Of a stretch of 64,000 nt of DNA, positions 1 through 64,000 are shown in pieces. Source of the DNA: Staphylococcus simiae (GTDB lineage: Bacteria; Bacillota; Bacilli; Staphylococcales; Staphylococcaceae); contig NZ_CP071589.1 of the NCBI RefSeq assembly GCF_017357005.1, forward strand, positions 496,001-560,000, given 5' to 3'. A model generated the notes under the pieces. It saw only the letters and a list, made by a program, of their open reading frames with translations, searched no databases and had not been told where the DNA came from. Each line of letters begins with the position of its first letter. Within the stretch, counting starts at the first letter, position 1. The translations under genes and the position numbers were made by a program.

Positions 1-297
1 TATTTACGTAAATATTTAGCAATCACTAGAAGGACTGAAAGCTTAATCAACGAATATAGAGTAAAATATAGTAATCATTCACTATATAAAGAAACAGAAT
101 TAAGTTGTCTCTACAAAATACAATTAACAGAACTACAAAGGCAATTTAGACATTTAAGTATATTTGAAAAAGAAGTAATGACGCTAGTATGTCAATATTA
201 TAGTCCTAAAGAAATTGCTACAATACTCAATGTTAGTGATAAAAAAGTATACAATGCAATACAAAGAAGTAAACAAAAAATTAAAACATATTGTTAA
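1..297 (+). CDS. sigH: SigH-type RNA polymerase sigma factor, C-terminal part
   Basis: Only the last 98 codons are present; the gene enters from outside the window in frame 1 and stops with TAA at 295-297. The final ~45 residues form a region-4 helix-turn-helix (YSPKEIATILNVSDKKVYNA, then a basic tail), which is the part that recognises the -35 element. Its position directly before rpmG-secE-nusG is the conserved place of sigH in staphylococci, where SigH drives competence genes. The identification rests on this HTH and the synteny, because regions 1-3 cannot be seen. Confidence 0.85.
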   Translation, partial: YLRKYLAITRRTESLINEYRVKYSNHSLYKETELSCLYKIQLTELQRQFRHLSIFEKEVMTLVCQYYSPKEIATILNVSDKKVYNAIQRSKQKIKTYC

Positions 298-351
298 AGA
301 GGTTATTATAAATATGGTAACGATAAAGTGAAGACATATTGTTTAGCTAGT

Positions 352-381
352 TTGACAGTTGTTATAAATTTTATGTATAGT
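352..381 (+). promoter_or_regulatory. Candidate SigA promoter for rpmG-secE
   Basis: TTGACA at 352-357 and TATAGT at 376-381 are separated by 18 bp, between the sigH stop and the rpmG start. This would let rpmG and the downstream Sec/NusG genes be transcribed independently of sigH. Read by eye only. Confidence 0.5.
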
Positions 382-415
382 ATACTGGTATTATAATGAA
401 CAAAGGTGAATTATA

Positions 416-559
416 GTGAGAAAAATACCGTTAAATTGTGAAGTTTGTGGTAGTAGAAATTACCACGTTCCCAAACAGGGAGATGCATCAGTTAGATTAA
501 GTATAAAGAAATATTGTCCTAAATGTAATGCGCATACAATTCATAAAGAGTCGAAATAA
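416..559 (+). CDS. rpmG: 50S ribosomal protein L33 (bL33)
   Basis: A 47-residue basic protein of the large ribosomal subunit. It starts at a GTG codon ([11 protein letters not shown]), 6 nt after an AGGTGA ribosome-binding site. Two CxxC pairs (NCEVCG near residues 7-10 and YCPKCN near 33-36) make it the zinc-ribbon form of L33. Length and sequence match the L33 paralogue that staphylococci carry next to secE. It precedes secE by 52 bp and is probably cotranscribed with it. Confidence 0.9.
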
Positions 560-611
560 ATGTATTCATTATGGCAAGGTTATATGTTTGAAAGATTTGG
601 AGGTAGTACAA

Positions 612-794
612 ATGGCTAAAAAAGAAAGTTTCTTTAAAGGCGTTAAGTCTGAAATGGAAAAAACAAGTTGGCCGACAAAAGAAGAGTTATTTAAATATAC
701 TGTTATAGTTGTATCAACTGTGATATTCTTCTTAGTCTTTTTCTATGCCTTAGATATTGGAATAACTGCATTGAAAAATTTATTATTTGGTTAG
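612..794 (+). CDS. secE: Preprotein translocase subunit SecE
   Basis: SecE clamps the SecY channel of the Sec translocon in the cytoplasmic membrane. The 60-residue protein has the short Gram-positive form: an amphipathic N-terminal helix with the conserved SWPTKEEL motif (residues 19-26), then one hydrophobic membrane segment (about 30-55). The ATG at 612 is preceded by GGAGG at 599-603. An upstream in-frame extension to 528 lacks family similarity and overlaps rpmG, so I reject it. nusG follows after 12 bp. Confidence 0.93.
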
Positions 795-806
795 AGGAGT
801 GAAGAC

Positions 807-1355
807 ATGTCTGAAGAAGTTGGCGCAAAGCGTTGGTATGCCGTGCATACATATTCAGGATATGAAAATAAAGTTAAAAAGAATTTAGAAAAAAGAGTAG
901 AATCTATGAATATGACTGAACAGATTTTTAGAGTAGTCATACCAGAAGAAGAGGAAACTCAAGTAAAAGATGGTAAGGCTAAAACGACAGTTAAAAAAAC
1001 CTTCCCTGGTTATGTACTAGTTGAGTTAGTTATGACTGATGAATCTTGGTATGTAGTAAGAAATACACCAGGAGTAACAGGATTTGTAGGATCTGCAGGC
1101 GCAGGATCTAAACCTAATCCATTATTACCTGATGAAGTTCGTTTCATTCTAAAACAAATGGGTCTAAAAGAAAAAACAATCGATGTAGAATTAGACGTTG
1201 GAGAACAAGTTCGCATCAAGTCTGGTCCGTTCGCAAATCAAGTAGGAGAAGTTCAAGAAGTTGAAGCGGACAAATTTAAATTGACAGTTTTAGTAGATAT
1301 GTTTGGCCGTGAAACACCAGTAGAAGTTGAATTTGATCAAGTAGAAAAGCTGTAA
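807..1355 (+). CDS. nusG: Transcription termination/antitermination factor NusG
   Basis: A 182-residue protein of normal family length. An NGN domain (about residues 8-115, beginning KRWYAVHTYSGYE) binds the RNA polymerase clamp. A C-terminal KOW domain (about 130-160, with VRIKSGPFANQVGEV) contacts Rho or ribosomal protein S10. The ATG at 807 follows a GAGGAG site. It is cotranscribed with secE, 12 bp upstream, as in most bacteria. Confidence 0.95.
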   Translation: MSEEVGAKRWYAVHTYSGYENKVKKNLEKRVESMNMTEQIFRVVIPEEEETQVKDGKAKTTVKKTFPGYVLVELVMTDESWYVVRNTPGVTGFVGSAGAGSKPNPLLPDEVRFILKQMGLKEKTIDVELDVGEQVRIKSGPFANQVGEVQEVEADKFKLTVLVDMFGRETPVEVEFDQVEKL

Positions 1356-1400
1356 AAATTAACAGTTTAATACTAATAATCATCAAATATAACATTAGTA

Positions 1401-1430
1401 TTGATTTTCTAAATAAAAAAGTGTTAAAAT
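1401..1430 (+). promoter_or_regulatory. Candidate promoter for rplK
   Basis: TTGATT at 1401-1406 and TAAAAT at 1425-1430 with an 18-bp spacer, just before the structured rplK leader. Position and spacing fit a SigA promoter; identified by eye. Confidence 0.45.
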
Positions 1431-1432
1431 AA

Positions 1433-1525
1433 TGTGGTCGCGCTTTTAGGAGCGTCCATTTCGTCACGAAATGTTAGAGTGGGAGGGCAAAACTGAGCCC
1501 TGTGACCACATCACGATATCAAGGA
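1433..1525 (+). promoter_or_regulatory. Structured mRNA leader of rplK
   Basis: TGTGGTC (1433-1439) pairs with GACCACA (1504-1510) and encloses three small hairpins: 1440-1453, 1457-1473 and about 1481-1500. The last contains GTGGGAGG (about 1479-1486), a motif repeated before rplA. The closed multi-hairpin shape directly before the ribosome-binding site suggests autogenous control by a ribosomal protein. L1 is my guess, because its known mRNA targets in other organisms carry a similar GGGAGG loop. Confidence 0.5.
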
Positions 1526-1535
1526 GGTGCACATC

Positions 1536-1958
1536 GTGGCTAAAAAAGTAGAAAAAGTAGTTAAATTACAAATTCCTGCAGGTAAAGCAAATCCAGCACC
1601 ACCAGTTGGTCCAGCATTAGGTCAAGCAGGTGTGAACATTATGGGATTCTGTAAAGAATTCAACGCACGTACGCAAGATCAAGCAGGTTTAATTATTCCG
1701 GTAGAAATCAGTGTTTATGAAGATCGTTCATTTACATTCATTACAAAAACTCCACCGGCTCCAGTACTACTTAAAAAAGCAGCTGGTATTGAAAAAGGTT
1801 CTGGTGAACCAAACAAAACTAAAGTTGCTTCAGTAACTAAAGATCAAGTACGTGAAATTGCTAATAGTAAAATGCAAGATTTAAATGCTGCAGACGAAGA
1901 AGCAGCTATGCGTATTATCGAAGGTACTGCTCGTAGTATGGGAATCACTGTTGAATAA
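1536..1958 (+). CDS. rplK: 50S ribosomal protein L11 (uL11)
   Basis: A 140-residue L11 protein of the GTPase-associated centre, needed for elongation-factor GTP hydrolysis and for RelA activation. It starts at GTG (1536), 8 nt after AAGGAGGTG. The N-terminal domain has the proline-rich [17 protein letters not shown] stretch contacted by thiopeptides, and the C-terminal domain binds 23S rRNA. It leads the L11-L1 unit and is preceded by the structured leader at 1433-1525. Confidence 0.96.
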
Positions 1959-2094
1959 TAAATCGAATTTTAAAAATTTGATCACAAAGATTTAAAAGAT
2001 GAAGCAGATAACAGAATTCATAATTTTAAATTATATATAATCAATGATATACAACACATAAAGTTTAACATTGGTCATATGTTCTGTTGTCTGC

Positions 2095-2160
2095 TCTCGA
2101 CTTGCATTATTGCAAGGAATGTGGGAGGAAATTCCGCTAAAACCACTAAAGGAGGAACAA
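2095..2160 (+). promoter_or_regulatory. Putative rplA leader with L1-type motif
   Basis: The rplK-rplA gap (205 bp) ends in a short hairpin region: TTGCATTATTGCAA-like pairing around 2102-2116, then ATGTGGGAGGAAATTCC at about 2119-2135, shortly before the AAAGGAGG site. GTGGGAGG also occurs in the rplK leader. A repeated motif ahead of both genes fits feedback by L1 protein, but this is inference. Confidence 0.4.
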
Positions 2161-2163
2161 TTA

Positions 2164-2859
2164 ATGGCTAAAAAAGGTAAAAAGTATCAAGAAGCAGCTA
2201 GTAAAGTTGATCGTACTCAGCACTATAGTGTTGAAGAAGCAATTAAATTAGCTAAAGAAACAAGTATTGCTAACTTTGACGCATCAGTTGAAGTTGCTTT
2301 CCGTTTAGGAATTGATACACGTAAGAATGACCAACAAATCCGTGGTGCAGTAGTATTACCAAACGGTACTGGTAAATCTCAAAGTGTATTAGTTTTTGCT
2401 AAAGGCGATAAAATTGCTGAAGCAGAAGCAGCAGGTGCTGATTATGTAGGTGAAGCAGAATACGTTCAAAAAATCCAACAAGGTTGGTTTGATTTTGATG
2501 TAGTTGTTGCTACACCTGACATGATGGGTGAAGTTGGTAAATTAGGTCGAGTATTAGGACCAAAAGGTTTAATGCCTAACCCTAAAACTGGAACTGTTAC
2601 TATGGACGTTAAAAAAGCTGTTGAAGAAATCAAAGCTGGTAAAGTAGAATATCGTGCTGAAAAAGCTGGTATTGTACATGCGTCAATTGGTAAAGTTTCA
2701 TTCACTGATGAACAACTTATTGAAAACTTTAAAGCATTACAAGATGTGTTAGCTAAAGCTAAACCATCATCTGCTAAAGCTACTTACTTCAAATCTGTTG
2801 CTGTAACTACAACAATGGGTCCTGGAGTAAAAGTAGATACTGCTTCTTTCAAACTATAA
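2164..2859 (+). CDS. rplA: 50S ribosomal protein L1 (uL1)
   Basis: A 231-residue protein of the L1 stalk that helps release deacylated tRNA. The ATG at 2164 ([11 protein letters not shown]) has a strong AAAGGAGGAAC site; the longer upstream reading from 2071 lacks L1 similarity and crosses the leader. Typical L1 signatures are present, including the [20 protein letters not shown] loop. In many bacteria L1 represses its own operon by binding mRNA, which fits the leader motifs before rplK and rplA. Confidence 0.96.
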
Positions 2860-2876
2860 TATAGATGAAGAACATA

Positions 2877-2906
2877 AGACTGAGAGATATTTTCTCTCAG
2901 TCTTTA
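2877..2906 (+). terminator. Rho-independent terminator after rplA
   Basis: AGACTGAGAGATA pairs with the TCTCTCAGTCT arm, followed by TTTAAAAATA. It separates the L11-L1 unit from the L10-L12 unit. Confidence 0.75.
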
Positions 2907-2914
2907 AAAATATG

Positions 2915-2943
2915 TTGACAATATGTTGATAACGAGTTATATT
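2915..2943 (+). promoter_or_regulatory. Promoter for rplJ-rplL
   Basis: TTGACA (2915-2920), a 17-bp spacer and TATATT (2938-2943) form a near-consensus SigA promoter right after the rplA terminator and before the L10 leader. Confidence 0.65.
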
Positions 2944-2965
2944 ACATATTGTGATTATTTTACCT

Positions 2966-3095
2966 AAGACAGTAGGAGTTATTTGTAACTTAAAATTTAT
3001 CCTACCGAGGCTAAAATTGACTTGAACGTGATGATCTATGATCTTTCAAGCACTTTTTGCCGTGGGTAGAAAGTGCTTTTTTTAATTTTAAAAAA
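2966..3095 (+). promoter_or_regulatory. L10 leader (rplJ autoregulatory RNA)
   Basis: The 185-bp stretch before rplJ has the layout of the Firmicute L10 leader: paired elements around 2990-3060, then AAGCACTTTTTGCC...AGAAAGTGCTTTTTTT (about 3048-3085), a terminator-like hairpin with a T run. In this class, the L10/L12 complex binds the leader and favours termination. Assigned from position and hairpin pattern. Confidence 0.65.
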
Positions 3096-3127
3096 AGCAC
3101 CCAAAAATATTAAATGGAGGTGTCTGA

Positions 3128-3628
3128 ATGTCTGCTATCATTGAAGCTAAAAAACAACTAGTTGATGAAATTGCTGACGTATTATCAAATTCAGTTTCAA
3201 CAGTAATCGTTGACTATCGTGGTTTAACAGTTGCTGAAGTTACTGAACTACGTTCACAATTACGTGAAGCTGGTGTTGAGTATAAAGTATACAAAAACAC
3301 TATGGTACGTCGTGCAGCTGAAAAAGCTGGTATCGAAGGTTTGAATGATTTCTTAACAGGTCCTACAGCTATTGCAACTTCTAAAGAAGATGTAGTAGCA
3401 CCAGCAAAAGTACTTGCAGGATTTGCTAAAGAACACGAAGCGTTAGAAATTAAATCAGGCGTTATGGAAGGAAATGTTATTACAGCAGAAGAAGTTAAAA
3501 CTGTTGGTTCATTACCTTCACACGATGGTCTTGTATCTATGCTTTTATCAGTATTACAAGCTCCAGTACGCAACTTCGCTTATGCGGTTAAAGCTGTTGG
3601 AGAACAAAAAGAAGAAAGCGCTGAATAA
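3128..3628 (+). CDS. rplJ: 50S ribosomal protein L10 (uL10)
   Basis: A 166-residue protein that forms the base of the ribosomal stalk. The N-terminal domain binds 23S rRNA and L11, and the C-terminal helix binds L7/L12 dimers. The ATG at 3128 follows GGAGGTG. It has the usual N-terminus ([20 protein letters not shown]) and the acidic tail EQKEESAE. It is followed by rplL after 41 bp; the pair is controlled by the L10 leader upstream. Confidence 0.96.
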
Positions 3629-3669
3629 TTTTAGCGTAACTAAATTTAAAAATAACGGAGGAATTATAA

Positions 3670-4038
3670 ATGGCTAATCAAGAACAAATCATTGAAGCAA
3701 TTAAAGAAATGTCAGTTTTAGAATTAAACGACTTAGTAAAAGCAATCGAAGAAGAATTTGGTGTAACTGCAGCAGCTCCAGTAGCAGCAGCAGGTGCAGC
3801 AGGTGGCGGAGACGCAGCTGCTGAAAAAACTGAATTTGATGTTGAATTAACTTCAGCTGGTTCATCTAAAATTAAAGTTGTTAAAGCAGTTAAAGAAGCA
3901 ACTGGCTTAGGCTTAAAAGATGCTAAAGACTTAGTAGATGGAGCTCCTAAAGTAATCAAAGAAGCTTTACCTAAAGAAGAAGCTGAAAAACTTAAAGAAC
4001 AATTAGAAGAAGTTGGAGCTACTGTAGAATTAAAATAA
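3670..4038 (+). CDS. rplL: 50S ribosomal protein L7/L12 (bL12)
   Basis: A 122-residue acidic stalk protein that recruits translation GTPases. It has an N-terminal dimerisation domain (1-33), an Ala/Gly-rich hinge (about 35-52) and a C-terminal factor-binding domain with [19 protein letters not shown]. The ATG is preceded by ACGGAGG. It is the last gene before the strong terminator at 4121-4158. Confidence 0.96.
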
Positions 4039-4120
4039 TTCTAGTATCTTAACTTAATATAAATGTCAATATTGTTATTTGACGTATCAAATAGCAAAAA
4101 TATTGATAATATTCTTTGAG

Positions 4121-4158
4121 AAGTTAAAACCCCGTTATTTCGATAACGGGGTTTTAAC
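4121..4158 (+). terminator. Terminator after rplL
   Basis: A long GC-rich stem: AGTTAAAACCCCGTTAT pairs with ATAACGGGGTTTTAACT. Both arms carry A/T runs, so it could work in both directions, though both flanking genes are on the plus strand. Confidence 0.85.
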
Positions 4159-4219
4159 TCATTTATAGGTTGTTTTAATGTTATAATATGTCAATAAGAA
4201 CTATAAATGAGGTGGATTA

Positions 4220-4828
4220 ATGAGCCATTACTATGATGAAAATCCTAATGTAGAAAGTGATGAACAACATATCAAATACACTTTTGATAATGAGCAATTA
4301 GATTTAATAACTGATAACGGTGTTTTTTCGAAAGATAAAGTGGATTATGGTAGTGATGTGTTAATTCATACTTTTATGAAAATGTATCCACCAGGACCAA
4401 GCAAAACAATTGCTGATGTTGGGTGTGGATATGGACCAATCGGCTTAATGATAGCTAAAAAGTCACCACATCACAATATTTATATGCTTGATGTAAATCG
4501 TCGAGCTCTAACTTTAGCTCAAAAAAATAAAAAGAAAAATAACATAGAAAATGTTGTAATTAAAGAAAGTGATGCGCTGAATGCTGTTGAAGATAATAGC
4601 TTTGATTTTATCTTAACCAATCCCCCAATAAGAGCGGGAAAAGATGTAGTTCATCGTATTTTTGAAGAATCTGTAGACAAGCTAAAGCAAGAAGGACAAC
4701 TATTTGTTGTTATACAAAAGAAACAAGGCATGCCTTCAGCAAAGAAAAAAATGCAACAATTATTTGGTAATGTCGAAGTAGTGAATAAAGATAAAGGATA
4801 TTATATTTTGAGAAGTACAAAGTCTTGA
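4220..4828 (+). CDS. RsmC/YbxB-like class I SAM methyltransferase
   Basis: A 202-residue Rossmann-fold methyltransferase. Motif I, IADVGCGYG (residues 64-72), binds S-adenosylmethionine, and the catalytic motif NPPIRAG (134-140) is the N-P-P type used by N-methyltransferases that act on exocyclic amines in rRNA, as in RsmC. It is half the length of E. coli RsmC and lacks that protein's N-terminal domain; the Bacillus relative YbxB lies at the same place between rplL and rpoB. Start ATG follows GAGGTGG. The rRNA target is inferred from family and location. Confidence 0.85.
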   Translation: MSHYYDENPNVESDEQHIKYTFDNEQLDLITDNGVFSKDKVDYGSDVLIHTFMKMYPPGPSKTIADVGCGYGPIGLMIAKKSPHHNIYMLDVNRRALTLAQKNKKKNNIENVVIKESDALNAVEDNSFDFILTNPPIRAGKDVVHRIFEESVDKLKQEGQLFVVIQKKQGMPSAKKKMQQLFGNVEVVNKDKGYYILRSTKS

Positions 4829-5045
4829 AATGAATGCGATATTCTGTTATAGTTATATAATGTAAAAATTTATGTTCAATAAGTGTGTACTTTTACGTTA
4901 AATAAATAAGTGAATCAAGAATAAACATATGAATCGAAAATGGTGTCATCATTAGTGTTGCCGTTTTCTTTTTGTCTTTATATATTGGTGATCTTATGAT
5001 GTTTAGGTAAAAGCGGATCACACAATTTTTGAGGGGTGAATCTGT

Positions 5046-8000
5046 TTGGCAGGTCAAGTTGTCCAATATGGAAGACATCGTAAACGTAGAAACTACGCGA
5101 GAATTTCAGAAGTATTAGAATTACCAAACTTAATAGAAATTCAAACAAAATCTTACGAATGGTTCCTTAACGAAGGTTTAATTGAAATGTTTAGAGACAT
5201 TTCTCCGATAGAAGATTTTACTGGTAATTTATCATTAGAATTTGTTGATTACCGTTTAGGTGAACCAAAATATGACTTAGAAGAATCTAAAAACCGTGAC
5301 GCAACATATGCAGCACCTCTTCGTGTTAAAGTTCGTCTGATCATTAAAGAAACTGGTGAAGTTAAAGAACAAGAAGTATTTATGGGTGATTTCCCATTAA
5401 TGACTGATACTGGTACGTTCGTTATTAATGGTGCTGAACGTGTAATCGTATCACAATTAGTACGTTCACCATCCGTTTACTTTAATGAAAAATTAGATAA
5501 AAATGGTCGAGAAAACTATGACGCTACAATCATTCCAAACCGTGGTGCATGGTTAGAATTTGAAACAGATGCTAAAGATGTTGTATACGTACGTATTGAT
5601 AGAACACGTAAATTACCATTAACTGTATTATTACGTGCTTTAGGTTTCTCAAGCGACCAAGAAATTGTTGACTTATTAGGAGACAATGAATATTTACGTA
5701 ATACTCTTGAAAAAGACAGTACGGAAAACACTGAACAAGCGTTATTAGAAATCTATGAACGCTTGCGTCCAGGTGAACCACCAACTGTTGAAAATGCTAA
5801 GAGTTTACTATACTCACGTTTCTTCGATCCAAAACGTTATGATTTAGCGAGTGTGGGTCGATACAAAACAAACAAAAAATTACATTTAAAACATCGTTTA
5901 TTTAATCAAAAACTTGCAGAACCAATCGTTGATAGCGAAACTGGGGAAATTGTAGTTGAAGCAGGAACTGTACTTGATCGTCGTAAATTAGATGAAATCA
6001 TGGACGTTTTAGAATCAAATGCAAATAGTGAAGTTTTTGAATTACACGGCAGTGTTATAGATGAACCTGTTGAAATTCAATCAATAAAAGTATATGTTCC
6101 AAATGATGAAGAAGGACGTACTACTACTGTAATTGGTAATGCTTTCCCAGATTCAGAAGTTAAATGTATTACACCAGCTGATATTATTGCTTCAATGAGT
6201 TATTTCTTTAACTTATTAAGTGGTATTGGTTATACAGATGATATTGACCATTTAGGTAATCGTCGTTTACGTTCTGTAGGCGAATTATTACAAAATCAAT
6301 TTAGAATTGGTTTATCTAGAATGGAAAGAGTTGTACGTGAAAGAATGTCTATTCAAGACACTGATTCTGTCACACCACAACAATTAATCAATATTCGTCC
6401 AGTAATTGCATCTATTAAAGAATTCTTTGGTAGCTCTCAATTATCTCAATTCATGGATCAAGCCAATCCATTAGCTGAATTAACACACAAACGTCGTTTA
6501 TCAGCATTAGGACCTGGTGGTTTAACTCGTGAACGTGCTCAAATGGAAGTACGTGACGTTCACTATTCTCACTATGGCCGTATGTGTCCAATTGAAACAC
6601 CTGAGGGACCAAATATTGGATTAATCAACTCATTATCAAGCTATGCTAGAGTTAATGAATTTGGATTTATTGAAACACCTTATCGTAAAGTAGATTTAGA
6701 TACGCATGCTATTACTGATCAAATTGACTATTTAACAGCTGATGAAGAAGATAGTTATGTTGTTGCCCAAGCCAACTCTAAATTAGACGAGAATGGTCGT
6801 TTTATCGAGGACGAAGTTGTTTGTCGTTTCCGTGGTAATAACACAGTTATGGCTAAAGAAAAAATGGACTACATGGATGTATCTCCTAAACAAGTTGTTT
6901 CTGCAGCGACAGCATGTATCCCATTCTTAGAAAACGATGACTCAAACCGTGCGTTAATGGGTGCGAACATGCAACGACAAGCAGTACCATTGATGAATCC
7001 AGAAGCACCATTTGTTGGTACAGGTATGGAACACGTAGCAGCTCGTGACTCCGGTGCAGCAATTACAGCTAAACATAGAGGACGTGTAGAACACGTTGAA
7101 TCTAATGAAATCCTAGTTAGACGCTTAGTTGAAGAAAATGGTGTAGAACACGAAGGCGAATTAGATCGTTATCCATTAGCTAAATTCAAACGTTCAAACT
7201 CAGGTACTTGTTACAATCAACGTCCAATCGTTGCCGTTGGAGATGTAGTTGAATATAACGAGATTTTAGCTGACGGACCTTCTATGGAATTAGGGGAAAT
7301 GGCACTTGGTAGAAATGTCGTTGTTGGTTTCATGACATGGGACGGTTATAACTACGAAGATGCTGTTATCATGAGCGAGAGATTAGTAAAAGATGATGTA
7401 TATACGTCAATTCATATTGAAGAGTATGAATCAGAAGCGCGTGACACTAAGCTTGGACCTGAAGAAATCACTCGTGATATTCCAAACGTTTCTGAAAGCG
7501 CACTTAAAAACTTAGACGATCGTGGTATTGTTTATGTAGGTGCTGAAGTTAAAGATGGAGACATCTTAGTTGGTAAAGTTACGCCTAAAGGTGTTACTGA
7601 ACTTACTGCAGAAGAAAGATTATTGCATGCTATCTTTGGTGAAAAAGCACGTGAAGTAAGAGATACTTCATTACGTGTACCACATGGTGCAGGCGGTATC
7701 GTTTTAGATGTTAAAGTCTTCAATCGTGAAGAGGGCGATGATACGTTATCTCCTGGTGTAAACCAATTAGTACGTGTATATATCGTTCAAAAACGTAAAA
7801 TTCACGTAGGAGATAAAATGTGTGGTCGTCACGGTAACAAAGGTGTTATCTCTAAAATTGTTCCAGAAGAAGATATGCCTTACTTACCAGATGGCACACC
7901 AATCGATATCATGTTAAACCCACTAGGCGTACCATCACGTATGAATATCGGACAAGTATTAGAGCTACATTTAGGTATGGCTGCTAAAAACTTAGGTATT

Positions 8001-8597
8001 CATGTTGCATCACCAGTATTTGATGGTGCTAACGATGACGATGTATGGTCTACTATCGAAGAAGCTGGTATGGCTCGCGATGGTAAAACTGTATTGTATG
8101 ATGGACGTACTGGTGAACCATTCGATAATCGTATTTCTGTTGGTGTTATGTATATGCTTAAATTAGCACACATGGTAGATGATAAATTACATGCGCGTTC
8201 AACTGGACCATATTCATTAGTAACTCAACAACCATTAGGTGGTAAAGCACAATTTGGTGGTCAACGTTTTGGTGAAATGGAAGTATGGGCACTTGAAGCT
8301 TATGGTGCAGCATATACTTTACAAGAGATACTAACTTATAAATCTGATGACACTGTAGGTCGTGTAAAAACTTACGAAGCTATTGTAAAAGGTGAAAATA
8401 TCTCTAGACCAAGTGTTCCTGAATCATTCCGTGTATTGATGAAAGAATTACAAAGTTTAGGTTTAGACGTTAAAGTGATGGATGAACAAGATAATGAAAT
8501 CGAAATGGCTGACGTTGATGACGAAGATGTTGTTGAACGTAAAGTAGACTTACAGCAAAAAGATGCTCCAGAATCACAAAAAGAAATAACTGATTAA
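5046..8597 (+). CDS. rpoB: DNA-directed RNA polymerase subunit beta
   Basis: The 1183-residue catalytic beta subunit. A TTG start ([10 protein letters not shown]...) 8 nt after GAGGGGTGA matches the staphylococcal N-terminus. The rifampicin region falls exactly on S. aureus numbering: S464, Q468, D471, A477, H481, R484 and S486 are all wild type, so no common rifampicin-resistance change is visible. The C-terminus has the acidic tail common in staphylococci. rpoC follows after 138 bp. The 217 bp before rpoB contain no gene; I could not place a convincing promoter there. Confidence 0.98.
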
Positions 8598-8628
8598 TAC
8601 GCAATTTAAATAAAGTAGGACACTAAGT

Positions 8629-8663
8629 GTGCAAACTGAGTAGTGAATATATTCAGTTTGTCA
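8629..8663 (+). promoter_or_regulatory. Hairpin between rpoB and rpoC
   Basis: CAAACTGA (about 8632-8639) pairs with TCAGTTTG (8653-8660), and outer GTG/CAC bases extend the stem. There is no T run, so it is more likely an mRNA processing or stability element than a terminator. Confidence 0.4.
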
Positions 8664-8735
8664 CTTTTGACCTAATAAAATAAATGCAAATCAATCAAAT
8701 AGCACAGCTAATCTAAATTGAAGGAGGTAGGCTCC

Positions 8736-11700
8736 TTGATTGATGTAAATAATTTCCATTATATGAAAATTGGGTTAGCTTCACCTGAAAAAATCCGTTC
8801 ATGGTCATTTGGTGAAGTTAAAAAACCTGAAACAATCAACTACCGTACATTAAAACCTGAAAAAGATGGTCTATTCTGTGAAAGAATTTTTGGACCTACA
8901 AAAGACTGGGAATGTAGTTGTGGTAAATACAAACGTGTTCGCTACAAAGGCATGGTCTGTGATAGATGTGGTGTAGAAGTAACAAAATCTAAAGTACGTC
9001 GTGAAAGAATGGGACACATTGAACTGGCTGCTCCTGTTTCACATATTTGGTATTTCAAAGGAATTCCAAGTCGTATGGGATTATTACTTGATATGTCACC
9101 AAGAGCATTAGAAGAAGTCATTTACTTTGCTTCTTATGTTGTAGTAGATCCAGGTCCAACTGGTCTAGAAAAGAAAACATTATTATCTGAAGCTGAATTC
9201 AGAGATTACTATGATAAATACCCAGGTCAATTCGTTGCAAAAATGGGTGCTGAAGGTATTAAAGATTTACTTGAAGAAATCGATTTAGATGAAGAACTTA
9301 AACAATTACGTGATGAGTTAGAGTCAGCAACTGGACAAAGACTTACTCGTGCAATTAAACGATTAGAAGTTGTTGAATCATTCCGTAACTCAGGTAATAA
9401 TCCTGCATGGATGATTTTAGATGTTCTACCTATCATTCCACCAGAAATTCGTCCAATGGTTCAATTAGATGGTGGACGTTTTGCAACAAGTGATTTAAAT
9501 GATTTATATCGTCGTGTTATCAATCGTAATAATCGTTTAAAACGTTTATTAGATTTAGGTGCACCTGGTATTATTGTGCAAAACGAAAAACGTATGTTAC
9601 AAGAAGCTGTCGATGCATTGATTGACAATGGTCGTCGTGGTCGTCCGGTAACTGGACCAGGTAACCGTCCATTAAAATCTTTATCACACATGCTTAAAGG
9701 TAAACAAGGTCGTTTCCGTCAAAACTTACTTGGTAAACGTGTTGACTATTCTGGTCGTTCAGTAATTGCTGTTGGTCCAAGTCTTAAAATGTACCAATGT
9801 GGACTTCCAAAAGAAATGGCATTAGAATTGTTCAAACCTTTTGTTATGAAAGAATTAGTACAACGTGAGATTGCTACTAATATCAAAAATGCCAAGAGTA
9901 AAATTGAACGTATGGATGATGAAGTTTGGGATGTATTAGAAGATGTTATTAGAGAACATCCAGTATTACTTAACCGTGCACCAACATTGCATAGATTAGG
10001 TATTCAAGCATTTGAACCAACATTAGTAGAAGGGCGTGCTATTCGTCTACATCCACTTGTAACGACTGCATATAATGCCGATTTTGATGGTGACCAAATG
10101 GCTGTACACGTACCTTTATCTAAAGAGGCACAAGCTGAAGCAAGAATGTTAATGTTAGCTGCTCAAAATATCTTAAACCCTAAAGATGGTAAACCAGTTG
10201 TAACACCATCTCAGGATATGGTATTAGGTAACTATTATTTAACATTAGAAAGAAAAGATGCAGTTAATACAGGGGCAATTTTTAATGACACGAATGAAGT
10301 GTTAAAAGCTTATGCAAATGGCTTTGTACACTTACACACTCGTATTGGTGTACATGCAAGCTCATTTAATAACCCAACATTTACTGATGAACAAAACAAA
10401 AAAATTCTTGTAACTTCTGTAGGTAAAATTATTTTCAATGAAATTATTCCAGATTCATTTGCTTATATTAACGAGCCTACACAAGAGAATTTAGAACGTA
10501 AAACACCAGATAGATACTTCATTGATCCGACAACATTAGGTGAAGGTGGCTTAAAAGCTTACTTTGAAAATGAAGAATTAATCGAACCATTCAACAAAAA
10601 ATTCTTAGGAAATATCATTGCAGAAGTGTTTAATAGATTCAGTATTACTGATACATCTATGATGCTTGATAGAATGAAAGACCTAGGATTTAAATTCTCA
10701 TCTAAAGCTGGTATCACAGTTGGTGTCGCTGACATCGTAGTATTACCTGATAAACAACAAATTTTAGATGAACATGAAAAATTAGTTGATAGAATTACTA
10801 AACAATTTAACCGTGGTTTAATCACTGAAGAAGAAAGATATAATGCAGTTGTTGAAATTTGGACAGATGCAAAAGATCAAATTCAAGGTGAATTAATGCA
10901 ATCACTTGAAAAAACTAACCCAATCTTTATGATGAGTGATTCAGGTGCCCGTGGTAACGCATCTAACTTCACACAATTAGCTGGTATGCGTGGTTTAATG
11001 GCTGCACCATCTGGTAAGATTATCGAATTACCAATTACTTCATCATTCCGTGAAGGTTTAACAGTACTTGAGTACTTCATCTCAACACATGGTGCTCGTA
11101 AAGGTCTTGCTGATACAGCCCTTAAAACAGCTGACTCAGGTTACCTTACTCGTCGTCTTGTTGACGTTGCTCAAGATGTTATCGTTCGTGAAGAAGATTG
11201 TGGTACGGACAGAGGTCTATTAGTTTCTGATATCAAAGAAGGTACAGAAATGATTGAACCATTTATTGAACGTATCGAAGGTCGTTATTCAAAAGAAACA
11301 ATTCGTCATCCACAAACAGACGAAATCATTATTCGTCCTGATGAATTAATAACACCAGAAATTGCTAAGCAAATTACTGATGCAGGTATTGAACAAATGT
11401 ATATCCGTTCAGCATTTACTTGTAATGCTAGACACGGTGTTTGTGAAAAATGTTATGGTAAAAACCTTGCTACTGGTGAAAAAGTTGAAGTTGGTGAAGC
11501 AGTTGGTACAATTGCTGCCCAATCAATTGGTGAACCAGGTACACAGCTTACTATGCGTACATTCCATACAGGTGGTGTAGCTGGTAGCGATATCACACAA
11601 GGTCTTCCACGTATTCAAGAAATTTTCGAAGCACGTAATCCAAAAGGTCAAGCTGTGATTACTGAAATCGAAGGTGTTGTTGAAGACATTAAATTAGCTA

Positions 11701-12359
11701 AAGATAGACAACAAGAAATTGTTGTTAAAGGTGCAAACGAAACTAGATCTTATCTAGCTTCTGGTACTTCAAGACTTAAAGTAGAAATTGGTCAACCAGT
11801 ACAACGTGGTGAAGTATTAACTGAAGGTTCTATTGAGCCTAAGAACTACTTAGCAGTTGCAGGTTTGAATGCTACTGAAAGTTACTTATTAAAAGAAGTA
11901 CAAAAAGTTTACCGTATGCAAGGTGTTGAAATCGATGATAAACACGTTGAAGTAATGGTAAGACAAATGTTACGTAAAGTTCGTATCATTGAAGCTGGTG
12001 ATACTAAATTATTACCAGGTTCATTAGTTGACATCCATAATTTCACAGATGCTAATAGAGAAGCATTTAAACATCGTAAACGCCCAGCAACAGCTAAACC
12101 AGTGTTACTAGGTATTACGAAAGCATCACTTGAAACAGAAAGTTTCTTATCTGCAGCATCATTCCAAGAAACAACAAGAGTTCTTACAGATGCAGCTATT
12201 AAAGGTAAACGTGATGATTTATTAGGTCTTAAAGAAAATGTAATTATCGGTAAATTGATTCCAGCTGGTACTGGTATGAGACGTTATAGTGACGTTAAAT
12301 ATGAAAAAACAGCAGTGCCTGTTGCTGAAGTAGAAGTACAAGAAGAAATTATCGAATAA
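8736..12359 (+). CDS. rpoC: DNA-directed RNA polymerase subunit beta'
   Basis: The 1207-residue largest RNA polymerase subunit. I chose the TTG at 8736 ([13 protein letters not shown]) because AAGGAGG at 8721-8727 is well spaced for it; an upstream frame from 8718 would begin inside that site. The zinc-binding cluster [20 protein letters not shown] (about residues 58-77) and the active-site NADFDGD (447-453), which coordinates the catalytic magnesium, are intact. It is followed by a terminator and then by a group II intron. Confidence 0.98.
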
Positions 12360-12371
12360 TAATAACTAACA

Positions 12372-12399
12372 GAGGCTATTAATTTAGCCTCTTGTTATT
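12372..12399 (+). terminator. rpoC terminator, target of the intron
   Basis: GAGGCTA (12372-12378) pairs with TAGCCTC (12385-12391), followed by TTGTTATT. The group IIC intron begins 8 nt after the stem, which is where this class inserts. Confidence 0.75.
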
Positions 12400-14265
12400 G
12401 TGCGCCCGGCATGGGTAATTACTAGACGGTGAAAGTCCGTTACAGGCTTGGTAGTAGGAACTGTTAGCGAAAGACAAGGGTGTCCATTGTGAAATGGAAT
12501 CTGAAGGAAGTCGGACGCAAACACTCGCACTGACGAACAGAAATATCATACAAGGCTATGTGGAATGGATGAATCTGCAATACAAGATAAAGTCCGATAC
12601 TACCCGAGTTCTATATAGTAAATGATGCAGTGGAATGAGTGGAAAGTGGTTACTCTTACCCGGGGAGGTCTCATCAGCGATAAAAAAAATCGTAGTAATA
12701 ACGAATGATGAGAAGTCAGCAGAGGTCATAGTAGGTAGAAATACTGAAGGACTGAACAATATTCATACAAAGTAAAGAATGGAGGTTAGAGATTTACAAC
12801 GTACAGAATACAATTAATGATTGGCAACTCATAGAAAGATAAGTAGTGGAACGAAAAAGGATATATGAGTGCGTACAGTAAATCTTAGGTGAAATGAAAG
12901 AAATGTATCGTGAGTCTCCATCTATGATGGAGCTTGTTGTAAGAGAGAATAATATACAAAAAGCAATTAAGAAAGTGAAGAAAAACAACGGTGCACCTGG
13001 CATCGATGGCATGCGAGTAAGTGAATTAACATCACATTTCGCAAAATACTTTCCACAAATTAAACAAAAACTGCTTGATGGCACGTATAAGCCACAAGCA
13101 GTAAGAAAGGTTGAAATACCTAAATCAAATGGGAAAAAGCGCGTGCTTGGAATCCCTGTCGCAAGAGACAGAGTTATCCAACAAGCCATTAAACAAGTCA
13201 TTGAACCTAGTATCGACCGTACTTTCTCAAAACACAGTCATGGCTTTAGACCGAATCGTAGTACAGGAACTGCACTTAAAGAATGTGCAACATACTATGA
13301 AGAAGGTTACTTAGTTGCAGTTGATTGTGATTTAAAACAGTGCTTTGATATGTTGAACCATGATAAATTAATGTATCTATTTGAACGACATGTTCAAGAT
13401 AAAGCCATTTCTAAATTTATTCGTAGAAGCCTACAGGTTGGTGCAATCGACCTCAATGGTAATTATCGAAGTAGAGAAATAGGTGCACCGCAAGGTGGTG
13501 TTATTTCCCCGTTACTTTGTAATATTTATCTTCACGAATTAGATAATGAATTGGAGAAACGTGGTCATCGCTTTGTTCGTTATGCAGATGACTTCGTCAT
13601 CTTTGTACGTACAAAACGAGCGGGTCAACGTGTCATGGAAAGTGTGACAAAGTTTATCGAAAAAGACCTTAAACTTATTGTAAATAGTGAAAAGAGCAAG
13701 GTAGGTTCTATCACACGTTTAAAGTTCTTGAGTTGTCTAATGACCAAAGTAAATGGCACTTATCGTTTCAGACCGACTATGGAAGCAAGAAGAAATTTAA
13801 AACGCACCTTAAGACGTCTAACGAAACGAAATAGACCAGGTACCTTTAAAGAGATTATATCAGAAATTAATCAAGTAACACGAGGGTGGATAAATTACTT
13901 TGGTAAAGGATTTATTACAGGTTTTGTAACGAAGTTACAATCATGGTTAAACCGACGCATTAGACAACTAATCCTCAAAAGATGGAAAAGAATAAAAACC
14001 AAATATAAGATGTTACGTAAGTATGGACTTGACCATAAGAGTGCAATGAAAATTGCCAATTCAAGAAAGAAATACTGGCGCTTATCATCAACGCATGAAG
14101 TTCATCGTGCACTTACAACAAAACGTCTCTACAAGTGGGGGTTAGAACCATTAACCCAACTCGCAGAGACGGCTTACGCAAGATATTGAACCGCCGAGTA
14201 CGGAACCGTACGCTCGGTGGTGTGAGAGGACGGATAATCAAATAATGGTTATCCTCCTACTCGAT
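12400..14265 (+). mobile_element. Group IIC intron (Oceanobacillus iheyensis type)
   Basis: A self-splicing retroelement of about 1,866 nt. Its 5' end GTGCGCCCGGCATGGGT and several internal blocks (GTGAAAGTCC, CAAGGGTGTCC, GGAATCTGAAGGAAG, CTTACCCGGGGAGGTCT) agree closely with the class IIC intron of O. iheyensis as I remember it. Domain V lies at about 14188-14229 (GAACCGCCGAGTACGGAACC, then the complementary arm and GTGTGAGAGG). Domain VI is about 14227-14257, and the 3' end CTACTCGAT gives the usual final AY. Domain IV encodes the reverse transcriptase. Insertion directly after a terminator hairpin is the signature of class C. It appears complete, so it may be mobile. Confidence 0.9.
12894..14189 (+). 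CDS. Group II intron reverse transcriptase/maturase
   Basis: A 431-residue intron-encoded protein that copies the intron RNA into DNA and helps it splice. The reverse-transcriptase fingers and palm run from about residue 15 to 280, with PQGGVISPLLCNIYLHELD and the catalytic YADD at 230-233. The C-terminal third is the maturase X domain (RGWINYFGKGF...). There is no HNH endonuclease domain, as expected for class C, whose members insert at terminator hairpins and replication forks. It lies inside intron domain IV; the start at 12894 follows TAGGTGA, and an ATG at 12903 is the alternative. Confidence 0.93.
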   Translation: MKEMYRESPSMMELVVRENNIQKAIKKVKKNNGAPGIDGMRVSELTSHFAKYFPQIKQKLLDGTYKPQAVRKVEIPKSNGKKRVLGIPVARDRVIQQAIKQVIEPSIDRTFSKHSHGFRPNRSTGTALKECATYYEEGYLVAVDCDLKQCFDMLNHDKLMYLFERHVQDKAISKFIRRSLQVGAIDLNGNYRSREIGAPQGGVISPLLCNIYLHELDNELEKRGHRFVRYADDFVIFVRTKRAGQRVMESVTKFIEKDLKLIVNSEKSKVGSITRLKFLSCLMTKVNGTYRFRPTMEARRNLKRTLRRLTKRNRPGTFKEIISEINQVTRGWINYFGKGFITGFVTKLQSWLNRRIRQLILKRWKRIKTKYKMLRKYGLDHKSAMKIANSRKKYWRLSSTHEVHRALTTKRLYKWGLEPLTQLAETAYARY

Positions 14266-14352
14266 TTTATATTGAATACATGTTGACTTTGAAGCTCAAT
14301 CAATGTTAATATATTAAAGGTTGATGCAAGCAGAACTTTGGAGGATAAGTTA

Positions 14353-14607
14353 TTGTCTAAGGAAAAAGTTGCACGCTTTAACAAACAACAATTTGTAGTT
14401 GGTCTTAAAGAAACGCTTAAAGCGTTAAATAAAGATCAAGTTACATCTTTGATTATTGCTCAAGACGTTGAAGTTCATTTAATGACTCGCGTGTTAAGCC
14501 GAATCAATCAACAAAATATTCCTGTATCATTTTTCGAAAGCAAACGTGCTTTAGGAAAATATGTAGGTATTAATGTTAATGCTACAATTGTCGCATTACT
14601 TAAATGA
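14353..14607 (+). CDS. L7Ae-like ribosomal protein (YbxF family)
   Basis: An 84-residue L7Ae/L30e/Gadd45-fold protein related to B. subtilis YbxF, which binds kink-turn RNA and associates with the ribosome. I chose the TTG at 14353 ([11 protein letters not shown]): TTTGGAGGAT lies 7 nt upstream, whereas the longer frame would start within that site. This position between rpoC and rpsL is conserved in Bacillales. Here the intron separates it from rpoC, so it may depend on intron readthrough or on its own promoter. Confidence 0.87.
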
Positions 14608-14610
14608 GAA

Positions 14611-14637
14611 TTAGTAAGTATCATTGCTTACTAAATT
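14611..14637 (+). terminator. Weak terminator or attenuator before rpsL
   Basis: TTAGTAAG (14611-14618) pairs with CTTACTAA (14627-14634), then ATTTTATTT. The stem is AU-rich, so partial readthrough into rpsL is likely. Confidence 0.5.
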
Positions 14638-14706
14638 TTATTTAACTTAAAAATGAACCACCTGGATGTGTGGGATTAAAAAAAGGAAGAGAGGAGGACA
14701 TATCAC

Positions 14707-15120
14707 ATGCCAACTATTAACCAATTAGTACGTAAACCAAGACAAAGTAAAGTTAGAAAATCAGACTCTCCAGCTTTAAATAAAGGTTTTAACAGTAAAA
14801 AGAAAAAATTTACTGATTTAAACTCACCACAAAAACGTGGAGTTTGTACTCGTGTAGGTACTATGACACCTAAAAAACCTAACTCAGCGTTACGTAAATA
14901 TGCTCGTGTGCGTTTATCAAACAACATTGAAATTAACGCATACATCCCTGGTATCGGCCATAACTTACAAGAACACAGTGTTGTACTTGTACGTGGTGGA
15001 CGTGTAAAAGACTTACCAGGTGTTCGTTACCACATCGTACGTGGTGCACTTGATACTTCAGGTGTTGACGGACGTAGACAAGGTCGTTCATTATACGGAA
15101 CTAAAAAACCTAAAAACTAA
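14707..15120 (+). CDS. rpsL: 30S ribosomal protein S12 (uS12)
   Basis: A 137-residue decoding-centre protein. Lys56 in TPKKPNS and Lys101 in [12 protein letters not shown], the two residues most often changed in streptomycin-resistant staphylococci, are wild type. The ATG at 14707 follows GAGAGGAGGAC. First gene of the str cluster (rpsL-rpsG-fusA-tuf). Confidence 0.97.
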
Positions 15121-15189
15121 TAATTAAATTCATGTTTTTATATGTATTTTAATTACATTACAATTATAAAGGAAGGGAGGATTTACATT

Positions 15190-15660
15190 ATGCCTCGTAA
15201 AGGATCAGTACCTAAAAGAGACGTATTACCAGATCCAATTCATAACTCTAAGTTAGTAACAAAGTTAATTAACAAAATTATGTTAGATGGTAAACGTGGA
15301 ACAGCACAAAGAATTCTTTATTCAGCATTCGACTTAGTTGAACAACGTAGTGGTCGTGATGCATTAGAAGTATTCGAAGAAGCAATCAACAATATTATGC
15401 CAGTATTAGAAGTTAAAGCACGTCGTGTTGGTGGTTCTAACTATCAAGTACCTGTAGAAGTTCGTCCAGAACGTCGTACTACTTTAGGATTACGTTGGTT
15501 AGTTAACTATGCACGTCTTCGTGGTGAAAAAACGATGGAAGACCGTTTAGCTAACGAAATTTTAGATGCAGCAAATAATACAGGTGGTGCCGTTAAGAAA
15601 CGTGAGGATACTCACAAAATGGCTGAAGCGAACAAAGCATTCGCTCACTACCGTTGGTAA
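15190..15660 (+). CDS. rpsG: 30S ribosomal protein S7 (uS7)
   Basis: A 156-residue primary 16S rRNA-binding protein that organises the head of the small subunit. It starts at ATG 15190 ([16 protein letters not shown]) after AAGGGAGGATT. The upstream in-frame extension to 15142 lies across the ribosome-binding site and is rejected. In E. coli S7 represses the str operon; whether the hairpin at 15675-15726 serves that role here is unknown. Confidence 0.97.
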
Positions 15661-15674
15661 GATAAAAGCTTTTA

Positions 15675-15726
15675 CCCTGAGTATGTTACTTGTTAGTGAA
15701 TCATCATTAGCAACTCATACTTAGGG
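15675..15726 (+). promoter_or_regulatory. Long inverted repeat before fusA
   Basis: CCCTGAGTATG (15675-15685) pairs with CATACTTAGGG (15716-15726) apart from one G-T pair. The 30-nt interior contains a second small pairing (TTAGTGA/TCATTAG-like). No T run follows, so it looks like a structured leader of fusA rather than a terminator. Confidence 0.5.
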
Positions 15727-15780
15727 CATCGCCATATCTATCGTATTTATTCAGTAATTAACTGGAAGGAGAAAAAATAC

Positions 15781-17862
15781 ATGGCTAGAGAATTTTCACT
15801 AGAAAAAACTCGTAATATCGGTATCATGGCTCACATCGATGCTGGTAAAACGACTACGACTGAACGTATTCTTTATTACACTGGCCGTATCCACAAAATT
15901 GGTGAAACACACGAAGGTGCTTCACAAATGGACTGGATGGAACAAGAACAAGATCGTGGTATTACAATCACATCTGCAGCAACAACTGCAGCTTGGGACG
16001 GGCACCGTGTAAATATTATCGATACACCTGGACACGTAGACTTCACAGTTGAAGTTGAACGTTCATTACGTGTACTTGACGGAGCAGTTACAGTACTTGA
16101 TGCACAATCAGGTGTTGAACCTCAAACTGAAACAGTTTGGCGTCAAGCTACAACGTATGGTGTTCCTCGTATCGTATTTGTAAACAAAATGGATAAATTA
16201 GGTGCTAACTTCGAATATTCTGTAAGTACTTTACATGATCGTTTAGATGCTAACGCAGCTCCAATCCAATTACCAATTGGTGCAGAGGACGAATTCGAAG
16301 CAATCATTGACTTAGTTGAAATGAAATGTTTCAAATATACAAATGATTTAGGTACTGAAATTGAAGAAATTGAAATTCCTGAAGATCATAAAGAAAGAGC
16401 TGAAGAAGCTCGTTCTGCATTAATCGAAGCAGTTGCTGAAACTAGCGACGAATTAATGGAGAAATATCTTGGTGACGAAGAAATTACAGTTGCTGAATTG
16501 AAAAATGCTATCCGTGAAGCTACTACTAATGTAGAATTCTACCCAGTACTTTGTGGTACAGCTTTCAAAAACAAAGGTGTTCAATTAATGCTTAACGCTG
16601 TAATTGATTACTTACCTTCACCATTAGACGTTAAACCAATTATTGGTCACCGTGCTAGTAACCCAGAAGAAGAAGTAATTGCAAGAGCTGACGACTCAGC
16701 TGAGTTCGCTGCTTTAGCATTTAAAGTTATGACTGACCCTTATGTTGGTAAATTAACATTCTTCCGCGTGTACTCTGGTACAATGACATCTGGTTCATAC
16801 ATTAAGAACTCAACTAAAGATAAACGTGAACGTGTAGGGCGTTTATTACAAATGCACGCCAATTCACGTCAAGAAATCGATACTGTATATTCAGGAGATA
16901 TCGCAGCTGCGGTAGGTCTTAAAGATACAGGAACTGGTGATACTTTATGTGGTGAGAAAAATGACATTATCTTGGAATCAATGGAATTCCCAGAACCTGT
17001 TATTCACTTATCAGTTGAACCAAAATCTAAAGCTGACCAAGATAAAATGACTCAAGCTTTAGTTAAATTGCAAGAAGAAGACCCAACATTCCATGCGCAT
17101 ACTGATGAAGAAACTGGACAAGTTATCATTGGTGGTATGGGTGAACTTCACTTAGACATCTTAGTAGACCGTATGAAGAAAGAATTTAACGTTGAATGTA
17201 ACGTAGGTGCTCCAATGGTTTCATATCGTGAAACTTTCAAATCATCTGCACAAGTTCAAGGTAAATTCTCTCGTCAATCAGGTGGTCGTGGTCAATACGG
17301 TGATGTTCACATTGAATTTACACCTAATGAAACTGGTGGCGGTTTTGAATTCGAAAACGCTATCGTTGGTGGTGTAGTTCCTCGTGAATACATTCCATCA
17401 GTTGAAGCTGGTCTTAAAGATGCTATGGAAAATGGTGTCTTAGCAGGTTATCCATTAATTGATGTTAAAGCTAAATTATTTGATGGTTCATACCATGATG
17501 TCGATTCATCAGAAATGGCCTTCAAAATTGCTGCATCATTAGCACTTAAAGAAGCTGCTAAAAAATGTGATCCTGTTATTTTAGAACCAATGATGAAAGT
17601 TACTATCGAAATGCCTGAAGAATACATGGGTGATATCATGGGTGACGTAACATCTCGTCGTGGACGTGTTGATGGTATGGAACCACGCGGTAATGCACAA
17701 GTTGTTAATGCTTATGTACCACTTTCAGAAATGTTCGGTTACGCAACTTCATTACGTTCAAACACACAAGGTCGCGGAACTTACACAATGTACTTCGATC
17801 ATTATGCAGAAGTTCCAAAATCAATTGCAGAAGAAATTATCAAGAAAAATAAAGGTGAATAA
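15781..17862 (+). CDS. fusA: Elongation factor G
   Basis: A 693-residue translocase GTPase. The G1 motif [12 protein letters not shown] starts at about residue 17, followed by DTPGHVDF (G3) and NKMDKLG (G4). H457 and L461 lie in [11 protein letters not shown] (451-461), exactly as in S. aureus numbering; both, often altered in fusidic-acid-resistant strains, are wild type. Start ATG follows GGAAGGAG. tuf follows after 218 bp. Confidence 0.98.
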
Positions 17863-18005
17863 TATAACTTGTTTTGACTAGCTATGCTAGGTTAAAATAT
17901 TAAGTGAGCTTATTGTAAGCTAGCATCTTTAAAGTTTGATTTTTTTGGATGTATGCATTATAAAGGAATTATGAATTTCTTTTTTGCAAACACTGTAAAT
18001 CATCT

Positions 18006-18034
18006 TCTCATGACGGTGAGAAACTGTCATGAGA
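18006..18034 (+). promoter_or_regulatory. Perfect hairpin in the tuf leader
   Basis: TCTCATGAC (18006-18014) pairs perfectly with GTCATGAGA (18026-18034) around an 11-nt loop. It sits 46 nt before the tuf start with no T run, in the 218-bp fusA-tuf gap. It is likely part of the tuf 5' UTR and may affect translation or RNA stability. Confidence 0.5.
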
Positions 18035-18080
18035 GATAAAATTTAAATTAATTTTCAATAAGAATAGGAGAGATTTTATA

Positions 18081-19265
18081 ATGGCTAAAGAAAAATTCGA
18101 TCGTTCAAAAGAACATGCCAATATTGGTACTATCGGTCACGTTGACCATGGTAAAACTACTTTAACAGCTGCTATCGCAACTGTATTAGCAAAAAATGGT
18201 GACTCAGTTGCACAATCATATGACATGATTGACAATGCTCCAGAAGAAAAAGAACGTGGTATCACAATCAATACTTCTCACATTGAGTACCAAACTGACA
18301 AACGTCACTATGCACACGTTGACTGCCCAGGACACGCTGACTATGTTAAAAACATGATCACTGGTGCTGCTCAAATGGACGGCGGTATCTTAGTAGTATC
18401 AGCTGCTGATGGTCCAATGCCACAAACTCGTGAACACATCTTATTATCACGTAACGTTGGTGTTCCAGCATTAGTAGTATTCTTAAACAAAGTTGACATG
18501 GTTGACGATGAAGAATTATTAGAATTAGTAGAAATGGAAGTTCGTGACTTATTAAGCGAATATGACTTCCCAGGTGACGATGTACCTGTAATCGCTGGTT
18601 CAGCATTAAAAGCTTTAGAAGGCGACGAAAAATACGAACAAAAAATCTTAGACTTAATGCAAGCTGTAGATGACTACATCCCAACTCCAGAACGTGATTC
18701 TGACAAACCATTCATGATGCCAGTTGAGGACGTATTCTCAATCACTGGTCGTGGTACTGTTGCAACAGGCCGTGTTGAACGTGGTCAAATCAAAGTTGGT
18801 GAAGAAGTTGAAATCATCGGATTACACGAAACTTCTAAAACAACTGTTACTGGTGTAGAAATGTTCCGTAAATTATTAGACTACGCTGAAGCTGGTGACA
18901 ACATTGGTGCATTATTACGTGGTGTTGCTCGTGAAGACGTACAACGTGGTCAAGTATTAGCTGCTCCAGGTTCAATTACTCCACACACTAACTTCAAAGC
19001 TGAAGTTTATGTATTATCAAAAGACGAAGGTGGACGTCATACTCCATTCTTCTCAAACTATCGTCCACAATTCTATTTCCGTACTACTGACGTAACTGGT
19101 GTTGTTAATTTACCAGAAGGTACTGAAATGGTAATGCCTGGTGATAACGTTGAAATGACAGTAGAATTAATCGCTCCTATCGCGATTGAAGACGGTACTC
19201 GTTTCTCAATCCGTGAAGGTGGACGTACTGTAGGATCAGGCGTTGTTACTGAAATCATTAAATAA
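18081..19265 (+). CDS. tuf: Elongation factor Tu
   Basis: A 394-residue GTPase that delivers aminoacyl-tRNA to the ribosome. GHVDHGKT (residues 19-26), the DCPGHADY G3 motif and NKVDMVDD (G4) are intact. Start ATG follows TAGGAGAG. Codon use is strongly biased (CGT, GGT, GAA, TTA), as expected for a highly expressed gene. Transcription ends at the terminator just downstream. Confidence 0.98.
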
Positions 19266-19292
19266 TATCTAATTCATTTTGGATTTTATATA

Positions 19293-19318
19293 AAAGACCC
19301 CGTAATGGGGTCTTTTTT
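19293..19318 (+). terminator. tuf terminator
   Basis: AAAGACCCC pairs with GGGGTCTTT, followed by a run of Ts. A compact, strong intrinsic terminator closing the str cluster. Confidence 0.9.
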
Positions 19319-19427
19319 TATGAATGTTTTAAATAACACATTATAAAGCTTCTCTGTCAAATTGGACTGATGCATAAAATTTTGGTTCTCTGTCAAATTG
19401 GACTGATGTATAAATTTTTTATAGAAG

Positions 19428-20713
19428 TTAAGCAGCAATTTGTTGTTTAACTTCTTTTTTATTTTCAGGTGCATATAGTTTTGAACATAAAAGAATTCTG
19501 TTGCGCAAATGATTGTAATTTCCATAACCAAAAGATGTACGTTTAATAAGTTTGATTTTATTATTAATACCTTCAATAGGACCGTTGGTCAAATTGATAT
19601 AATTGAAAGTATGTTCGATGAAGCAAGCATGTTTTTTCAACGTTTTAATGGCTGTTTTTAATGATGGATGTAAGTCTGAAAGTTTTAATTGTTCTATGGT
19701 TTGTTTAAATGAGTCGAATTGGCTATGTTTCAAGTCATGTCGTAAATTATTAATCACTTCATATGTCTCTTTAAGGGTATCATCTTGGTCTAACAAGTAT
19801 GTCACGATGCCTTTTTGCGTCTTCCATTCTTTAAACAAAGGTACCTTATTATATTCATACAATTCTAAGTCTTCGGTTGGTTTAAGTACAAGTTTCCAGT
19901 AACGCTTATATTTATTATATAGTGATTTATTTAGGTCTTTAAATACGTTCATAACGGCTACACGAATACTATTTAAAGCTCGATTTAATAGTTGAACAAT
20001 ATGGAAACGATCGATAATAATTTTAGCGTTTGGAAATAGTTTTTTAATTAAAGTCATATAAGGTTCATGCATATCGATAGTCACTGTCTTTACTTGCTGT
20101 CTATCTTTTAAAGAAAAGCGGTAAAAATAAGTCTTGAGTGATTGAAGTCGACGATCTTCAACAACATCTATAATTTGATGTGTTTGTGCATCAGCGAATA
20201 TAAAGCTCATATGACCCGAAACGTTCTTGACACTTTTAAACTCATCCATCATTAGATGTTTGGGTAGTGAAGCATACGGTGATTGTTTTAAATAATCTGC
20301 TGCTTGATCAATAAAACGTGATACTGTTGCCGTTGAAACTGAACATGAGCGTGCAATAGATACTTCTGATCTCACATCCACAGCTTTTTCGATAACTGCT
20401 AGACGTGTATTATTTGAAATATGACAATATGGATTTATTTCTGGTGTTTTGCTGTGAAATAGCTATGACAAACTCTACACAAATAGCGTTGCTTACTTAA
20501 CATTAAATAAGCTGGACATTCAGATACCTTAGGTATCGTAATTCTAGATACTTTTTTACCATTTTTAACGATTTGATTGTCTGTATTTTCAGTATGACAA
20601 AACGGACATTCATCAATATTATTTCTTAAAGTACCATAGTAAAATTTACATAATTTCCCTTTATAATGTTTTTTAGTTAATTTTTCGCTATAAATAATGT
20701 TTTGGTCTTCCAT
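19428..20713 (-). pseudogene. ISL3-family transposase, one-base frameshift
   Basis: The N-terminal part (20713 to 20435; zinc-finger pairs CPFC and CRVC) and the rest (about 20447 down to 19428; HTH SVSTATVSRFIDQ, then the DDE domain with TIDMHEPYMTLIKKLFP) are in different frames. The protein reads smoothly if one A is restored in the four-A tract at 20447-20450 (minus strand): ...FTAK then TPEINPYCHISNNTR. That would give about 428 residues, the normal ISL3 length. Either a true loss of function or a homopolymer sequencing error. Confidence 0.85.
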
Positions 20714-20746
20714 ATTAAGTGTATCTTATATAAAATTTTGCATAGG

Positions 20747-20805
20747 CGCATTATCTCCTTAGATTATTTGTTTGGTCACTTTTAATTATAGAGATAATTG
20801 CGCTT
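20747..20805. repeat. Inverted repeat in the gap after the ISL3 element
   Basis: GCGCATTATCTC (about 20747-20758) and GAGATAATTGCGC (about 20790-20802) are inverted copies differing by one base insertion, with a T run after the right arm. It could be a weak terminator or an IS remnant. Confidence 0.35.
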
Positions 20806-20824
20806 TTTTCATATTCAAAATACA

Positions 20825-20876
20825 AAAATCGGACTAATAGAAAATAACTAAAAAATTCTCTATCAGTCCGATTTAT
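20825..20876. repeat. Hairpin repeat with ISL3-like arm, copy 1
   Basis: AAATCGGACTAATAGA pairs with TCTATCAGTCCGATTTA across about 18 nt. A near-identical hairpin recurs at 50057-50106. The arm read inward resembles ISL3 end sequences (TCGGACTGATA). It may be the outer end of the damaged ISL3 or an independent miniature repeat. Confidence 0.5.
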
Positions 20877-21031
20877 TATAGAGTACATTTTTAATTTTAA
20901 TGCTTAGTTTAGCTCTATATTAAATGTCTAAGTTTAGGACTGTAATACTCGATTATCTATAGTTTGAAAACGAGTATCAAGCTATTTTACAGATAATAGA
21001 TCAATATCAAATGAAGTGTTATGTAAAAATA

Positions 21032-21072
21032 AACCTCGAGCTAATCGCTTTTGACTATAGCTCGAGGTTTTC
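21032..21072 (-). terminator. Terminator of the M20 amidohydrolase gene
   Basis: On the minus strand AAACCTCGAGCTATA pairs with TAGCTCGAGGTTTA, leading into TTTTTAC. It lies 18 bp past the stop of the amidohydrolase. Confidence 0.75.
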
Positions 21073-21089
21073 AGTTATTTTTCGGTCTA

Positions 21090-22265
21090 TTAAAAGACGT
21101 TTTCTATATCTAAGATTTTCAAGAAAACACTGACTGCATATTTTAATGAAGACTCATCGATATCAAAATGAGGATTGTGGTGAGGTGCAGTAATACCTTT
21201 AGTGTCATTTCCACATCCTGTTAAGAAAAAGGCACCTGGTCGAACTTTTAAATAATGGGAAAAGTCTTCACCAATCATCATTAAATCAGCTTCATTAAAG
21301 CGTAAGTTTAATTCATTAGTAGCTTGTTTCACCACTTTATAAGCTTGTTCATTATTGTGGACGGGTAAGTATCCTTTAATATAATTTAAGTCGTAATCTA
21401 TATCATTGGCGATAGATAAGCCTTGTAATAGTTTGTCTAATTTAACTTTAATATGATCTTGGATGGCTGTATCAAAAGTTCTTACTGTACCTTTACAGAA
21501 AGCTTGATCTGGAATAACACTATCTGAAGTACCAGCTTGAATCATACCAAAAGTAAGGACAGCTTGTTTCACTGGATCAATAGTTCTTGAAATGATTTTT
21601 TGTGCACTTAATATAAATTCAGCCATAGTAACAATAGGGTCAATGGTTTCATGAGGTTTAGCACCATGTCCACCTTTACCTTTAATGGTAACGCTAAATT
21701 CATCTGGAGAAGCCATAATCGCACCAGGACGTGAATAGATTGTCCCTGTTGGATAACCACTCCATAAATGTGTACCAAAAATTTTATCAACACCATCAAG
21801 ACAACCTGCATCAATCATTTCTTGTGATCCACCAGGCATTATTTCTTCACCATATTGGAAGATTAATACAACATTACCTTGTAAAAGGTGTTTATGTTCT
21901 TCAATAATTTCTGCAACAGTAAGTAAAATAGCGGTATGTCCATCATGACCACAAGCATGCATACAACCTTCATTTTTAGATTTATAAGGGACATCATTTA
22001 ACTCATCAATAGGTAGCACATCAAAATCAGCTCTTAATGCAATTGTCGGACCACTACCATTACCTTTAAAAGTAGCTTTAATACCATTGCGACCAATTGG
22101 TGTTTCAATGTCACAAGAATATTGACTCAATTGACTTATAATATAATCATGTGTTTGAAATTCTTCAAAAGATAACTCTGGATATTGATGTAAATAACGA
22201 CGATATTGAATGGTCTTATGTTCTTTACTACTTGCTAATTGAAACCAATCTAGCACATTAATCAC
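21090..22265 (-). CDS. M20-family metallopeptidase/amidohydrolase
   Basis: A 391-residue member of the M20D family, which hydrolyses N-acyl amino acids (for example N-acetyl-diaminopimelate or hippurate-like substrates) using metal ions. HACGHDGHTA is the metal-binding signature, and FQYGEEIMPGGSQEM carries the catalytic and ligand glutamates. A dimerisation domain follows (GKGGHGAKPHE). The same gene follows tuf in S. aureus. It is divergent from kbl, sharing a ~150-bp promoter region. The exact substrate is unknown. Confidence 0.85.
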   Translation of the reverse strand: MINVLDWFQLASSKEHKTIQYRRYLHQYPELSFEEFQTHDYIISQLSQYSCDIETPIGRNGIKATFKGNGSGPTIALRADFDVLPIDELNDVPYKSKNEGCMHACGHDGHTAILLTVAEIIEEHKHLLQGNVVLIFQYGEEIMPGGSQEMIDAGCLDGVDKIFGTHLWSGYPTGTIYSRPGAIMASPDEFSVTIKGKGGHGAKPHETIDPIVTMAEFILSAQKIISRTIDPVKQAVLTFGMIQAGTSDSVIPDQAFCKGTVRTFDTAIQDHIKVKLDKLLQGLSIANDIDYDLNYIKGYLPVHNNEQAYKVVKQATNELNLRFNEADLMMIGEDFSHYLKVRPGAFFLTGCGNDTKGITAPHHNPHFDIDESSLKYAVSVFLKILDIENVF

Positions 22266-22413
22266 TACTTCCTAATAATTATTAATATTTATTCATTTTA
22301 TCATAAATAATTTGAGTTATTATAATTTATTGCATGTGATGATAGGGCTTTCATGTTATATGCATTTAAGGTATGATATAGATATTAATAAACACTCAAG
22401 GAGGATATTTATA

Positions 22414-23601
22414 GTGGTTCAATCATTGCATGATTTTTTAGATGAAAATATAAAATATTTAAAAGATAATGGACTATACAACGAAATTGATACAATTGAA
22501 GGAGCAAATGGTCCGGAAATTAAAATCAATGGGAAATCGTATGTAAACTTATCTTCTAATAACTATCTAGGACTAGCAACAGATGAAGATTTGAAACAGG
22601 CAGCTAAAGAAGCAATAGAGACACATGGTGTGGGTGCTGGTGCTGTTAGATCAATTAACGGAACGTTAGATTTGCATGATGAATTAGAAGAGACATTAGC
22701 CAAATTTAAAGGAACTGAAGCAGCTATTGCTTATCAATCAGGATTTAATTGTAATATGGCTGCAATTTCTGCAGTAATGAATAAAAACGACGCTATTTTA
22801 TCAGATGAATTAAATCATGCCTCTATTATTGATGGTTGCCGTTTATCAAAAGCTAAAATTATTCGAGTTAATCATTCTGATATGGAAGATTTACGTGCTA
22901 AGGCTAAAGAAGCAGTAGAGTCTGGTCAATATAATAAAGTGATGTATATTACCGATGGTGTCTTTAGTATGGATGGTGATGTAGCTAAATTACCAGAAAT
23001 TGTAGAAATTGCTGAAGAATTTGGCTTGTTGACTTATGTTGATGATGCTCACGGTTCAGGTGTTATGGGTAAAGGTGCAGGTACAGTTAAACATTTTGGC
23101 TTACAAGATAAAATTGATTTCCAAATTGGTACATTGTCAAAAGCCATCGGAGTAGTGGGTGGCTATGTAGCTGGAACTAAAGAACTTATTGATTGGTTAA
23201 AAGCACAATCACGTCCATTCTTGTTCTCAACTTCATTAGCGCCAGGTGATACGAAGGCTATTACAGAAGCAGTAAAAAAAATAATGGCTTCTACAGAGTT
23301 ACATGATAAGTTATGGGATAACGCTCAATATTTAAAAGATGGCTTATCAAAATTAGGATTCAATACAGGAGAATCTGAAACACCAATTACACCAGTCATC
23401 ATTGGTGATGAGAAGACAACACAACAATTTAGTAAGCGTCTAAAAGATGAAGGTATTTACGTTAAATCAATTGTCTTCCCAACAGTACCAAGAGGCACAG
23501 GTCGTGTAAGAAATATGCCAACAGCCGCACATAGTAAAGCAATGTTAGATAAAGCTATTGCAGCTTATGAAAAAGTTGGTAAAGAAATGAATTTAATTTA
23601 A
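22414..23601 (+). CDS. kbl: Glycine C-acetyltransferase (2-amino-3-ketobutyrate CoA ligase)
   Basis: A 395-residue PLP enzyme of the alpha-oxoamine synthase family. It cleaves 2-amino-3-ketobutyrate with CoA into glycine and acetyl-CoA, the second step of threonine breakdown. The PLP lysine is K243 in [11 protein letters not shown], and [11 protein letters not shown] is the cofactor-binding motif. I chose the GTG at 22414 ([11 protein letters not shown]) because AAGGAGG lies 9 nt upstream; the frame open from 22312 has no family similarity. Its likely partner, an SDR threonine dehydrogenase, is at 34435, about 11 kb away. Confidence 0.93.
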
Positions 23602-23755
23602 TAATATGAAATGAATTGCCTAGGACTATTGTTAATCATCATTATATTTGAACAGCTTTAAATTCAACTATATAGATGATTAGCATATAAGTTTTAGGCT
23701 TTTTTGATTATTGCGCTAAACTAAGAACGAATATTGCTAAGGAGGATATTGTATA

Positions 23756-24268
23756 TTGTATTTGCGAGAACTAAAACAGGAAGATGACAGAAGCTACAAA
23801 GATTATATAACTAAGTGGCAACAAAGCAAGGAACATATTGTTCCAAGTATTACAAATATTGATAAGTATGATTCTTTTGCATCTTTAGTTAAATATTTGA
23901 AGGAGACACAGATATCAAATCATTCGTGGGTACCATCAACAACTTTATTTTGTTTTGATGAACATACAAATAGAATTTTAGGAGCTATCAATATTAGACA
24001 TCACTTAAATGAACAGTTACAACAAATTGGTGGCCATATTGGTTATGGTGTAAGTCCAGGATATAGAGAATTAGGCATAGCAAAATTTATGGTTACAGTA
24101 GCATTAGAAATTTTAACAGAAATGAACATGACACAAGTACTTATCACATGTGACGATAATAATATTGCTTCACAAAAAGTAATCAATCATTTCAATGCCA
24201 AAGAAATCATACCTTATCTTAAACAAGACGGTAAGAAAGTTAGACGCTATATTATTGATTTAGCATAA
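23756..24268 (+). CDS. GNAT-family N-acetyltransferase
   Basis: A 170-residue acetyltransferase. The acetyl-CoA-binding segment GYGVSPGYRELGIAK lies at residues 96-110, and CDDNNIASQKVINHF is the usual GNAT C-terminal helix. It starts at TTG, 8 nt after AAGGAGGAT. It precedes the Nudix gene by 11 bp between its stop and the ATG at 24280, so the two are probably cotranscribed. The acceptor substrate cannot be told from sequence. Confidence 0.85.
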   Translation: MYLRELKQEDDRSYKDYITKWQQSKEHIVPSITNIDKYDSFASLVKYLKETQISNHSWVPSTTLFCFDEHTNRILGAINIRHHLNEQLQQIGGHIGYGVSPGYRELGIAKFMVTVALEILTEMNMTQVLITCDDNNIASQKVINHFNAKEIIPYLKQDGKKVRRYIIDLA

Positions 24269-24279
24269 GGATGTGTAAC

Positions 24280-24699
24280 ATGAAAGAATTAAAAGTAGTA
24301 TATGCATTAATTACTAATAGTCATGGTGAAGTATTACTAGTGTTGAATAGTGATAATAATGAATGGTCATTACCTGGAGGAAAAGTTGAACCTCAAGAAA
24401 CATTAGAATGTGCATTAAAACGAGAAGTATATGAAGAAACTGGCTTATCATGTGAAGTTGGAGATGTAGTCAGTATTAATGAAGCACAGTCTTCACATTA
24501 TCAATTACACACATTGTTTATTATGTTTAAAGCAACAATAACTAATACTGAAATCGCGACGCAAAAGATGGAAGAAATAAAGGATGTACAATGGTTTACT
24601 ATTAGGCAAGCAGATCAATTATTAACGTATTATGAACATAGCTTACATCAATTTTTAACTAACCATGCAACATACTATGACGAAGGTATTTTAGATTAA
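24280..24699 (+). CDS. Nudix hydrolase
   Basis: A 139-residue Nudix protein. The complete box GX5EX7REUXEEXGU spans residues 34-56 (from GKVEPQE to REVYEETGL), so the magnesium-binding catalytic site is intact. Such enzymes cleave nucleoside diphosphates linked to another group. I prefer the ATG at 24280 over the in-frame ATG at 24271 because TAAGGATG is well spaced for it. Probably in an operon with the GNAT gene. Substrate unknown. Confidence 0.87.
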   Translation: MKELKVVYALITNSHGEVLLVLNSDNNEWSLPGGKVEPQETLECALKREVYEETGLSCEVGDVVSINEAQSSHYQLHTLFIMFKATITNTEIATQKMEEIKDVQWFTIRQADQLLTYYEHSLHQFLTNHATYYDEGILD

Positions 24700-24796
24700 T
24701 TAATAATAATGTTAAAGCATATTATTCGCAATAAATGTTTTAACAGAGTAATATTCGTCTATAGTACTACAAATAGATAGAAAGAAGGATTTAATA

Positions 24797-25672
24797 ATGG
24801 CTCAAGATGTAAATCAATTAAGTAAGCAACCTACACCCGACCAAGCTGAAGATAATGCGTATTTTCCATCACCATACTCATTAAGTCAATATACAGCACC
24901 TAAAACAGACTTTGATGGTGTTGAACATAAAGGTGCCTATAAAGGCGGTAAATGGAAACTATTGATGATTGCTGCAGAAGAACGTTATGTATTATTACAA
25001 AATGGTAAAATGTTCTCAACTGGTAACCATCCAGTAGAAATGTTACTACCATTACATCACCTTATGGAAGCAGGATTCGATGTTGATATTGCAACTTTAA
25101 CAGGTTACCCAGTTAAATTAGAATTATGGGCAATGCCAACTGAAGATGAAGCGGTATTAAGCACATATGAAAAATTAAAAGCTAAATTGAAACAACCTAA
25201 AAAATTAGCAGATGTCATCAAAAATGACTTAGGTCCAGATTCAGAATATCTTTCTGTATTTATTCCAGGTGGACATGCTGCAGTTGTAGGTATTTCAGAA
25301 AGTGAAGATGTACAAACAACTTTAGACTGGGCTTTAGAAAATGATAAATTTATTATCACTTTATGTCATGGACCAGCTGCATTGTTATCAGCAGGTTTAA
25401 ATAGAGACAAATCTCCATTTGAAGGTTATAAAGTATGTGTCTTCCCAGACGCTTTAGATGAAGGTGCTAATTTAGATATAGGTTATTTACCAGGACGTTT
25501 AAAATGGTTAGTAGCAGATTTATTAACGAAACAAGGTTTAGAAGTTGTTAATGAAGATATGACTGGTCGTACATTAAAAGACCGTAAATTATTAACAGGT
25601 GATAGCCCATTAGCATCAAATGACTTAGGTAAATTAGCAGTTAATGAAATGTTAAAAGAAATAGAAGCATAA
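24797..25672 (+). CDS. hchA: Protein/nucleic-acid deglycase HchA (Hsp31, DJ-1 family)
   Basis: A 291-residue DJ-1/PfpI-superfamily protein. The nucleophile is C190 in LCHGPAALL, and the longer N-terminal region ([16 protein letters not shown]...) is the Hsp31 type. Hsp31 acts as a holding chaperone and removes methylglyoxal adducts or detoxifies glyoxals. Start ATG follows AAAGAAGG. Found between kbl and araB in staphylococci generally. Monocistronic by spacing. Confidence 0.88.
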
Positions 25673-25795
25673 AATAGAAAAAATGTCGGATAAAAGTATA
25701 ATAAAAATTTTTATCCAACATCTAACTATAACAATTTGAAATATAAAATGATTATAAAGCACTGTTTTATATTTCGAAACAGCATTGTCGAAGTG

Positions 25796-25954
25796 GAGCC
25801 TGGGATAAAACCACTTTACAGTTAAATTCAAGCATTTGGCAGTAACTGTCAGGTTTGTAAAATGTTGATGTATCAACGTTTTGCAAACTTAGTCAGTCTT
25901 GCCGAGATGGGATTACGAAATAAATTTTATATAAAATTTATTTCTGTCCCACTC
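25796..25954. repeat. Modular intergenic repeat, copy A (short form)
   Basis: Starts GAGCCTGGGATAAAA and ends TTTCTGTCCCACTC, so the ends are inverted TGGGACA-type repeats. It shares with the other copies the blocks CATTTGGCAGTAACTGTC, AACTTAGTCAGTCTTGC and AAATAAATTTTATATAAAAT. It lacks the ~115-bp central module of the long form. Confidence 0.75.
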
Positions 25955-25965
25955 TCTACTCCTTT

Positions 25966-26505
25966 TCATTTAAAATAAGGTTCTAATAATTTTGTTAGTT
26001 CATTAATAGTATTTACTTTCTTTTCTTCTGGTAATTTAATATAGTTTAGCATTGATCCGAGAATAGCAGATGCTAAGAACGTCACTATTGTAGAATCGTC
26101 ATCAACAGAGTAATAATTTGAGTTTAGATTTTGTTTTATTTGTGAACGAAGTAATAGTTCAACTTTATGTTGAAACATATCAGAAACTGATGGCGTACTA
26201 AACAAATTGAATACGTGTTGATGTTGATCAATATAACCAAACCAATAGCTTATACCATCACCAAAATTATATTGTTTCTTTTTATTACAGACATTTTCGA
26301 AGTCATGTAAGTATTGAGCCATAATAGCATCTAACAATGTAAATTTATCATTATAATGTGTATAAAAAGTACGTCTATCGATTTGGGCTTTATGACAAAT
26401 ATCTGTAACTGTTATATGATCAATCGAGTTATTTTTAATTAAAGATAACAAAGCGTTTATAATCTTTTTTTGCGTTTGAATTTGACGTTTATCGATGATG
26501 ATCAC
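25966..26505 (-). CDS. TetR-family transcriptional regulator
   Basis: A 179-residue one-domain regulator. The N-terminal TetR helix-turn-helix (residues ~11-57, with HITVTDICHKAQIDRRTFYTHY) binds DNA, and the C-terminal part is the variable ligand-sensing domain. It is divergent from the SDR-hydrolase pair, with two inverted repeats in the 134-bp gap, so it most likely represses those genes and itself. The inducer is unknown. Confidence 0.88.
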   Translation of the reverse strand: MIIIDKRQIQTQKKIINALLSLIKNNSIDHITVTDICHKAQIDRRTFYTHYNDKFTLLDAIMAQYLHDFENVCNKKKQYNFGDGISYWFGYIDQHQHVFNLFSTPSVSDMFQHKVELLLRSQIKQNLNSNYYSVDDDSTIVTFLASAILGSMLNYIKLPEEKKVNTINELTKLLEPYFK

Positions 26506-26512
26506 TCCATTT

Positions 26513-26543
26513 AATGATACAAATTTACTGATTATGTATCGTT
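26513..26543. promoter_or_regulatory. Inverted repeat, candidate TetR operator 1
   Basis: AATGATACA (26513-26521) and TGTATCGTT (26535-26543) are inverted with one mismatch and a 13-bp spacer, immediately upstream of the TetR gene. Confidence 0.45.
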
Positions 26544-26546
26544 AAA

Positions 26547-26586
26547 ATTAAAAGTAGTTAGTAATACGTTTATTACTACTTTTAAT
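26547..26586. promoter_or_regulatory. Perfect 12-bp inverted repeat, candidate TetR operator 2
   Basis: ATTAAAAGTAGT (26547-26558) and ACTACTTTTAAT (26575-26586) are perfect inverted copies around a 16-bp spacer that itself has TAATA-TATTA symmetry. Lying between the divergent TetR and SDR genes, it is the stronger operator candidate. Confidence 0.5.
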
Positions 26587-26639
26587 AAGGTAATATAAAT
26601 TGTAATATATAGCAATCAAATTAAAAAGAGGTGCTTTAA

Positions 26640-27287
26640 ATGACTAATAAAAATATTTTAATTATTGGAGCAAGTGGTCAAATATCACAACAACTTGTCC
26701 AACAGTTGTTAGAGCATACAACGGATAACTTAACATTATTTTTAAGAAATGCTAATAAATTACCATCAACTCAAATTAATCATCCTAGAGTTAATGTTAT
26801 TGAAGGTGATGCTACCAATCAAAATCATATAGAAGATGCCTTAACTAATATTGATATCGTCTTCGCAAGTTTAGCTGGCGACATAGATCAACAAGCACAG
26901 GCTATTGTGGCAAGTATGGAAAATACAAAAGTAGATAGATTAATATTTGTAACTGCGTTAGGTATTTATGATGAAGTTCCTGGTGAGTTTGGTACATGGA
27001 ATAATGACAACATCGGACCTTATTTACCACCGTATAGAAAAGCTGCAGACATCATAGAAGCATCGTCTTTAAACTATACAATATTAAGACCTGCGTGGTT
27101 AACAAACAATGATGAAATTGATTACGAAACTACTCCAAAAGGTGAGCCGTTCAAAGGTACAGAGGTATCACGCAAAAGTGTGGCAGCATTAGGAGCAGCG
27201 ATTATAGAAAATCCAGAATTATATAAATACGCCAATATAGGTGTTAATAAGCCTAATACTGATGGTGTAAAACCTTCTTGGTTATAA
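26640..27287 (+). CDS. NAD(P)-binding SDR-like oxidoreductase
   Basis: A 215-residue atypical short-chain dehydrogenase with the dinucleotide-binding motif IIGASGQISQQLV at the N-terminus and an overall NmrA/YwnB-like layout (VFASLAGD, LIFVTALGIYDE). The catalytic YxxxK is not obvious, so it may bind a cofactor or act as a quinone or flavin reductase. It is divergent from TetR and 22 bp ahead of an alpha/beta hydrolase; the three look like one regulated unit. Substrate unknown. Confidence 0.82.
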   Translation: MTNKNILIIGASGQISQQLVQQLLEHTTDNLTLFLRNANKLPSTQINHPRVNVIEGDATNQNHIEDALTNIDIVFASLAGDIDQQAQAIVASMENTKVDRLIFVTALGIYDEVPGEFGTWNNDNIGPYLPPYRKAADIIEASSLNYTILRPAWLTNNDEIDYETTPKGEPFKGTEVSRKSVAALGAAIIENPELYKYANIGVNKPNTDGVKPSWL

Positions 27288-27309
27288 AATAAAAAAGGTG
27301 GTAGAATTT

Positions 27310-28218
27310 ATGAAACGTGTAACATTTAAAAATAATCAATTAACTATAGTAGGAAATATGTATTTTCCACAAGATTTTGATGAATCTTTAACTTACCCAG
27401 CAATTGTAGTTGGACATCCTGCTGGTGGCGTCAAAGAACAAACAGCAGGTCTATATGCAGAGCGTTTAGCTCAATTAGGTTATGTCACATTAGCATACGA
27501 TGCTAGTTACCAAGGAGAAAGTGAAGGACAACCTAGACAACTTGAAGATCCACATGCACGTGTTGAAGATATTAGAGCAGCTGTAGACTATTTTACTACA
27601 GTGCCATTTATAGATAATGATAGAATTGGATTAGTTGGGATTTGTGCAAGTGGTGCCTACGTTATTAAAGCGGCTCAAACAGATAAACGTGTTAAAGCTG
27701 TTGCAGGTATAAGTGCATCAGATATTGGTCAAATTTTTAGATATGGTTGGACTGGCGAACAATCAATTAATGATACTTTAAATACTTTAGCGCAAGTGTC
27801 AAGTGAACGTACAGCTGAAGCTAATGGTCAAGAAATGCAAACAATAGGATTTGTACCTGAAGCAGATGAAATTACTGATGAGACACCACAAGAGATGAAA
27901 GACGGCTATGAATATTATAGAACGCCGCGTGCCAATCATCCAAGATCTAATAATAAAATACCATTTATCAGTTTTGATAGAATTATTGAATTTACAGCAT
28001 TTGATCTTGTTAGTGAATTATTAACTCAACCATTACTAGTTATTGCTGGTAGTGAAGCGGGCACACGCTGGTTAACTGAACAAGTTTATGAAAAAGCTAA
28101 TGAACCTAAAGAGGTATTGTATGTCGAAGGTGCCAATCATTTTGACATGTACGATAAAGAACCTTATGTCACAGAAGCTGTAGAAAAGATGGAAACATTT
28201 TTCAAACAATATTTATAA
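27310..28218 (+). CDS. Alpha/beta hydrolase, YcjY/dienelactone-hydrolase-like
   Basis: A 302-residue alpha/beta hydrolase. The nucleophile elbow reads GICASGAYV, where Cys takes the usual Ser place as in dienelactone hydrolases. The HPAGGVKEQ stretch is the oxyanion-side motif, and NHFDMYDKEPY near the C-terminus supplies the catalytic His. I chose ATG 27310 after GGTGG; an in-frame GTG at 27298 is less well placed. Cotranscribed with the SDR gene. Substrate unknown. Confidence 0.82.
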   Translation: MKRVTFKNNQLTIVGNMYFPQDFDESLTYPAIVVGHPAGGVKEQTAGLYAERLAQLGYVTLAYDASYQGESEGQPRQLEDPHARVEDIRAAVDYFTTVPFIDNDRIGLVGICASGAYVIKAAQTDKRVKAVAGISASDIGQIFRYGWTGEQSINDTLNTLAQVSSERTAEANGQEMQTIGFVPEADEITDETPQEMKDGYEYYRTPRANHPRSNNKIPFISFDRIIEFTAFDLVSELLTQPLLVIAGSEAGTRWLTEQVYEKANEPKEVLYVEGANHFDMYDKEPYVTEAVEKMETFFKQYL

Positions 28219-28251
28219 AATTAAGTGTTGAATATAACTAAAAATTATAAT

Positions 28252-28292
28252 TAGCCCCAAACTGTGTAAAACAGCAAGGGGCTATTAGTATT
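28252..28292 (+). terminator. Terminator after the hydrolase gene
   Basis: TAGCCCC and GGGGCTA form a stem across about 20 nt that contains a smaller TGT/ACA pairing. The T tail is weak. Confidence 0.5.
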
Positions 28293-28464
28293 TATGGTGT
28301 AGTTAATTAAATATTAAAAACAATGTGAATAGATATTTAAATGTTCATCAAACCCATAGACACTGTTTTTAAATTTCCATAACTAAAGACAATGATAAAA
28401 ATGTATGATATGTCTCAAATACTGTCGTCAATTCACCGATGGTATACCTAAATGACAGTAATAC

Positions 28465-29244
28465 TTAATTTAATCTCTTATTAGCGGACGTATCAACTGC
28501 AATGATGTTAGGAATAACATTTTTATAAGCTGATAAATCTTGATAATCATCAGTGATTAACGTATGAATTTTAGTCGGTGGACATACTTGATAAAAAGCC
28601 ACTTTATCTAATTTAGAACTATCGGTAAGTAAATATACTTCTTTTGCCTGTTCAATCATCTGTCGTTTAGCAGGAACAAAATCTTCACTAAAGTGAGTGA
28701 TACCATTGATTGCATCAACAGCAGGTGTAGCTATAAAAGCTTTTATAGCATTCATTGATTTAAGTGTATCAGTAGTTAAAAAGCCATTTAAAACATAGTT
28801 ATTTGTATATAACACGCCACCAGTGACAATGACTTTGTGGTTTGATGAGCGTAAAATAGATGCCATATGTATGTCATTAGTAATAATTGTTAAATGTTGT
28901 TTATTTAATAATTCTTTAGCAAATAATAGCGTTGTAGAACCAGAATCAATAATAATCGTATCATAATCATCAACAAATTCTGCTGCTTTTTTACCAATTA
29001 ATAATTTTTCATCTAAAAAGGTCGTTGCACGATCATCAAAGTTTAATTCGTCATAGACATCATTATTATTAAGTACGACACCACCATGCGTACGTTTAAT
29101 CTGATTAAAATTTTCAAGTTTATTTAAATCACGTCTTATAGTAGCATCGTGGACATTAAATTGTTGTGCTAAAGTATGTACTGTTGCTGTTTTATATTGT
29201 TGTAAATAGGATATAATTTTTTGTTCTCTTTCTGCTGGTAACAT
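28465..29244 (-). CDS. DeoR/GlpR-family sugar regulator
   Basis: A 259-residue DeoR regulator. An N-terminal winged HTH (TVHTLAQQFNVHDATIRRDL) is followed by a sugar-phosphate-binding domain with IIIDSGSTTLLFAKEL, which recognises phosphorylated sugars. It lies on the same strand and downstream of the permease and dehydrogenase, and probably controls them in response to a pentitol or pentulose phosphate. 184 bp separate it from the permease, so it may have its own promoter. Confidence 0.87.
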   Translation of the reverse strand: MLPAEREQKIISYLQQYKTATVHTLAQQFNVHDATIRRDLNKLENFNQIKRTHGGVVLNNNDVYDELNFDDRATTFLDEKLLIGKKAAEFVDDYDTIIIDSGSTTLLFAKELLNKQHLTIITNDIHMASILRSSNHKVIVTGGVLYTNNYVLNGFLTTDTLKSMNAIKAFIATPAVDAINGITHFSEDFVPAKRQMIEQAKEVYLLTDSSKLDKVAFYQVCPPTKIHTLITDDYQDLSAYKNVIPNIIAVDTSANKRLN

Positions 29245-29428
29245 GTCGCTCTCTCCAATAAAAGATTAATAGTTAATAGATATTGTGTATTATTGCAATA
29301 GTATAACAAATATTGTGTTGCAGGTGAATTAAATACAATATTTATAAACTTACAAGTTATCTAACTAAATAAAAGAGGACAATACGTGTGTTTGTTCACA
29401 ACATATTGTCCAACTGTATTAAACGTTA

Positions 29429-30661
29429 TTAGATTTCTCCATATTGTTGGCTTTTAGACATTTTTATAAAGAATGTTAGGATTGAACTAATAAAGTATAA
29501 GCCACCTAAGATCCAAATAATACCTAATTCACCAAAAGGTTTTAAAGCAAAATGTACAATCATTGGACCAACAAATACTGGTAGTCCAGCACCTAAATTT
29601 AAAATTGCTAAAGTAGCACCTTTGTCTTTTTTAACTAATGATGGTACAAGTGCAGAAAGGGGAACATATGCTGCAATAAAGATACCCCATAATAGACCAA
29701 CAAATGTAAGTAAATAAATATTGCCATCTGTCCATAATGGAACATAACCCATTAGTAGACATGATATACCACTACCAATACCACCAAAGATCATAACAGT
29801 ATTGCGCCAACCGATTTTATCGCCAACAATGCCCCAGAATAAATTGAAGACAATGTTACCAAAGAAGATGGCAGACCAAACTGCTAGCCATTTAGATGTT
29901 GGAATACCGAAAGATTCTAAATAAAGTGGTAAAAAGACTGGGAAAGCAAATTGTGCCGTTGTATTAATAACACGGACAATACCACCTAGTAATACTTTAG
30001 GTTCTTCAACAATAATAGTAAATCCTTTTGTCATTTCTAATAATTTTGCTTTAGCATTACTCTTATCAGTAGGTAATGTGTCTTTATTAATAACGATAGC
30101 GAAGACACCACCTATGACTACCCAAATTAATGAACTCCATAATGTACCGATGTGACCAAACCATTCAATCGCTACGATAGAATACAAAGCACCAAGTACA
30201 TTTAGGCCACCGGTAAATACTAACCAGAACCAACCAACTGCAGCACCTAACGTACGTTGTTCAGAACGATAAGAAATCCATACTAAGAATGAATAAGCAA
30301 ATAATGGATAACCTAGTCCTCTCAGTGCATATGCTGGATACATAATTGCTAAGTTTTCAGAAGGTAAAGCTACACCAACGAAACATACAGTACCAATGAT
30401 ATATAAAATAAGACCTAACATCATTGTACGTTTACCACCAAGTGCTTCTGCAAGGACACCACTAAACCAACTTGCAATTGTTACAGTAATACCATAGCAA
30501 GAAAATAGTGTACTTACTTCTCCACTGGCAAAACCATTGTGCTGTAAATATGGACTTAACCAACCAATTTCTAAGCCGTCGCCCATCATGAAAATCAAGA
30601 TTCCTATATAACCCCAGATGATTTGACGAGGCATACCTAAAAAAGTCGAATGATTATTCAT
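29429..30661 (-). CDS. MFS transporter, ribitol/arabitol permease type
   Basis: A 410-residue major-facilitator protein with about 12 hydrophobic membrane segments. MMGDGLEIGWLSPYLQ, GVLAEALGGKRTMMLG and the interior sequence resemble the polyol permease subfamily (RbtT/DalT) that imports ribitol or D-arabitol with protons. It is downstream of the TarJ-like dehydrogenase by 26 bp, so the two form an operon. The polyol assignment is by resemblance and context. Confidence 0.78.
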   Translation of the reverse strand: MNNHSTFLGMPRQIIWGYIGILIFMMGDGLEIGWLSPYLQHNGFASGEVSTLFSCYGITVTIASWFSGVLAEALGGKRTMMLGLILYIIGTVCFVGVALPSENLAIMYPAYALRGLGYPLFAYSFLVWISYRSEQRTLGAAVGWFWLVFTGGLNVLGALYSIVAIEWFGHIGTLWSSLIWVVIGGVFAIVINKDTLPTDKSNAKAKLLEMTKGFTIIVEEPKVLLGGIVRVINTTAQFAFPVFLPLYLESFGIPTSKWLAVWSAIFFGNIVFNLFWGIVGDKIGWRNTVMIFGGIGSGISCLLMGYVPLWTDGNIYLLTFVGLLWGIFIAAYVPLSALVPSLVKKDKGATLAILNLGAGLPVFVGPMIVHFALKPFGELGIIWILGGLYFISSILTFFIKMSKSQQYGEI

Positions 30662-30687
30662 CGTATTCTCTCCTTATATATGAACAA

Positions 30688-31755
30688 TTAAGCCCAGTGA
30701 TATCTTAAATAAGTTTTTTTCCAACCTTTATGTGCAGCAGTATCATCCATTGCTTTATTTAAATCTTCTTTACTATAAATATCATAGTATTCTTCAGGAA
30801 TTAATTTTTGTAAAGCTTGACGATATTCTTCATTTTCAAACGCTTGAATTAATTGTTCGAATTCTGTTTTAGTACTTCTAGAGCTACCAGATAATGTTAA
30901 ACCTTTCTCTAAAACATCACGAGTATTGATGCCAACTAAATCTTCTGTAACACCCATTAAAACTAATTGTCCTTGTCTATCAATTAAATCGATAGCTTGA
31001 TTAATCGCTGATTCAGAGAATTTACCGCCACAACATTCAAATACTGTATGCACGCCTTTGTGACTAGTAAAATCATAATCGAATACAAGATGTGTTGTAG
31101 CAAAGCTTTCGAATTCTTGTAATTTTTCTTCAACAGCACCAAAAACAAGTAAATTTTCTTTAGCAACACCATAAATATAATGAAGTGCAGTAGCTGCTAA
31201 ATAACCAACAGGACCATCACCAAAGACTGCAACTTGTGGTGAAGAAGATGTTGTAAGTTCTTGAAGTTGGTTGATAGGGAATAAAGATACTGAACATAAT
31301 TCTGATAATAAAGCGACATCTTCATCTAAATGCTCTGGAATTTTAACGATATTTTCCCCGGGAACAACCATTCTATCTTGGCAAATTCCATCATAGCCAC
31401 TACCCATGAATACAGCATTTTCATCATAGTTATCCATTAAATCAGTTTTTTCAAAATCACCATGACGTAGACGGGATGGAATATTTGGAACGATGACAAC
31501 TTTATCGCCTTGAGTAAAATTAGGATGCTTAGAATCTTCAATAGTTCCTATACCTTCATGGAATAAAGCCATTGGCAATTTTTTATCTAATGCTTCTTGA
31601 CGACGATTACCAGTATAGTAACGTAAGTCAGCATGACATACACTTGCTTTTGTAGGATTTACAATTACATCGCCCTCATTAAAGTCATGCTCAATCGTCG
31701 TATATTCAAATTCACCTGGTTTGATTAAACGATATACATTTGATTTTATGCTCAT
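30688..31755 (-). CDS. TarJ-like zinc-type alcohol dehydrogenase (ribitol/ribulose-phosphate)
   Basis: A 355-residue medium-chain dehydrogenase resembling TarJ/Bcs1, which interconverts ribulose 5-phosphate and ribitol 5-phosphate for wall teichoic acid. Shared features include KASVCHADLRYYTGNRRQEA, LPMALFHEGIGTI and a nucleotide fold with FGDGPVGYLAA. The Cys and HE residues are the zinc ligands. It starts 210 bp from the divergent araB. In this permease/regulator/kinase setting it more likely serves pentitol catabolism than wall synthesis, but the reaction direction cannot be read from sequence. Confidence 0.8.
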   Translation of the reverse strand: MSIKSNVYRLIKPGEFEYTTIEHDFNEGDVIVNPTKASVCHADLRYYTGNRRQEALDKKLPMALFHEGIGTIEDSKHPNFTQGDKVVIVPNIPSRLRHGDFEKTDLMDNYDENAVFMGSGYDGICQDRMVVPGENIVKIPEHLDEDVALLSELCSVSLFPINQLQELTTSSSPQVAVFGDGPVGYLAATALHYIYGVAKENLLVFGAVEEKLQEFESFATTHLVFDYDFTSHKGVHTVFECCGGKFSESAINQAIDLIDRQGQLVLMGVTEDLVGINTRDVLEKGLTLSGSSRSTKTEFEQLIQAFENEEYRQALQKLIPEEYYDIYSKEDLNKAMDDTAAHKGWKKTYLRYHWA

Positions 31756-31804
31756 TTATGTTCATCTCCTATTAATTTGTGTTTATTTTGTATACAACAA
31801 CAAT

Positions 31805-31818
31805 AGTAAACGCTTACA
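31805..31818. promoter_or_regulatory. CcpA cre-like site 1
   Basis: AGTAAACGCTTACA matches the consensus TGWAANCGNTNWCA at 13 of 14 positions. It is nearest the dehydrogenase side of the divergent promoter region and suggests glucose repression of the permease operon. Confidence 0.65.
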
Positions 31819-31914
31819 CTTACATAAGTCAATAGTTTTATGCGTGATTTTGCTCATAATTTTATTTTTAAGTTTAAAAGCATTGATTTTTTGTTCGTTT
31901 ATGCTTATTATTTA

Positions 31915-31928
31915 AGAAAACGCTTTCT
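31915..31928. promoter_or_regulatory. CcpA cre-like site 2
   Basis: AGAAAACGCTTTCT matches the cre consensus at 12 of 14 positions and is nearly palindromic. It lies 37 bp before the araB start, so it would repress araB under glucose. Confidence 0.6.
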
Positions 31929-31965
31929 AACAATAAAAAGTGGTTTACTTAATGGGGGTATTATA

Positions 31966-33600
31966 ATGACTTATAGTATAGGAATTGATTTTGGCACTGG
32001 TTCAGGTCGTGCTTTTTTAATAGATACAGATAATGGACAAGTAGTAGCAAAATATATTAAGCCTTATACACACGGCACTATAGAACGTTCTTTACATGGA
32101 AAGAAGATGCCGCATTCATTTGCATTACAAAACGGAAATGACTATATGGAAGTGATTGAAGAAGGTATTCCTAATATCATGGAACAAGCTCAAGTTGCTC
32201 CAGAAGAAGTTGTAGGTATTGGAATTGATTTTACGTCATCAACAGTTATTTTTACAGATGATCAATTGACACCAATTCATAATTTACCTGGATTTGAAGA
32301 TAATCCACATGCCTATGTTAAATTATGGAAACATCATGGTGCGCATAAAGAAGCAGATTTATTATTTCAAACTGCATTAGCAAATAAAAATCGTTGGTTA
32401 GGTTATTATGGATATAATGTAAGTAGTGAGTGGATGATTCCAAAAATTATGGAAGTCATGAATCAAGCTCCAGAAGTTATGGAAGTAACTGATAATATTA
32501 TGGAAGCAGGAGACTGGATAGTTAATAAGCTAACAGGGGATAATGTCCGCTCTAACTGTGGATTAGGTTTTAAATCATTTTGGGAAGAAGAAGCTGGATT
32601 CCACTATGATTTATTCGATAAAGTAGATAAAAATTTATCACAAGTAGTTAGAGATAAAGTAGATGCACCTATTGTAAAAATTGGTGAAACTGTAGGAACA
32701 CTTGACCCTGCAATGGCAGAAAAATTAGGATTATCTCCAAATACTAAAGTGAGTCCATTTATTATAGACGCACATTCAAGTTTATTAGGTATTGGTTCAG
32801 AGCAAGATAAACAAATGACCATGGTCATTGGTACAAGTACATGTCATTTAATGTTAAATGAACAACAACACGAAGTACCTGGGATTTCTGGTTCAGTAAA
32901 AGGTGCAATAATCCCAGAATTATATGCTTATGAAGCAGGACAATCCGCAGTTGGTGATTTATTTGAATATGTTGTCAAACAGACACCTAAAGAATATATG
33001 GATGAAGCAGAACAACAAGGAATTTCAATTTTTGAATTGTTGAATAATAAAGTAAAAGATCAATTACCAGGTGAAAGTGGCTTGATTGCTTTAGATTGGC
33101 ATAATGGTAACAGAAGTGTTTTAAGTGATAGTAATTTAACTGGATGTTTATTTGGTTTAACATTACAAACTAAACATGAAGAAATTTATCGTGCTTATTT
33201 AGAAGCAACGGCATTTGGTACTAAGATGATTATGCAACAATATCAAAGTTGGAATATGGATGTAGAAACGGTCTTTGCTTGTGGTGGTATTCCTAAAAAG
33301 AATCCATTAATGATGGACATTTATGCTAATGTTTTAAATAAAAAAGTAACTGTCATTGATAGTGAATTTGCTCCAGCGATTGGGGCAGCAATTTTAGGTG
33401 CTGTTTGCGGTGGTGCACATCAATCATTAAATGAAGCTATCAATGCCATGAAAGAACCTGTGCTATATGAAATTATCCCAGAAGAACAAAAAGTTAAACG
33501 TTATAAAAAATTATTTAGCGCTTATAAAGAATTACATGATATTCACGGTTATAAAAAAGCTAGAATTATGCGTAACGTTAATAAATTAAAAGAAAGTTAA
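31966..33600 (+). CDS. araB: Ribulokinase
   Basis: A 544-residue FGGY carbohydrate kinase that phosphorylates ribulose with ATP. The N-terminal IGIDFGTGSGRAFL phosphate loop and the C-terminal ATXACGGIPKKNPLMMDIY-type nucleotide motif (VFACGGIPKKNP) are typical of AraB. I chose ATG 31966 after GGGGGT; a frame open from 31840 runs through the promoter and cre sites. There is no araA or araD nearby, so it probably works with the divergent dehydrogenase and permease rather than in a classical arabinose operon. Confidence 0.9.
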   Translation: MTYSIGIDFGTGSGRAFLIDTDNGQVVAKYIKPYTHGTIERSLHGKKMPHSFALQNGNDYMEVIEEGIPNIMEQAQVAPEEVVGIGIDFTSSTVIFTDDQLTPIHNLPGFEDNPHAYVKLWKHHGAHKEADLLFQTALANKNRWLGYYGYNVSSEWMIPKIMEVMNQAPEVMEVTDNIMEAGDWIVNKLTGDNVRSNCGLGFKSFWEEEAGFHYDLFDKVDKNLSQVVRDKVDAPIVKIGETVGTLDPAMAEKLGLSPNTKVSPFIIDAHSSLLGIGSEQDKQMTMVIGTSTCHLMLNEQQHEVPGISGSVKGAIIPELYAYEAGQSAVGDLFEYVVKQTPKEYMDEAEQQGISIFELLNNKVKDQLPGESGLIALDWHNGNRSVLSDSNLTGCLFGLTLQTKHEEIYRAYLEATAFGTKMIMQQYQSWNMDVETVFACGGIPKKNPLMMDIYANVLNKKVTVIDSEFAPAIGAAILGAVCGGAHQSLNEAINAMKEPVLYEIIPEEQKVKRYKKLFSAYKELHDIHGYKKARIMRNVNKLKES

Positions 33601-33620
33601 AATGACATAATTAATTACAG

Positions 33621-33654
33621 CACACCTGCCAGATATTAAAGATTGGCGGGTGTG
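33621..33654 (+). terminator. araB terminator
   Basis: CACACCTGCCA pairs with TTGGCGGGTGTG; the following sequence is only moderately T-rich. Confidence 0.6.
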
Positions 33655-33735
33655 TTGTCGTCTTAAGTTATTATATTTAAGTCAATGGTTGAGTAAACAA
33701 TTTTTTAGAAAGTTATATTTGCATGACAACATTGG

Positions 33736-34007
33736 GAGTGGGACAGAAATAAATTTTATATAAAATTTATTTCGTAGATGCCCGTCTTGCACATTTAAAG
33801 CTACTTAGATTTTAATCTTTAGTAGCTTTTATGCAATTGTTGCGTTAGCAACCAATTGTAATCCCTATATTTCTCTATGACGGGTCCCTCCCACCCCCGG
33901 CAAGACTGACTAGGTTTTCAAAATGGTGATTTATCAACGCTTTGAACACCAGACAGTTACTGCCAAATGCTTAAATTTAAGTGTGAAATACGTTTTGTCC
34001 CAGGCTC
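33736..34007. repeat. Modular intergenic repeat, copy B (long form)
   Basis: Runs from GAGTGGGACAGAAAT to TTTTGTCCCAGGCTC, reversed relative to copy A. It includes the central module from ATGCCCGTCTTGCACAT to CTATGACGGGTCCCTCCC, which forms its own GCCCGTC/GACGGGT hairpin. The rest of the 834-bp araB-epimerase gap is AT-rich with no gene that I can see. Confidence 0.75.
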
Positions 34008-34337
34008 GACATAAATATATGTCAACAATAATTAACATATATTTATAGTAAGAACTGAGGATAGAAATAGCGTGTTAATCATATTTTGGTTGTTATTTAT
34101 AACAATCGGTATTACTCCTAATTAAGACACTTATTTATTCATTGATAGCTATATACGTTGTTTGTTAGTTAAGATAAACAGTATTTTTGATTTTAATATC
34201 AAATATTATGGCTAAGAACACTACATCATTATATGTGACTAAGTGAAATTAATGATAATAGTAATTTATAAACTTTAGCTAACATAAGGCAGTTTTTACA
34301 TTTTTTATGACTAACAGATGTATTCACGGAGTATACA

Positions 34338-34360
34338 AGTAAGCGCTTTTATATTATAAT
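34338..34360 (+). promoter_or_regulatory. cre-like site and -10 box before the SDR gene
   Basis: AGTAAGCGCTTTTA (34338-34351) matches the CcpA cre consensus at 12 of 14 positions and is followed by TATAAT at 34355-34360. CcpA binding here would block the promoter. Confidence 0.45.
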
Positions 34361-34434
34361 GAAGACGAAAAAGAATAATATGTGCACATCAAAAGGACAT
34401 ATGTTTTTCAAAAGAGACAAAGGAGATAATTTCT

Positions 34435-35394
34435 ATGAAAAAAATTATGATTACAGGTGCATTGGGACAAATTGGGACTGAATTGGTAGTTAAATGCAGA
34501 GAAATTTATGGGACAGATAATGTATTGGCTACAGATATTAGAGAGCCTGAAGCAGATTCTCCAGTACAGGATGGGCCATTTGAAATTTTAGATGTTACAG
34601 ATCGAGATCATATGTTTGAATTAATTGAAAATTTTGGTGCAGATAGCTTAATGCATATGGCTGCACTTTTGTCTGCTACAGCAGAAAAAAATCCACTTCT
34701 GGCATGGGATTTGAATATGGGTGGATTAATGAATGCATTAGAAGCGGCTAGAACCTATCATCTACATTTCTTCACGCCAAGTTCAATTGGCGCATTTGGA
34801 GATTCTACACCTAAAGTAAACACACCACAAGTGACTATTCAACAACCAACAACTATGTATGGAGTAAACAAAGTTGCAGGAGAATTACTATGTCAATATT
34901 ACTTTAATAAATTTGGTGTAGATACTAGAAGCGTGAGATTCCCTGGTTTGATTTCGCACGTTAAGGAACCTGGTGGAGGTACTACTGATTATGCCGTTGA
35001 AATTTTCTTTGATGCGGTGAGAAAAGGTCATTATACAAGCTTTATTGATAAAGGGACATATATGGATATGATGTATATGGACGATGCCATTGATGCTATT
35101 ATCAAATTAATGGAAGCTGATGGAGCAAAATTAGAAACAAGAAATGGCTATAATTTAAGTGCGATGAGTTTTGATCCAGAGATGGTAACAGCTGCTATTC
35201 AAGAACATTATCCAGAATTTACAATCGATTATGAAGTTGACCCAGTGCGTCAAAGTATTGCCAATAGTTGGCCTGACTCCATTGATACAAGTTGTTCACG
35301 TGGTGAATGGGGATTTAATCCTAAATATGATTTAGAAGGTATGACAAAATTAATGTTAGATGCTATTGAACAAAAAGAAGCTATTACAAAATAA
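34435..35394 (+). CDS. SDR-type L-threonine dehydrogenase / NAD-dependent epimerase family
   Basis: A 319-residue extended SDR. The NAD motif [11 protein letters not shown] is at residues 6-16, and the catalytic set is Ser in SSIGAFG plus YGVNK (YxxxK). The sequence resembles the UDP-galactose-epimerase-like threonine dehydrogenases that make 2-amino-3-ketobutyrate, the substrate of Kbl. That partner (kbl) is encoded at 22414. Start ATG follows AAAGGAG. The alternative is a nucleotide-sugar epimerase, but no sugar-nucleotide genes are nearby. Confidence 0.75.
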
Positions 35395-35437
35395 TTAGCC
35401 AATATATTAAAAATAATTCATAAATAAAGGATAAGAT

Positions 35438-35472
35438 AAACAGCCAAAGTAATATGTACTTTGGTTGTTTGA
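35438..35472 (+). terminator. Terminator after the SDR gene
   Basis: AAACAGCCAAAGTA pairs with TACTTTGGTTGTTT. Confidence 0.8.
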
Positions 35473-35548
35473 CGTTTAATGAAATTACTTTAGTTGATAA
35501 CTAACATAAATAGGATAATAGTACCCTAAAAAGGAGTGGTACAGAAAG

Positions 35549-35806
35549 GAGTGGGGCAGAAATAAATTTATTTCGTATATGCCCGTCTTGCACATTTAAA
35601 GCTACTTAGATTTTAATCTTTAGAAGCTTTTATGCAATTGTTGCGTTAGCAACCAATTGTAATCCCTATATTTTTCTATGACGGGTCCCTCCCTCCCCGG
35701 CAAGGCTGACTAGGTTTGTAAAACGTACACTTATCAATATTAAAAAAACAGACAGTCACTGCTAAACACGTTAAATTAAGTGTGAAATGTTTTTTATTTC
35801 AGGTTC
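35549..35806. repeat. Modular intergenic repeat, copy C (long form)
   Basis: Same orientation and layout as copy B, including the GCCCGTC/GACGGGT module, with more divergence in the right third. A second partial end (AGGAGTGGTACAG, from about 35532) lies just before it, as if the terminus had been duplicated. It occupies most of the 581-bp gap before ilvE. Confidence 0.72.
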
Positions 35807-35975
35807 ATCGGAAACATACTACTTGTCAACAAGAAAAAAGGACATATATACTAAAATGTATGTCAAAATGGTAATTAATTTTGAATTTTTAGAAAATTAA
35901 TTGCTAAGTAATTTCACGATTGCTATAATTTAAATTAAATTATTTGAACAATATTATTATTAGGAGGCAATAATC

Positions 35976-37052
35976 ATGTCACAAAATGTTAAAGTTGAAC
36001 AACGTCAATCATTAAAAGAAAAACCTGATACATCTAGTCTAGGTTTCGGTAAATATTTTACAGATTACATGTTGAGTTACGATTATGATGCAGATAAAGG
36101 ATGGCATGATTTGAAGATTGTACCTTATGGGCCAATAGAAGTATCTCCAGCCGCACAAGGTATTCATTATGGTCAATCAGTATTTGAAGGGTTAAAAGCC
36201 TATAAACGTAACGGAGAAGTCGTGTTATTCCGTCCTGAAGAGAACTTTAAACGTATTAACAATTCATTAGCACGTTTAGAAATGCCACAAGTTGATGAAG
36301 CGACATTACTCGAAGGGTTAAAACAATTAGTAGATTTAGAAAGAGACTGGGTACCTGAAGGTGAAGGTCAATCTTTATACATTAGACCGTTTGTGTTCGC
36401 AACAGCTGGTGAATTAGGCGTAGGTGCATCTCATCAATATAAATTATTAATTATTTTATCGCCATCAGGTACATATTATGGTGGAGACACTTTAAAACCA
36501 ACTAAAATTTATGTAGAAGATGAATATGTTCGTGCAGTAAGAGGTGGCGTAGGATTTGCTAAAGTAGCAGGTAACTATGCTGCAAGTTTATTAGCACAAA
36601 CAAATGCTAATAATTTGGGATATGACCAAGTATTATGGCTAGATGGTGTTGAACAAAAGTATGTTGAAGAAGTAGGAAGTATGAATATCTTCTTTGTTGA
36701 AAATGGTAAAGTAGTAACACCTGAATTAAATGGAAGTATTTTACCTGGTATTACACGTAAATCAATTATCGAATTAGCGAAAGATTTAGGCTATGAAGTT
36801 GAAGAACGTCGCGTTTCAATTGATGAATTATTCGAAGCCTATGATAAAGGTGAATTAACAGAGGTATTTGGAAGTGGTACTGCTGCTGTTATCTCACCAG
36901 TAGGAACATTACGTTATGAAGATAGAGAAATTGTTATCAATAATAATGAAACTGGTGAAGTTACACAAAAACTATATGACGTCTATACTGGAATCCAAAA
37001 TGGAACATTAGATGATAAATATGGCTGGAGAGTAGTCGTACCTAATTATTAA
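35976..37052 (+). CDS. ilvE: Branched-chain amino acid aminotransferase
   Basis: A 358-residue class IV PLP aminotransferase that interconverts leucine, isoleucine and valine with their 2-oxo acids, using glutamate or oxoglutarate. [16 protein letters not shown] contains the PLP lysine (FAKVAGNY), and the [11 protein letters not shown] and [12 protein letters not shown] segments are family signatures. Start ATG follows TAGGAGG. It is monocistronic between a repeat and a terminator. No T-box was seen upstream. Confidence 0.95.
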
Positions 37053-37068
37053 TATTTATGAATTAATG

Positions 37069-37106
37069 AGCTACAAATGTTGGTATATAGCATTTTGTAG
37101 CTTGTT
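37069..37106 (+). terminator. ilvE terminator
   Basis: AGCTACAAATG pairs with CATTTTGTAGCT, followed by TGTTTATTTTT. Confidence 0.75.
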
Positions 37107-37205
37107 TATTTTTATTAATTTAGCATAGTCATTTCTTATATTTGTATGACGTACCTAATTATAATACGATTAAATAGAAAAAGAGACATAGGAGTATAGA
37201 TATCA

Positions 37206-37889
37206 ATGGAATGGATTTTATTTGATAAGGACGGGACGTTAATAGAGTTTGATCATAGTTGGGAAAAAATAGGCGTAAGATTTGTTGAACAATTATTAGA
37301 AACATTTCCAGTTTATGATAAAGAAGCAGCACTTAGACAGTTAGGCGTAATTAATAACAAAATAAATCCACAATCAGTGATGGGGTCAGGCTCGTTAACA
37401 CAAATTATAGAAGCTTTTAATGATGTAACACATAGTGATACTACTGATTGGGCTAAATCAACAAGTCAAAAATTAGTCGATAACAGAGAACCAGAAATTA
37501 ATTGGGTTCAAGGTGTTAAGGACGCTATATTAAATTTGAAGCAACAAGGCTATAAAGTAGGTATTGTGACAAGTGATACTAAAAAAGGTGTAGATCAATT
37601 TTTAGAGTATACGAATAGTGAAAATTTATTTGACTTAATCATTTCAACAGAAGCTCATGCCTATGAAAAACCTGATGCTAGAGTGTTAGCACCTCTATTT
37701 GAACATTATCAAGTTGAACCACAACAAGTTGCAATAGTTGGTGATACCAATAATGATATGCAAACAGCAGTTAATGCGAAACTTGGTCTTGCAGTTGGTG
37801 TATTAACAGGTATAGCAACAAGAGAAGAATTAGACCAAGCAGATGTAATCATTGATAGTGCCAAAGACATTTTGGATGTTATTAAATAA
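37206..37889 (+). CDS. HAD-superfamily phosphatase
   Basis: A 227-residue HAD hydrolase. The motif I aspartates are in FDKDGTL (residues 6-12), motif II is TSDTKKG and motif IV is GDTNNDM. The alpha-helical cap suggests a small-molecule phosphatase of the phosphoglycolate-phosphatase subgroup. It sits between ilvE and the deoxynucleoside kinases as in other staphylococci; substrate unknown. Confidence 0.85.
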   Translation: MEWILFDKDGTLIEFDHSWEKIGVRFVEQLLETFPVYDKEAALRQLGVINNKINPQSVMGSGSLTQIIEAFNDVTHSDTTDWAKSTSQKLVDNREPEINWVQGVKDAILNLKQQGYKVGIVTSDTKKGVDQFLEYTNSENLFDLIISTEAHAYEKPDARVLAPLFEHYQVEPQQVAIVGDTNNDMQTAVNAKLGLAVGVLTGIATREELDQADVIIDSAKDILDVIK

Positions 37890-37957
37890 ATTATAGCTAT
37901 GAATTAATAAATTATCATAGCGTCATTTATTAATTCTTCCTAATCAAATCAAAACTA

Positions 37958-38006
37958 AAGTCCCATTAATGTTAAGCTCATACGAAACACTAATGGGACT
38001 TATATT
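37958..38006 (+). terminator. HAD gene terminator, next to a MITE-like insertion
   Basis: AAGTCCCATTA (37958-37968) pairs with TAATGGGACTT (37991-38001). The right arm overlaps the left 8-bp target duplication of the element at 38007, so the insertion landed at the terminator's tail. Confidence 0.8.
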
Positions 38007-38300
38007 GGTTCTCTAACAAATCGGATTGATACATAATTAAATTTTCAAGCCTCGCTATGCTCAACCTTGCCCGTCTTGCACATTAAAGTAAAAATTTTAT
38101 TTTCAAAATTTTTCTATGACGGGTCCCTGCATTGCATGAAAAAACTGGATAACCAGTTTTTCTGTGTTAGGTCCCTTCCTAGGGTGCTGTCTCAGCCTGT
38201 AGTCTTCGACTAGCACTGCTCCCTCAGGAGTCTCGGCTTCAAATTAATTTTCGTTTTAAATTATTCATTTTTATTTATCAGTCTTAAAAAATAGAGAACC
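38007..38300. mobile_element. 294-bp MITE-like element with ISL3-type ends
   Basis: It begins GGTTCTCTAACAAATCGGAT and ends (inverted) GGTTCTCTATTTTTTAAGAC. The outer 9 bp are identical and a GATTGATA/GACTGATA block matches further in. The ends resemble those of the ISL3 element at 19384. CTTATATT flanks it on both sides (37999-38006 and 38301-38308), a perfect 8-bp target duplication, the size ISL3 elements make. It has no transposase. The interior carries the GCCCGTC...GACGGGTCCC hairpin module also found in the long intergenic repeats, plus further hairpins. It fills most of the 543-bp gap. Confidence 0.8.
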
Positions 38301-38432
38301 CTTATATTATAGGTATTAAATAAATAACAATACTGACTAAGGTATAAAATTGTGTTTTCTTTGTCTAAAAATTAGCGTAATATACCCTCTTTATACGCAC
38401 ATCATTAATTATTTTTACGAATTATCAAGTTG

Positions 38433-39098
38433 TTATTGTCGCTGATCAATAGCACGGTGCGTATTAATAATATAGGCAATTTTATCAATGATAGGATCTA
38501 AAGAATCTGGGTTAGTATGAATATCATAGTCATTGATATTCACTCTAACTACTGGACACGCATTAAATTGATTAATCCAATCATCATAACGTTTAAACAA
38601 TTTTTTCCAGTAATCTGGATCAGTATTAATTTCCATTTCACGTCCACGTTCTTTAATACGTTTAATGACTTCATCATAATCACATTCTAAATAGATAAGG
38701 ACATCAGGTTTTGGAAAATAAGGTGTCATGACCATAGCATTAAATAAATCGGAATACGTTTGGAAATCTTCTTCTGTCATCGTACCTTGTTCCTCGTGCA
38801 TTTTAGCAAAAATGTCAACATCTTCATAGATAGAACGATCTTGTATAAATCCACCGCCATATTCAAACATACGTTTTTGTTCTTTAAAACGTTCTGCTAA
38901 AAAATAAATTTGTAAGTGAAAACTCCATCGCTGAAAGTCATTATAAAACTTGTCTAAATAAGGATTATGATCAACATTTTCGAAAGAAGTTTTGAAATTA
39001 AGTTTGTCTGCAAGTGCCTGTGTTAAAGTAGATTTACCAACACCTACAGTACCTGCTATCGTAATAATTGCATTTTGAGGTATATCAAAATTAGTCAT
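38433..39098 (-). CDS. Deoxynucleoside kinase, Dck-like
   Basis: A 221-residue kinase that salvages deoxyadenosine and deoxycytidine. The P-loop is GTVGVGKST near residue 16, DRSIYED is the base/sugar-binding motif, and the LID has RIKERGREME. It starts 8 nt inside the end of the upstream Dgk-like gene, so translation is coupled. The Dck label follows the Bacillus pair; substrate preference is not certain from sequence. Confidence 0.87.
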   Translation of the reverse strand: MTNFDIPQNAIITIAGTVGVGKSTLTQALADKLNFKTSFENVDHNPYLDKFYNDFQRWSFHLQIYFLAERFKEQKRMFEYGGGFIQDRSIYEDVDIFAKMHEEQGTMTEEDFQTYSDLFNAMVMTPYFPKPDVLIYLECDYDEVIKRIKERGREMEINTDPDYWKKLFKRYDDWINQFNACPVVRVNINDYDIHTNPDSLDPIIDKIAYIINTHRAIDQRQ

Positions 39099-39708
39099 GA
39101 GTTATATCTCCTATCATTGGTTGAATTAGTTGTAAGATATACTGATAATCTTCAGCATTTTGTATAAAATCGAGATGGCTTGTATCAATTAACACAACAT
39201 GTTCACCATTATTTTTTAATGATTCATAGTATTCACGATAATCTTTTTTGAGTGCTAATAAATAATCATCTTCAATTTGATGTTCAAAAGAACGATTACG
39301 TTTAGCGATTCTAGATTTTAAAATGTCCAAATCTGCATCTAAAAAGATAATCATATTCGGCATAATCATATCTTCAGTTAAAATATCGTATATTTTACTA
39401 AATTTATGATATTCAGTAGGATTAAGTGTATTTTTAGCGAATATTTTATTTTTATGAATATGATAATCGCTCACGACACCTTGATTGAGTTCAGCAACAT
39501 CCTTAAATTGCTTATATCTATTACATAAAAAGAACATTTCTGTTTGAAAACTCCATTTTGAAATATCTTCATAAAAATCTGATAAAAATGGATTCTCACC
39601 AATAATTTCTTTTTCTTCAAAAAAGTCGAGTGTCTGGCTTAATTTATGTGCTAATGACGATTTGCCAACACCAATAGGTCCTTCAATTGCTATAAAAGGT
39701 TTATTCAT
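39091..39708 (-). CDS. Deoxynucleoside kinase, Dgk-like
   Basis: A 205-residue kinase that probably phosphorylates deoxyguanosine. P-loop GPIGVGKSS begins near residue 9, the D-R/H-type catalytic motif is SDYHIHKNK, and the LID is RIAKRNR. I chose the ATG at 39708 (MNKPFIAIEG) after GGAGTTG; the frame open to 39753 has no homology there. Divergent from tadA, with only 66 bp between the starts, so the promoters overlap. Confidence 0.87.
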   Translation of the reverse strand: MNKPFIAIEGPIGVGKSSLAHKLSQTLDFFEEKEIIGENPFLSDFYEDISKWSFQTEMFFLCNRYKQFKDVAELNQGVVSDYHIHKNKIFAKNTLNPTEYHKFSKIYDILTEDMIMPNMIIFLDADLDILKSRIAKRNRSFEHQIEDDYLLALKKDYREYYESLKNNGEHVVLIDTSHLDFIQNAEDYQYILQLIQPMIGDITHD

Positions 39709-39774
39709 ATTCACAACTCCAAATGTTAAAATAGACAATGAGTATTGTAACATAAGTGAGGGATATGAACATAA

Positions 39775-40245
<471 letters not shown>

Positions 40246-40359
40246 AGGATAGTACATCAATGCCAAGTTTTGGTAAAATAAGCAATATAACAATATATAA
40301 TATAAATTTTGATAATGATATTTTGTAATGAAACAATATAGATAGAAAGAGGGAACAAC

Positions 40360-41229
40360 ATGATTAAATTAATAGCAACAGATATGGATGGTACATTGCT
40401 GAATGCAGCACATGAAATATCGCAAACTAATATAGATGCCATAAAATATGCACAACAGCAAGGTATTACAGTAGTTATCGCTACTGGTAGAGCATTTTAT
40501 GAAGCACAAACACCAGTGGCAGATACTGATTTAATCGTGCCATATATCTGTTTGAATGGTGCGGAAGTACGCGATGAAACCTTTAATGTGATGAGTACGT
40601 CTCATTTAAATAAAGAACTCGTACATAAAATTACTAACGTTTTAAATGATGCAGGAATATATTATCAAGTATATACTAACCGTGCTATTTATACAGAAAA
40701 TCCACAACGAGATTTAGATATCTATATTGATATTGCAGAACGTGCTGGTCAACATGCTAACGTTGATAAAATTAAAAATGGTATTCAACGACGCATTGAT
40801 AATGGCACTTTAAAAGTAGTAGATAATTATTCAGCGATCGAAGACATTCCTGGAGAATTAATCATGAAAATATTAGCTTTTGATGGAGATTTAGACAAAA
40901 TTGACCAAGCAGGTCAAACATTAGCAGCGTCTCCTAATTTAGCTATTTCGTCATCATCACGAGGTAACTTAGAAATTACACACTCAGATGCACAAAAAGG
41001 AATAGCATTGGAAACTATTGCTGAACGATTAGGCATTAGTATGGAAGATGTTATGGCTGTAGGGGATAACTTAAATGATGTATCAATGTTAGAGCGTGTA
41101 GGACATCCAGTCGCGATGGCCAATGCAACAGATAAAGTAAAAGAAGTGGCACAATTTGTTACAGATAGTAATGAAAATAGTGGTGTTGGTAAAGCCATAA
41201 TGAAATTATTAAAAGAGGATAACAACTAA
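40360..41229 (+). CDS. Cof-type HAD phosphatase
   Basis: A 289-residue HAD type IIB phosphatase. Motif I is TDMDGTLL (residues 7-14), motif III includes KGIALE, and motif IV is GDNLNDVSM. The C2 cap domain sits between motifs II and III. Enzymes of this family dephosphorylate sugar phosphates, PLP or FMN. Start ATG after AGAGGG. The FMN reductase follows after 23 bp, suggesting cotranscription. Confidence 0.88.
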   Translation: MIKLIATDMDGTLLNAAHEISQTNIDAIKYAQQQGITVVIATGRAFYEAQTPVADTDLIVPYICLNGAEVRDETFNVMSTSHLNKELVHKITNVLNDAGIYYQVYTNRAIYTENPQRDLDIYIDIAERAGQHANVDKIKNGIQRRIDNGTLKVVDNYSAIEDIPGELIMKILAFDGDLDKIDQAGQTLAASPNLAISSSSRGNLEITHSDAQKGIALETIAERLGISMEDVMAVGDNLNDVSMLERVGHPVAMANATDKVKEVAQFVTDSNENSGVGKAIMKLLKEDNN

Positions 41230-41252
41230 TTTTTTAATTGAGGGGTTAAATA

Positions 41253-41819
41253 ATGAAAGGATTAATTATTATAGGTAGTGCACAAACAAATTCACATACA
41301 AGTGCATTAGGAAGATATCTTATTGAACATTTTAAAAGTCATGATATAGATGTAGACATCTTTGATTTAGCACAAAAACCATTAAATCAATTAGATTTTT
41401 CAGGTACAACACCTTCGATAGATCAAATTAAACAACATGCAGCTGAGTTAGAATCAAAAGCTATGGAAGCAGACTTTTTAGTTTTAGGAACACCAAATTA
41501 TCATGGCTCATACTCAGGAATACTAAAAAATGCGTTAGACCATTTAAATATGGATTATTTTAAGATGAAACCAGTAGGCTTAATTGGTAATAGCGGTGGT
41601 ATCGTTAGTGCCGAACCATTATCTCATTTAAGAGTCATTGTCCGTAGTTTATTAGGTATAGCAGTGCCTACTCAAATAGCAACTCATGATTCAGATTATG
41701 CTAAAGATGATGATGGCAACTATTATTTAAATGATAGCGAGTTCCAGCTGCGTGCAAGACTTTTTGTAGATCAAATTGTATCATTCGCACATAACAGTCC
41801 ATATGAACATTTAAAATAA
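41253..41819 (+). CDS. NADPH-dependent FMN reductase / azoreductase
   Basis: A 188-residue flavodoxin-fold reductase. The N-terminal [14 protein letters not shown] loop binds the FMN phosphate, and [20 protein letters not shown] plus GNSGGI contact the flavin, as in S. aureus Azo1, which reduces azo dyes and quinones. The ATG follows GAGGGG. It closes the Cof-reductase pair and is followed by a strong terminator. Confidence 0.88.
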
Positions 41820-41823
41820 TAAA

Positions 41824-41866
41824 AAAAGAAGTAGTCCAATTTTTAGGATTACTTCTTTTTTATTAT
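41824..41866 (+). terminator. Terminator after the FMN reductase gene
   Basis: AAAGAAGTAGTCC and GGATTACTTCTTTT form a near-perfect stem followed by TTTATTATT. Confidence 0.85.
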
Positions 41867-42012
41867 TAAAAATTTTTAGTTATTGAACGATAGCAGAAGT
41901 AGTTAAATTACTTTGACTTAAAAAACTTTATTAAATTTCAAAAAGATATAATTATTCAAAATTTTATCATATGTTATACTTATAACAAAAATTCGATAAA
42001 GTGGTGTATGGT

Positions 42013-43512
42013 ATGTATTATTTTGTAGTGAATAATTTAGGAAAAAGTATTACAGGTATTGAAAAAGCGGTCATCAATCGTCTGTCTTTATTTAAAGCAA
42101 TAGGTCAACCAGCGAAGTGTGTTTTTTTAGCGTGGAATAGATTTCAAGCACGCCATGCAAGTAAATTTTTAGCATCTGATGAATATATTAATATGTATGA
42201 TTATCTACAAGAGGCGCATTATATTAACAATACAGTGAACACAAACTGGATAAAATATTGGCAAGAAGAATGTCAGTATACGTTAAAATTTGTAGACAAC
42301 AGTAATGATATTCGTATATATGACAAAGATACATTTATTATGTATGTGCATTTTTTAGATAGCGGTTTACAAGTTTTAGATTACATTAATCACTTTGATA
42401 GTCATCGTAAGAAAATTCGTAGAGATTTTTATGATGTTAGAGGCTTTTTAAGCTGTTCAAGATTTCTAGAAAATAGTCAAACTACATTATGTGAATTTTA
42501 TTATTCACCACAAGGTAGCATTAAATTGGAAAAGTACTTTACACAACATGAAGATAAACAACAATTAAAGAAAATAATATATCATAGTGGTAATGATGAT
42601 TATTTCTTTAACAATGATACTGAACTAGGCGCCTACTTTATTGAACAGCTATATCACAAAGGTGATGTCTTCTTTAGCGATAAAAATATCTATACAGCGC
42701 CAATATTTAATTTAACAGATCGTCGTATTCCAGTTGTTGGTGTGTTACATAGTACTCATATTAAAAATATAGATCAACTGGAAACGTCGCGTTATAAAAA
42801 TGTGTATAAAGCATTATTCGACAATTTAGATCGTTATGCAGCAGTCGTTGTATCTACTAAAGCACAAAAAGTGGATGTCACAAACCGTATCCAACATGAT
42901 ATTCCAATCATTAATATACCTGTAGGCTACAGTGAAGCGGTTGACTTTGACTTTAATCAACCAAGTCTAGATCCTATTAAATTAATATCGGTCGCTCGTT
43001 ATTCGCCAGAAAAGCAATTACATCAACAAATCGAATTAATCAAAAAACTTAAACCATTTTACCCTAATATTCAATTACATATGTATGGTTTTGGTTCAGA
43101 ACATGATAAATTAAAGTCTTTAATTGCCGAGTATTATTTAGAGCAAAATATTTTGTTACGAGGTTTCTTACCTAACTTAGAAAATGAGTATCGACAAGCT
43201 TATGCTAGTTTAATCACAAGTAATATGGAGGGCTTTTCACTAGCGTTACTTGAATCATTGTCATATGGTGTTCCTACAATTAGTTATGACATTAAATATG
43301 GTCCTAGTGAACTTATAGATAATCATATTAATGGTGTCTTGGTACCTAAAAATGATGAAGAACAATTTTTTAGCAGTGTGAAATATTTATTAGATAATCC
43401 AAGTTTACAAAGATATTATTCAGAAGAAAGTTTGATAAAAGCAAGCACATATTCTAAAGATTTGATATGCAATACGTGGGATAATTTCTTACGTATGTTA
43501 CCGTCAAAATAA
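42013..43512 (+). CDS. SdgA/SdgB-like glycosyltransferase of the SD-repeat adhesin
   Basis: A 499-residue GT-B, family-4-like glycosyltransferase. The EX7E motif is E406...E414 in MEGFSLALLES, the C-terminal half has SVARYSPEKQLHQQIELIKK (a typical nucleotide-sugar domain), and GPSELIDNHINGVLV follows. It resembles the pair SdgA and SdgB that attach N-acetylglucosamine to SD repeats in S. aureus. Next to a related gene on the opposite strand and the SD-repeat adhesin. I chose ATG 42013 over GTG 42001. Which of the two enzymes it corresponds to is not clear. Confidence 0.82.
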   Translation: MYYFVVNNLGKSITGIEKAVINRLSLFKAIGQPAKCVFLAWNRFQARHASKFLASDEYINMYDYLQEAHYINNTVNTNWIKYWQEECQYTLKFVDNSNDIRIYDKDTFIMYVHFLDSGLQVLDYINHFDSHRKKIRRDFYDVRGFLSCSRFLENSQTTLCEFYYSPQGSIKLEKYFTQHEDKQQLKKIIYHSGNDDYFFNNDTELGAYFIEQLYHKGDVFFSDKNIYTAPIFNLTDRRIPVVGVLHSTHIKNIDQLETSRYKNVYKALFDNLDRYAAVVVSTKAQKVDVTNRIQHDIPIINIPVGYSEAVDFDFNQPSLDPIKLISVARYSPEKQLHQQIELIKKLKPFYPNIQLHMYGFGSEHDKLKSLIAEYYLEQNILLRGFLPNLENEYRQAYASLITSNMEGFSLALLESLSYGVPTISYDIKYGPSELIDNHINGVLVPKNDEEQFFSSVKYLLDNPSLQRYYSEESLIKASTYSKDLICNTWDNFLRMLPSK

Positions 43513-43517
43513 CTAAA

Positions 43518-43579
43518 ATAAAGCATTTTTCTATGCATTAACCATTTAAAAGGTTAATTAATTAGAAAAATGCTTTTTA
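43518..43579. terminator. Bidirectional terminator between glycosyltransferase genes
   Basis: AAAGCATTTTTCTA (from about 43520) pairs with TAGAAAAATGCTTTT (43563-43577), with an inner pairing of TTAACC and GGTTAA. Convergent genes end on both sides. Confidence 0.8.
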
Positions 43580-43596
43580 TATTACAATGAAAAGTA

Positions 43597-45060
43597 TTAT
43601 ATAATTGTTTGCCATTTCTCAGCTATAACATGATCGTAAAAGCGTTCAGCTGTTTGTAAACTATTTAAGGAGAATTGAGTTAATTTCTGACGATCACTTA
43701 ATAACATATCTATCTTGTCAACTAAGCTATTTATATCATTTGGTTTAATAAGAAAACCGTTATAATCTGATTCTATTATTTCAGCAGGACCGTATTTAAT
43801 ATCGTAACTTATGACTGGCGTACCAACGGCAATGGATTCTAAAATAACTAAACCAAATCCTTCCATAATACTTGTAAAAATCATCATATCAGCAGTTGCT
43901 ATTTCATGCTTTATGTTTGTTGAAAAGTCATGAATTGTAATATTGGATGATAGGTTATTGTCGACGATCAATTGTTGGTATTCTTTAGCGCCACTACCGT
44001 GACCAAATATATCTAATTTTAGCGAAGGATATTTAGTAACTAACTGCTTTACTGCTTCTATTTGATGTTTGATTTGCTTACCAGGTACTAATCTAGCTAC
44101 TGAAATCAATCTATTGTTTATTTTTTTATCGAAGTCAATGTCATGTTTGACTGAACTAGCAGAACCAGGAGGAATAACATGAACAGGAATCTGTTGATTA
44201 ATATAATCAACGACATCTAATTGCTGTTGAATCGTTGACACAACAATAGCTTGATATCTATCTAAGTTACTGAATATAGGTTTGTAATAACTTTTAATTT
44301 GATCAACACCGACAATATGAGTACTATGTAACACAGCGATGACAGGTATTGTTGGGAGTTGGTTAATGATTTGACCTAATTCATGAGGTCTATCTAAGAT
44401 AAATTGATCACCATGTTGATAAAGACATTGATAAAAATAAATGATTAATTCACTTTCATTATTAAAATAATGAGTAGAATTTGAATCATATAATATTATT
44501 TTTGTTAATTCATTGTTATTGTCATTTAAATTAAAATATTTTTGAATTTTTAAGTCGCCATGAGGAGAGAAATAATTTTCTAATACGACTCGTTGATGAT
44601 CTCCAAGTATGCGTGAACAACTTAAAAAACCTCTACAATCATACATGTCACGTTTAATCTTTTTATTATTAATATCAAAATAATTGATGTAGTTAAGCTT
44701 ATTATAATGTCTATCAAAAAAATGTGCATACATCGTAAACATGCCATTATGATAGATTCTGACATCATTTGAATTTGGAACAAATTTTAGTTCATAACGA
44801 CATTCATCTTTCCAAAATTGTATCCAGTTTTTAGCAATAGACATCTTTTCATTCATACTTTGTTGGAAATAATCATACATAGTAAAAACATCATCTTCGA
44901 CATTAAATTTTTCAGCGTTAGCGTATAGATACGGATTCCAACTAGTGTAAATACAAGTTGCTGGCATATTAAATTGTTTGAATAGTTGCAATCTATTGAG
45001 TTGTGCTTTTTCTACTCCTGTAATTTTACCTTCCAGAATAGTCCCTAAAAAATAATTCAT
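43597..45060 (-). CDS. SdgA/SdgB-like glycosyltransferase, second copy
   Basis: A 487-residue paralogue of the gene at 42013; both open with a short leader and TGxEKA-type motif (ITGVEKAQLNRLQLF here, ITGIEKAVINRLSLF there). The EX7E motif is in MEGFGLVILES. ATG 45060 follows GGAGGT; the frame to 45072 begins in that site. It is divergent from the adhesin gene, separated by about 480 bp, and its role is inferred to be O-glycosylation of the SD region. Confidence 0.82.
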   Translation of the reverse strand: MNYFLGTILEGKITGVEKAQLNRLQLFKQFNMPATCIYTSWNPYLYANAEKFNVEDDVFTMYDYFQQSMNEKMSIAKNWIQFWKDECRYELKFVPNSNDVRIYHNGMFTMYAHFFDRHYNKLNYINYFDINNKKIKRDMYDCRGFLSCSRILGDHQRVVLENYFSPHGDLKIQKYFNLNDNNNELTKIILYDSNSTHYFNNESELIIYFYQCLYQHGDQFILDRPHELGQIINQLPTIPVIAVLHSTHIVGVDQIKSYYKPIFSNLDRYQAIVVSTIQQQLDVVDYINQQIPVHVIPPGSASSVKHDIDFDKKINNRLISVARLVPGKQIKHQIEAVKQLVTKYPSLKLDIFGHGSGAKEYQQLIVDNNLSSNITIHDFSTNIKHEIATADMMIFTSIMEGFGLVILESIAVGTPVISYDIKYGPAEIIESDYNGFLIKPNDINSLVDKIDMLLSDRQKLTQFSLNSLQTAERFYDHVIAEKWQTII

Positions 45061-45544
45061 TTTAACCTCCATATATTGAGTTTAAATATCTGCAATAACA
45101 ACTTAAAATTTAGACTCATTTTCTTAATATAACAATACTTCTATTGATATAAGATGTCCAATAAATTTAGATATTTGAAATAATTACATTTTATATATTA
45201 TTAAATTAATTCAATGGTGCATTCAATTATTCAATGAAAAATTTAGTCAATCGAATTGAAAGTAATTATAGAAATAACTTTAAACAATTTAAAATAATTA
45301 GATAAAAAAATAATAGTAAAGAAAATATTTATATAAACTTAACCATTTATTGTTTTACCGAAATAAAGATAAAAATATAAATGAATAGTTTTAATCAATT
45401 GAACTTCATTTAAAAATGTACTATTATATAGACATATATTTATATGTAATTGGAATGGTTATTTCAATAATAGTATTTGGAGTACTTGTTTCAGTATATG
45501 TAAGTGGAATAGTTATTTTAAATATTTTAAAAGGAGAATTTTTT

Positions 45545-48247
45545 ATGAGGGATAAAAACAAATTAACTCAAAAAAGTTTCGTAACAAATCGGTTGAATAA
45601 ATTTTCGATAAGGAAATACACAATAGGGACTGCATCAATATTAGTAGGAACAACTTTACTTTTTGGACTTGGGAACCAGGAAGCACAAGCTGCTGAAAAC
45701 AATGCTAATAATAAAGAAACGAGTGCAGCTAATTCAAATAAAGATAAGCAAGATAGCGAAGTCAATCATTCAGAAGTAGAATTACATAATGATATCGACA
45801 ATAAAGATATGAACAAAGATAATGTACAAAATGATAAAGAAACACAATCTGAAAACACGCTTGCAGACAAACAACAGGATACGACAAATAATACTGTTGA
45901 TAATGCTAAACAGGAAAGTGAAAGTAATACGACATCTGACAAAGCACAGAGTAATAATAATAAACTAGTTAATAAACAACTTGAGGATACGTCATCACCA
46001 AGTGAACAAGGAACAGCTGATAAAATAGAGAACAATAAACAATCAACATCACAGGATGAAAAAGAACAGTCAACAGAAGCTACATATCAACCTCCTAAAG
46101 AAAATACGAATATTAGTATTCCACACATAGAACATAGTAATCAATTATCACAACCTCAAGAAAATACTCAATCAACAACAGAAGAAAAGACTAATGTAGA
46201 AAATATTCCATCACAAGTTGAGCCAACTACAGCAGAAAATAATCAAGTCTTAGATGCCAATCATGATGACAGTAATGTAACAATGACTAAAGAAGAATTG
46301 GAAAAAGATCCTAGTAAACTTAATGATTTAATTAGACATTATAATGACAAACAAAATTCTGAAGAAACACAAGCTACTCCGCCAACTAGTGTCGCTCCAA
46401 AACGTCTAACACCAATAATGAGATTGGCAGCAGTACAAGTAGGTACAGATGTTACTAATCAAATTGATTTTAATAAAACTGACATTCATTTTGATAGCGA
46501 TGAAATTAGACCCATTAACGCAGAAAGTTATAACTTAAATGTGTCATTTGATACTGTTAATGCTGTTAATCCTGGAGATTATTTCAAATTTAAAGGTTCT
46601 GACAATACGATTAATGATGATTTAAATCATCATAATACTGATGCGCCTGACATCGTTGACAAAGAAGGTAGCGTTATTGCTAATGGTATTTATAATCCAA
46701 CGACTAGAGAATATAAATATACTTTTACAGATTATGTAAGTAATAAAAAGAATATTCAAGGTACTCTTGGTTTAGCACAATATATTAACAGAGATGTAGT
46801 AAGAAATGATGCTGATAATGAAAAAATTACATATACATTTGGAGATGAACAAGTTAGTAAAACCGAAGACGTTGTTTATGATAACGAGTATGCTGAAAAA
46901 GCTTATAGTAATATTGGCTCAGCGTATACACATTACAATCAAGATACACAGGATTATGAACAAACGATTTATGTCAATCCTCTAAATAAATATATACCTG
47001 ATGCTATTGTTGATGTTAGGGGATATAAAACTTCTAATGGAGATAGTTCAGCACAAATTAATAAGGACTCACAAATTAAAATATACATACTTAAAAATGG
47101 TGCTAAGTTAAATGCAAGTTATTTCAATGATGATAACGATTTAATTGATGTTACAGACCAATTTGATATTACAAACACTGATAATAAAGTCTCTATTGAA
47201 TTTGGTGATATTGATGAAGATTCATATATTATTAAAGTAAATTCCAAAGAAAATGATCGAATCAAAAAGGATTTAATCCAGTCCGTGACAATGAGTGCCG
47301 ATGATGGAAACTATTATGATAGTGTATACTACTATAATTTTATTAAAGTAACTGATAATACTGCTGAGGGTGGAGGAGAAGATATAGACAGCGATTCAGA
47401 TTCCGATAGCGACTCAGACTCAGACAGTGATTCCGACTCAGATAGCGACTCAGACTCAGATAGTGACTCAGACTCAGATAGCGATTCAGATTCCGATAGT
47501 GACTCAGACGCAGACAGTGATTCTGACTCAGATAGTGACTCAGATTCCGATAGCGACTCAGACTCAGACAGCGATTCCGATTCAGATAGTGACTCAGACT
47601 CAGACAGTGACTCAGATTCAGATAGCGACTCAGATTCAGATAGTGATTCCGACTCAGATAGCGATTCAGACTCAGATAGCGACTCCGATTCCGATAGCGA
47701 TTCTGACTCAGATAGTGACTCCGACTCAGACAGTGATTCCGATTCAGATAGTGATTCAGATTCAGATAGTGATTCAGACTCAGATAGCGACTCCGATTCC
47801 GATAGCGATTCTGACTCAGATAGTGACTCCGACTCAGACAGTGATTCCGATTCAGATAGCGATTCAGATTCAGACAGTGATTCTGATTCAGATAGCGACA
47901 CAGACTCAGACAGTGACTCCGATTCAGATAGCGATTCCGACTCAGACAGTGACTCAGACTCAGATAGCGATTCAGATTCAGACAGCGACTCCGATTCAGA
48001 TAGTGACTCCGATTCAGATAGCGATTCCGACTCAGACAGTGATTCCGACTCTGACCATCATGAAGGAACACCAGAACATGGTCATGACGTTGGACATGGA
48101 GAACCTAAACATGAAGAGGGTAAAGCATTACCAGAAACTGGTAATGATGATACTACTTCTAATAACGGAACATTATTCGGTGGTTTACTCGCAGCATTAG
48201 GTTCATTATTCTTACTTGGAAGACGAAAAAACAAAGAAAATAAATAA
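45545..48247 (+). CDS. Sdr-family LPXTG surface adhesin (ClfA-like architecture)
   Basis: A 900-residue MSCRAMM. A YSIRK-type signal peptide ([16 protein letters not shown], residues 20-35) is cleaved near A50. A low-complexity N1 region follows to about 295, then N2-N3 binding domains (about 297-608) with TFTDYV at 393-398, the motif tied to ligand locking. There are no B repeats: the SD region (about 614-837) follows directly, as in ClfA and ClfB. LPETG lies at 862-866, then a hydrophobic segment and a basic tail, so sortase A anchors it to the wall. Start ATG follows AAAAGGAG. The ligand cannot be predicted. It is flanked by the two glycosyltransferases likely to modify its SD repeats. Confidence 0.92.
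47386..48054 (+). repeat. Serine-aspartate coding repeat
   Basis: About 670 bp of 18-bp-period tandem repeats (GAYTCNGAYAGY-type) encode about 220 residues of SD dipeptides. Two substitutions break the pattern: Ala for Ser (DADSDS, near 47510) and Thr for Ser (DTDSDS, near 47900). Some 72-bp blocks recur nearly identically (for example around 47680 and 47790), a sign of recent duplication. Confidence 0.95.
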
Positions 48248-48256
48248 TAAACTATC

Positions 48257-48288
48257 AAACCAGGTCAAATGACCTGGTTTTATTAAAA
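48257..48288 (+). terminator. Adhesin gene terminator
   Basis: AAACCAGGTCA pairs with TGACCTGGTTT, followed by TATT. Confidence 0.8.
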
Positions 48289-48371
48289 TACATAATAATG
48301 TAAGTATTTTTAAATTATAAATATAGGATGTATAATATTATTAAATATTTATCAATTCCCGGAGGTAACAA

Positions 48372-49993
48372 ATGAGTATAGAAACAAAAGTCAGACACCT
48401 CGTTAATACGATTCAGCAACAAGAAGGCATTAAAGATTATAGCTTTTTAAGTTTAGGCAAAAAAATATTAAAGCAGTAGTTAAACTATTAAAAAATCCTA
48501 AGAGATTAGAGAGAGACATTATTAAGCAATGTCAAAATTTCAAAAAGAAAACTGGGGAATACCCTGAGTGGATTAAAGTCGATATTGTAACTGAAGTACT
48601 AGAAACTAGTTTTATGGATATTCATCAACAATTAGTGGAAACTAGAAGAAATTATATTGATTTTGGTATTGCTTTTGATCAATTTTGGAATTTGACATTC
48701 TTGTCAGAAGAAATTAATGCAAATGCATTTATCATTCCAGATAGAGAAACAAATCAATTATATTTGTCAGAGCGTAATATCAATAATTATCTGCGAAAGT
48801 ACACTAATCATAGTAAGGCATTTGCAATAGATTTTTATCAAAATAAAAAAGTATATCAGTTCTATACGAAAGGTTATATTTTAGATCAAGATCAAATTTA
48901 TGAATTGGATAGTAAAGGCTTAACAAAAGGATTAAGACATGTAGATAATCTATCACAAGAAATAGATAAAATGATTGGTTCAAGTGTTGATGTATTAGAA
49001 CATATGGGACAGGAAAATGGCAGATTTATTTATGGCTATTTTGGTCACTTTGATAAAGAAATTAATTTTTATAATATTTTGAGGCATTCATCATCAACGT
49101 ATGCATTGATTGAAGGTTTGACTTATCTTGATAAAGACTTGACACAAGCAACCAAAGCTATCGATTATATCATAGATAATTATCTTTATGATACAGGTGA
49201 AGTAGGTTATATTTTTGATGATACAGAAGATGCTAATGAAATTAAGTTAGGTCAAAATGCTTCATTTATATTTGCAGTTTGTGAATATTTGAAAGTTGAT
49301 CCAGACAATACCAAATATATAATAGCAGCTCAAAAAGTTGCTCATGGAATTTTATCAATGATAAATTCTGACACATATAAAACAACGCATGTTCTTAATT
49401 ATCCTGATTTGACAGTGAAAGAAGACTTTAGAATCGTTTATTATGATGGTGAAGCAGCTTTAGCGCTACTAAGATTGTATCAAATTGATCAAAATCCATT
49501 ATGGTTAAACACTACTAAAAATTTATTTAGTTACTTCATAGAGCATGATTATTGGAAATATCATGATCATTGGCTTGGTTATTGTTCTAATGAGCTCGTA
49601 CAACTTGAACCTAAAGATGAATATGTCATTTTTGGTATTAAAAATGTTAATACGTATTTAGACTTTATTAAGACAAGAGAACTAACATATCCAACATTCT
49701 TTGAAATGTTAATGGCATCCTATCGATTAGTTCAAAAAGCTAAAGAGACTGGACGACAACATTTAGTTGATGAATTAATAGATGAACAACAATTAATAGA
49801 TATTATACAATTAAGAGCTAATTATCAACGTGTTGGTTATTATTATCCAGAAGTCGCTATGTATTTCAAAAATCCTGCTAGATTGTTAGGTGGTTTCTTT
49901 ATGAAACATCATGCATATCGTATGAGAATAGATGATTTAGAACATTATATTTCTGGCTATGTACAATATCAAAAAGCTTTTAAGAATGAGTAA
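48372..49993 (+). pseudogene. Frameshifted (alpha/alpha)-toroid-like protein of the adhesin locus
   Basis: ATG 48372 after CCGGAGGT opens a frame (MSIETKVRHLVNTIQQQE...) that stops at 48477. The main frame is open from about 48445 and continues to 49993. Restoring one A in the seven-A run at 48459-48465 joins them as ...FLSLGKKNIKAVVKLL, giving 540 residues. The main part (HSSSTYALIEGL, YDGEAALALLRLY, helix-rich repeats) looks like a six-hairpin glycosidase or epimerase toroid. The locus suggests a role in glycan handling on the adhesin, but I do not recognise the family's function. The downstream frame alone has an ATG at 48614. Confidence 0.7.
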
Positions 49994-50056
49994 CACAAAT
50001 TAGTCATAAAATTAACAGTTATAACTAACTTTGTAATTTCTAATATTCATAATTTA

Positions 50057-50106
50057 AAAATCGGACTAATAGAAAATAATTTAAGATTTTCTATTAGTCC
50101 GATTTA
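50057..50106. repeat. Hairpin repeat with ISL3-like arm, copy 2
   Basis: AAATCGGACTAATAGAAAAT pairs with ATTTTCTATTAGTCCGATTT; it is followed, like copy 1 at 20825, by ATTATAGAG. It sits 63 bp past the toroid-like gene and may also act as its terminator. Confidence 0.55.
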
Positions 50107-50121
50107 TTATAGAGTGAAAAA

Positions 50122-50270
50122 GGGTGTGGAACAGAAGATTTCACACTTAAATTCAAACATTTGGCAGTAACTGTCTGGTTTGTAAAATGTTGATAAATCA
50201 ACGTTTTACAAACTTAGTCAGTCTTGCGGAGGTAGGTTTACGAAATAAATTTTATTTCGTAATCCCACTC
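50122..50270. repeat. Modular intergenic repeat, copy D (short form)
   Basis: Has the same blocks as copy A (CATTTGGCAGTAACTGTC, ACTTAGTCAGTCTTGC, AAATAAATTTTATTTCGTA) and ends in CCCACTC, without the central module. It abuts the folE2 stop, so it may form the 3' end of that transcript. Confidence 0.7.
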
Positions 50271-50276
50271 CCTAAA

Positions 50277-51155
50277 CTATTTTCTATATTTAAGTCGTGC
50301 AAACGCATCGTGCTGGTGGATAGATTCTTCATTACGACACTCAATGTCGAAACCATCAATCCAATCAAATTCTACTAAGTCAGCAGCAATCAAACGGATT
50401 AAATCCTCGACGAATCTTGGGTTCTCATAAGCACGTTCAGTCACACGCTTTTCATCAGGTCTTTTTAAAATTGGATATAACATAGAACTAGCGTTGGCTT
50501 CCATAGCGTCTAATACTTTGTTTTTATAGTCATCAACAATATTTTGTTCTTTATCAATATACACTTTTACTGTAACAACACCACGTTGATTGTGAGCAGA
50601 ATATTCACTAATTTCTTTAGAACATGGACATAAAGTCGTCACGGTTGCTTGTATAGTTAATTCTTTACGAGTAATACGATCTCCTTCAATGGCTAAACCG
50701 TATGATACATCAGCGTTACCTACAGATTTAATATGTGTTACAGGACTAAAGCGATCAAAGAACCATTTACCTGAAACATCTACACCAGCTGCGTTTTGCT
50801 TCATATTATGTTGTAATGTACGCAACAATTGGTAAAGCGTATTAAATTCTAACTCGATACCATTATCATAGTGCTTTTCAACGCTTTCAATAATACGACT
50901 CATATTAATACCTTTTTCGTTTTTATTCAAACTAGTTGAAAAACTGAAATTACCAGCTGTTTGATATTGATCAATTAAAACTGGATAAGTTAAATTTTTA
51001 ATACCAACTTCTTCGATTTCAAACAAAAAATTCTTATGTGTGCTTTGTAAATCAGTCATTTCGTCTTTAGTTGTTGGCTTAGTACCTTGAATAGGATCTA
51101 CGGAACCAAAGTGTTTCCAACGACCTTCTCGTGTTGATAAATCAAATTCAGTCAT
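50277..51155 (-). CDS. folE2: GTP cyclohydrolase FolE2 (GCYH-IB)
   Basis: A 292-residue type IB GTP cyclohydrolase making 7,8-dihydroneopterin triphosphate, the first step of folate synthesis. [11 protein letters not shown] carries the metal-binding Cys, and CNVS-like and HQR segments are present ([11 protein letters not shown]). Type IB enzymes work with metals other than zinc. Last gene of the yojF-bshB2-folE2 operon, 13 bp after bshB2. I looked for a Zur-type operator upstream of the operon and did not see one. Confidence 0.92.
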
Positions 51156-51168
51156 CGTTTACCTCCGA

Positions 51169-51834
51169 TTAAGATTTAAAGTGATATGTCCAAAATGGCT
51201 CTACAGATAAGAAACTATGCTGTTGTCCGTTAAATTCTGGACTTGCTAATTGTTTTAAGAATGTTCCAGTTTGTGACGCATGAGCTTCAAAAGCCTTAAT
51301 TTTCATATCTTTATATTGTGAAATATCATTTTGAATATCTGGTTCACCTAAGTGTTCAGCGGCATCATTACTAAATGCAACAAGTGTCAATCTTGGACGT
51401 TCTTCTTGTGGCATACGTTCTACAGTACGTATAACTGCATCAGCTGTTGCTTCATGATCAGGATGAACGGCATAACCAGGATAAAATGAAATGATTAATG
51501 ATGGATTAGTCTCTTCAATTAAAGATTTTACCATATTATCTATATAGTCATGTGGTTCGAATTCAACAGTTTTATCTCGCATACCCATTTTTCTTAGGTC
51601 AGTTATACCTATAACTTTGCATGCATCCTCAAGTTCTTTTTCGCGAACTTCAGGTAATGACTCACGCGTAGCAAAAGGTGGATTTCCTAAATTTCTTCCC
51701 ATTTGTCCAAGTGTTAGGCAAGCGTAAGTCACAGGGACACCTTGATTAATATAGTTTGCAATTGTACCTGCAGATGAGAAGGTTTCATCATCAGGATGTG
51801 GGAAAATTACTAATACATGTCTTTCTTCAGTCAT
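51169..51834 (-). CDS. bshB2: Bacillithiol deacetylase BshB2
   Basis: A 221-residue LmbE/PIG-L zinc deacetylase. The zinc motif HPDDE is near residue 13 (FPHPDDETFSSAG), with HPDHEAT further on. BshB enzymes deacetylate GlcNAc-malate in bacillithiol synthesis, and BshB2 also acts on bacillithiol conjugates. I chose the ATG at 51834 (MTEERHVLVIF) after GGAGGCA; a longer frame to 51870 overlaps yojF. Cotranscribed with yojF upstream (13-bp gap). Confidence 0.9.
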   Translation of the reverse strand: MTEERHVLVIFPHPDDETFSSAGTIANYINQGVPVTYACLTLGQMGRNLGNPPFATRESLPEVREKELEDACKVIGITDLRKMGMRDKTVEFEPHDYIDNMVKSLIEETNPSLIISFYPGYAVHPDHEATADAVIRTVERMPQEERPRLTLVAFSNDAAEHLGEPDIQNDISQYKDMKIKAFEAHASQTGTFLKQLASPEFNGQQHSFLSVEPFWTYHFKS

Positions 51835-51847
51835 GTTGATGCCTCCT

Positions 51848-52216
51848 CTATAAATTGAATGGTCGTTCACTGATTTCTAATGTTGCAGCAAGTTGACCTT
51901 CATAATTGAATCCTGCAATTAAAAATTCATTGTTATGATTTACTTCATAATGTGTTAGGCCTTGAACATATACCCAGCCACCATTAGTTAGTTTAAGGCC
52001 GATACGATAGGGGTCTTTATTACCACCTTTTAATTGTGCATGTTCAAATGTCACTTGAATATTTCTTAAAAAAGTTCCGGCATTAAAAACACGTTGGTCA
52101 AAATGATTAGCATATGCACCATTTGTTGTTTCAACATGAAGATAAACTGGTTTATTTTCATAAGAAGTTAATAAATTTAACACTTCTTGTTCTTGTATTG
52201 GTTCCAACACGTTCAC
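51848..52216 (-). CDS. YojF-family conserved protein
   Basis: A 122-residue protein of the DUF1806/YojF family, found next to bshB2 in Bacillus and Staphylococcus. It looks like a compact beta-rich domain (KPVYLHVETTNGAYAN, FLRNIQVTFEHAQLKG, RIGLKLTNGGWVYVQGLTHYE). There are no membrane segments or catalytic motifs that I recognise. First gene of the operon; function unknown, possibly thiol- or folate-related by association. Confidence 0.8.
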   Translation of the reverse strand: MNVLEPIQEQEVLNLLTSYENKPVYLHVETTNGAYANHFDQRVFNAGTFLRNIQVTFEHAQLKGGNKDPYRIGLKLTNGGWVYVQGLTHYEVNHNNEFLIAGFNYEGQLAATLEISERPFNL

Positions 52217-52478
52217 TCCTTACACCTTCAATGTGTTTATCTATCTATTTTACTAAAAAGTATTCAATAATTGTACACGATTGCTCATATATTTAGAAAA
52301 TAATTTAAATGAAACAATTATTTTTTTAGTAGTAGCTACTATGTATACTTTGAATAACGATAAACAACTTAGCATAAAAGCTAAAAACGTGTTTAATCAA
52401 ATTTTTGATGATATATTGTTGTAGTATGAATAAACGTTAAAAATAGTATTATAGGATTGTTGTTTGGGAGGCAATTAA

Positions 52479-53228
52479 ATGAAAGTAATTAATATGGGAA
52501 CGAAAGCACAAGCATCATTTTATGTAGCTTGTGAATTATATAAAGAAATGGCATTCAAAGCTAAATGCAATCTCGGTTTAGCTACTGGTGGTACAATGAC
52601 AGATTTATATCAACAACTGTCACAATTATTAAATGATAATCACTTAAATGTTAATCACGTTACAACATTTAATTTAGATGAATATATTGGTTTAGCTAAA
52701 GATCATAATCAAAGTTATCACTATTATATGAATAAAGTTCTATTTGAAAATTATCCTCACTTTAAGGAAGAACAAATTTTTATTCCTAATGGTGTTGCAC
52801 AAAATGAACAACGAGAAGCCAAGCAATATGAACAATTATTAAAGCAAAGTGGTCCTAGAGATATACAAATTTTAGGTATTGGTGAAAATGGACATATTGG
52901 TTTTAATGAACCTGGCACTGCTTTTGATAGTCAAACAGGTATAGTTAATTTGTCTAAAAGTACCATCGAAGCAAATAGTCGATATTTTGACCATCCAGAT
53001 GATGTGCCTAGACAAGCAATTTCAATGGGTTTATCTTCAATTTTACAAGCTAAAAGAATCATATTATTAGCATTTGGTGCTAAGAAAAAACAAGCTATTA
53101 GCAATATGTTGAACTTAGATCCAACAACTGATGTGCCAGCAACTATTTTGCAAACACATCCTAATGTTGAAATTTATTTAGATACAGAGGCTACACCAGA
53201 CCATTTGTTAAATAAGACAGTAAAGTAA
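52479..53228 (+). CDS. nagB: Glucosamine-6-phosphate deaminase
   Basis: A 249-residue isomerase/deaminase that converts glucosamine 6-phosphate to fructose 6-phosphate and ammonia. LGLATGGTMTDLYQQL binds phosphate, FNLDEYIGL carries the catalytic Asp, and LGIGENGHIGFNEPG has the active-site His and Glu. Start ATG after GGGAGGC. It stands alone; hxlAB follows 87 bp later. Product feeds glycolysis next to the HxlA/HxlB reactions. Confidence 0.94.
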   Translation: MKVINMGTKAQASFYVACELYKEMAFKAKCNLGLATGGTMTDLYQQLSQLLNDNHLNVNHVTTFNLDEYIGLAKDHNQSYHYYMNKVLFENYPHFKEEQIFIPNGVAQNEQREAKQYEQLLKQSGPRDIQILGIGENGHIGFNEPGTAFDSQTGIVNLSKSTIEANSRYFDHPDDVPRQAISMGLSSILQAKRIILLAFGAKKKQAISNMLNLDPTTDVPATILQTHPNVEIYLDTEATPDHLLNKTVK

Positions 53229-53315
53229 TTTAAAAGCATCATGTTTAATGAAGAAACGTCTCGGGAATGAGTGTTATTAGTAAGAAAAACGCTTTTCTGG
53301 AAGGATGATTTTTTC

Positions 53316-53948
53316 ATGGAACTACAATTAGCAATTGACTTATTAAATAAAGAACAAGCAGCAGAGCTTGCAAACAAAGTAAAAGATTATGTAGATATAG
53401 TGGAAATTGGTACGCCAATTATTTATAACGAAGGTTTACCAGCTGTTAAACATATGGCTGATAATATTAATGACGTTAAAGTATTAGCTGATATGAAAAT
53501 TATGGATGCAGCTGATTATGAAGTGAGCCAAGCAGTCAAATTTGGTGCAGACGTTGTTACAATCTTAGGTGTTGCTGAAGATGCTTCAATTAAAGCAGCT
53601 ATCGAAGAAGCACATAAAAATAATAAACAATTACTTGTAGATATGATTGCAGTTCAAGATTTAGAAACACGCGCAAAACAATTAGACGAACTTGGTGCCG
53701 ATTATATTTCAGTACACACTGGTTATGATCTACAAGCTGAAGGAGAAACACCTTTAGAAAGTTTACGTACTGTTAAATCAGTAATTAAAAATTCTAAAGT
53801 TGCAGTAGCAGGTGGTATTAAACCAGATACGATTAAAGAAATTGTAGCCGAAGAACCTGACTTAGTCATTGTCGGTGGTGGCATTGCAAACGCTGATGAT
53901 CCAGTTGCAGCTGCAAAACTATGTCGTGACGCAGTAGATGGTAAATAA
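53316..53948 (+). CDS. hxlA: 3-hexulose-6-phosphate synthase
   Basis: A 210-residue (beta/alpha)8 enzyme that condenses formaldehyde with ribulose 5-phosphate. LAIDLLNKEQA at the start, VLADMKIMDA (Asp/Lys catalytic pair) and VAGGIKPDTI (phosphate binding) are typical. I chose ATG 53316 after GGAAGGATG; the frame to 53271 reads unrelated residues. Forms the ribulose-monophosphate formaldehyde-detoxification pair with hxlB, 1 bp downstream. Confidence 0.93.
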   Translation: MELQLAIDLLNKEQAAELANKVKDYVDIVEIGTPIIYNEGLPAVKHMADNINDVKVLADMKIMDAADYEVSQAVKFGADVVTILGVAEDASIKAAIEEAHKNNKQLLVDMIAVQDLETRAKQLDELGADYISVHTGYDLQAEGETPLESLRTVKSVIKNSKVAVAGGIKPDTIKEIVAEEPDLVIVGGGIANADDPVAAAKLCRDAVDGK

Positions 53949-53949
53949 T

Positions 53950-54498
53950 ATGCCACAATACAATAATTACCGTTTAATTCTGACAGAATTGGAACATACG
54001 TTAGAGCAAGTTAGTGATTTACAATTTAAAGAATTTGCTGATCAAATTGTTACAGCGAATCGTATTTTTGTAGCAGGTAAAGGTCGTTCAGGATTTGTTG
54101 CTAACAGTTTTGCCATGCGTTTGAATCAACTTGGTAAAAAGGCATATGTTGTTGGAGAGTCAACAACACCTTCAATTCATGACAATGACTTATTTTTAGT
54201 AATTTCGGGTTCGGGTTCTACAGAACATTTGCGCTTATTAGTAGAAAAAGCTAAATCACTAAAAGCACAAGTTGTCCTGTTAACTACGAATCTAGATTCA
54301 CCCATTGGTAGTATGGTAGATAGCGCAATAGAACTACCAGCAGGTACAAAATACGAGGCAGAAGGTTCAAAACAGCCACTAGGAAGTTTATTCGAACAAG
54401 CTTCACAACTATTTTTAGATAGTGTTGTTATTGGATTAATGTCAGCACTTAAAATAGATGAAACAACAATGCAACAAAATCATGCCAATTTAGAATAA
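53950..54498 (+). CDS. hxlB: 6-phospho-3-hexuloisomerase
   Basis: A 182-residue SIS-domain isomerase that turns hexulose 6-phosphate into fructose 6-phosphate. VAGKGRSGFVANSFAMRL and ISGSGSTEHLRLL are the sugar-phosphate-binding loops, and the active-site EAEGSKQPLGSLFEQ motif lies in the C-terminal part. ATG 53950 comes just after the hxlA stop, indicating coupled translation. Confidence 0.93.
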   Translation: MPQYNNYRLILTELEHTLEQVSDLQFKEFADQIVTANRIFVAGKGRSGFVANSFAMRLNQLGKKAYVVGESTTPSIHDNDLFLVISGSGSTEHLRLLVEKAKSLKAQVVLLTTNLDSPIGSMVDSAIELPAGTKYEAEGSKQPLGSLFEQASQLFLDSVVIGLMSALKIDETTMQQNHANLE

Positions 54499-54577
54499 TA
54501 AGTGCTCTATTTTTTAGTCTGATAAATAAAGAATAATTATATAGCACTGTAATTTGAGAGAAGTGAATAAATAAGAG

Positions 54578-54618
54578 TATCGTTAATTTCAATATAGAGA
54601 AATTAACGATATTTTTTT
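54578..54618 (+). terminator. hxlAB terminator
   Basis: TATCGTTAATTTC pairs with GAAATTAACGATA, then seven T. Confidence 0.85.
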
Positions 54619-54676
54619 ATAAAAATTTAATAATATAGTATGATAAAGTTAATGAAACGAAAGAGGTGTTGAGTAA

Positions 54677-55327
54677 GTGAAATTTGATAATTTCATCTTT
54701 GACTTTGATGGTACATTAGCAGATACGAAAAAATGTGGAGAAATAGCTACACAAAAAGCCTTTGAGGATATGAATTTAAAAGTTCCTGATGCAACAGAAA
54801 TAACTTATTATATGGGAATCCCAATTGAAGAATCCTTCATAAAGATGGCACATCGTAGTTTAAGTAATGAAGAATTAAATCAATTAATGACGGTTTTCCG
54901 ACAAAAATATAAAGATCTTGAACAACATTATATATACGAATTTGCTGGAATCACTGAAGCACTTACATCATTATGTCATAAACATAAAAAGATATTTGTA
55001 GTATCTAGTAAAAAAAGTGAAGTATTAGAAAGAAACTTATCTGCAATAGGCGTGCAACATTTAATAACAGAAGCTATTGGATCTGACCAAGTGACAAACT
55101 ATAAACCAGATCCAGAAGGTTTAAATCATATTGTTCAGACATATAATTTGATAAATTGTCATACAATATACATAGGAGATACTATTTTTGATATAAAAAT
55201 GGCTCAAAATGCAGGTATTAGTTCTGCTGCTGTTACTTGGGGTTCTCACCAAGCAAAGGATTTACTACATGCCAATCCAGATTATATTATTAATGACCCT
55301 TCAGAAATTATCACAGTGTTATCGTAA
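54677..55327 (+). CDS. HAD-superfamily phosphatase, PGMB/phosphoglycolate type
   Basis: A 216-residue HAD hydrolase. DFDGTLADT near residue 10 holds the nucleophile Asp, VSSKKSEVL is motif II, GDTIFDIKMA is motif IV, and the helical cap lies between. GTG start at 54677, 6 nt after AAAGAGGTG. Located between hxlB and proP as in S. aureus; substrate unknown. Confidence 0.85.
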   Translation: MKFDNFIFDFDGTLADTKKCGEIATQKAFEDMNLKVPDATEITYYMGIPIEESFIKMAHRSLSNEELNQLMTVFRQKYKDLEQHYIYEFAGITEALTSLCHKHKKIFVVSSKKSEVLERNLSAIGVQHLITEAIGSDQVTNYKPDPEGLNHIVQTYNLINCHTIYIGDTIFDIKMAQNAGISSAAVTWGSHQAKDLLHANPDYIINDPSEIITVLS

Positions 55328-55590
55328 ATGAAGCCTATATTACAATGGAAGAAATTAAGATTAATCATTACTTAAAACTAGCTAGATAAACATTGTGAAA
55401 TAAATATCTATACATTTTTGCGAATATTAAATCAAAATATTTTAATGATGTAAAATGTTAAACTACTAAAATGCCAATGATTAATCATGTTAAATGACAT
55501 GAATAATAGTATGATAAATAATCATGTAAATATTCAGAAAGTTGATAGTATTGCACGTTTAAGTTTTGATAGCTTATTATATGCTATTTA

Positions 55591-55640
55591 AAGTGATAGC
55601 TTTTATCTATAATGAGATAAGGGCTATCACTTATTTTTAA
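55591..55640 (+). terminator. Strong hairpin in the HAD-proP gap
   Basis: AAGTGATAGC...TTATCT pairs with AGATAAGGGCTATCACTT, followed by ATTTTTAA. It is 264 bp from the HAD stop, far for a simple terminator. The remaining 551 bp of the gap show no gene that I can support (a 64-codon AT-rich frame at 55640 has no plausible start site). Confidence 0.6.
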
Positions 55641-55878
55641 TGCTAAAAATATTTGAGGAAAATAATTGTATGCACTTACTATTCATGTTAAAAATTTCTT
55701 TCTGTTGTTTCAATACTTGTAAAAAGGGTATAAATTTCCATGAATTAATAATTGAAGACCGAAGTTTTTATCGAAAAATAATTTTGTATTTTTATAAAAA
55801 ATGCACTTTTTATAAATTTGACAAAATTAATTAACTCCGTATAATTATAAAACATACCAAGAGGGAGTGTACAAATTC

Positions 55879-57278
55879 ATGGATTTTAACAAAAATAATA
55901 TCAACATGGTGGATGCACAAAAAGCAAAAAAAACTGTAATTGCTACCGGTATTGGTAATGCAATGGAATGGTTTGATTTTGGTGTGTACGCATATACAAC
56001 TGCTTATATTGGAGCGAATTTCTTTTCTCCAGTTGAAAGTACACAGATTCAACAAATCTTAACATTCGCTGCATTGGCAATTGCTTTTTATTAAGACCTA
56101 TTGGTGGTATCTTCTTCGGTATCATCGGTGATAAATATGGTCGTAAGGTTGTATTAACATCAACGATTATTTTGATGGCATTTTCAACATTAACTATTGG
56201 CTTATTACCTAGTTATGATCAAATAGGATTATGGGCGCCAATACTATTATTACTAGCAAGGGTGTTACAAGGATTTTCAACCGGTGGAGAATATGCTGGT
56301 GCTATGACTTATGTAGCTGAATCATCCCCAGATAAAAAGCGTAATAGTTTAGGTAGTGGCCTAGAAATAGGTACATTATCAGGTTATATTGCAGCATCAA
56401 TTATGATTGCTTTATTAACATTCTTTTTATCTGATGAACAAATGGCTAGCTTTGGTTGGAGAATTCCGTTCTTATTAGGTTTATTCTTAGGATTATTTGG
56501 TTTATATTTAAGACGTAAACTTGAAGAATCTCCAGTGTTTGAGAATGATGTAGCAGAACAACCAGAACGAGATGATATTGGTTTCTTCTCAATAATTAGA
56601 TTCTATTACAAAGATATATTTGTATGTTTTATAGCAGTAGTATTCTTTAATGTAACCAACTATATGGTAACAGCATACTTACCAACTTATTTAGAACAAG
56701 TTATTAAATTAGATGGTACAACAACAAGTGTGTTAATTACTTGTGTCATGGCTGTTATGATTCCATTGGCATTAATGTTCGGTAAATTAGCGGATAAAAT
56801 TGGTGAGAAAAAAGTATTCTTAATTGGTACTGGTGGCTTAACAATCTTTAGTGTAATTGCATTTTCAATGTTACATTCACAATCATTTATCGTTATTATT
56901 ATTGGTATATTCATTCTAGGCTTCTTCTTATCAACATATGAAGCAACAATGCCTGGATCATTACCAACAATGTTTTATAGCCATATTAGATATAGAACAT
57001 TATCTGTAACATTTAATGTATCTGTATCAATTTTCGGTGGGACAACACCATTAGTTGCATCATGGTTAGTAGCTGAAACAGGAAACCCATTATCACCAGC
57101 TTATTATTTAGCTGCAATTAGTTTAATTGGTTTCTTAGTGATTGCTTTCTTACACATAAGTACAGCTGGTAAGTCTCTTAAAGGTTCATATCCAAACGTA
57201 GATAATGAACAAGACAGAGAATATTATGCTAATCATACAAAAGAAGCTTTATGGTGGGTTAAAGAACATAAAGGTTAA
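55879..57278 (+). pseudogene. proP: ProP-like MFS transporter, one-base frameshift
   Basis: The start ATG 55879 ([18 protein letters not shown]) follows GAGGGAG. The frame stops at 56094 (...AALAIAFY), and the rest is open from about 56090 to 57278. Adding one T to the five-T run at 56085-56089 reads [20 protein letters not shown] without interruption, giving 466 residues and 12 membrane segments, the usual ProP size. The [10 protein letters not shown] loop is the MFS signature. ProP imports proline and betaine for osmoprotection. As read, only an N-terminal stub would be made. Confidence 0.85.
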
Positions 57279-57289
57279 TATTTGGAAAA

Positions 57290-57345
57290 GTTTAACTCCT
57301 TGTAATGAGCACATAAAGTGTTTATTATGAGGAGTTCTTTTTATA
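57290..57345 (+). terminator. proP terminator
   Basis: AACTCCTTGTAATGAGCAC and GTGTTTATTATGAGGAGTT pair with small bulges, then CTTTTTATATC. Confidence 0.8.
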
Positions 57346-57392
57346 TCTTCTAATTTAATTAAACTGGTTGTTGTGCTTATATCATATACAGG

Positions 57393-57420
57393 TTGAAAAA
57401 AGTGAAAAAATACCTATGTA
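57393..57420 (+). promoter_or_regulatory. Candidate promoter for the tandem-repeat RNA
   Basis: TTGAAA (57393-57398), a 16-bp spacer and TATGTA (57415-57420), about 24 bp before the first repeat unit. Weak but correctly placed. Confidence 0.35.
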
Positions 57421-57427
57421 TGCCTAA

Positions 57428-57727
57428 GCTTTCTTAAGTAGTAACGACGAAATAGAGGAGCGCATGCTCGAAGTGCATGCATAAAAGCCCCTAGACAATC
57501 AGAGATTGTCACGACGAAATAGAGGAACACATGCCTCGAGAGCATGCATAAAAGCCCCTAGACAATCAGAGATTGTCACGACGAAATATAGGAACGCATG
57601 CCCAAAGTTCATGCATAAAAGCCCCTAGACAATCAGAGATTGTCACGACGAAAATAGAGGAACACATGCCTCGAGAGCATGCATAAAAGCCCCTAGACAA
57701 TCAGAGATTGTAGGGGCTTTAAAAGGG
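57428..57727 (+). ncRNA. Candidate modular small RNA: four 67-bp tandem repeats plus terminator
   Basis: Units at 57444-57510, 57511-57577, 57578-57644 and 57645-57711, each exactly 67 bp. Each unit has the order ACGACGAAATA...GGA, a short CATGC/GCATG hairpin, AAAAGCCCCTAG, then ACAATC-AGA-GATTGT. In the last unit the 3' end continues into AGGGGCTTT, so AAAGCCCCTA now pairs with it and makes an intrinsic terminator. In units 1-3 the AAAGCCCCTA stretch stays unpaired. No start-codon-led frame spans the array. Not a known family to me. Confidence 0.6.
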
Positions 57728-57858
57728 GGACTTAAAACTATATTCAAGCTTTTGAAAAACTTAAACGGTTTTGTTACTTAAATGTTAGGATGTAAATATG
57801 TTTAGAGTGTTTGTCCAACGCAATTAATATTGAACCTCTTATCTTCAATATTAATCAG

Positions 57859-57934
57859 TATAGAGAAACTTCGTTTTAAACTTAAGATTATCATTTTAAG
57901 TTTAAATGTAGCGAATAGGGTTTGTTTCTCTATA
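57859..57934. repeat. Nested inverted repeats in a gene-poor stretch
   Basis: TATAGAGAAAC (57859-57869) and GTTTCTCTATA (57924-57934) are perfect outer arms; inside, TTTAAACTTAA (57875-57885) pairs with TTAAGTTTAAA (57896-57906). It could be an IS or MITE remnant or a large hairpin. Confidence 0.55.
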
Positions 57935-58134
57935 TACACATCATAACGTTATTTATAGATGAATACATGGTACTTCAGTATCAACTTTAACTCAGACGAA
58001 AGTTTGAGGTTGATAGTACAAATGCAGTGGAAGATTATATAAATTTAGTAGAAGATAATAATATAATTTATAAATATGTCCTGACAGGATATATGGTATG
58101 CCCATAAGTCCCACTTTAATATAATGTTAATTAG

Positions 58135-58266
58135 ATAAACAATCATATTAATGATCTTAATCCAATTGCACTTGGCAAAAGTATTGAAACAAAAGTTATT
58201 TCAAAAAATATCATTCAAATTGTCAATAACGCAAAAGTAGTTAAAACACATATTAGTAAAGAGTAA
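58135..58266 (+). pseudogene. Startless open stretch, possible gene remnant
   Basis: About 43 codons end at TAA 58264 (LNPIALGKSIETKV... then NNAKVVKTHISKE) with no start codon or ribosome-binding site. It reads like the C-terminus of a decayed protein I cannot identify. S. aureus keeps vraABC-type genes between proP and pdxK, and this region could be what remains after their loss, though I see no specific match. The rest of 57728-58342 shows nothing else I can name. Confidence 0.3.
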
Positions 58267-58276
58267 ATCCTAATGT

Positions 58277-58322
58277 AAAAAAGCTAACTGTTATAATAAA
58301 TTTACAACAGCTAGCTTATATT
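58277..58322 (-). terminator. pdxK terminator
   Basis: On the minus strand AAGCTAGCTGTTGTAA pairs with TTATAACAGTTAGCTTTTTT. Confidence 0.8.
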
Positions 58323-58342
58323 TGTGTAATCACAGTATATGT

Positions 58343-59173
58343 TTACACTTCTGTTACTTCTACATCTATATGCTCAATACGATTATATGCACCGTGATCT
58401 ACAGGTCCAACAAAATCATTCATTTTCCAACCATTTTTAATAGCTGAAGCTACAAAAGCTTTAGCAGCGATAACTGCTTCTTTTGGAGATTTGCCATTTG
58501 CTAAATATGCAGTTGTTGCTGCGGCAAATGTACAACCTGCACCATGATTATAGCTTTGTTGGAACATATCTGTAGTTAATTGATAAAATTTATCTCCATC
58601 AAAGTATAAATCATATGATTTATCTTGATCTAATGCTTTACCACCTTTAATTACAACGTGTTGGGCACCTTCATCATAAATGATTTTAGCTGCTTTTTTC
58701 ATATCTTCAATAGATGTTAATTTACCTAAACCTGATAGTTGACCAGCCTCAAATAAATTAGGCGTAACAACAGTTGCTTTTGGTAATAAATAGTTAATCA
58801 TTGCATCAGTATTTCCTGGGTTAAGTACTTCATCTTCACCTTTACAAACCATAACAGGATCAACAACAAAGTAATGTGCACCTGATTCAACAAATACTTC
58901 ACCAGCACGTTTGATAATTTCTTCAGTTCCTAACATACCAGTTTTAATTGCATCAGGTCCAATAGAAATAGCAGTTGCAAGTTGCTTATTTAATAAGTCC
59001 ATTGGTAAAGGTGTAACATCATGGGACCATGTATCTTTGTCCATTGTTACTACAGCTGTTAAAGCGACCATGCCGTAAGTATCTAACTCTTGAAATGTTT
59101 TTAAATCAGCTTGCATGCCGGCACCAGCGCTTGTATCTGAACCAGCAATTGTTAATACTTTTTTCAAAGCCAT
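58343..59173 (-). CDS. pdxK: Pyridoxal/hydroxymethylpyrimidine kinase
   Basis: A 276-residue ribokinase-fold kinase of the ThiD/PdxK group, phosphorylating pyridoxal/pyridoxine and possibly hydroxymethylpyrimidine. TIAGSDTSAGAGMQADLKT is the substrate loop, VVDPVMVCKGEDEV the middle motif, and YNHGAGCTFAAATTAYLA includes the anion-hole GAGC with the catalytic Cys found in the staphylococcal pyridoxal kinase. Start ATG after GGGAGTG. It is the only minus-strand gene in this part and is monocistronic. Confidence 0.88.
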   Translation of the reverse strand: MALKKVLTIAGSDTSAGAGMQADLKTFQELDTYGMVALTAVVTMDKDTWSHDVTPLPMDLLNKQLATAISIGPDAIKTGMLGTEEIIKRAGEVFVESGAHYFVVDPVMVCKGEDEVLNPGNTDAMINYLLPKATVVTPNLFEAGQLSGLGKLTSIEDMKKAAKIIYDEGAQHVVIKGGKALDQDKSYDLYFDGDKFYQLTTDMFQQSYNHGAGCTFAAATTAYLANGKSPKEAVIAAKAFVASAIKNGWKMNDFVGPVDHGAYNRIEHIDVEVTEV

Positions 59174-59330
59174 GTAGACTCACTCCCAAATAATAATTTT
59201 AATTGCTTATATCATATCACGTTTAGCATTTTAGAAAAATATAAATGCTAGTTAATCTATATATTTAGTATCCTTATTAAAATCATTTACGTAAATAGAG
59301 TTAGATAGGTAAAAAGTCAAAATGAACAAA

Positions 59331-59604
59331 GAGCCTGGGACAAAACGTATTTTACACTTAAATTTAAGCATTTGGCAGTAACTGTCTGGTTTTCAAAGCG
59401 TTGATAAATCACCATTTTAAAAAACTAGTCAGTCTTGCTGGGGTGGGAGGGACTCGTCATAGAAAAATTTTATAAAGGATTACAGTTGACACTATTAGTG
59501 CAACTGCATAAGAACTAGTAAAGATTGTAAATCTAACTAGTTCTAAATATGCAAGACGGCATCTACGAAATAAATTTTATATAAAATTTATTTCTGTCCC
59601 ACTC
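59331..59604. repeat. Modular intergenic repeat, copy E (long form)
   Basis: Begins GAGCCTGGGACAAAA and ends TTTCTGTCCCACTC, with all shared blocks plus a central module that here contains GACTCGTCATAGAAAAATTT and ATGCAAGACGGCATCTACG. Same orientation as copies A and D. It fills half of the 545-bp pdxK-ung gap. Confidence 0.75.
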
Positions 59605-59718
59605 CCATAGATATTGTCAATATTATTGTCATAATTATATTTTCTACTTCATAACCTGTCATTTTACATACAACATTACTTCAGCAATGTGTTAAAATAT
59701 GTTCTGAGGTGAACATGA

Positions 59719-60399
59719 ATGGAATGGTCTCAAGTATTTCATGAAATAACATCACGACACGATTTTAAGGACATGCACGATTTTCTTGAACAACAATATA
59801 CAACTGAAATTGTCTATCCAGAGAGAAAAAATATATATCAAGCTTTCGATTTGACTCCGTTTGAAGATGTTAAAGTAGTTATATTGGGGCAAGACCCTTA
59901 TCATGGTCCAAATCAGGCACATGGCTTAGCTTTTTCAGTGCAACCGAATGCGAAATTTCCACCATCATTACGTAATATGTATAAAGAATTAGCTGATGAT
60001 ATTGGTTGTATTAGACAGTCACCGCATCTTCAAGATTGGGCTAAAGAAGGTGTGTTATTACTTAACACAGTGTTAACTGTTAGAAAAGGTGAGGCACATT
60101 CGCATCGAAATATAGGATGGGAAATCTTCACAGATGAAGTGATTCAAGCGGTATCGAATTATCATGAGCATATTGTTTTTATTTTATGGGGAAAACCAGC
60201 GCAACAGAAGATTCAATTAATTGATACAACAAAACATTATATCATTAAGTCAGTACATCCGAGTCCTTTATCAGCTTACAGAGGTTTCTTTGGTTCAAAA
60301 CCATATTCAAAAGCAAATGACTATTTAATATCAGTAGGCAAGACACCTGTCAATTGGTGCGAAAATGAAAGTGCAGGTGAAGAGAATGGATCAAGATAA
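59719..60399 (+). CDS. ung: Uracil-DNA glycosylase
   Basis: A 226-residue family 1 UDG that removes uracil from [21 protein letters not shown] holds the catalytic Asp and water-activating loop, LLNTVLTV is the uracil-binding motif, and [11 protein letters not shown] is the minor-groove intercalation loop with the catalytic His. ATG 59719 after GAGGTGAAC. It overlaps the next gene by 14 bp, so the two are translationally coupled. Confidence 0.96.
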
Positions 60400-60730
60400 A
60401 ATTGTTAGTCTTATAGAACAAGAATTAGTACAAGCTGACCAAGCAAGTAATCATCATGACTTTGAAAAACATATGTATGCTATTCATACATTAACTTCAA
60501 TCTTTGTGACATCAGATAATGCTAAACAAAATTCAGGAAGTGTTGTTAGCCGAAGTAAAAATCAAGTAGCAGAAACAGTACAATATCAAGATATATCAGC
60601 AGCAGAAATTAAAGCTATGGGTGGTACTGTTCCATCCAATTATTCAACAACTAGTAAGTCAAACAATCAGAGTAATTTAATGATTACTGATGATGAAATA
60701 GGCAATGGAGAATCTATTTTTGATTTTTAA
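60386..60730 (+). CDS. YwdI-like conserved protein (DUF5327)
   Basis: A 114-residue hydrophilic protein: an N-terminal helical part ([20 protein letters not shown]) that resembles YwdI of B. subtilis, then a Ser/Asn-rich tail. YwdI is also encoded beside ung and a DUF423 gene. I chose ATG 60386 because AGGTGAAGAG precedes it. Function unknown; the conserved order with ung suggests cotranscription. Confidence 0.75.
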
Positions 60731-60749
60731 TAAAGGAGTGTATTAGATA

Positions 60750-61118
60750 ATGAAATTATTTATTATTTTAGGTGCATTAAATGCTATGATGGCTGTTGCA
60801 ACTGGCGCATTTGGTGCACATGGCTTAGAAGGAAAAGTATCAGATCATTATTTATCAGTATGGCAAAAAGCGACGACGTATCAAATGTATCACGGCTTAG
60901 CTATTGTTATCTTAGGTGTTATTAGTGGTACAACAGCAATTAATATTAACTGGGCAGGATGGTTAATGTTCTTTGGTATTGTCTTCTTTAGTGGTTCGCT
61001 ATATATTTTAGTATTAACACAAATTAAAATTTTAGGTGCGATAACACCAATTGGTGGCGTACTGTTTATTTTAGGTTGGATTATGTTAATCATTGCGACG
61101 TTTAAAGTCACTGGTTAA
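60750..61118 (+). CDS. DUF423 membrane protein (YwdK-like)
   Basis: A 122-residue protein with four predicted membrane segments (about residues 2-22, 43-63, 68-88 and 95-118). TGAFGAHGL and the [14 protein letters not shown] block are DUF423 signatures. ATG 60750 follows AAAGGAGTG, 19 bp after the YwdI-like gene. Third gene of the ung-ywdI-ywdK unit. Function unknown. Confidence 0.85.
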
Positions 61119-61180
61119 TAGTGATTTCATTTACAAATTACACTTTATTTTTGTAAAAATTAATATTTATATAGAGTGAT

Positions 61181-61223
61181 AAACTCACCTTTTGGGTATA
61201 GTATACCTTCGAGGTGAGTTTTT
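61181..61223 (+). promoter_or_regulatory. Hairpin covering the APC transporter ribosome-binding site
   Basis: AAACTCACCTTTTGGGTATA (61181-61200) pairs with TATACCTTCGAGGTGAGTTT (61202-61221) apart from a four-base internal mismatch. The right arm contains AGGTGAG (61212-61218), the only good ribosome-binding site for ATG 61228, and TTTTT follows. It looks like a terminator whose right arm also hides the start site. Confidence 0.65.
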
Positions 61224-61227
61224 AATT

Positions 61228-62706
61228 ATGGAAAAAGAGACAAAAAAGATAGATAGAGGAGATTTAAAACAAAACCTATCTGAAAAATTTGTATGGGCAA
61301 TTGCCTATGGATCTTGTATAGGATGGGGTGCATTCATTTTACCAGGAGATTGGATTAAACAGTCAGGTCCAATTGCTGCATCAATAGGTATAGTTATTGG
61401 TGCTATATTAATGATTTTAATTGCAGTTAGTTACGGTGCCTTAGTTGAAAGATTCCCTGTATCAGGTGGCGCTTTTGCATTTAGTTTTTTAAGTTTTGGT
61501 AGATATGTAAGCTTTTTCTCATCATGGTTTTTAACATTTGGTTATGTTTGTGTCGTAGCATTAAACGCTACAGCATTTAGTTTATTAGTTAAGTTTTTGC
61601 TTCCTAATATATTAAATAATGGAAAATTATACACTATTGCAGGTTGGGATGTATACATAACAGAGATTATTATCGCAACTGTTTTATTATTAGTGTTTAT
61701 GTATGTTTCAATTAGAGGTGCTAGTGTTTCTGGCTCATTACAATATTACTTCTGCGTCGCGATGGTCATTGTAGTGTTATTAATGTTCTTTGGTTCATTT
61801 TTCGGAAACAATTTTTCATTACAAAATTTACAACCATTAGCATCACATGATAAAGGCTGGTTTGTATCTATAATTATGATTGTGGCAGTTGCACCGTGGG
61901 CATATGTTGGTTTTGATAATATACCTCAAACAGCTGAAGAGTTTAACTTTTCACCTAATAAGACGTTCAAACTTATTGTTTATAGTTTATTAGCAGCCGC
62001 ATTAACCTATGTCATTATGATTTTATATACAGGTTGGTTAAGTACATCAACTGCAAGTGTTCACGGTCAATTATGGATTACTGGTGCTGTAACGAAAACA
62101 GCATTTGGCTATCTAGGCTTAGGTGTATTAGCTATTGCAATCATGATGGGTATTTTTACTGGACTAAATGGTTTCTTAATGAGTTCAAGCCGTTTATTGT
62201 TCTCAATGGGACGTTCGGGAATAATGCCAACTGTATTTAGTAAATTGCATAGTAAATATAAAACACCTTATGTAGCCATTATATTCCTAGTAGCCGTGTC
62301 ATTAATTGCGCCTTGGTTAGGTAGAACAGCATTAACTTGGATAGTTAATATGTCGTCAACAGGTGTATCTATTGCTTATTTCATTACTTGTTTATCAGCT
62401 GCTAAATTATTTAGTTATAATAAACAAAGTAATACTTATGCACCAGTTTACAAGACATTTGCAATTATAGGTTCAGTCGTGTCATTCATCTTTTTAGGTT
62501 TATTATTAATCCCAGGATCTCCTGCAGCATTAACTGCACCTTCATATATAGCCTTAATAGGGTGGCTAGTTATTGGATTGGTTTTCTTTATCATTAGATA
62601 TCCAAAACTTAAAAAAATGGATAATGATGAATTAAGTCGTTTAATATTAAATAGAAGTGAACACGAAGTAGAAAATATGATAGATGAACCAGAAAAGGTT
62701 AAATAA
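61228..62706 (+). CDS. APC-superfamily amino acid permease
   Basis: A 492-residue transporter with about 12 hydrophobic segments. The first, AIAYGSCIGWGAFILPGDWI, has the glycine-rich unwound helix 1 typical of APC/LeuT-fold permeases, and segment 6 includes VAPWAYVGFDNIPQTAEEF, the other substrate-binding helix. It resembles amino-acid/amine exchangers (YbeC/YifK type). ATG 61228 has AGGTGAG 9 nt away, inside the hairpin at 61181-61223. Substrate unknown. Confidence 0.88.
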   Translation: MEKETKKIDRGDLKQNLSEKFVWAIAYGSCIGWGAFILPGDWIKQSGPIAASIGIVIGAILMILIAVSYGALVERFPVSGGAFAFSFLSFGRYVSFFSSWFLTFGYVCVVALNATAFSLLVKFLLPNILNNGKLYTIAGWDVYITEIIIATVLLLVFMYVSIRGASVSGSLQYYFCVAMVIVVLLMFFGSFFGNNFSLQNLQPLASHDKGWFVSIIMIVAVAPWAYVGFDNIPQTAEEFNFSPNKTFKLIVYSLLAAALTYVIMILYTGWLSTSTASVHGQLWITGAVTKTAFGYLGLGVLAIAIMMGIFTGLNGFLMSSSRLLFSMGRSGIMPTVFSKLHSKYKTPYVAIIFLVAVSLIAPWLGRTALTWIVNMSSTGVSIAYFITCLSAAKLFSYNKQSNTYAPVYKTFAIIGSVVSFIFLGLLLIPGSPAALTAPSYIALIGWLVIGLVFFIIRYPKLKKMDNDELSRLILNRSEHEVENMIDEPEKVK

Positions 62707-62829
62707 TTATAATGCAAAAAAGCATGTCGGTTGTTGTTAAAACAATGAGCTGACCCCAATTAGTGGGAATAAAATAAAAACACTTCCGTTGAATTCGTGT
62801 AAAATGAATCTAAACGGAGGTGTTTTTCT

Positions 62830-63141
62830 ATGAAAAGAGTATCTTATTCATTAGAAACTAAAAATAAAGCTATTGAAATGAAAAGTGCTGGTTATACTTC
62901 AAAACAAATTATGGAGACCTTAAATATTAGAAATAGAACACAGGTCGATACATGGTGGCGTTGGTATCGAAATGGAGAAAGTTATAGATTTTCTCAACAA
63001 GTAGGAAAACAGTACAGTTATGGCAAGGGTATTGAAGAATTAAGTGAATTAGAAAGACTAGAATTAGAGCTTAAAAGAAAAGATGTTGAATTGGACATTT
63101 TAAAAAAGTACAAAGAATTGGAAAGGAAGTGGTTCCAGTAG
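62830..63141 (+). CDS. IS3-family transposase OrfA
   Basis: A 103-residue DNA-binding protein. Its helix-turn-helix (TSKQIMETLNIRNRTQVDTW) binds the IS ends and a leucine-zipper-like C-terminus (LERLELELKRKDVELDILKK) mediates dimerisation. ATG after CGGAGGTG. The A_AAA_AAG sequence at 63102-63108, in the right phase, is a canonical -1 slippage site that would fuse OrfA to OrfB. Confidence 0.88.
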   Translation: MKRVSYSLETKNKAIEMKSAGYTSKQIMETLNIRNRTQVDTWWRWYRNGESYRFSQQVGKQYSYGKGIEELSELERLELELKRKDVELDILKKYKELERKWFQ

Positions 63142-63971
63142 TAGTTATAGAATTAGTAGAAGAATTGAAGGATAAGTATTCAACCAAAATGATACTTGAG
63201 GTTTTAAACATACCTAAATCAACATTTTATAGATGGAAAAAGAACCAAAATAAAATAGATTTTATTACTGAAAAAGTCATTGAATTATGTGAAGAAAACA
63301 ACTATACCTACGGTTATCGAAAGATTACAGCGCTAATTAATCAATCATCTTCTGTACCTGTTAATCATAAACGAATTCAGAGAATTATGCAGGAGAACAA
63401 TTTGAATTGTCGAGTTAGACCTAAAAAGGCTAAAAAAGCTGGATCTGCTTATTATAAAACAGATAATTTATTACAAAGACAATTTAAAGCTAATCAACCA
63501 ATGAAGTTACTAACTACTGACATTACTTATTTACCATTCGGTAATTCAATGTTGTATTTATCTTCGATTATGGATCTTTACAATGGAGAGATTGTGGCAT
63601 ATAAAATAGGATCTAAACAGGATCAAAATTTAGTTAACGAAACATTAAATCAACTAGATATACCCGAGGGTTGTATACTACATAGCGATCAGGGAAGTGT
63701 GTATACATCGTATTCTTACTATCACTTATGCGAAGAAAAAGGCATTGTCAGAAGCATGTCCCGTAAGGGAACACCTGCTGACAATGCCCCGATAGAAAGT
63801 TTCCATTCCTCGCTAAAGTGTGAAACCTTTTATCTCAACAATGAGCTTAGTAGCTCTAATAACATTGTAATCGATATTGTGGAAAAATACATTGATTATT
63901 ATAATAAATTTAGAATTCAACAAAAACTAGGCTACTTTTCTCCTATAGATTTTAGAAAATTAGCAGCCTAG
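63129..63971 (+). CDS. IS3-family transposase OrfB (DDE)
   Basis: A 280-residue integrase-fold protein made mainly as an OrfAB fusion. The DDE residues lie in TTDITYLPF, SDQGSVYTS and NAPIESFHSSLKCE, and an N-terminal HTH-21 domain reads YGYRKITALI. The frame is intact to TAG 63969, so the transposase looks functional. Confidence 0.9.
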   Translation: MVPVVVIELVEELKDKYSTKMILEVLNIPKSTFYRWKKNQNKIDFITEKVIELCEENNYTYGYRKITALINQSSSVPVNHKRIQRIMQENNLNCRVRPKKAKKAGSAYYKTDNLLQRQFKANQPMKLLTTDITYLPFGNSMLYLSSIMDLYNGEIVAYKIGSKQDQNLVNETLNQLDIPEGCILHSDQGSVYTSYSYYHLCEEKGIVRSMSRKGTPADNAPIESFHSSLKCETFYLNNELSSSNNIVIDIVEKYIDYYNKFRIQQKLGYFSPIDFRKLAA

Positions 63972-64000
63972 AATATAGTGTTTTTATTAAGTTCCCGTTT

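Follow-up and report, generated by a model that had tools for sequence, protein, structure and literature searches.

A non-autonomous ISL3-type element with STAR-type hairpin units in a Staphylococcus genome, and its probable part in their dispersal

The locus and the anatomy of the element

The window, i.e. the whole stretch of 64,000 nucleotides analysed here, carries a transposed element of 294 bp at positions 38007-38300, and the initial annotation that had pointed to it is herewith confirmed. The element is inserted in a convergent intergenic region, between a HAD-type ORF and a deoxynucleoside-kinase-like ORF. The features to be considered are as follows:

19384-20884, - strand: ISL3-family IS, transposase split in two ORFs (20438-20713 and 19431-20381)
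37206-37889, + strand: HAD-type ORF, left neighbour (name read from the translation)
37958-38001, no strand: host hairpin with a 16-bp stem and a 12-nt loop; the element landed at its right foot
37999-38006, no strand: target site duplication, left copy, CTTATATT, 8 bp; single in the empty site of S. simiae CCUG 51256
38007-38300, + strand: non-autonomous ISL3-type MITE with STAR units, 294 bp
38007-38036, + strand: left terminal repeat
38057-38175, + strand: outer STAR-type hairpin unit at site A, with motif TGTGTTAGGTCCC, split by the nested unit
38067-38127, + strand: nested STAR-type unit, GCCCGTC...GACGGGTCCC, 60-61 bp, inside the outer unit; exactly absent from sister copies of 234 bp
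38176-38238, - strand: conserved stem-loop module of the MITE core, like part of S. aureus tsr24 (RF02577) and like leaders of IS1182-family transposases elsewhere
38271-38300, - strand: right terminal repeat, inverse of GGTTCTCTATTTTTTAAGACTGATAAATAA
38301-38308, no strand: target site duplication, right copy, CTTATATT, 8 bp, matching the left copy perfectly
38433-39098, - strand: deoxynucleoside-kinase-like ORF, right neighbour (name read from the translation)

Inspection of the sequence located GGTTCTCTA at 38007-38015 and, as its inverted counterpart, TAGAGAACC at 38292-38300, while GATTGAT and inverted GACTGAT form a second matching block at equal depth in the left and right ends. The terminal repeats are about 30 bp long and agree with each other, by eye, at 21 of 30 bases. 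The coordinates, inverted ends, second block and perfect 8-bp duplication originally described are thus all present at 37999-38308, and the lack of coding capacity was also correctly noted, as the ORF list contains no frame of at least 60 aa within 38007-38300. The element is short and gene-less, with terminal inverted repeats, a target duplication and many dispersed copies, as is typical of a MITE.

The landing site had been described as the tail of a terminator stem. The hairpin itself is there, its 16-bp stem ending at 38001 with TATATT directly next to it in the empty site, but the terminator was not recovered by the terminator scan, whose rule admits only loops of 3-8.

Copies, empty sites and the ISL3 relationship

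By sequence, the host genome (G000) is placed close to S. simiae, and S. simiae CCUG 51256 has a BCAT protein with 99% identity to that of the host. At the locus of the element this strain reads without interruption through ...CTAATGGGACTTATATTATAGG..., with one CTTATATT, i.e. an exact empty site. At two further loci, 1570015 and near 716.6 kb, comparison of the host with its relative G061 revealed a single octamer in one genome where the other carries the element. It should be added that near 62.7 kb the window holds a different sequence from the element found in G061 (L262).

The end pattern was matched 151 times (86 + 65) in the 2.62-Mb host genome, against 3 matches (2 + 1) for the reversed pattern. 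Around these matches, 38 end pairs had flanking octamers agreeing at 7 or more of 8 positions, including 27 perfect ones, whereas in the control with shifted flanks only 2 of 1020 pairs reached 7-8 of 8. Because of this excess of end matches, of the 38 copies against the control and of the exact empty site, the element cannot be considered a product of chance. An open frame of 120 codons across the empty site was absent in 36 of the 38 empty sites.

Sorted by size (by eye), the 38 copies fall into three groups: 14 are end-only forms (67-89 bp), 12 measure 134-176 bp, ten of these representing the module core, and 12 carry STAR units and measure 188-419 bp. The octamers, 56 in total from the 38 copies, two interrupted host copies (see below) and 16 copies of G061, consist of 88% A+T, and 53 of them are different. 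Both checks that the initial annotation had suggested, other copies with different 8-bp duplications and a relative with an empty site, hence gave positive results, the former many times over. In the plasmid collection no full-length copy of the element was found; 34 records match it partly, at 90-95% identity, with the stem-loop module (query 166/170-229) being the matching part in the 30 listed.

These data bear on the possibility that the repeats were spread via recombination or gene conversion between intergenic repeats instead of transposition. STAR arrays do change their unit number by slippage within a locus, as stated in Purves 2012, and the forms at 796551 and 1173969 resemble the outcome of a deletion joining two STAR units within a single MITE. 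Against this, unrelated loci show exact 8-bp duplications as well as empty sites, and Purves 2012 itself argues against recombination between loci. As the main route for ISL3-ended copies, recombination is refuted by the single-octamer empty site; it may still act inside arrays, and as a general explanation we consider it very improbable.

As for the origin of the ends, 24 of 30 positions of the left one (by eye) agree with the left end of the IS at 19384, as do 28 of 28 in a sister MITE, whereas at the right end of the element only 19 of 30 (by eye) match the right end of the IS. An ORF of this IS scored 263.6 bits against NF033550 (ISL3 transposase), and a second genomic copy encodes a 429-aa transposase frame (G000:338353-339643; 314 bits to NF033550), so that the ends were aptly called ISL3-type. 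The element shares an A+T-rich 8-bp duplication and its ends with an IS coding for an ISL3 transposase; since it has no ORF, and hence no ISL3 transposase of its own, it is to be seen as a derivative of ISL3 and not as an IS of this family. Just before the IS, at 19348-19384 (genome positions 515348 and 515384), two ISL3 left ends lie in tandem, 36 bp apart, perhaps pointing at a nested or repeated insertion.

The IS at 19384 is probably inactive, judging by its transposase being split into two ORFs. In the second copy (L258, G000:336416-339783), a group II intron that is oppositely oriented and encodes a 431-aa RT/maturase (TIGR04416) cuts the transposase gene close to its 3' end. With both host copies damaged, the presence of a working ISL3 transposase in the host strain is not certain. 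G061 contains ISL3-type transposase frames of 466, 412 and 364 aa plus one fragment, and the ends of its ISL3-type elements, where visible, belong to another subtype. That an ISL3 transposase could act on the MITE in trans is nonetheless plausible from the sequences compared.

STAR-type units and the stem-loop module

The interior, first reported as a hairpin module shared with staphylococcal intergenic repeats, indeed contains such a module, and we identify it by sequence as STAR-type units. Compared with the published motif TNTGTTGNGGCCC, the window copy has two mismatches in TGTGTTAGGTCCC and three in TATGACGGGTCCC and thus lacks the motif in the substitution-free form given in Purves 2012; sister copies differ by one mismatch, and some units by none. 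Intergenic direct repeats with recurring sequence of some 40 bp or more between them are present, 38109-38128 being repeated at 38157-38176 (start-to-start spacing 48). Three bases beside the CCC/GGG of the STAR hairpin pair in 144 of 148 regex matches, which include overlapping matches of one unit, against a shuffle mean of 99.6 and a highest value of 111. The outer 3-bp stems occur in the combinations AAC/GTT, AGC/GCT, GTC/GAC, GTT/AAC and AGC/GTT.

Comparison of copies showed that a 175-bp core MITE gained a STAR hairpin of 58-59 bp at one precise internal site, site A (GCCTCGCT^TTCCTAGGG). Where the core reads ...CAAGCCTCGCT^TTCCTAGGGTGC... (alignment by eye), 234-bp copies carry ATGCCCAAC...GTTGGGTCCC. 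The window copy possesses, in addition, TTGCCCGTC...GACGGGTCCC of about 60 bp, placed between GCTCAACC and TGCATTGC, and other copies have STAR units at two further sites, CACTG^ and CAGCCT^. According to a regex script, the junction of the site-A insert (58 bp by the rule applied; 119 bp in the window copy with its nested unit) is identical in ten copies, drawn from two genomes, and 13 cores lack the insert. In the aligned copies, no target duplication flanks the STAR units in the MITE. The sequences show both forms, core and STAR-bearing, together with the exact points of junction, 8-bp duplications that differ between copies, and empty sites.

In the backbone tree, six of the ten STAR-A copies, the window copy included, cluster together despite different octamers, and the remaining four are positioned among the cores with weak support. 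Owing to the latter, repeated STAR insertion or reshuffling by recombination is possible. One could go further and assume that only STAR units are mobile and that every MITE copy received its insertion independently; units at three internal sites, nested in each other and outside MITEs, as well as the four copies among the cores, would fit such a scenario. We regard it as unlikely, given one site-A junction in ten copies, the cluster of six with different host duplications, and the window locus, which went from empty to a MITE with STAR inside. No locus among those compared was occupied by a core MITE in one strain but by a STAR-bearing copy in a second one. STAR-bearing copies at different loci with different 8-bp duplications argue for STAR units having been carried by ISL3-type transposition.

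Two additional STAR-bearing MITEs with perfect octamers (G000:1069718-1072322 and G000:2319599-2322332; L200, L027, L030, L242) are each interrupted by an IS21-type element (IstB, NF038214), located inside or adjoining a STAR unit. The coding sequence of this IS21-type element occurs at about a dozen further places.

Next to the STAR units lies the stem-loop module, which was found, within matches to the MITE core, in 44 of 84 genomes of the genus, host genome included. An alternative reading of the interior is that it was retained for a functional RNA, a relative of S. aureus tsr24, or for a terminator. RF02577 (tsr24) does reach the Rfam gathering score, though marginally (50.4 vs 50 bits) and with a match extending beyond the element; other Rfam matches were below their own gathering scores, chance-like, and were discarded. 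Fold z-scores of -3.98 and -6.45 and covarying pairs across 25 distinct modules (module length only, strands sorted) also speak for an RNA, but fold scores are raised by the inverted ends alone, the module is missing from 14 of the 38 copies (the end-only forms), and the empty terminator scan weighs against a terminator. On sequence grounds we therefore deem such a role improbable.

At two loci tested, the module precedes IS1182-family transposase genes. In other staphylococci (L165, L166, L161, L145) it was seen just upstream of IS1182-family transposase genes or their remnants, where it may possibly serve as a regulatory leader. In further genomes (L324, L326), STAR units lie, by eye, beside or within such stem-loop modules.

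Overall, the initial interpretation as a transposed element is supported, and we consider it highly probable that a MITE derived from an ISL3 IS and moved by an ISL3 transposase in trans took up STAR units and spread them by transposition. The ancestor would be the 175-bp core, a conserved stem-loop module flanked by two ISL3 ends. An ISL3 transposase would recognise the GGTTCTCT...GACTGAT ends in trans and move the MITE, with AT-rich target DNA being duplicated over 8 bp, as the anatomy of the element suggests. STAR hairpin units, each about 58-61 bp long, would have entered the core at a small number of exact positions, leaving the target unduplicated, and would likewise have entered one another; subsequent transposition of STAR-bearing copies would bring the units to new places.

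Reach of the proposed vehicle and comparison with known systems

The exact motif TRTGTTGGGKCCC is present 68 times in the host genome, in 49 clusters, with no match to the reversed pattern; the window copy, having a variant motif, is outside these 49 loci. Nineteen of them are flanked by both ISL3 ends, oriented as expected, and 14 have one end, while 16 are without an ISL3 end, eight being in the GTGGGACAG scaffold only and eight in neither. This sorting used loose end patterns, with both ends found on one strand at 105 of 5000 random positions in the same stretches.

Among the 84 genomes of the genus, the strict STAR motif was detected in 44, with some clearly coding chance hits, and more than 100 ISL3-end matches only in G000 and G061. 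An association of STAR with ISL3 ends across the genus was considered and rejected, G004, G006, G008, G059 and G066 showing 43-80 STAR motifs with 2-11 end matches. The largest number of STAR motifs, 272, was recorded in G042, with 3 end matches. In S. aureus-like loci, STAR is located in the GTGGGACAG scaffold. Since S. aureus-like genomes are rich in STAR without having many ISL3 ends, the ISL3 vehicle explains STAR dispersal in the simiae group only. It should also be added that the window contains a second repeat scaffold, GAGTGGGACAGAAATAAA...GGCAAGACTGACTAG...GTCCCAGGCTC, at about 33800-34020 (read in alignment), which is the usual STAR context of S. aureus; further copies of this scaffold near 25.8, 35.7, 50.1 and 59.3 kb are BLAST matches only.

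What STAR does, where it comes from and how it propagates are called unknown in Purves 2012, where 'a transposase mechanism' is only guessed. In the literature searched, with subscription titles outside reach, no paper joining STAR with a MITE or ISL3 was found. A transposition vehicle for STAR becomes visible here in one species group, through its empty sites, its duplications and the exact junctions of STAR; a gene-less element of 294 bases demonstrates one route by which STAR can spread through a staphylococcal genome, and pairs of core and STAR-bearing MITEs provide exact before/after boundaries of a STAR unit, making its dispersal testable.

More tentatively, and with considerable doubt, we suggest that STAR units may constitute a separate class of mobile hairpins (about 58 bp). 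They would paste themselves at fixed points into other hairpins, namely the MITE module, the leaders of IS1182 and other STAR units, leaving no target duplication and perhaps using a structure-reading transposase like that of the IS1182/IS1272 family, and would then ride on whichever transposon owns the hairpin. Their carriers would be the ISL3 MITE in the simiae group and the GTGGGACAG...GTCCCAGGCTC scaffold in S. aureus.

With ISL3-family ISs and their non-autonomous derivatives the element shares inverted ends starting with GG, A+T-rich 8-bp duplications and an ISL3 transposase in the same genome; the ISL3-like transposon described in PMC5559704 has 25-bp ends and duplications of 8 bp that are AT-rich. 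Unlike those ISs, the MITE copies lack a transposase, measure 67-419 bp and have a chimeric interior with foreign hairpins. The units resemble S. aureus STAR (Cramton 2000, as cited in Purves 2012) in the motif TRTGTTGGGKCCC, in tandem or nested units of about 56-60 bp and in their intergenic position at many loci; they differ in the usual final letters (GTCCC vs GGCCC there) and in lying mostly within the ISL3 MITE, in contrast to the GTGGGACAG scaffold of S. aureus-like genomes. The core stem-loop is akin to tsr24, with only the middle part truly alike, but forms the centre of a MITE and elsewhere also precedes IS1182-family transposase genes. Finally, IS1272 (IS1182 family) transposes at hairpins by stem-loop replacement without target duplication, as reported in PMC5678879. 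By analogy, the insertion of STAR units into MITE hairpins would be similar in lacking a target duplication, although IS1272 is autonomous and replaces the stem-loop, whereas STAR units are gene-less, about 58 bp long and mostly add to the hairpin.
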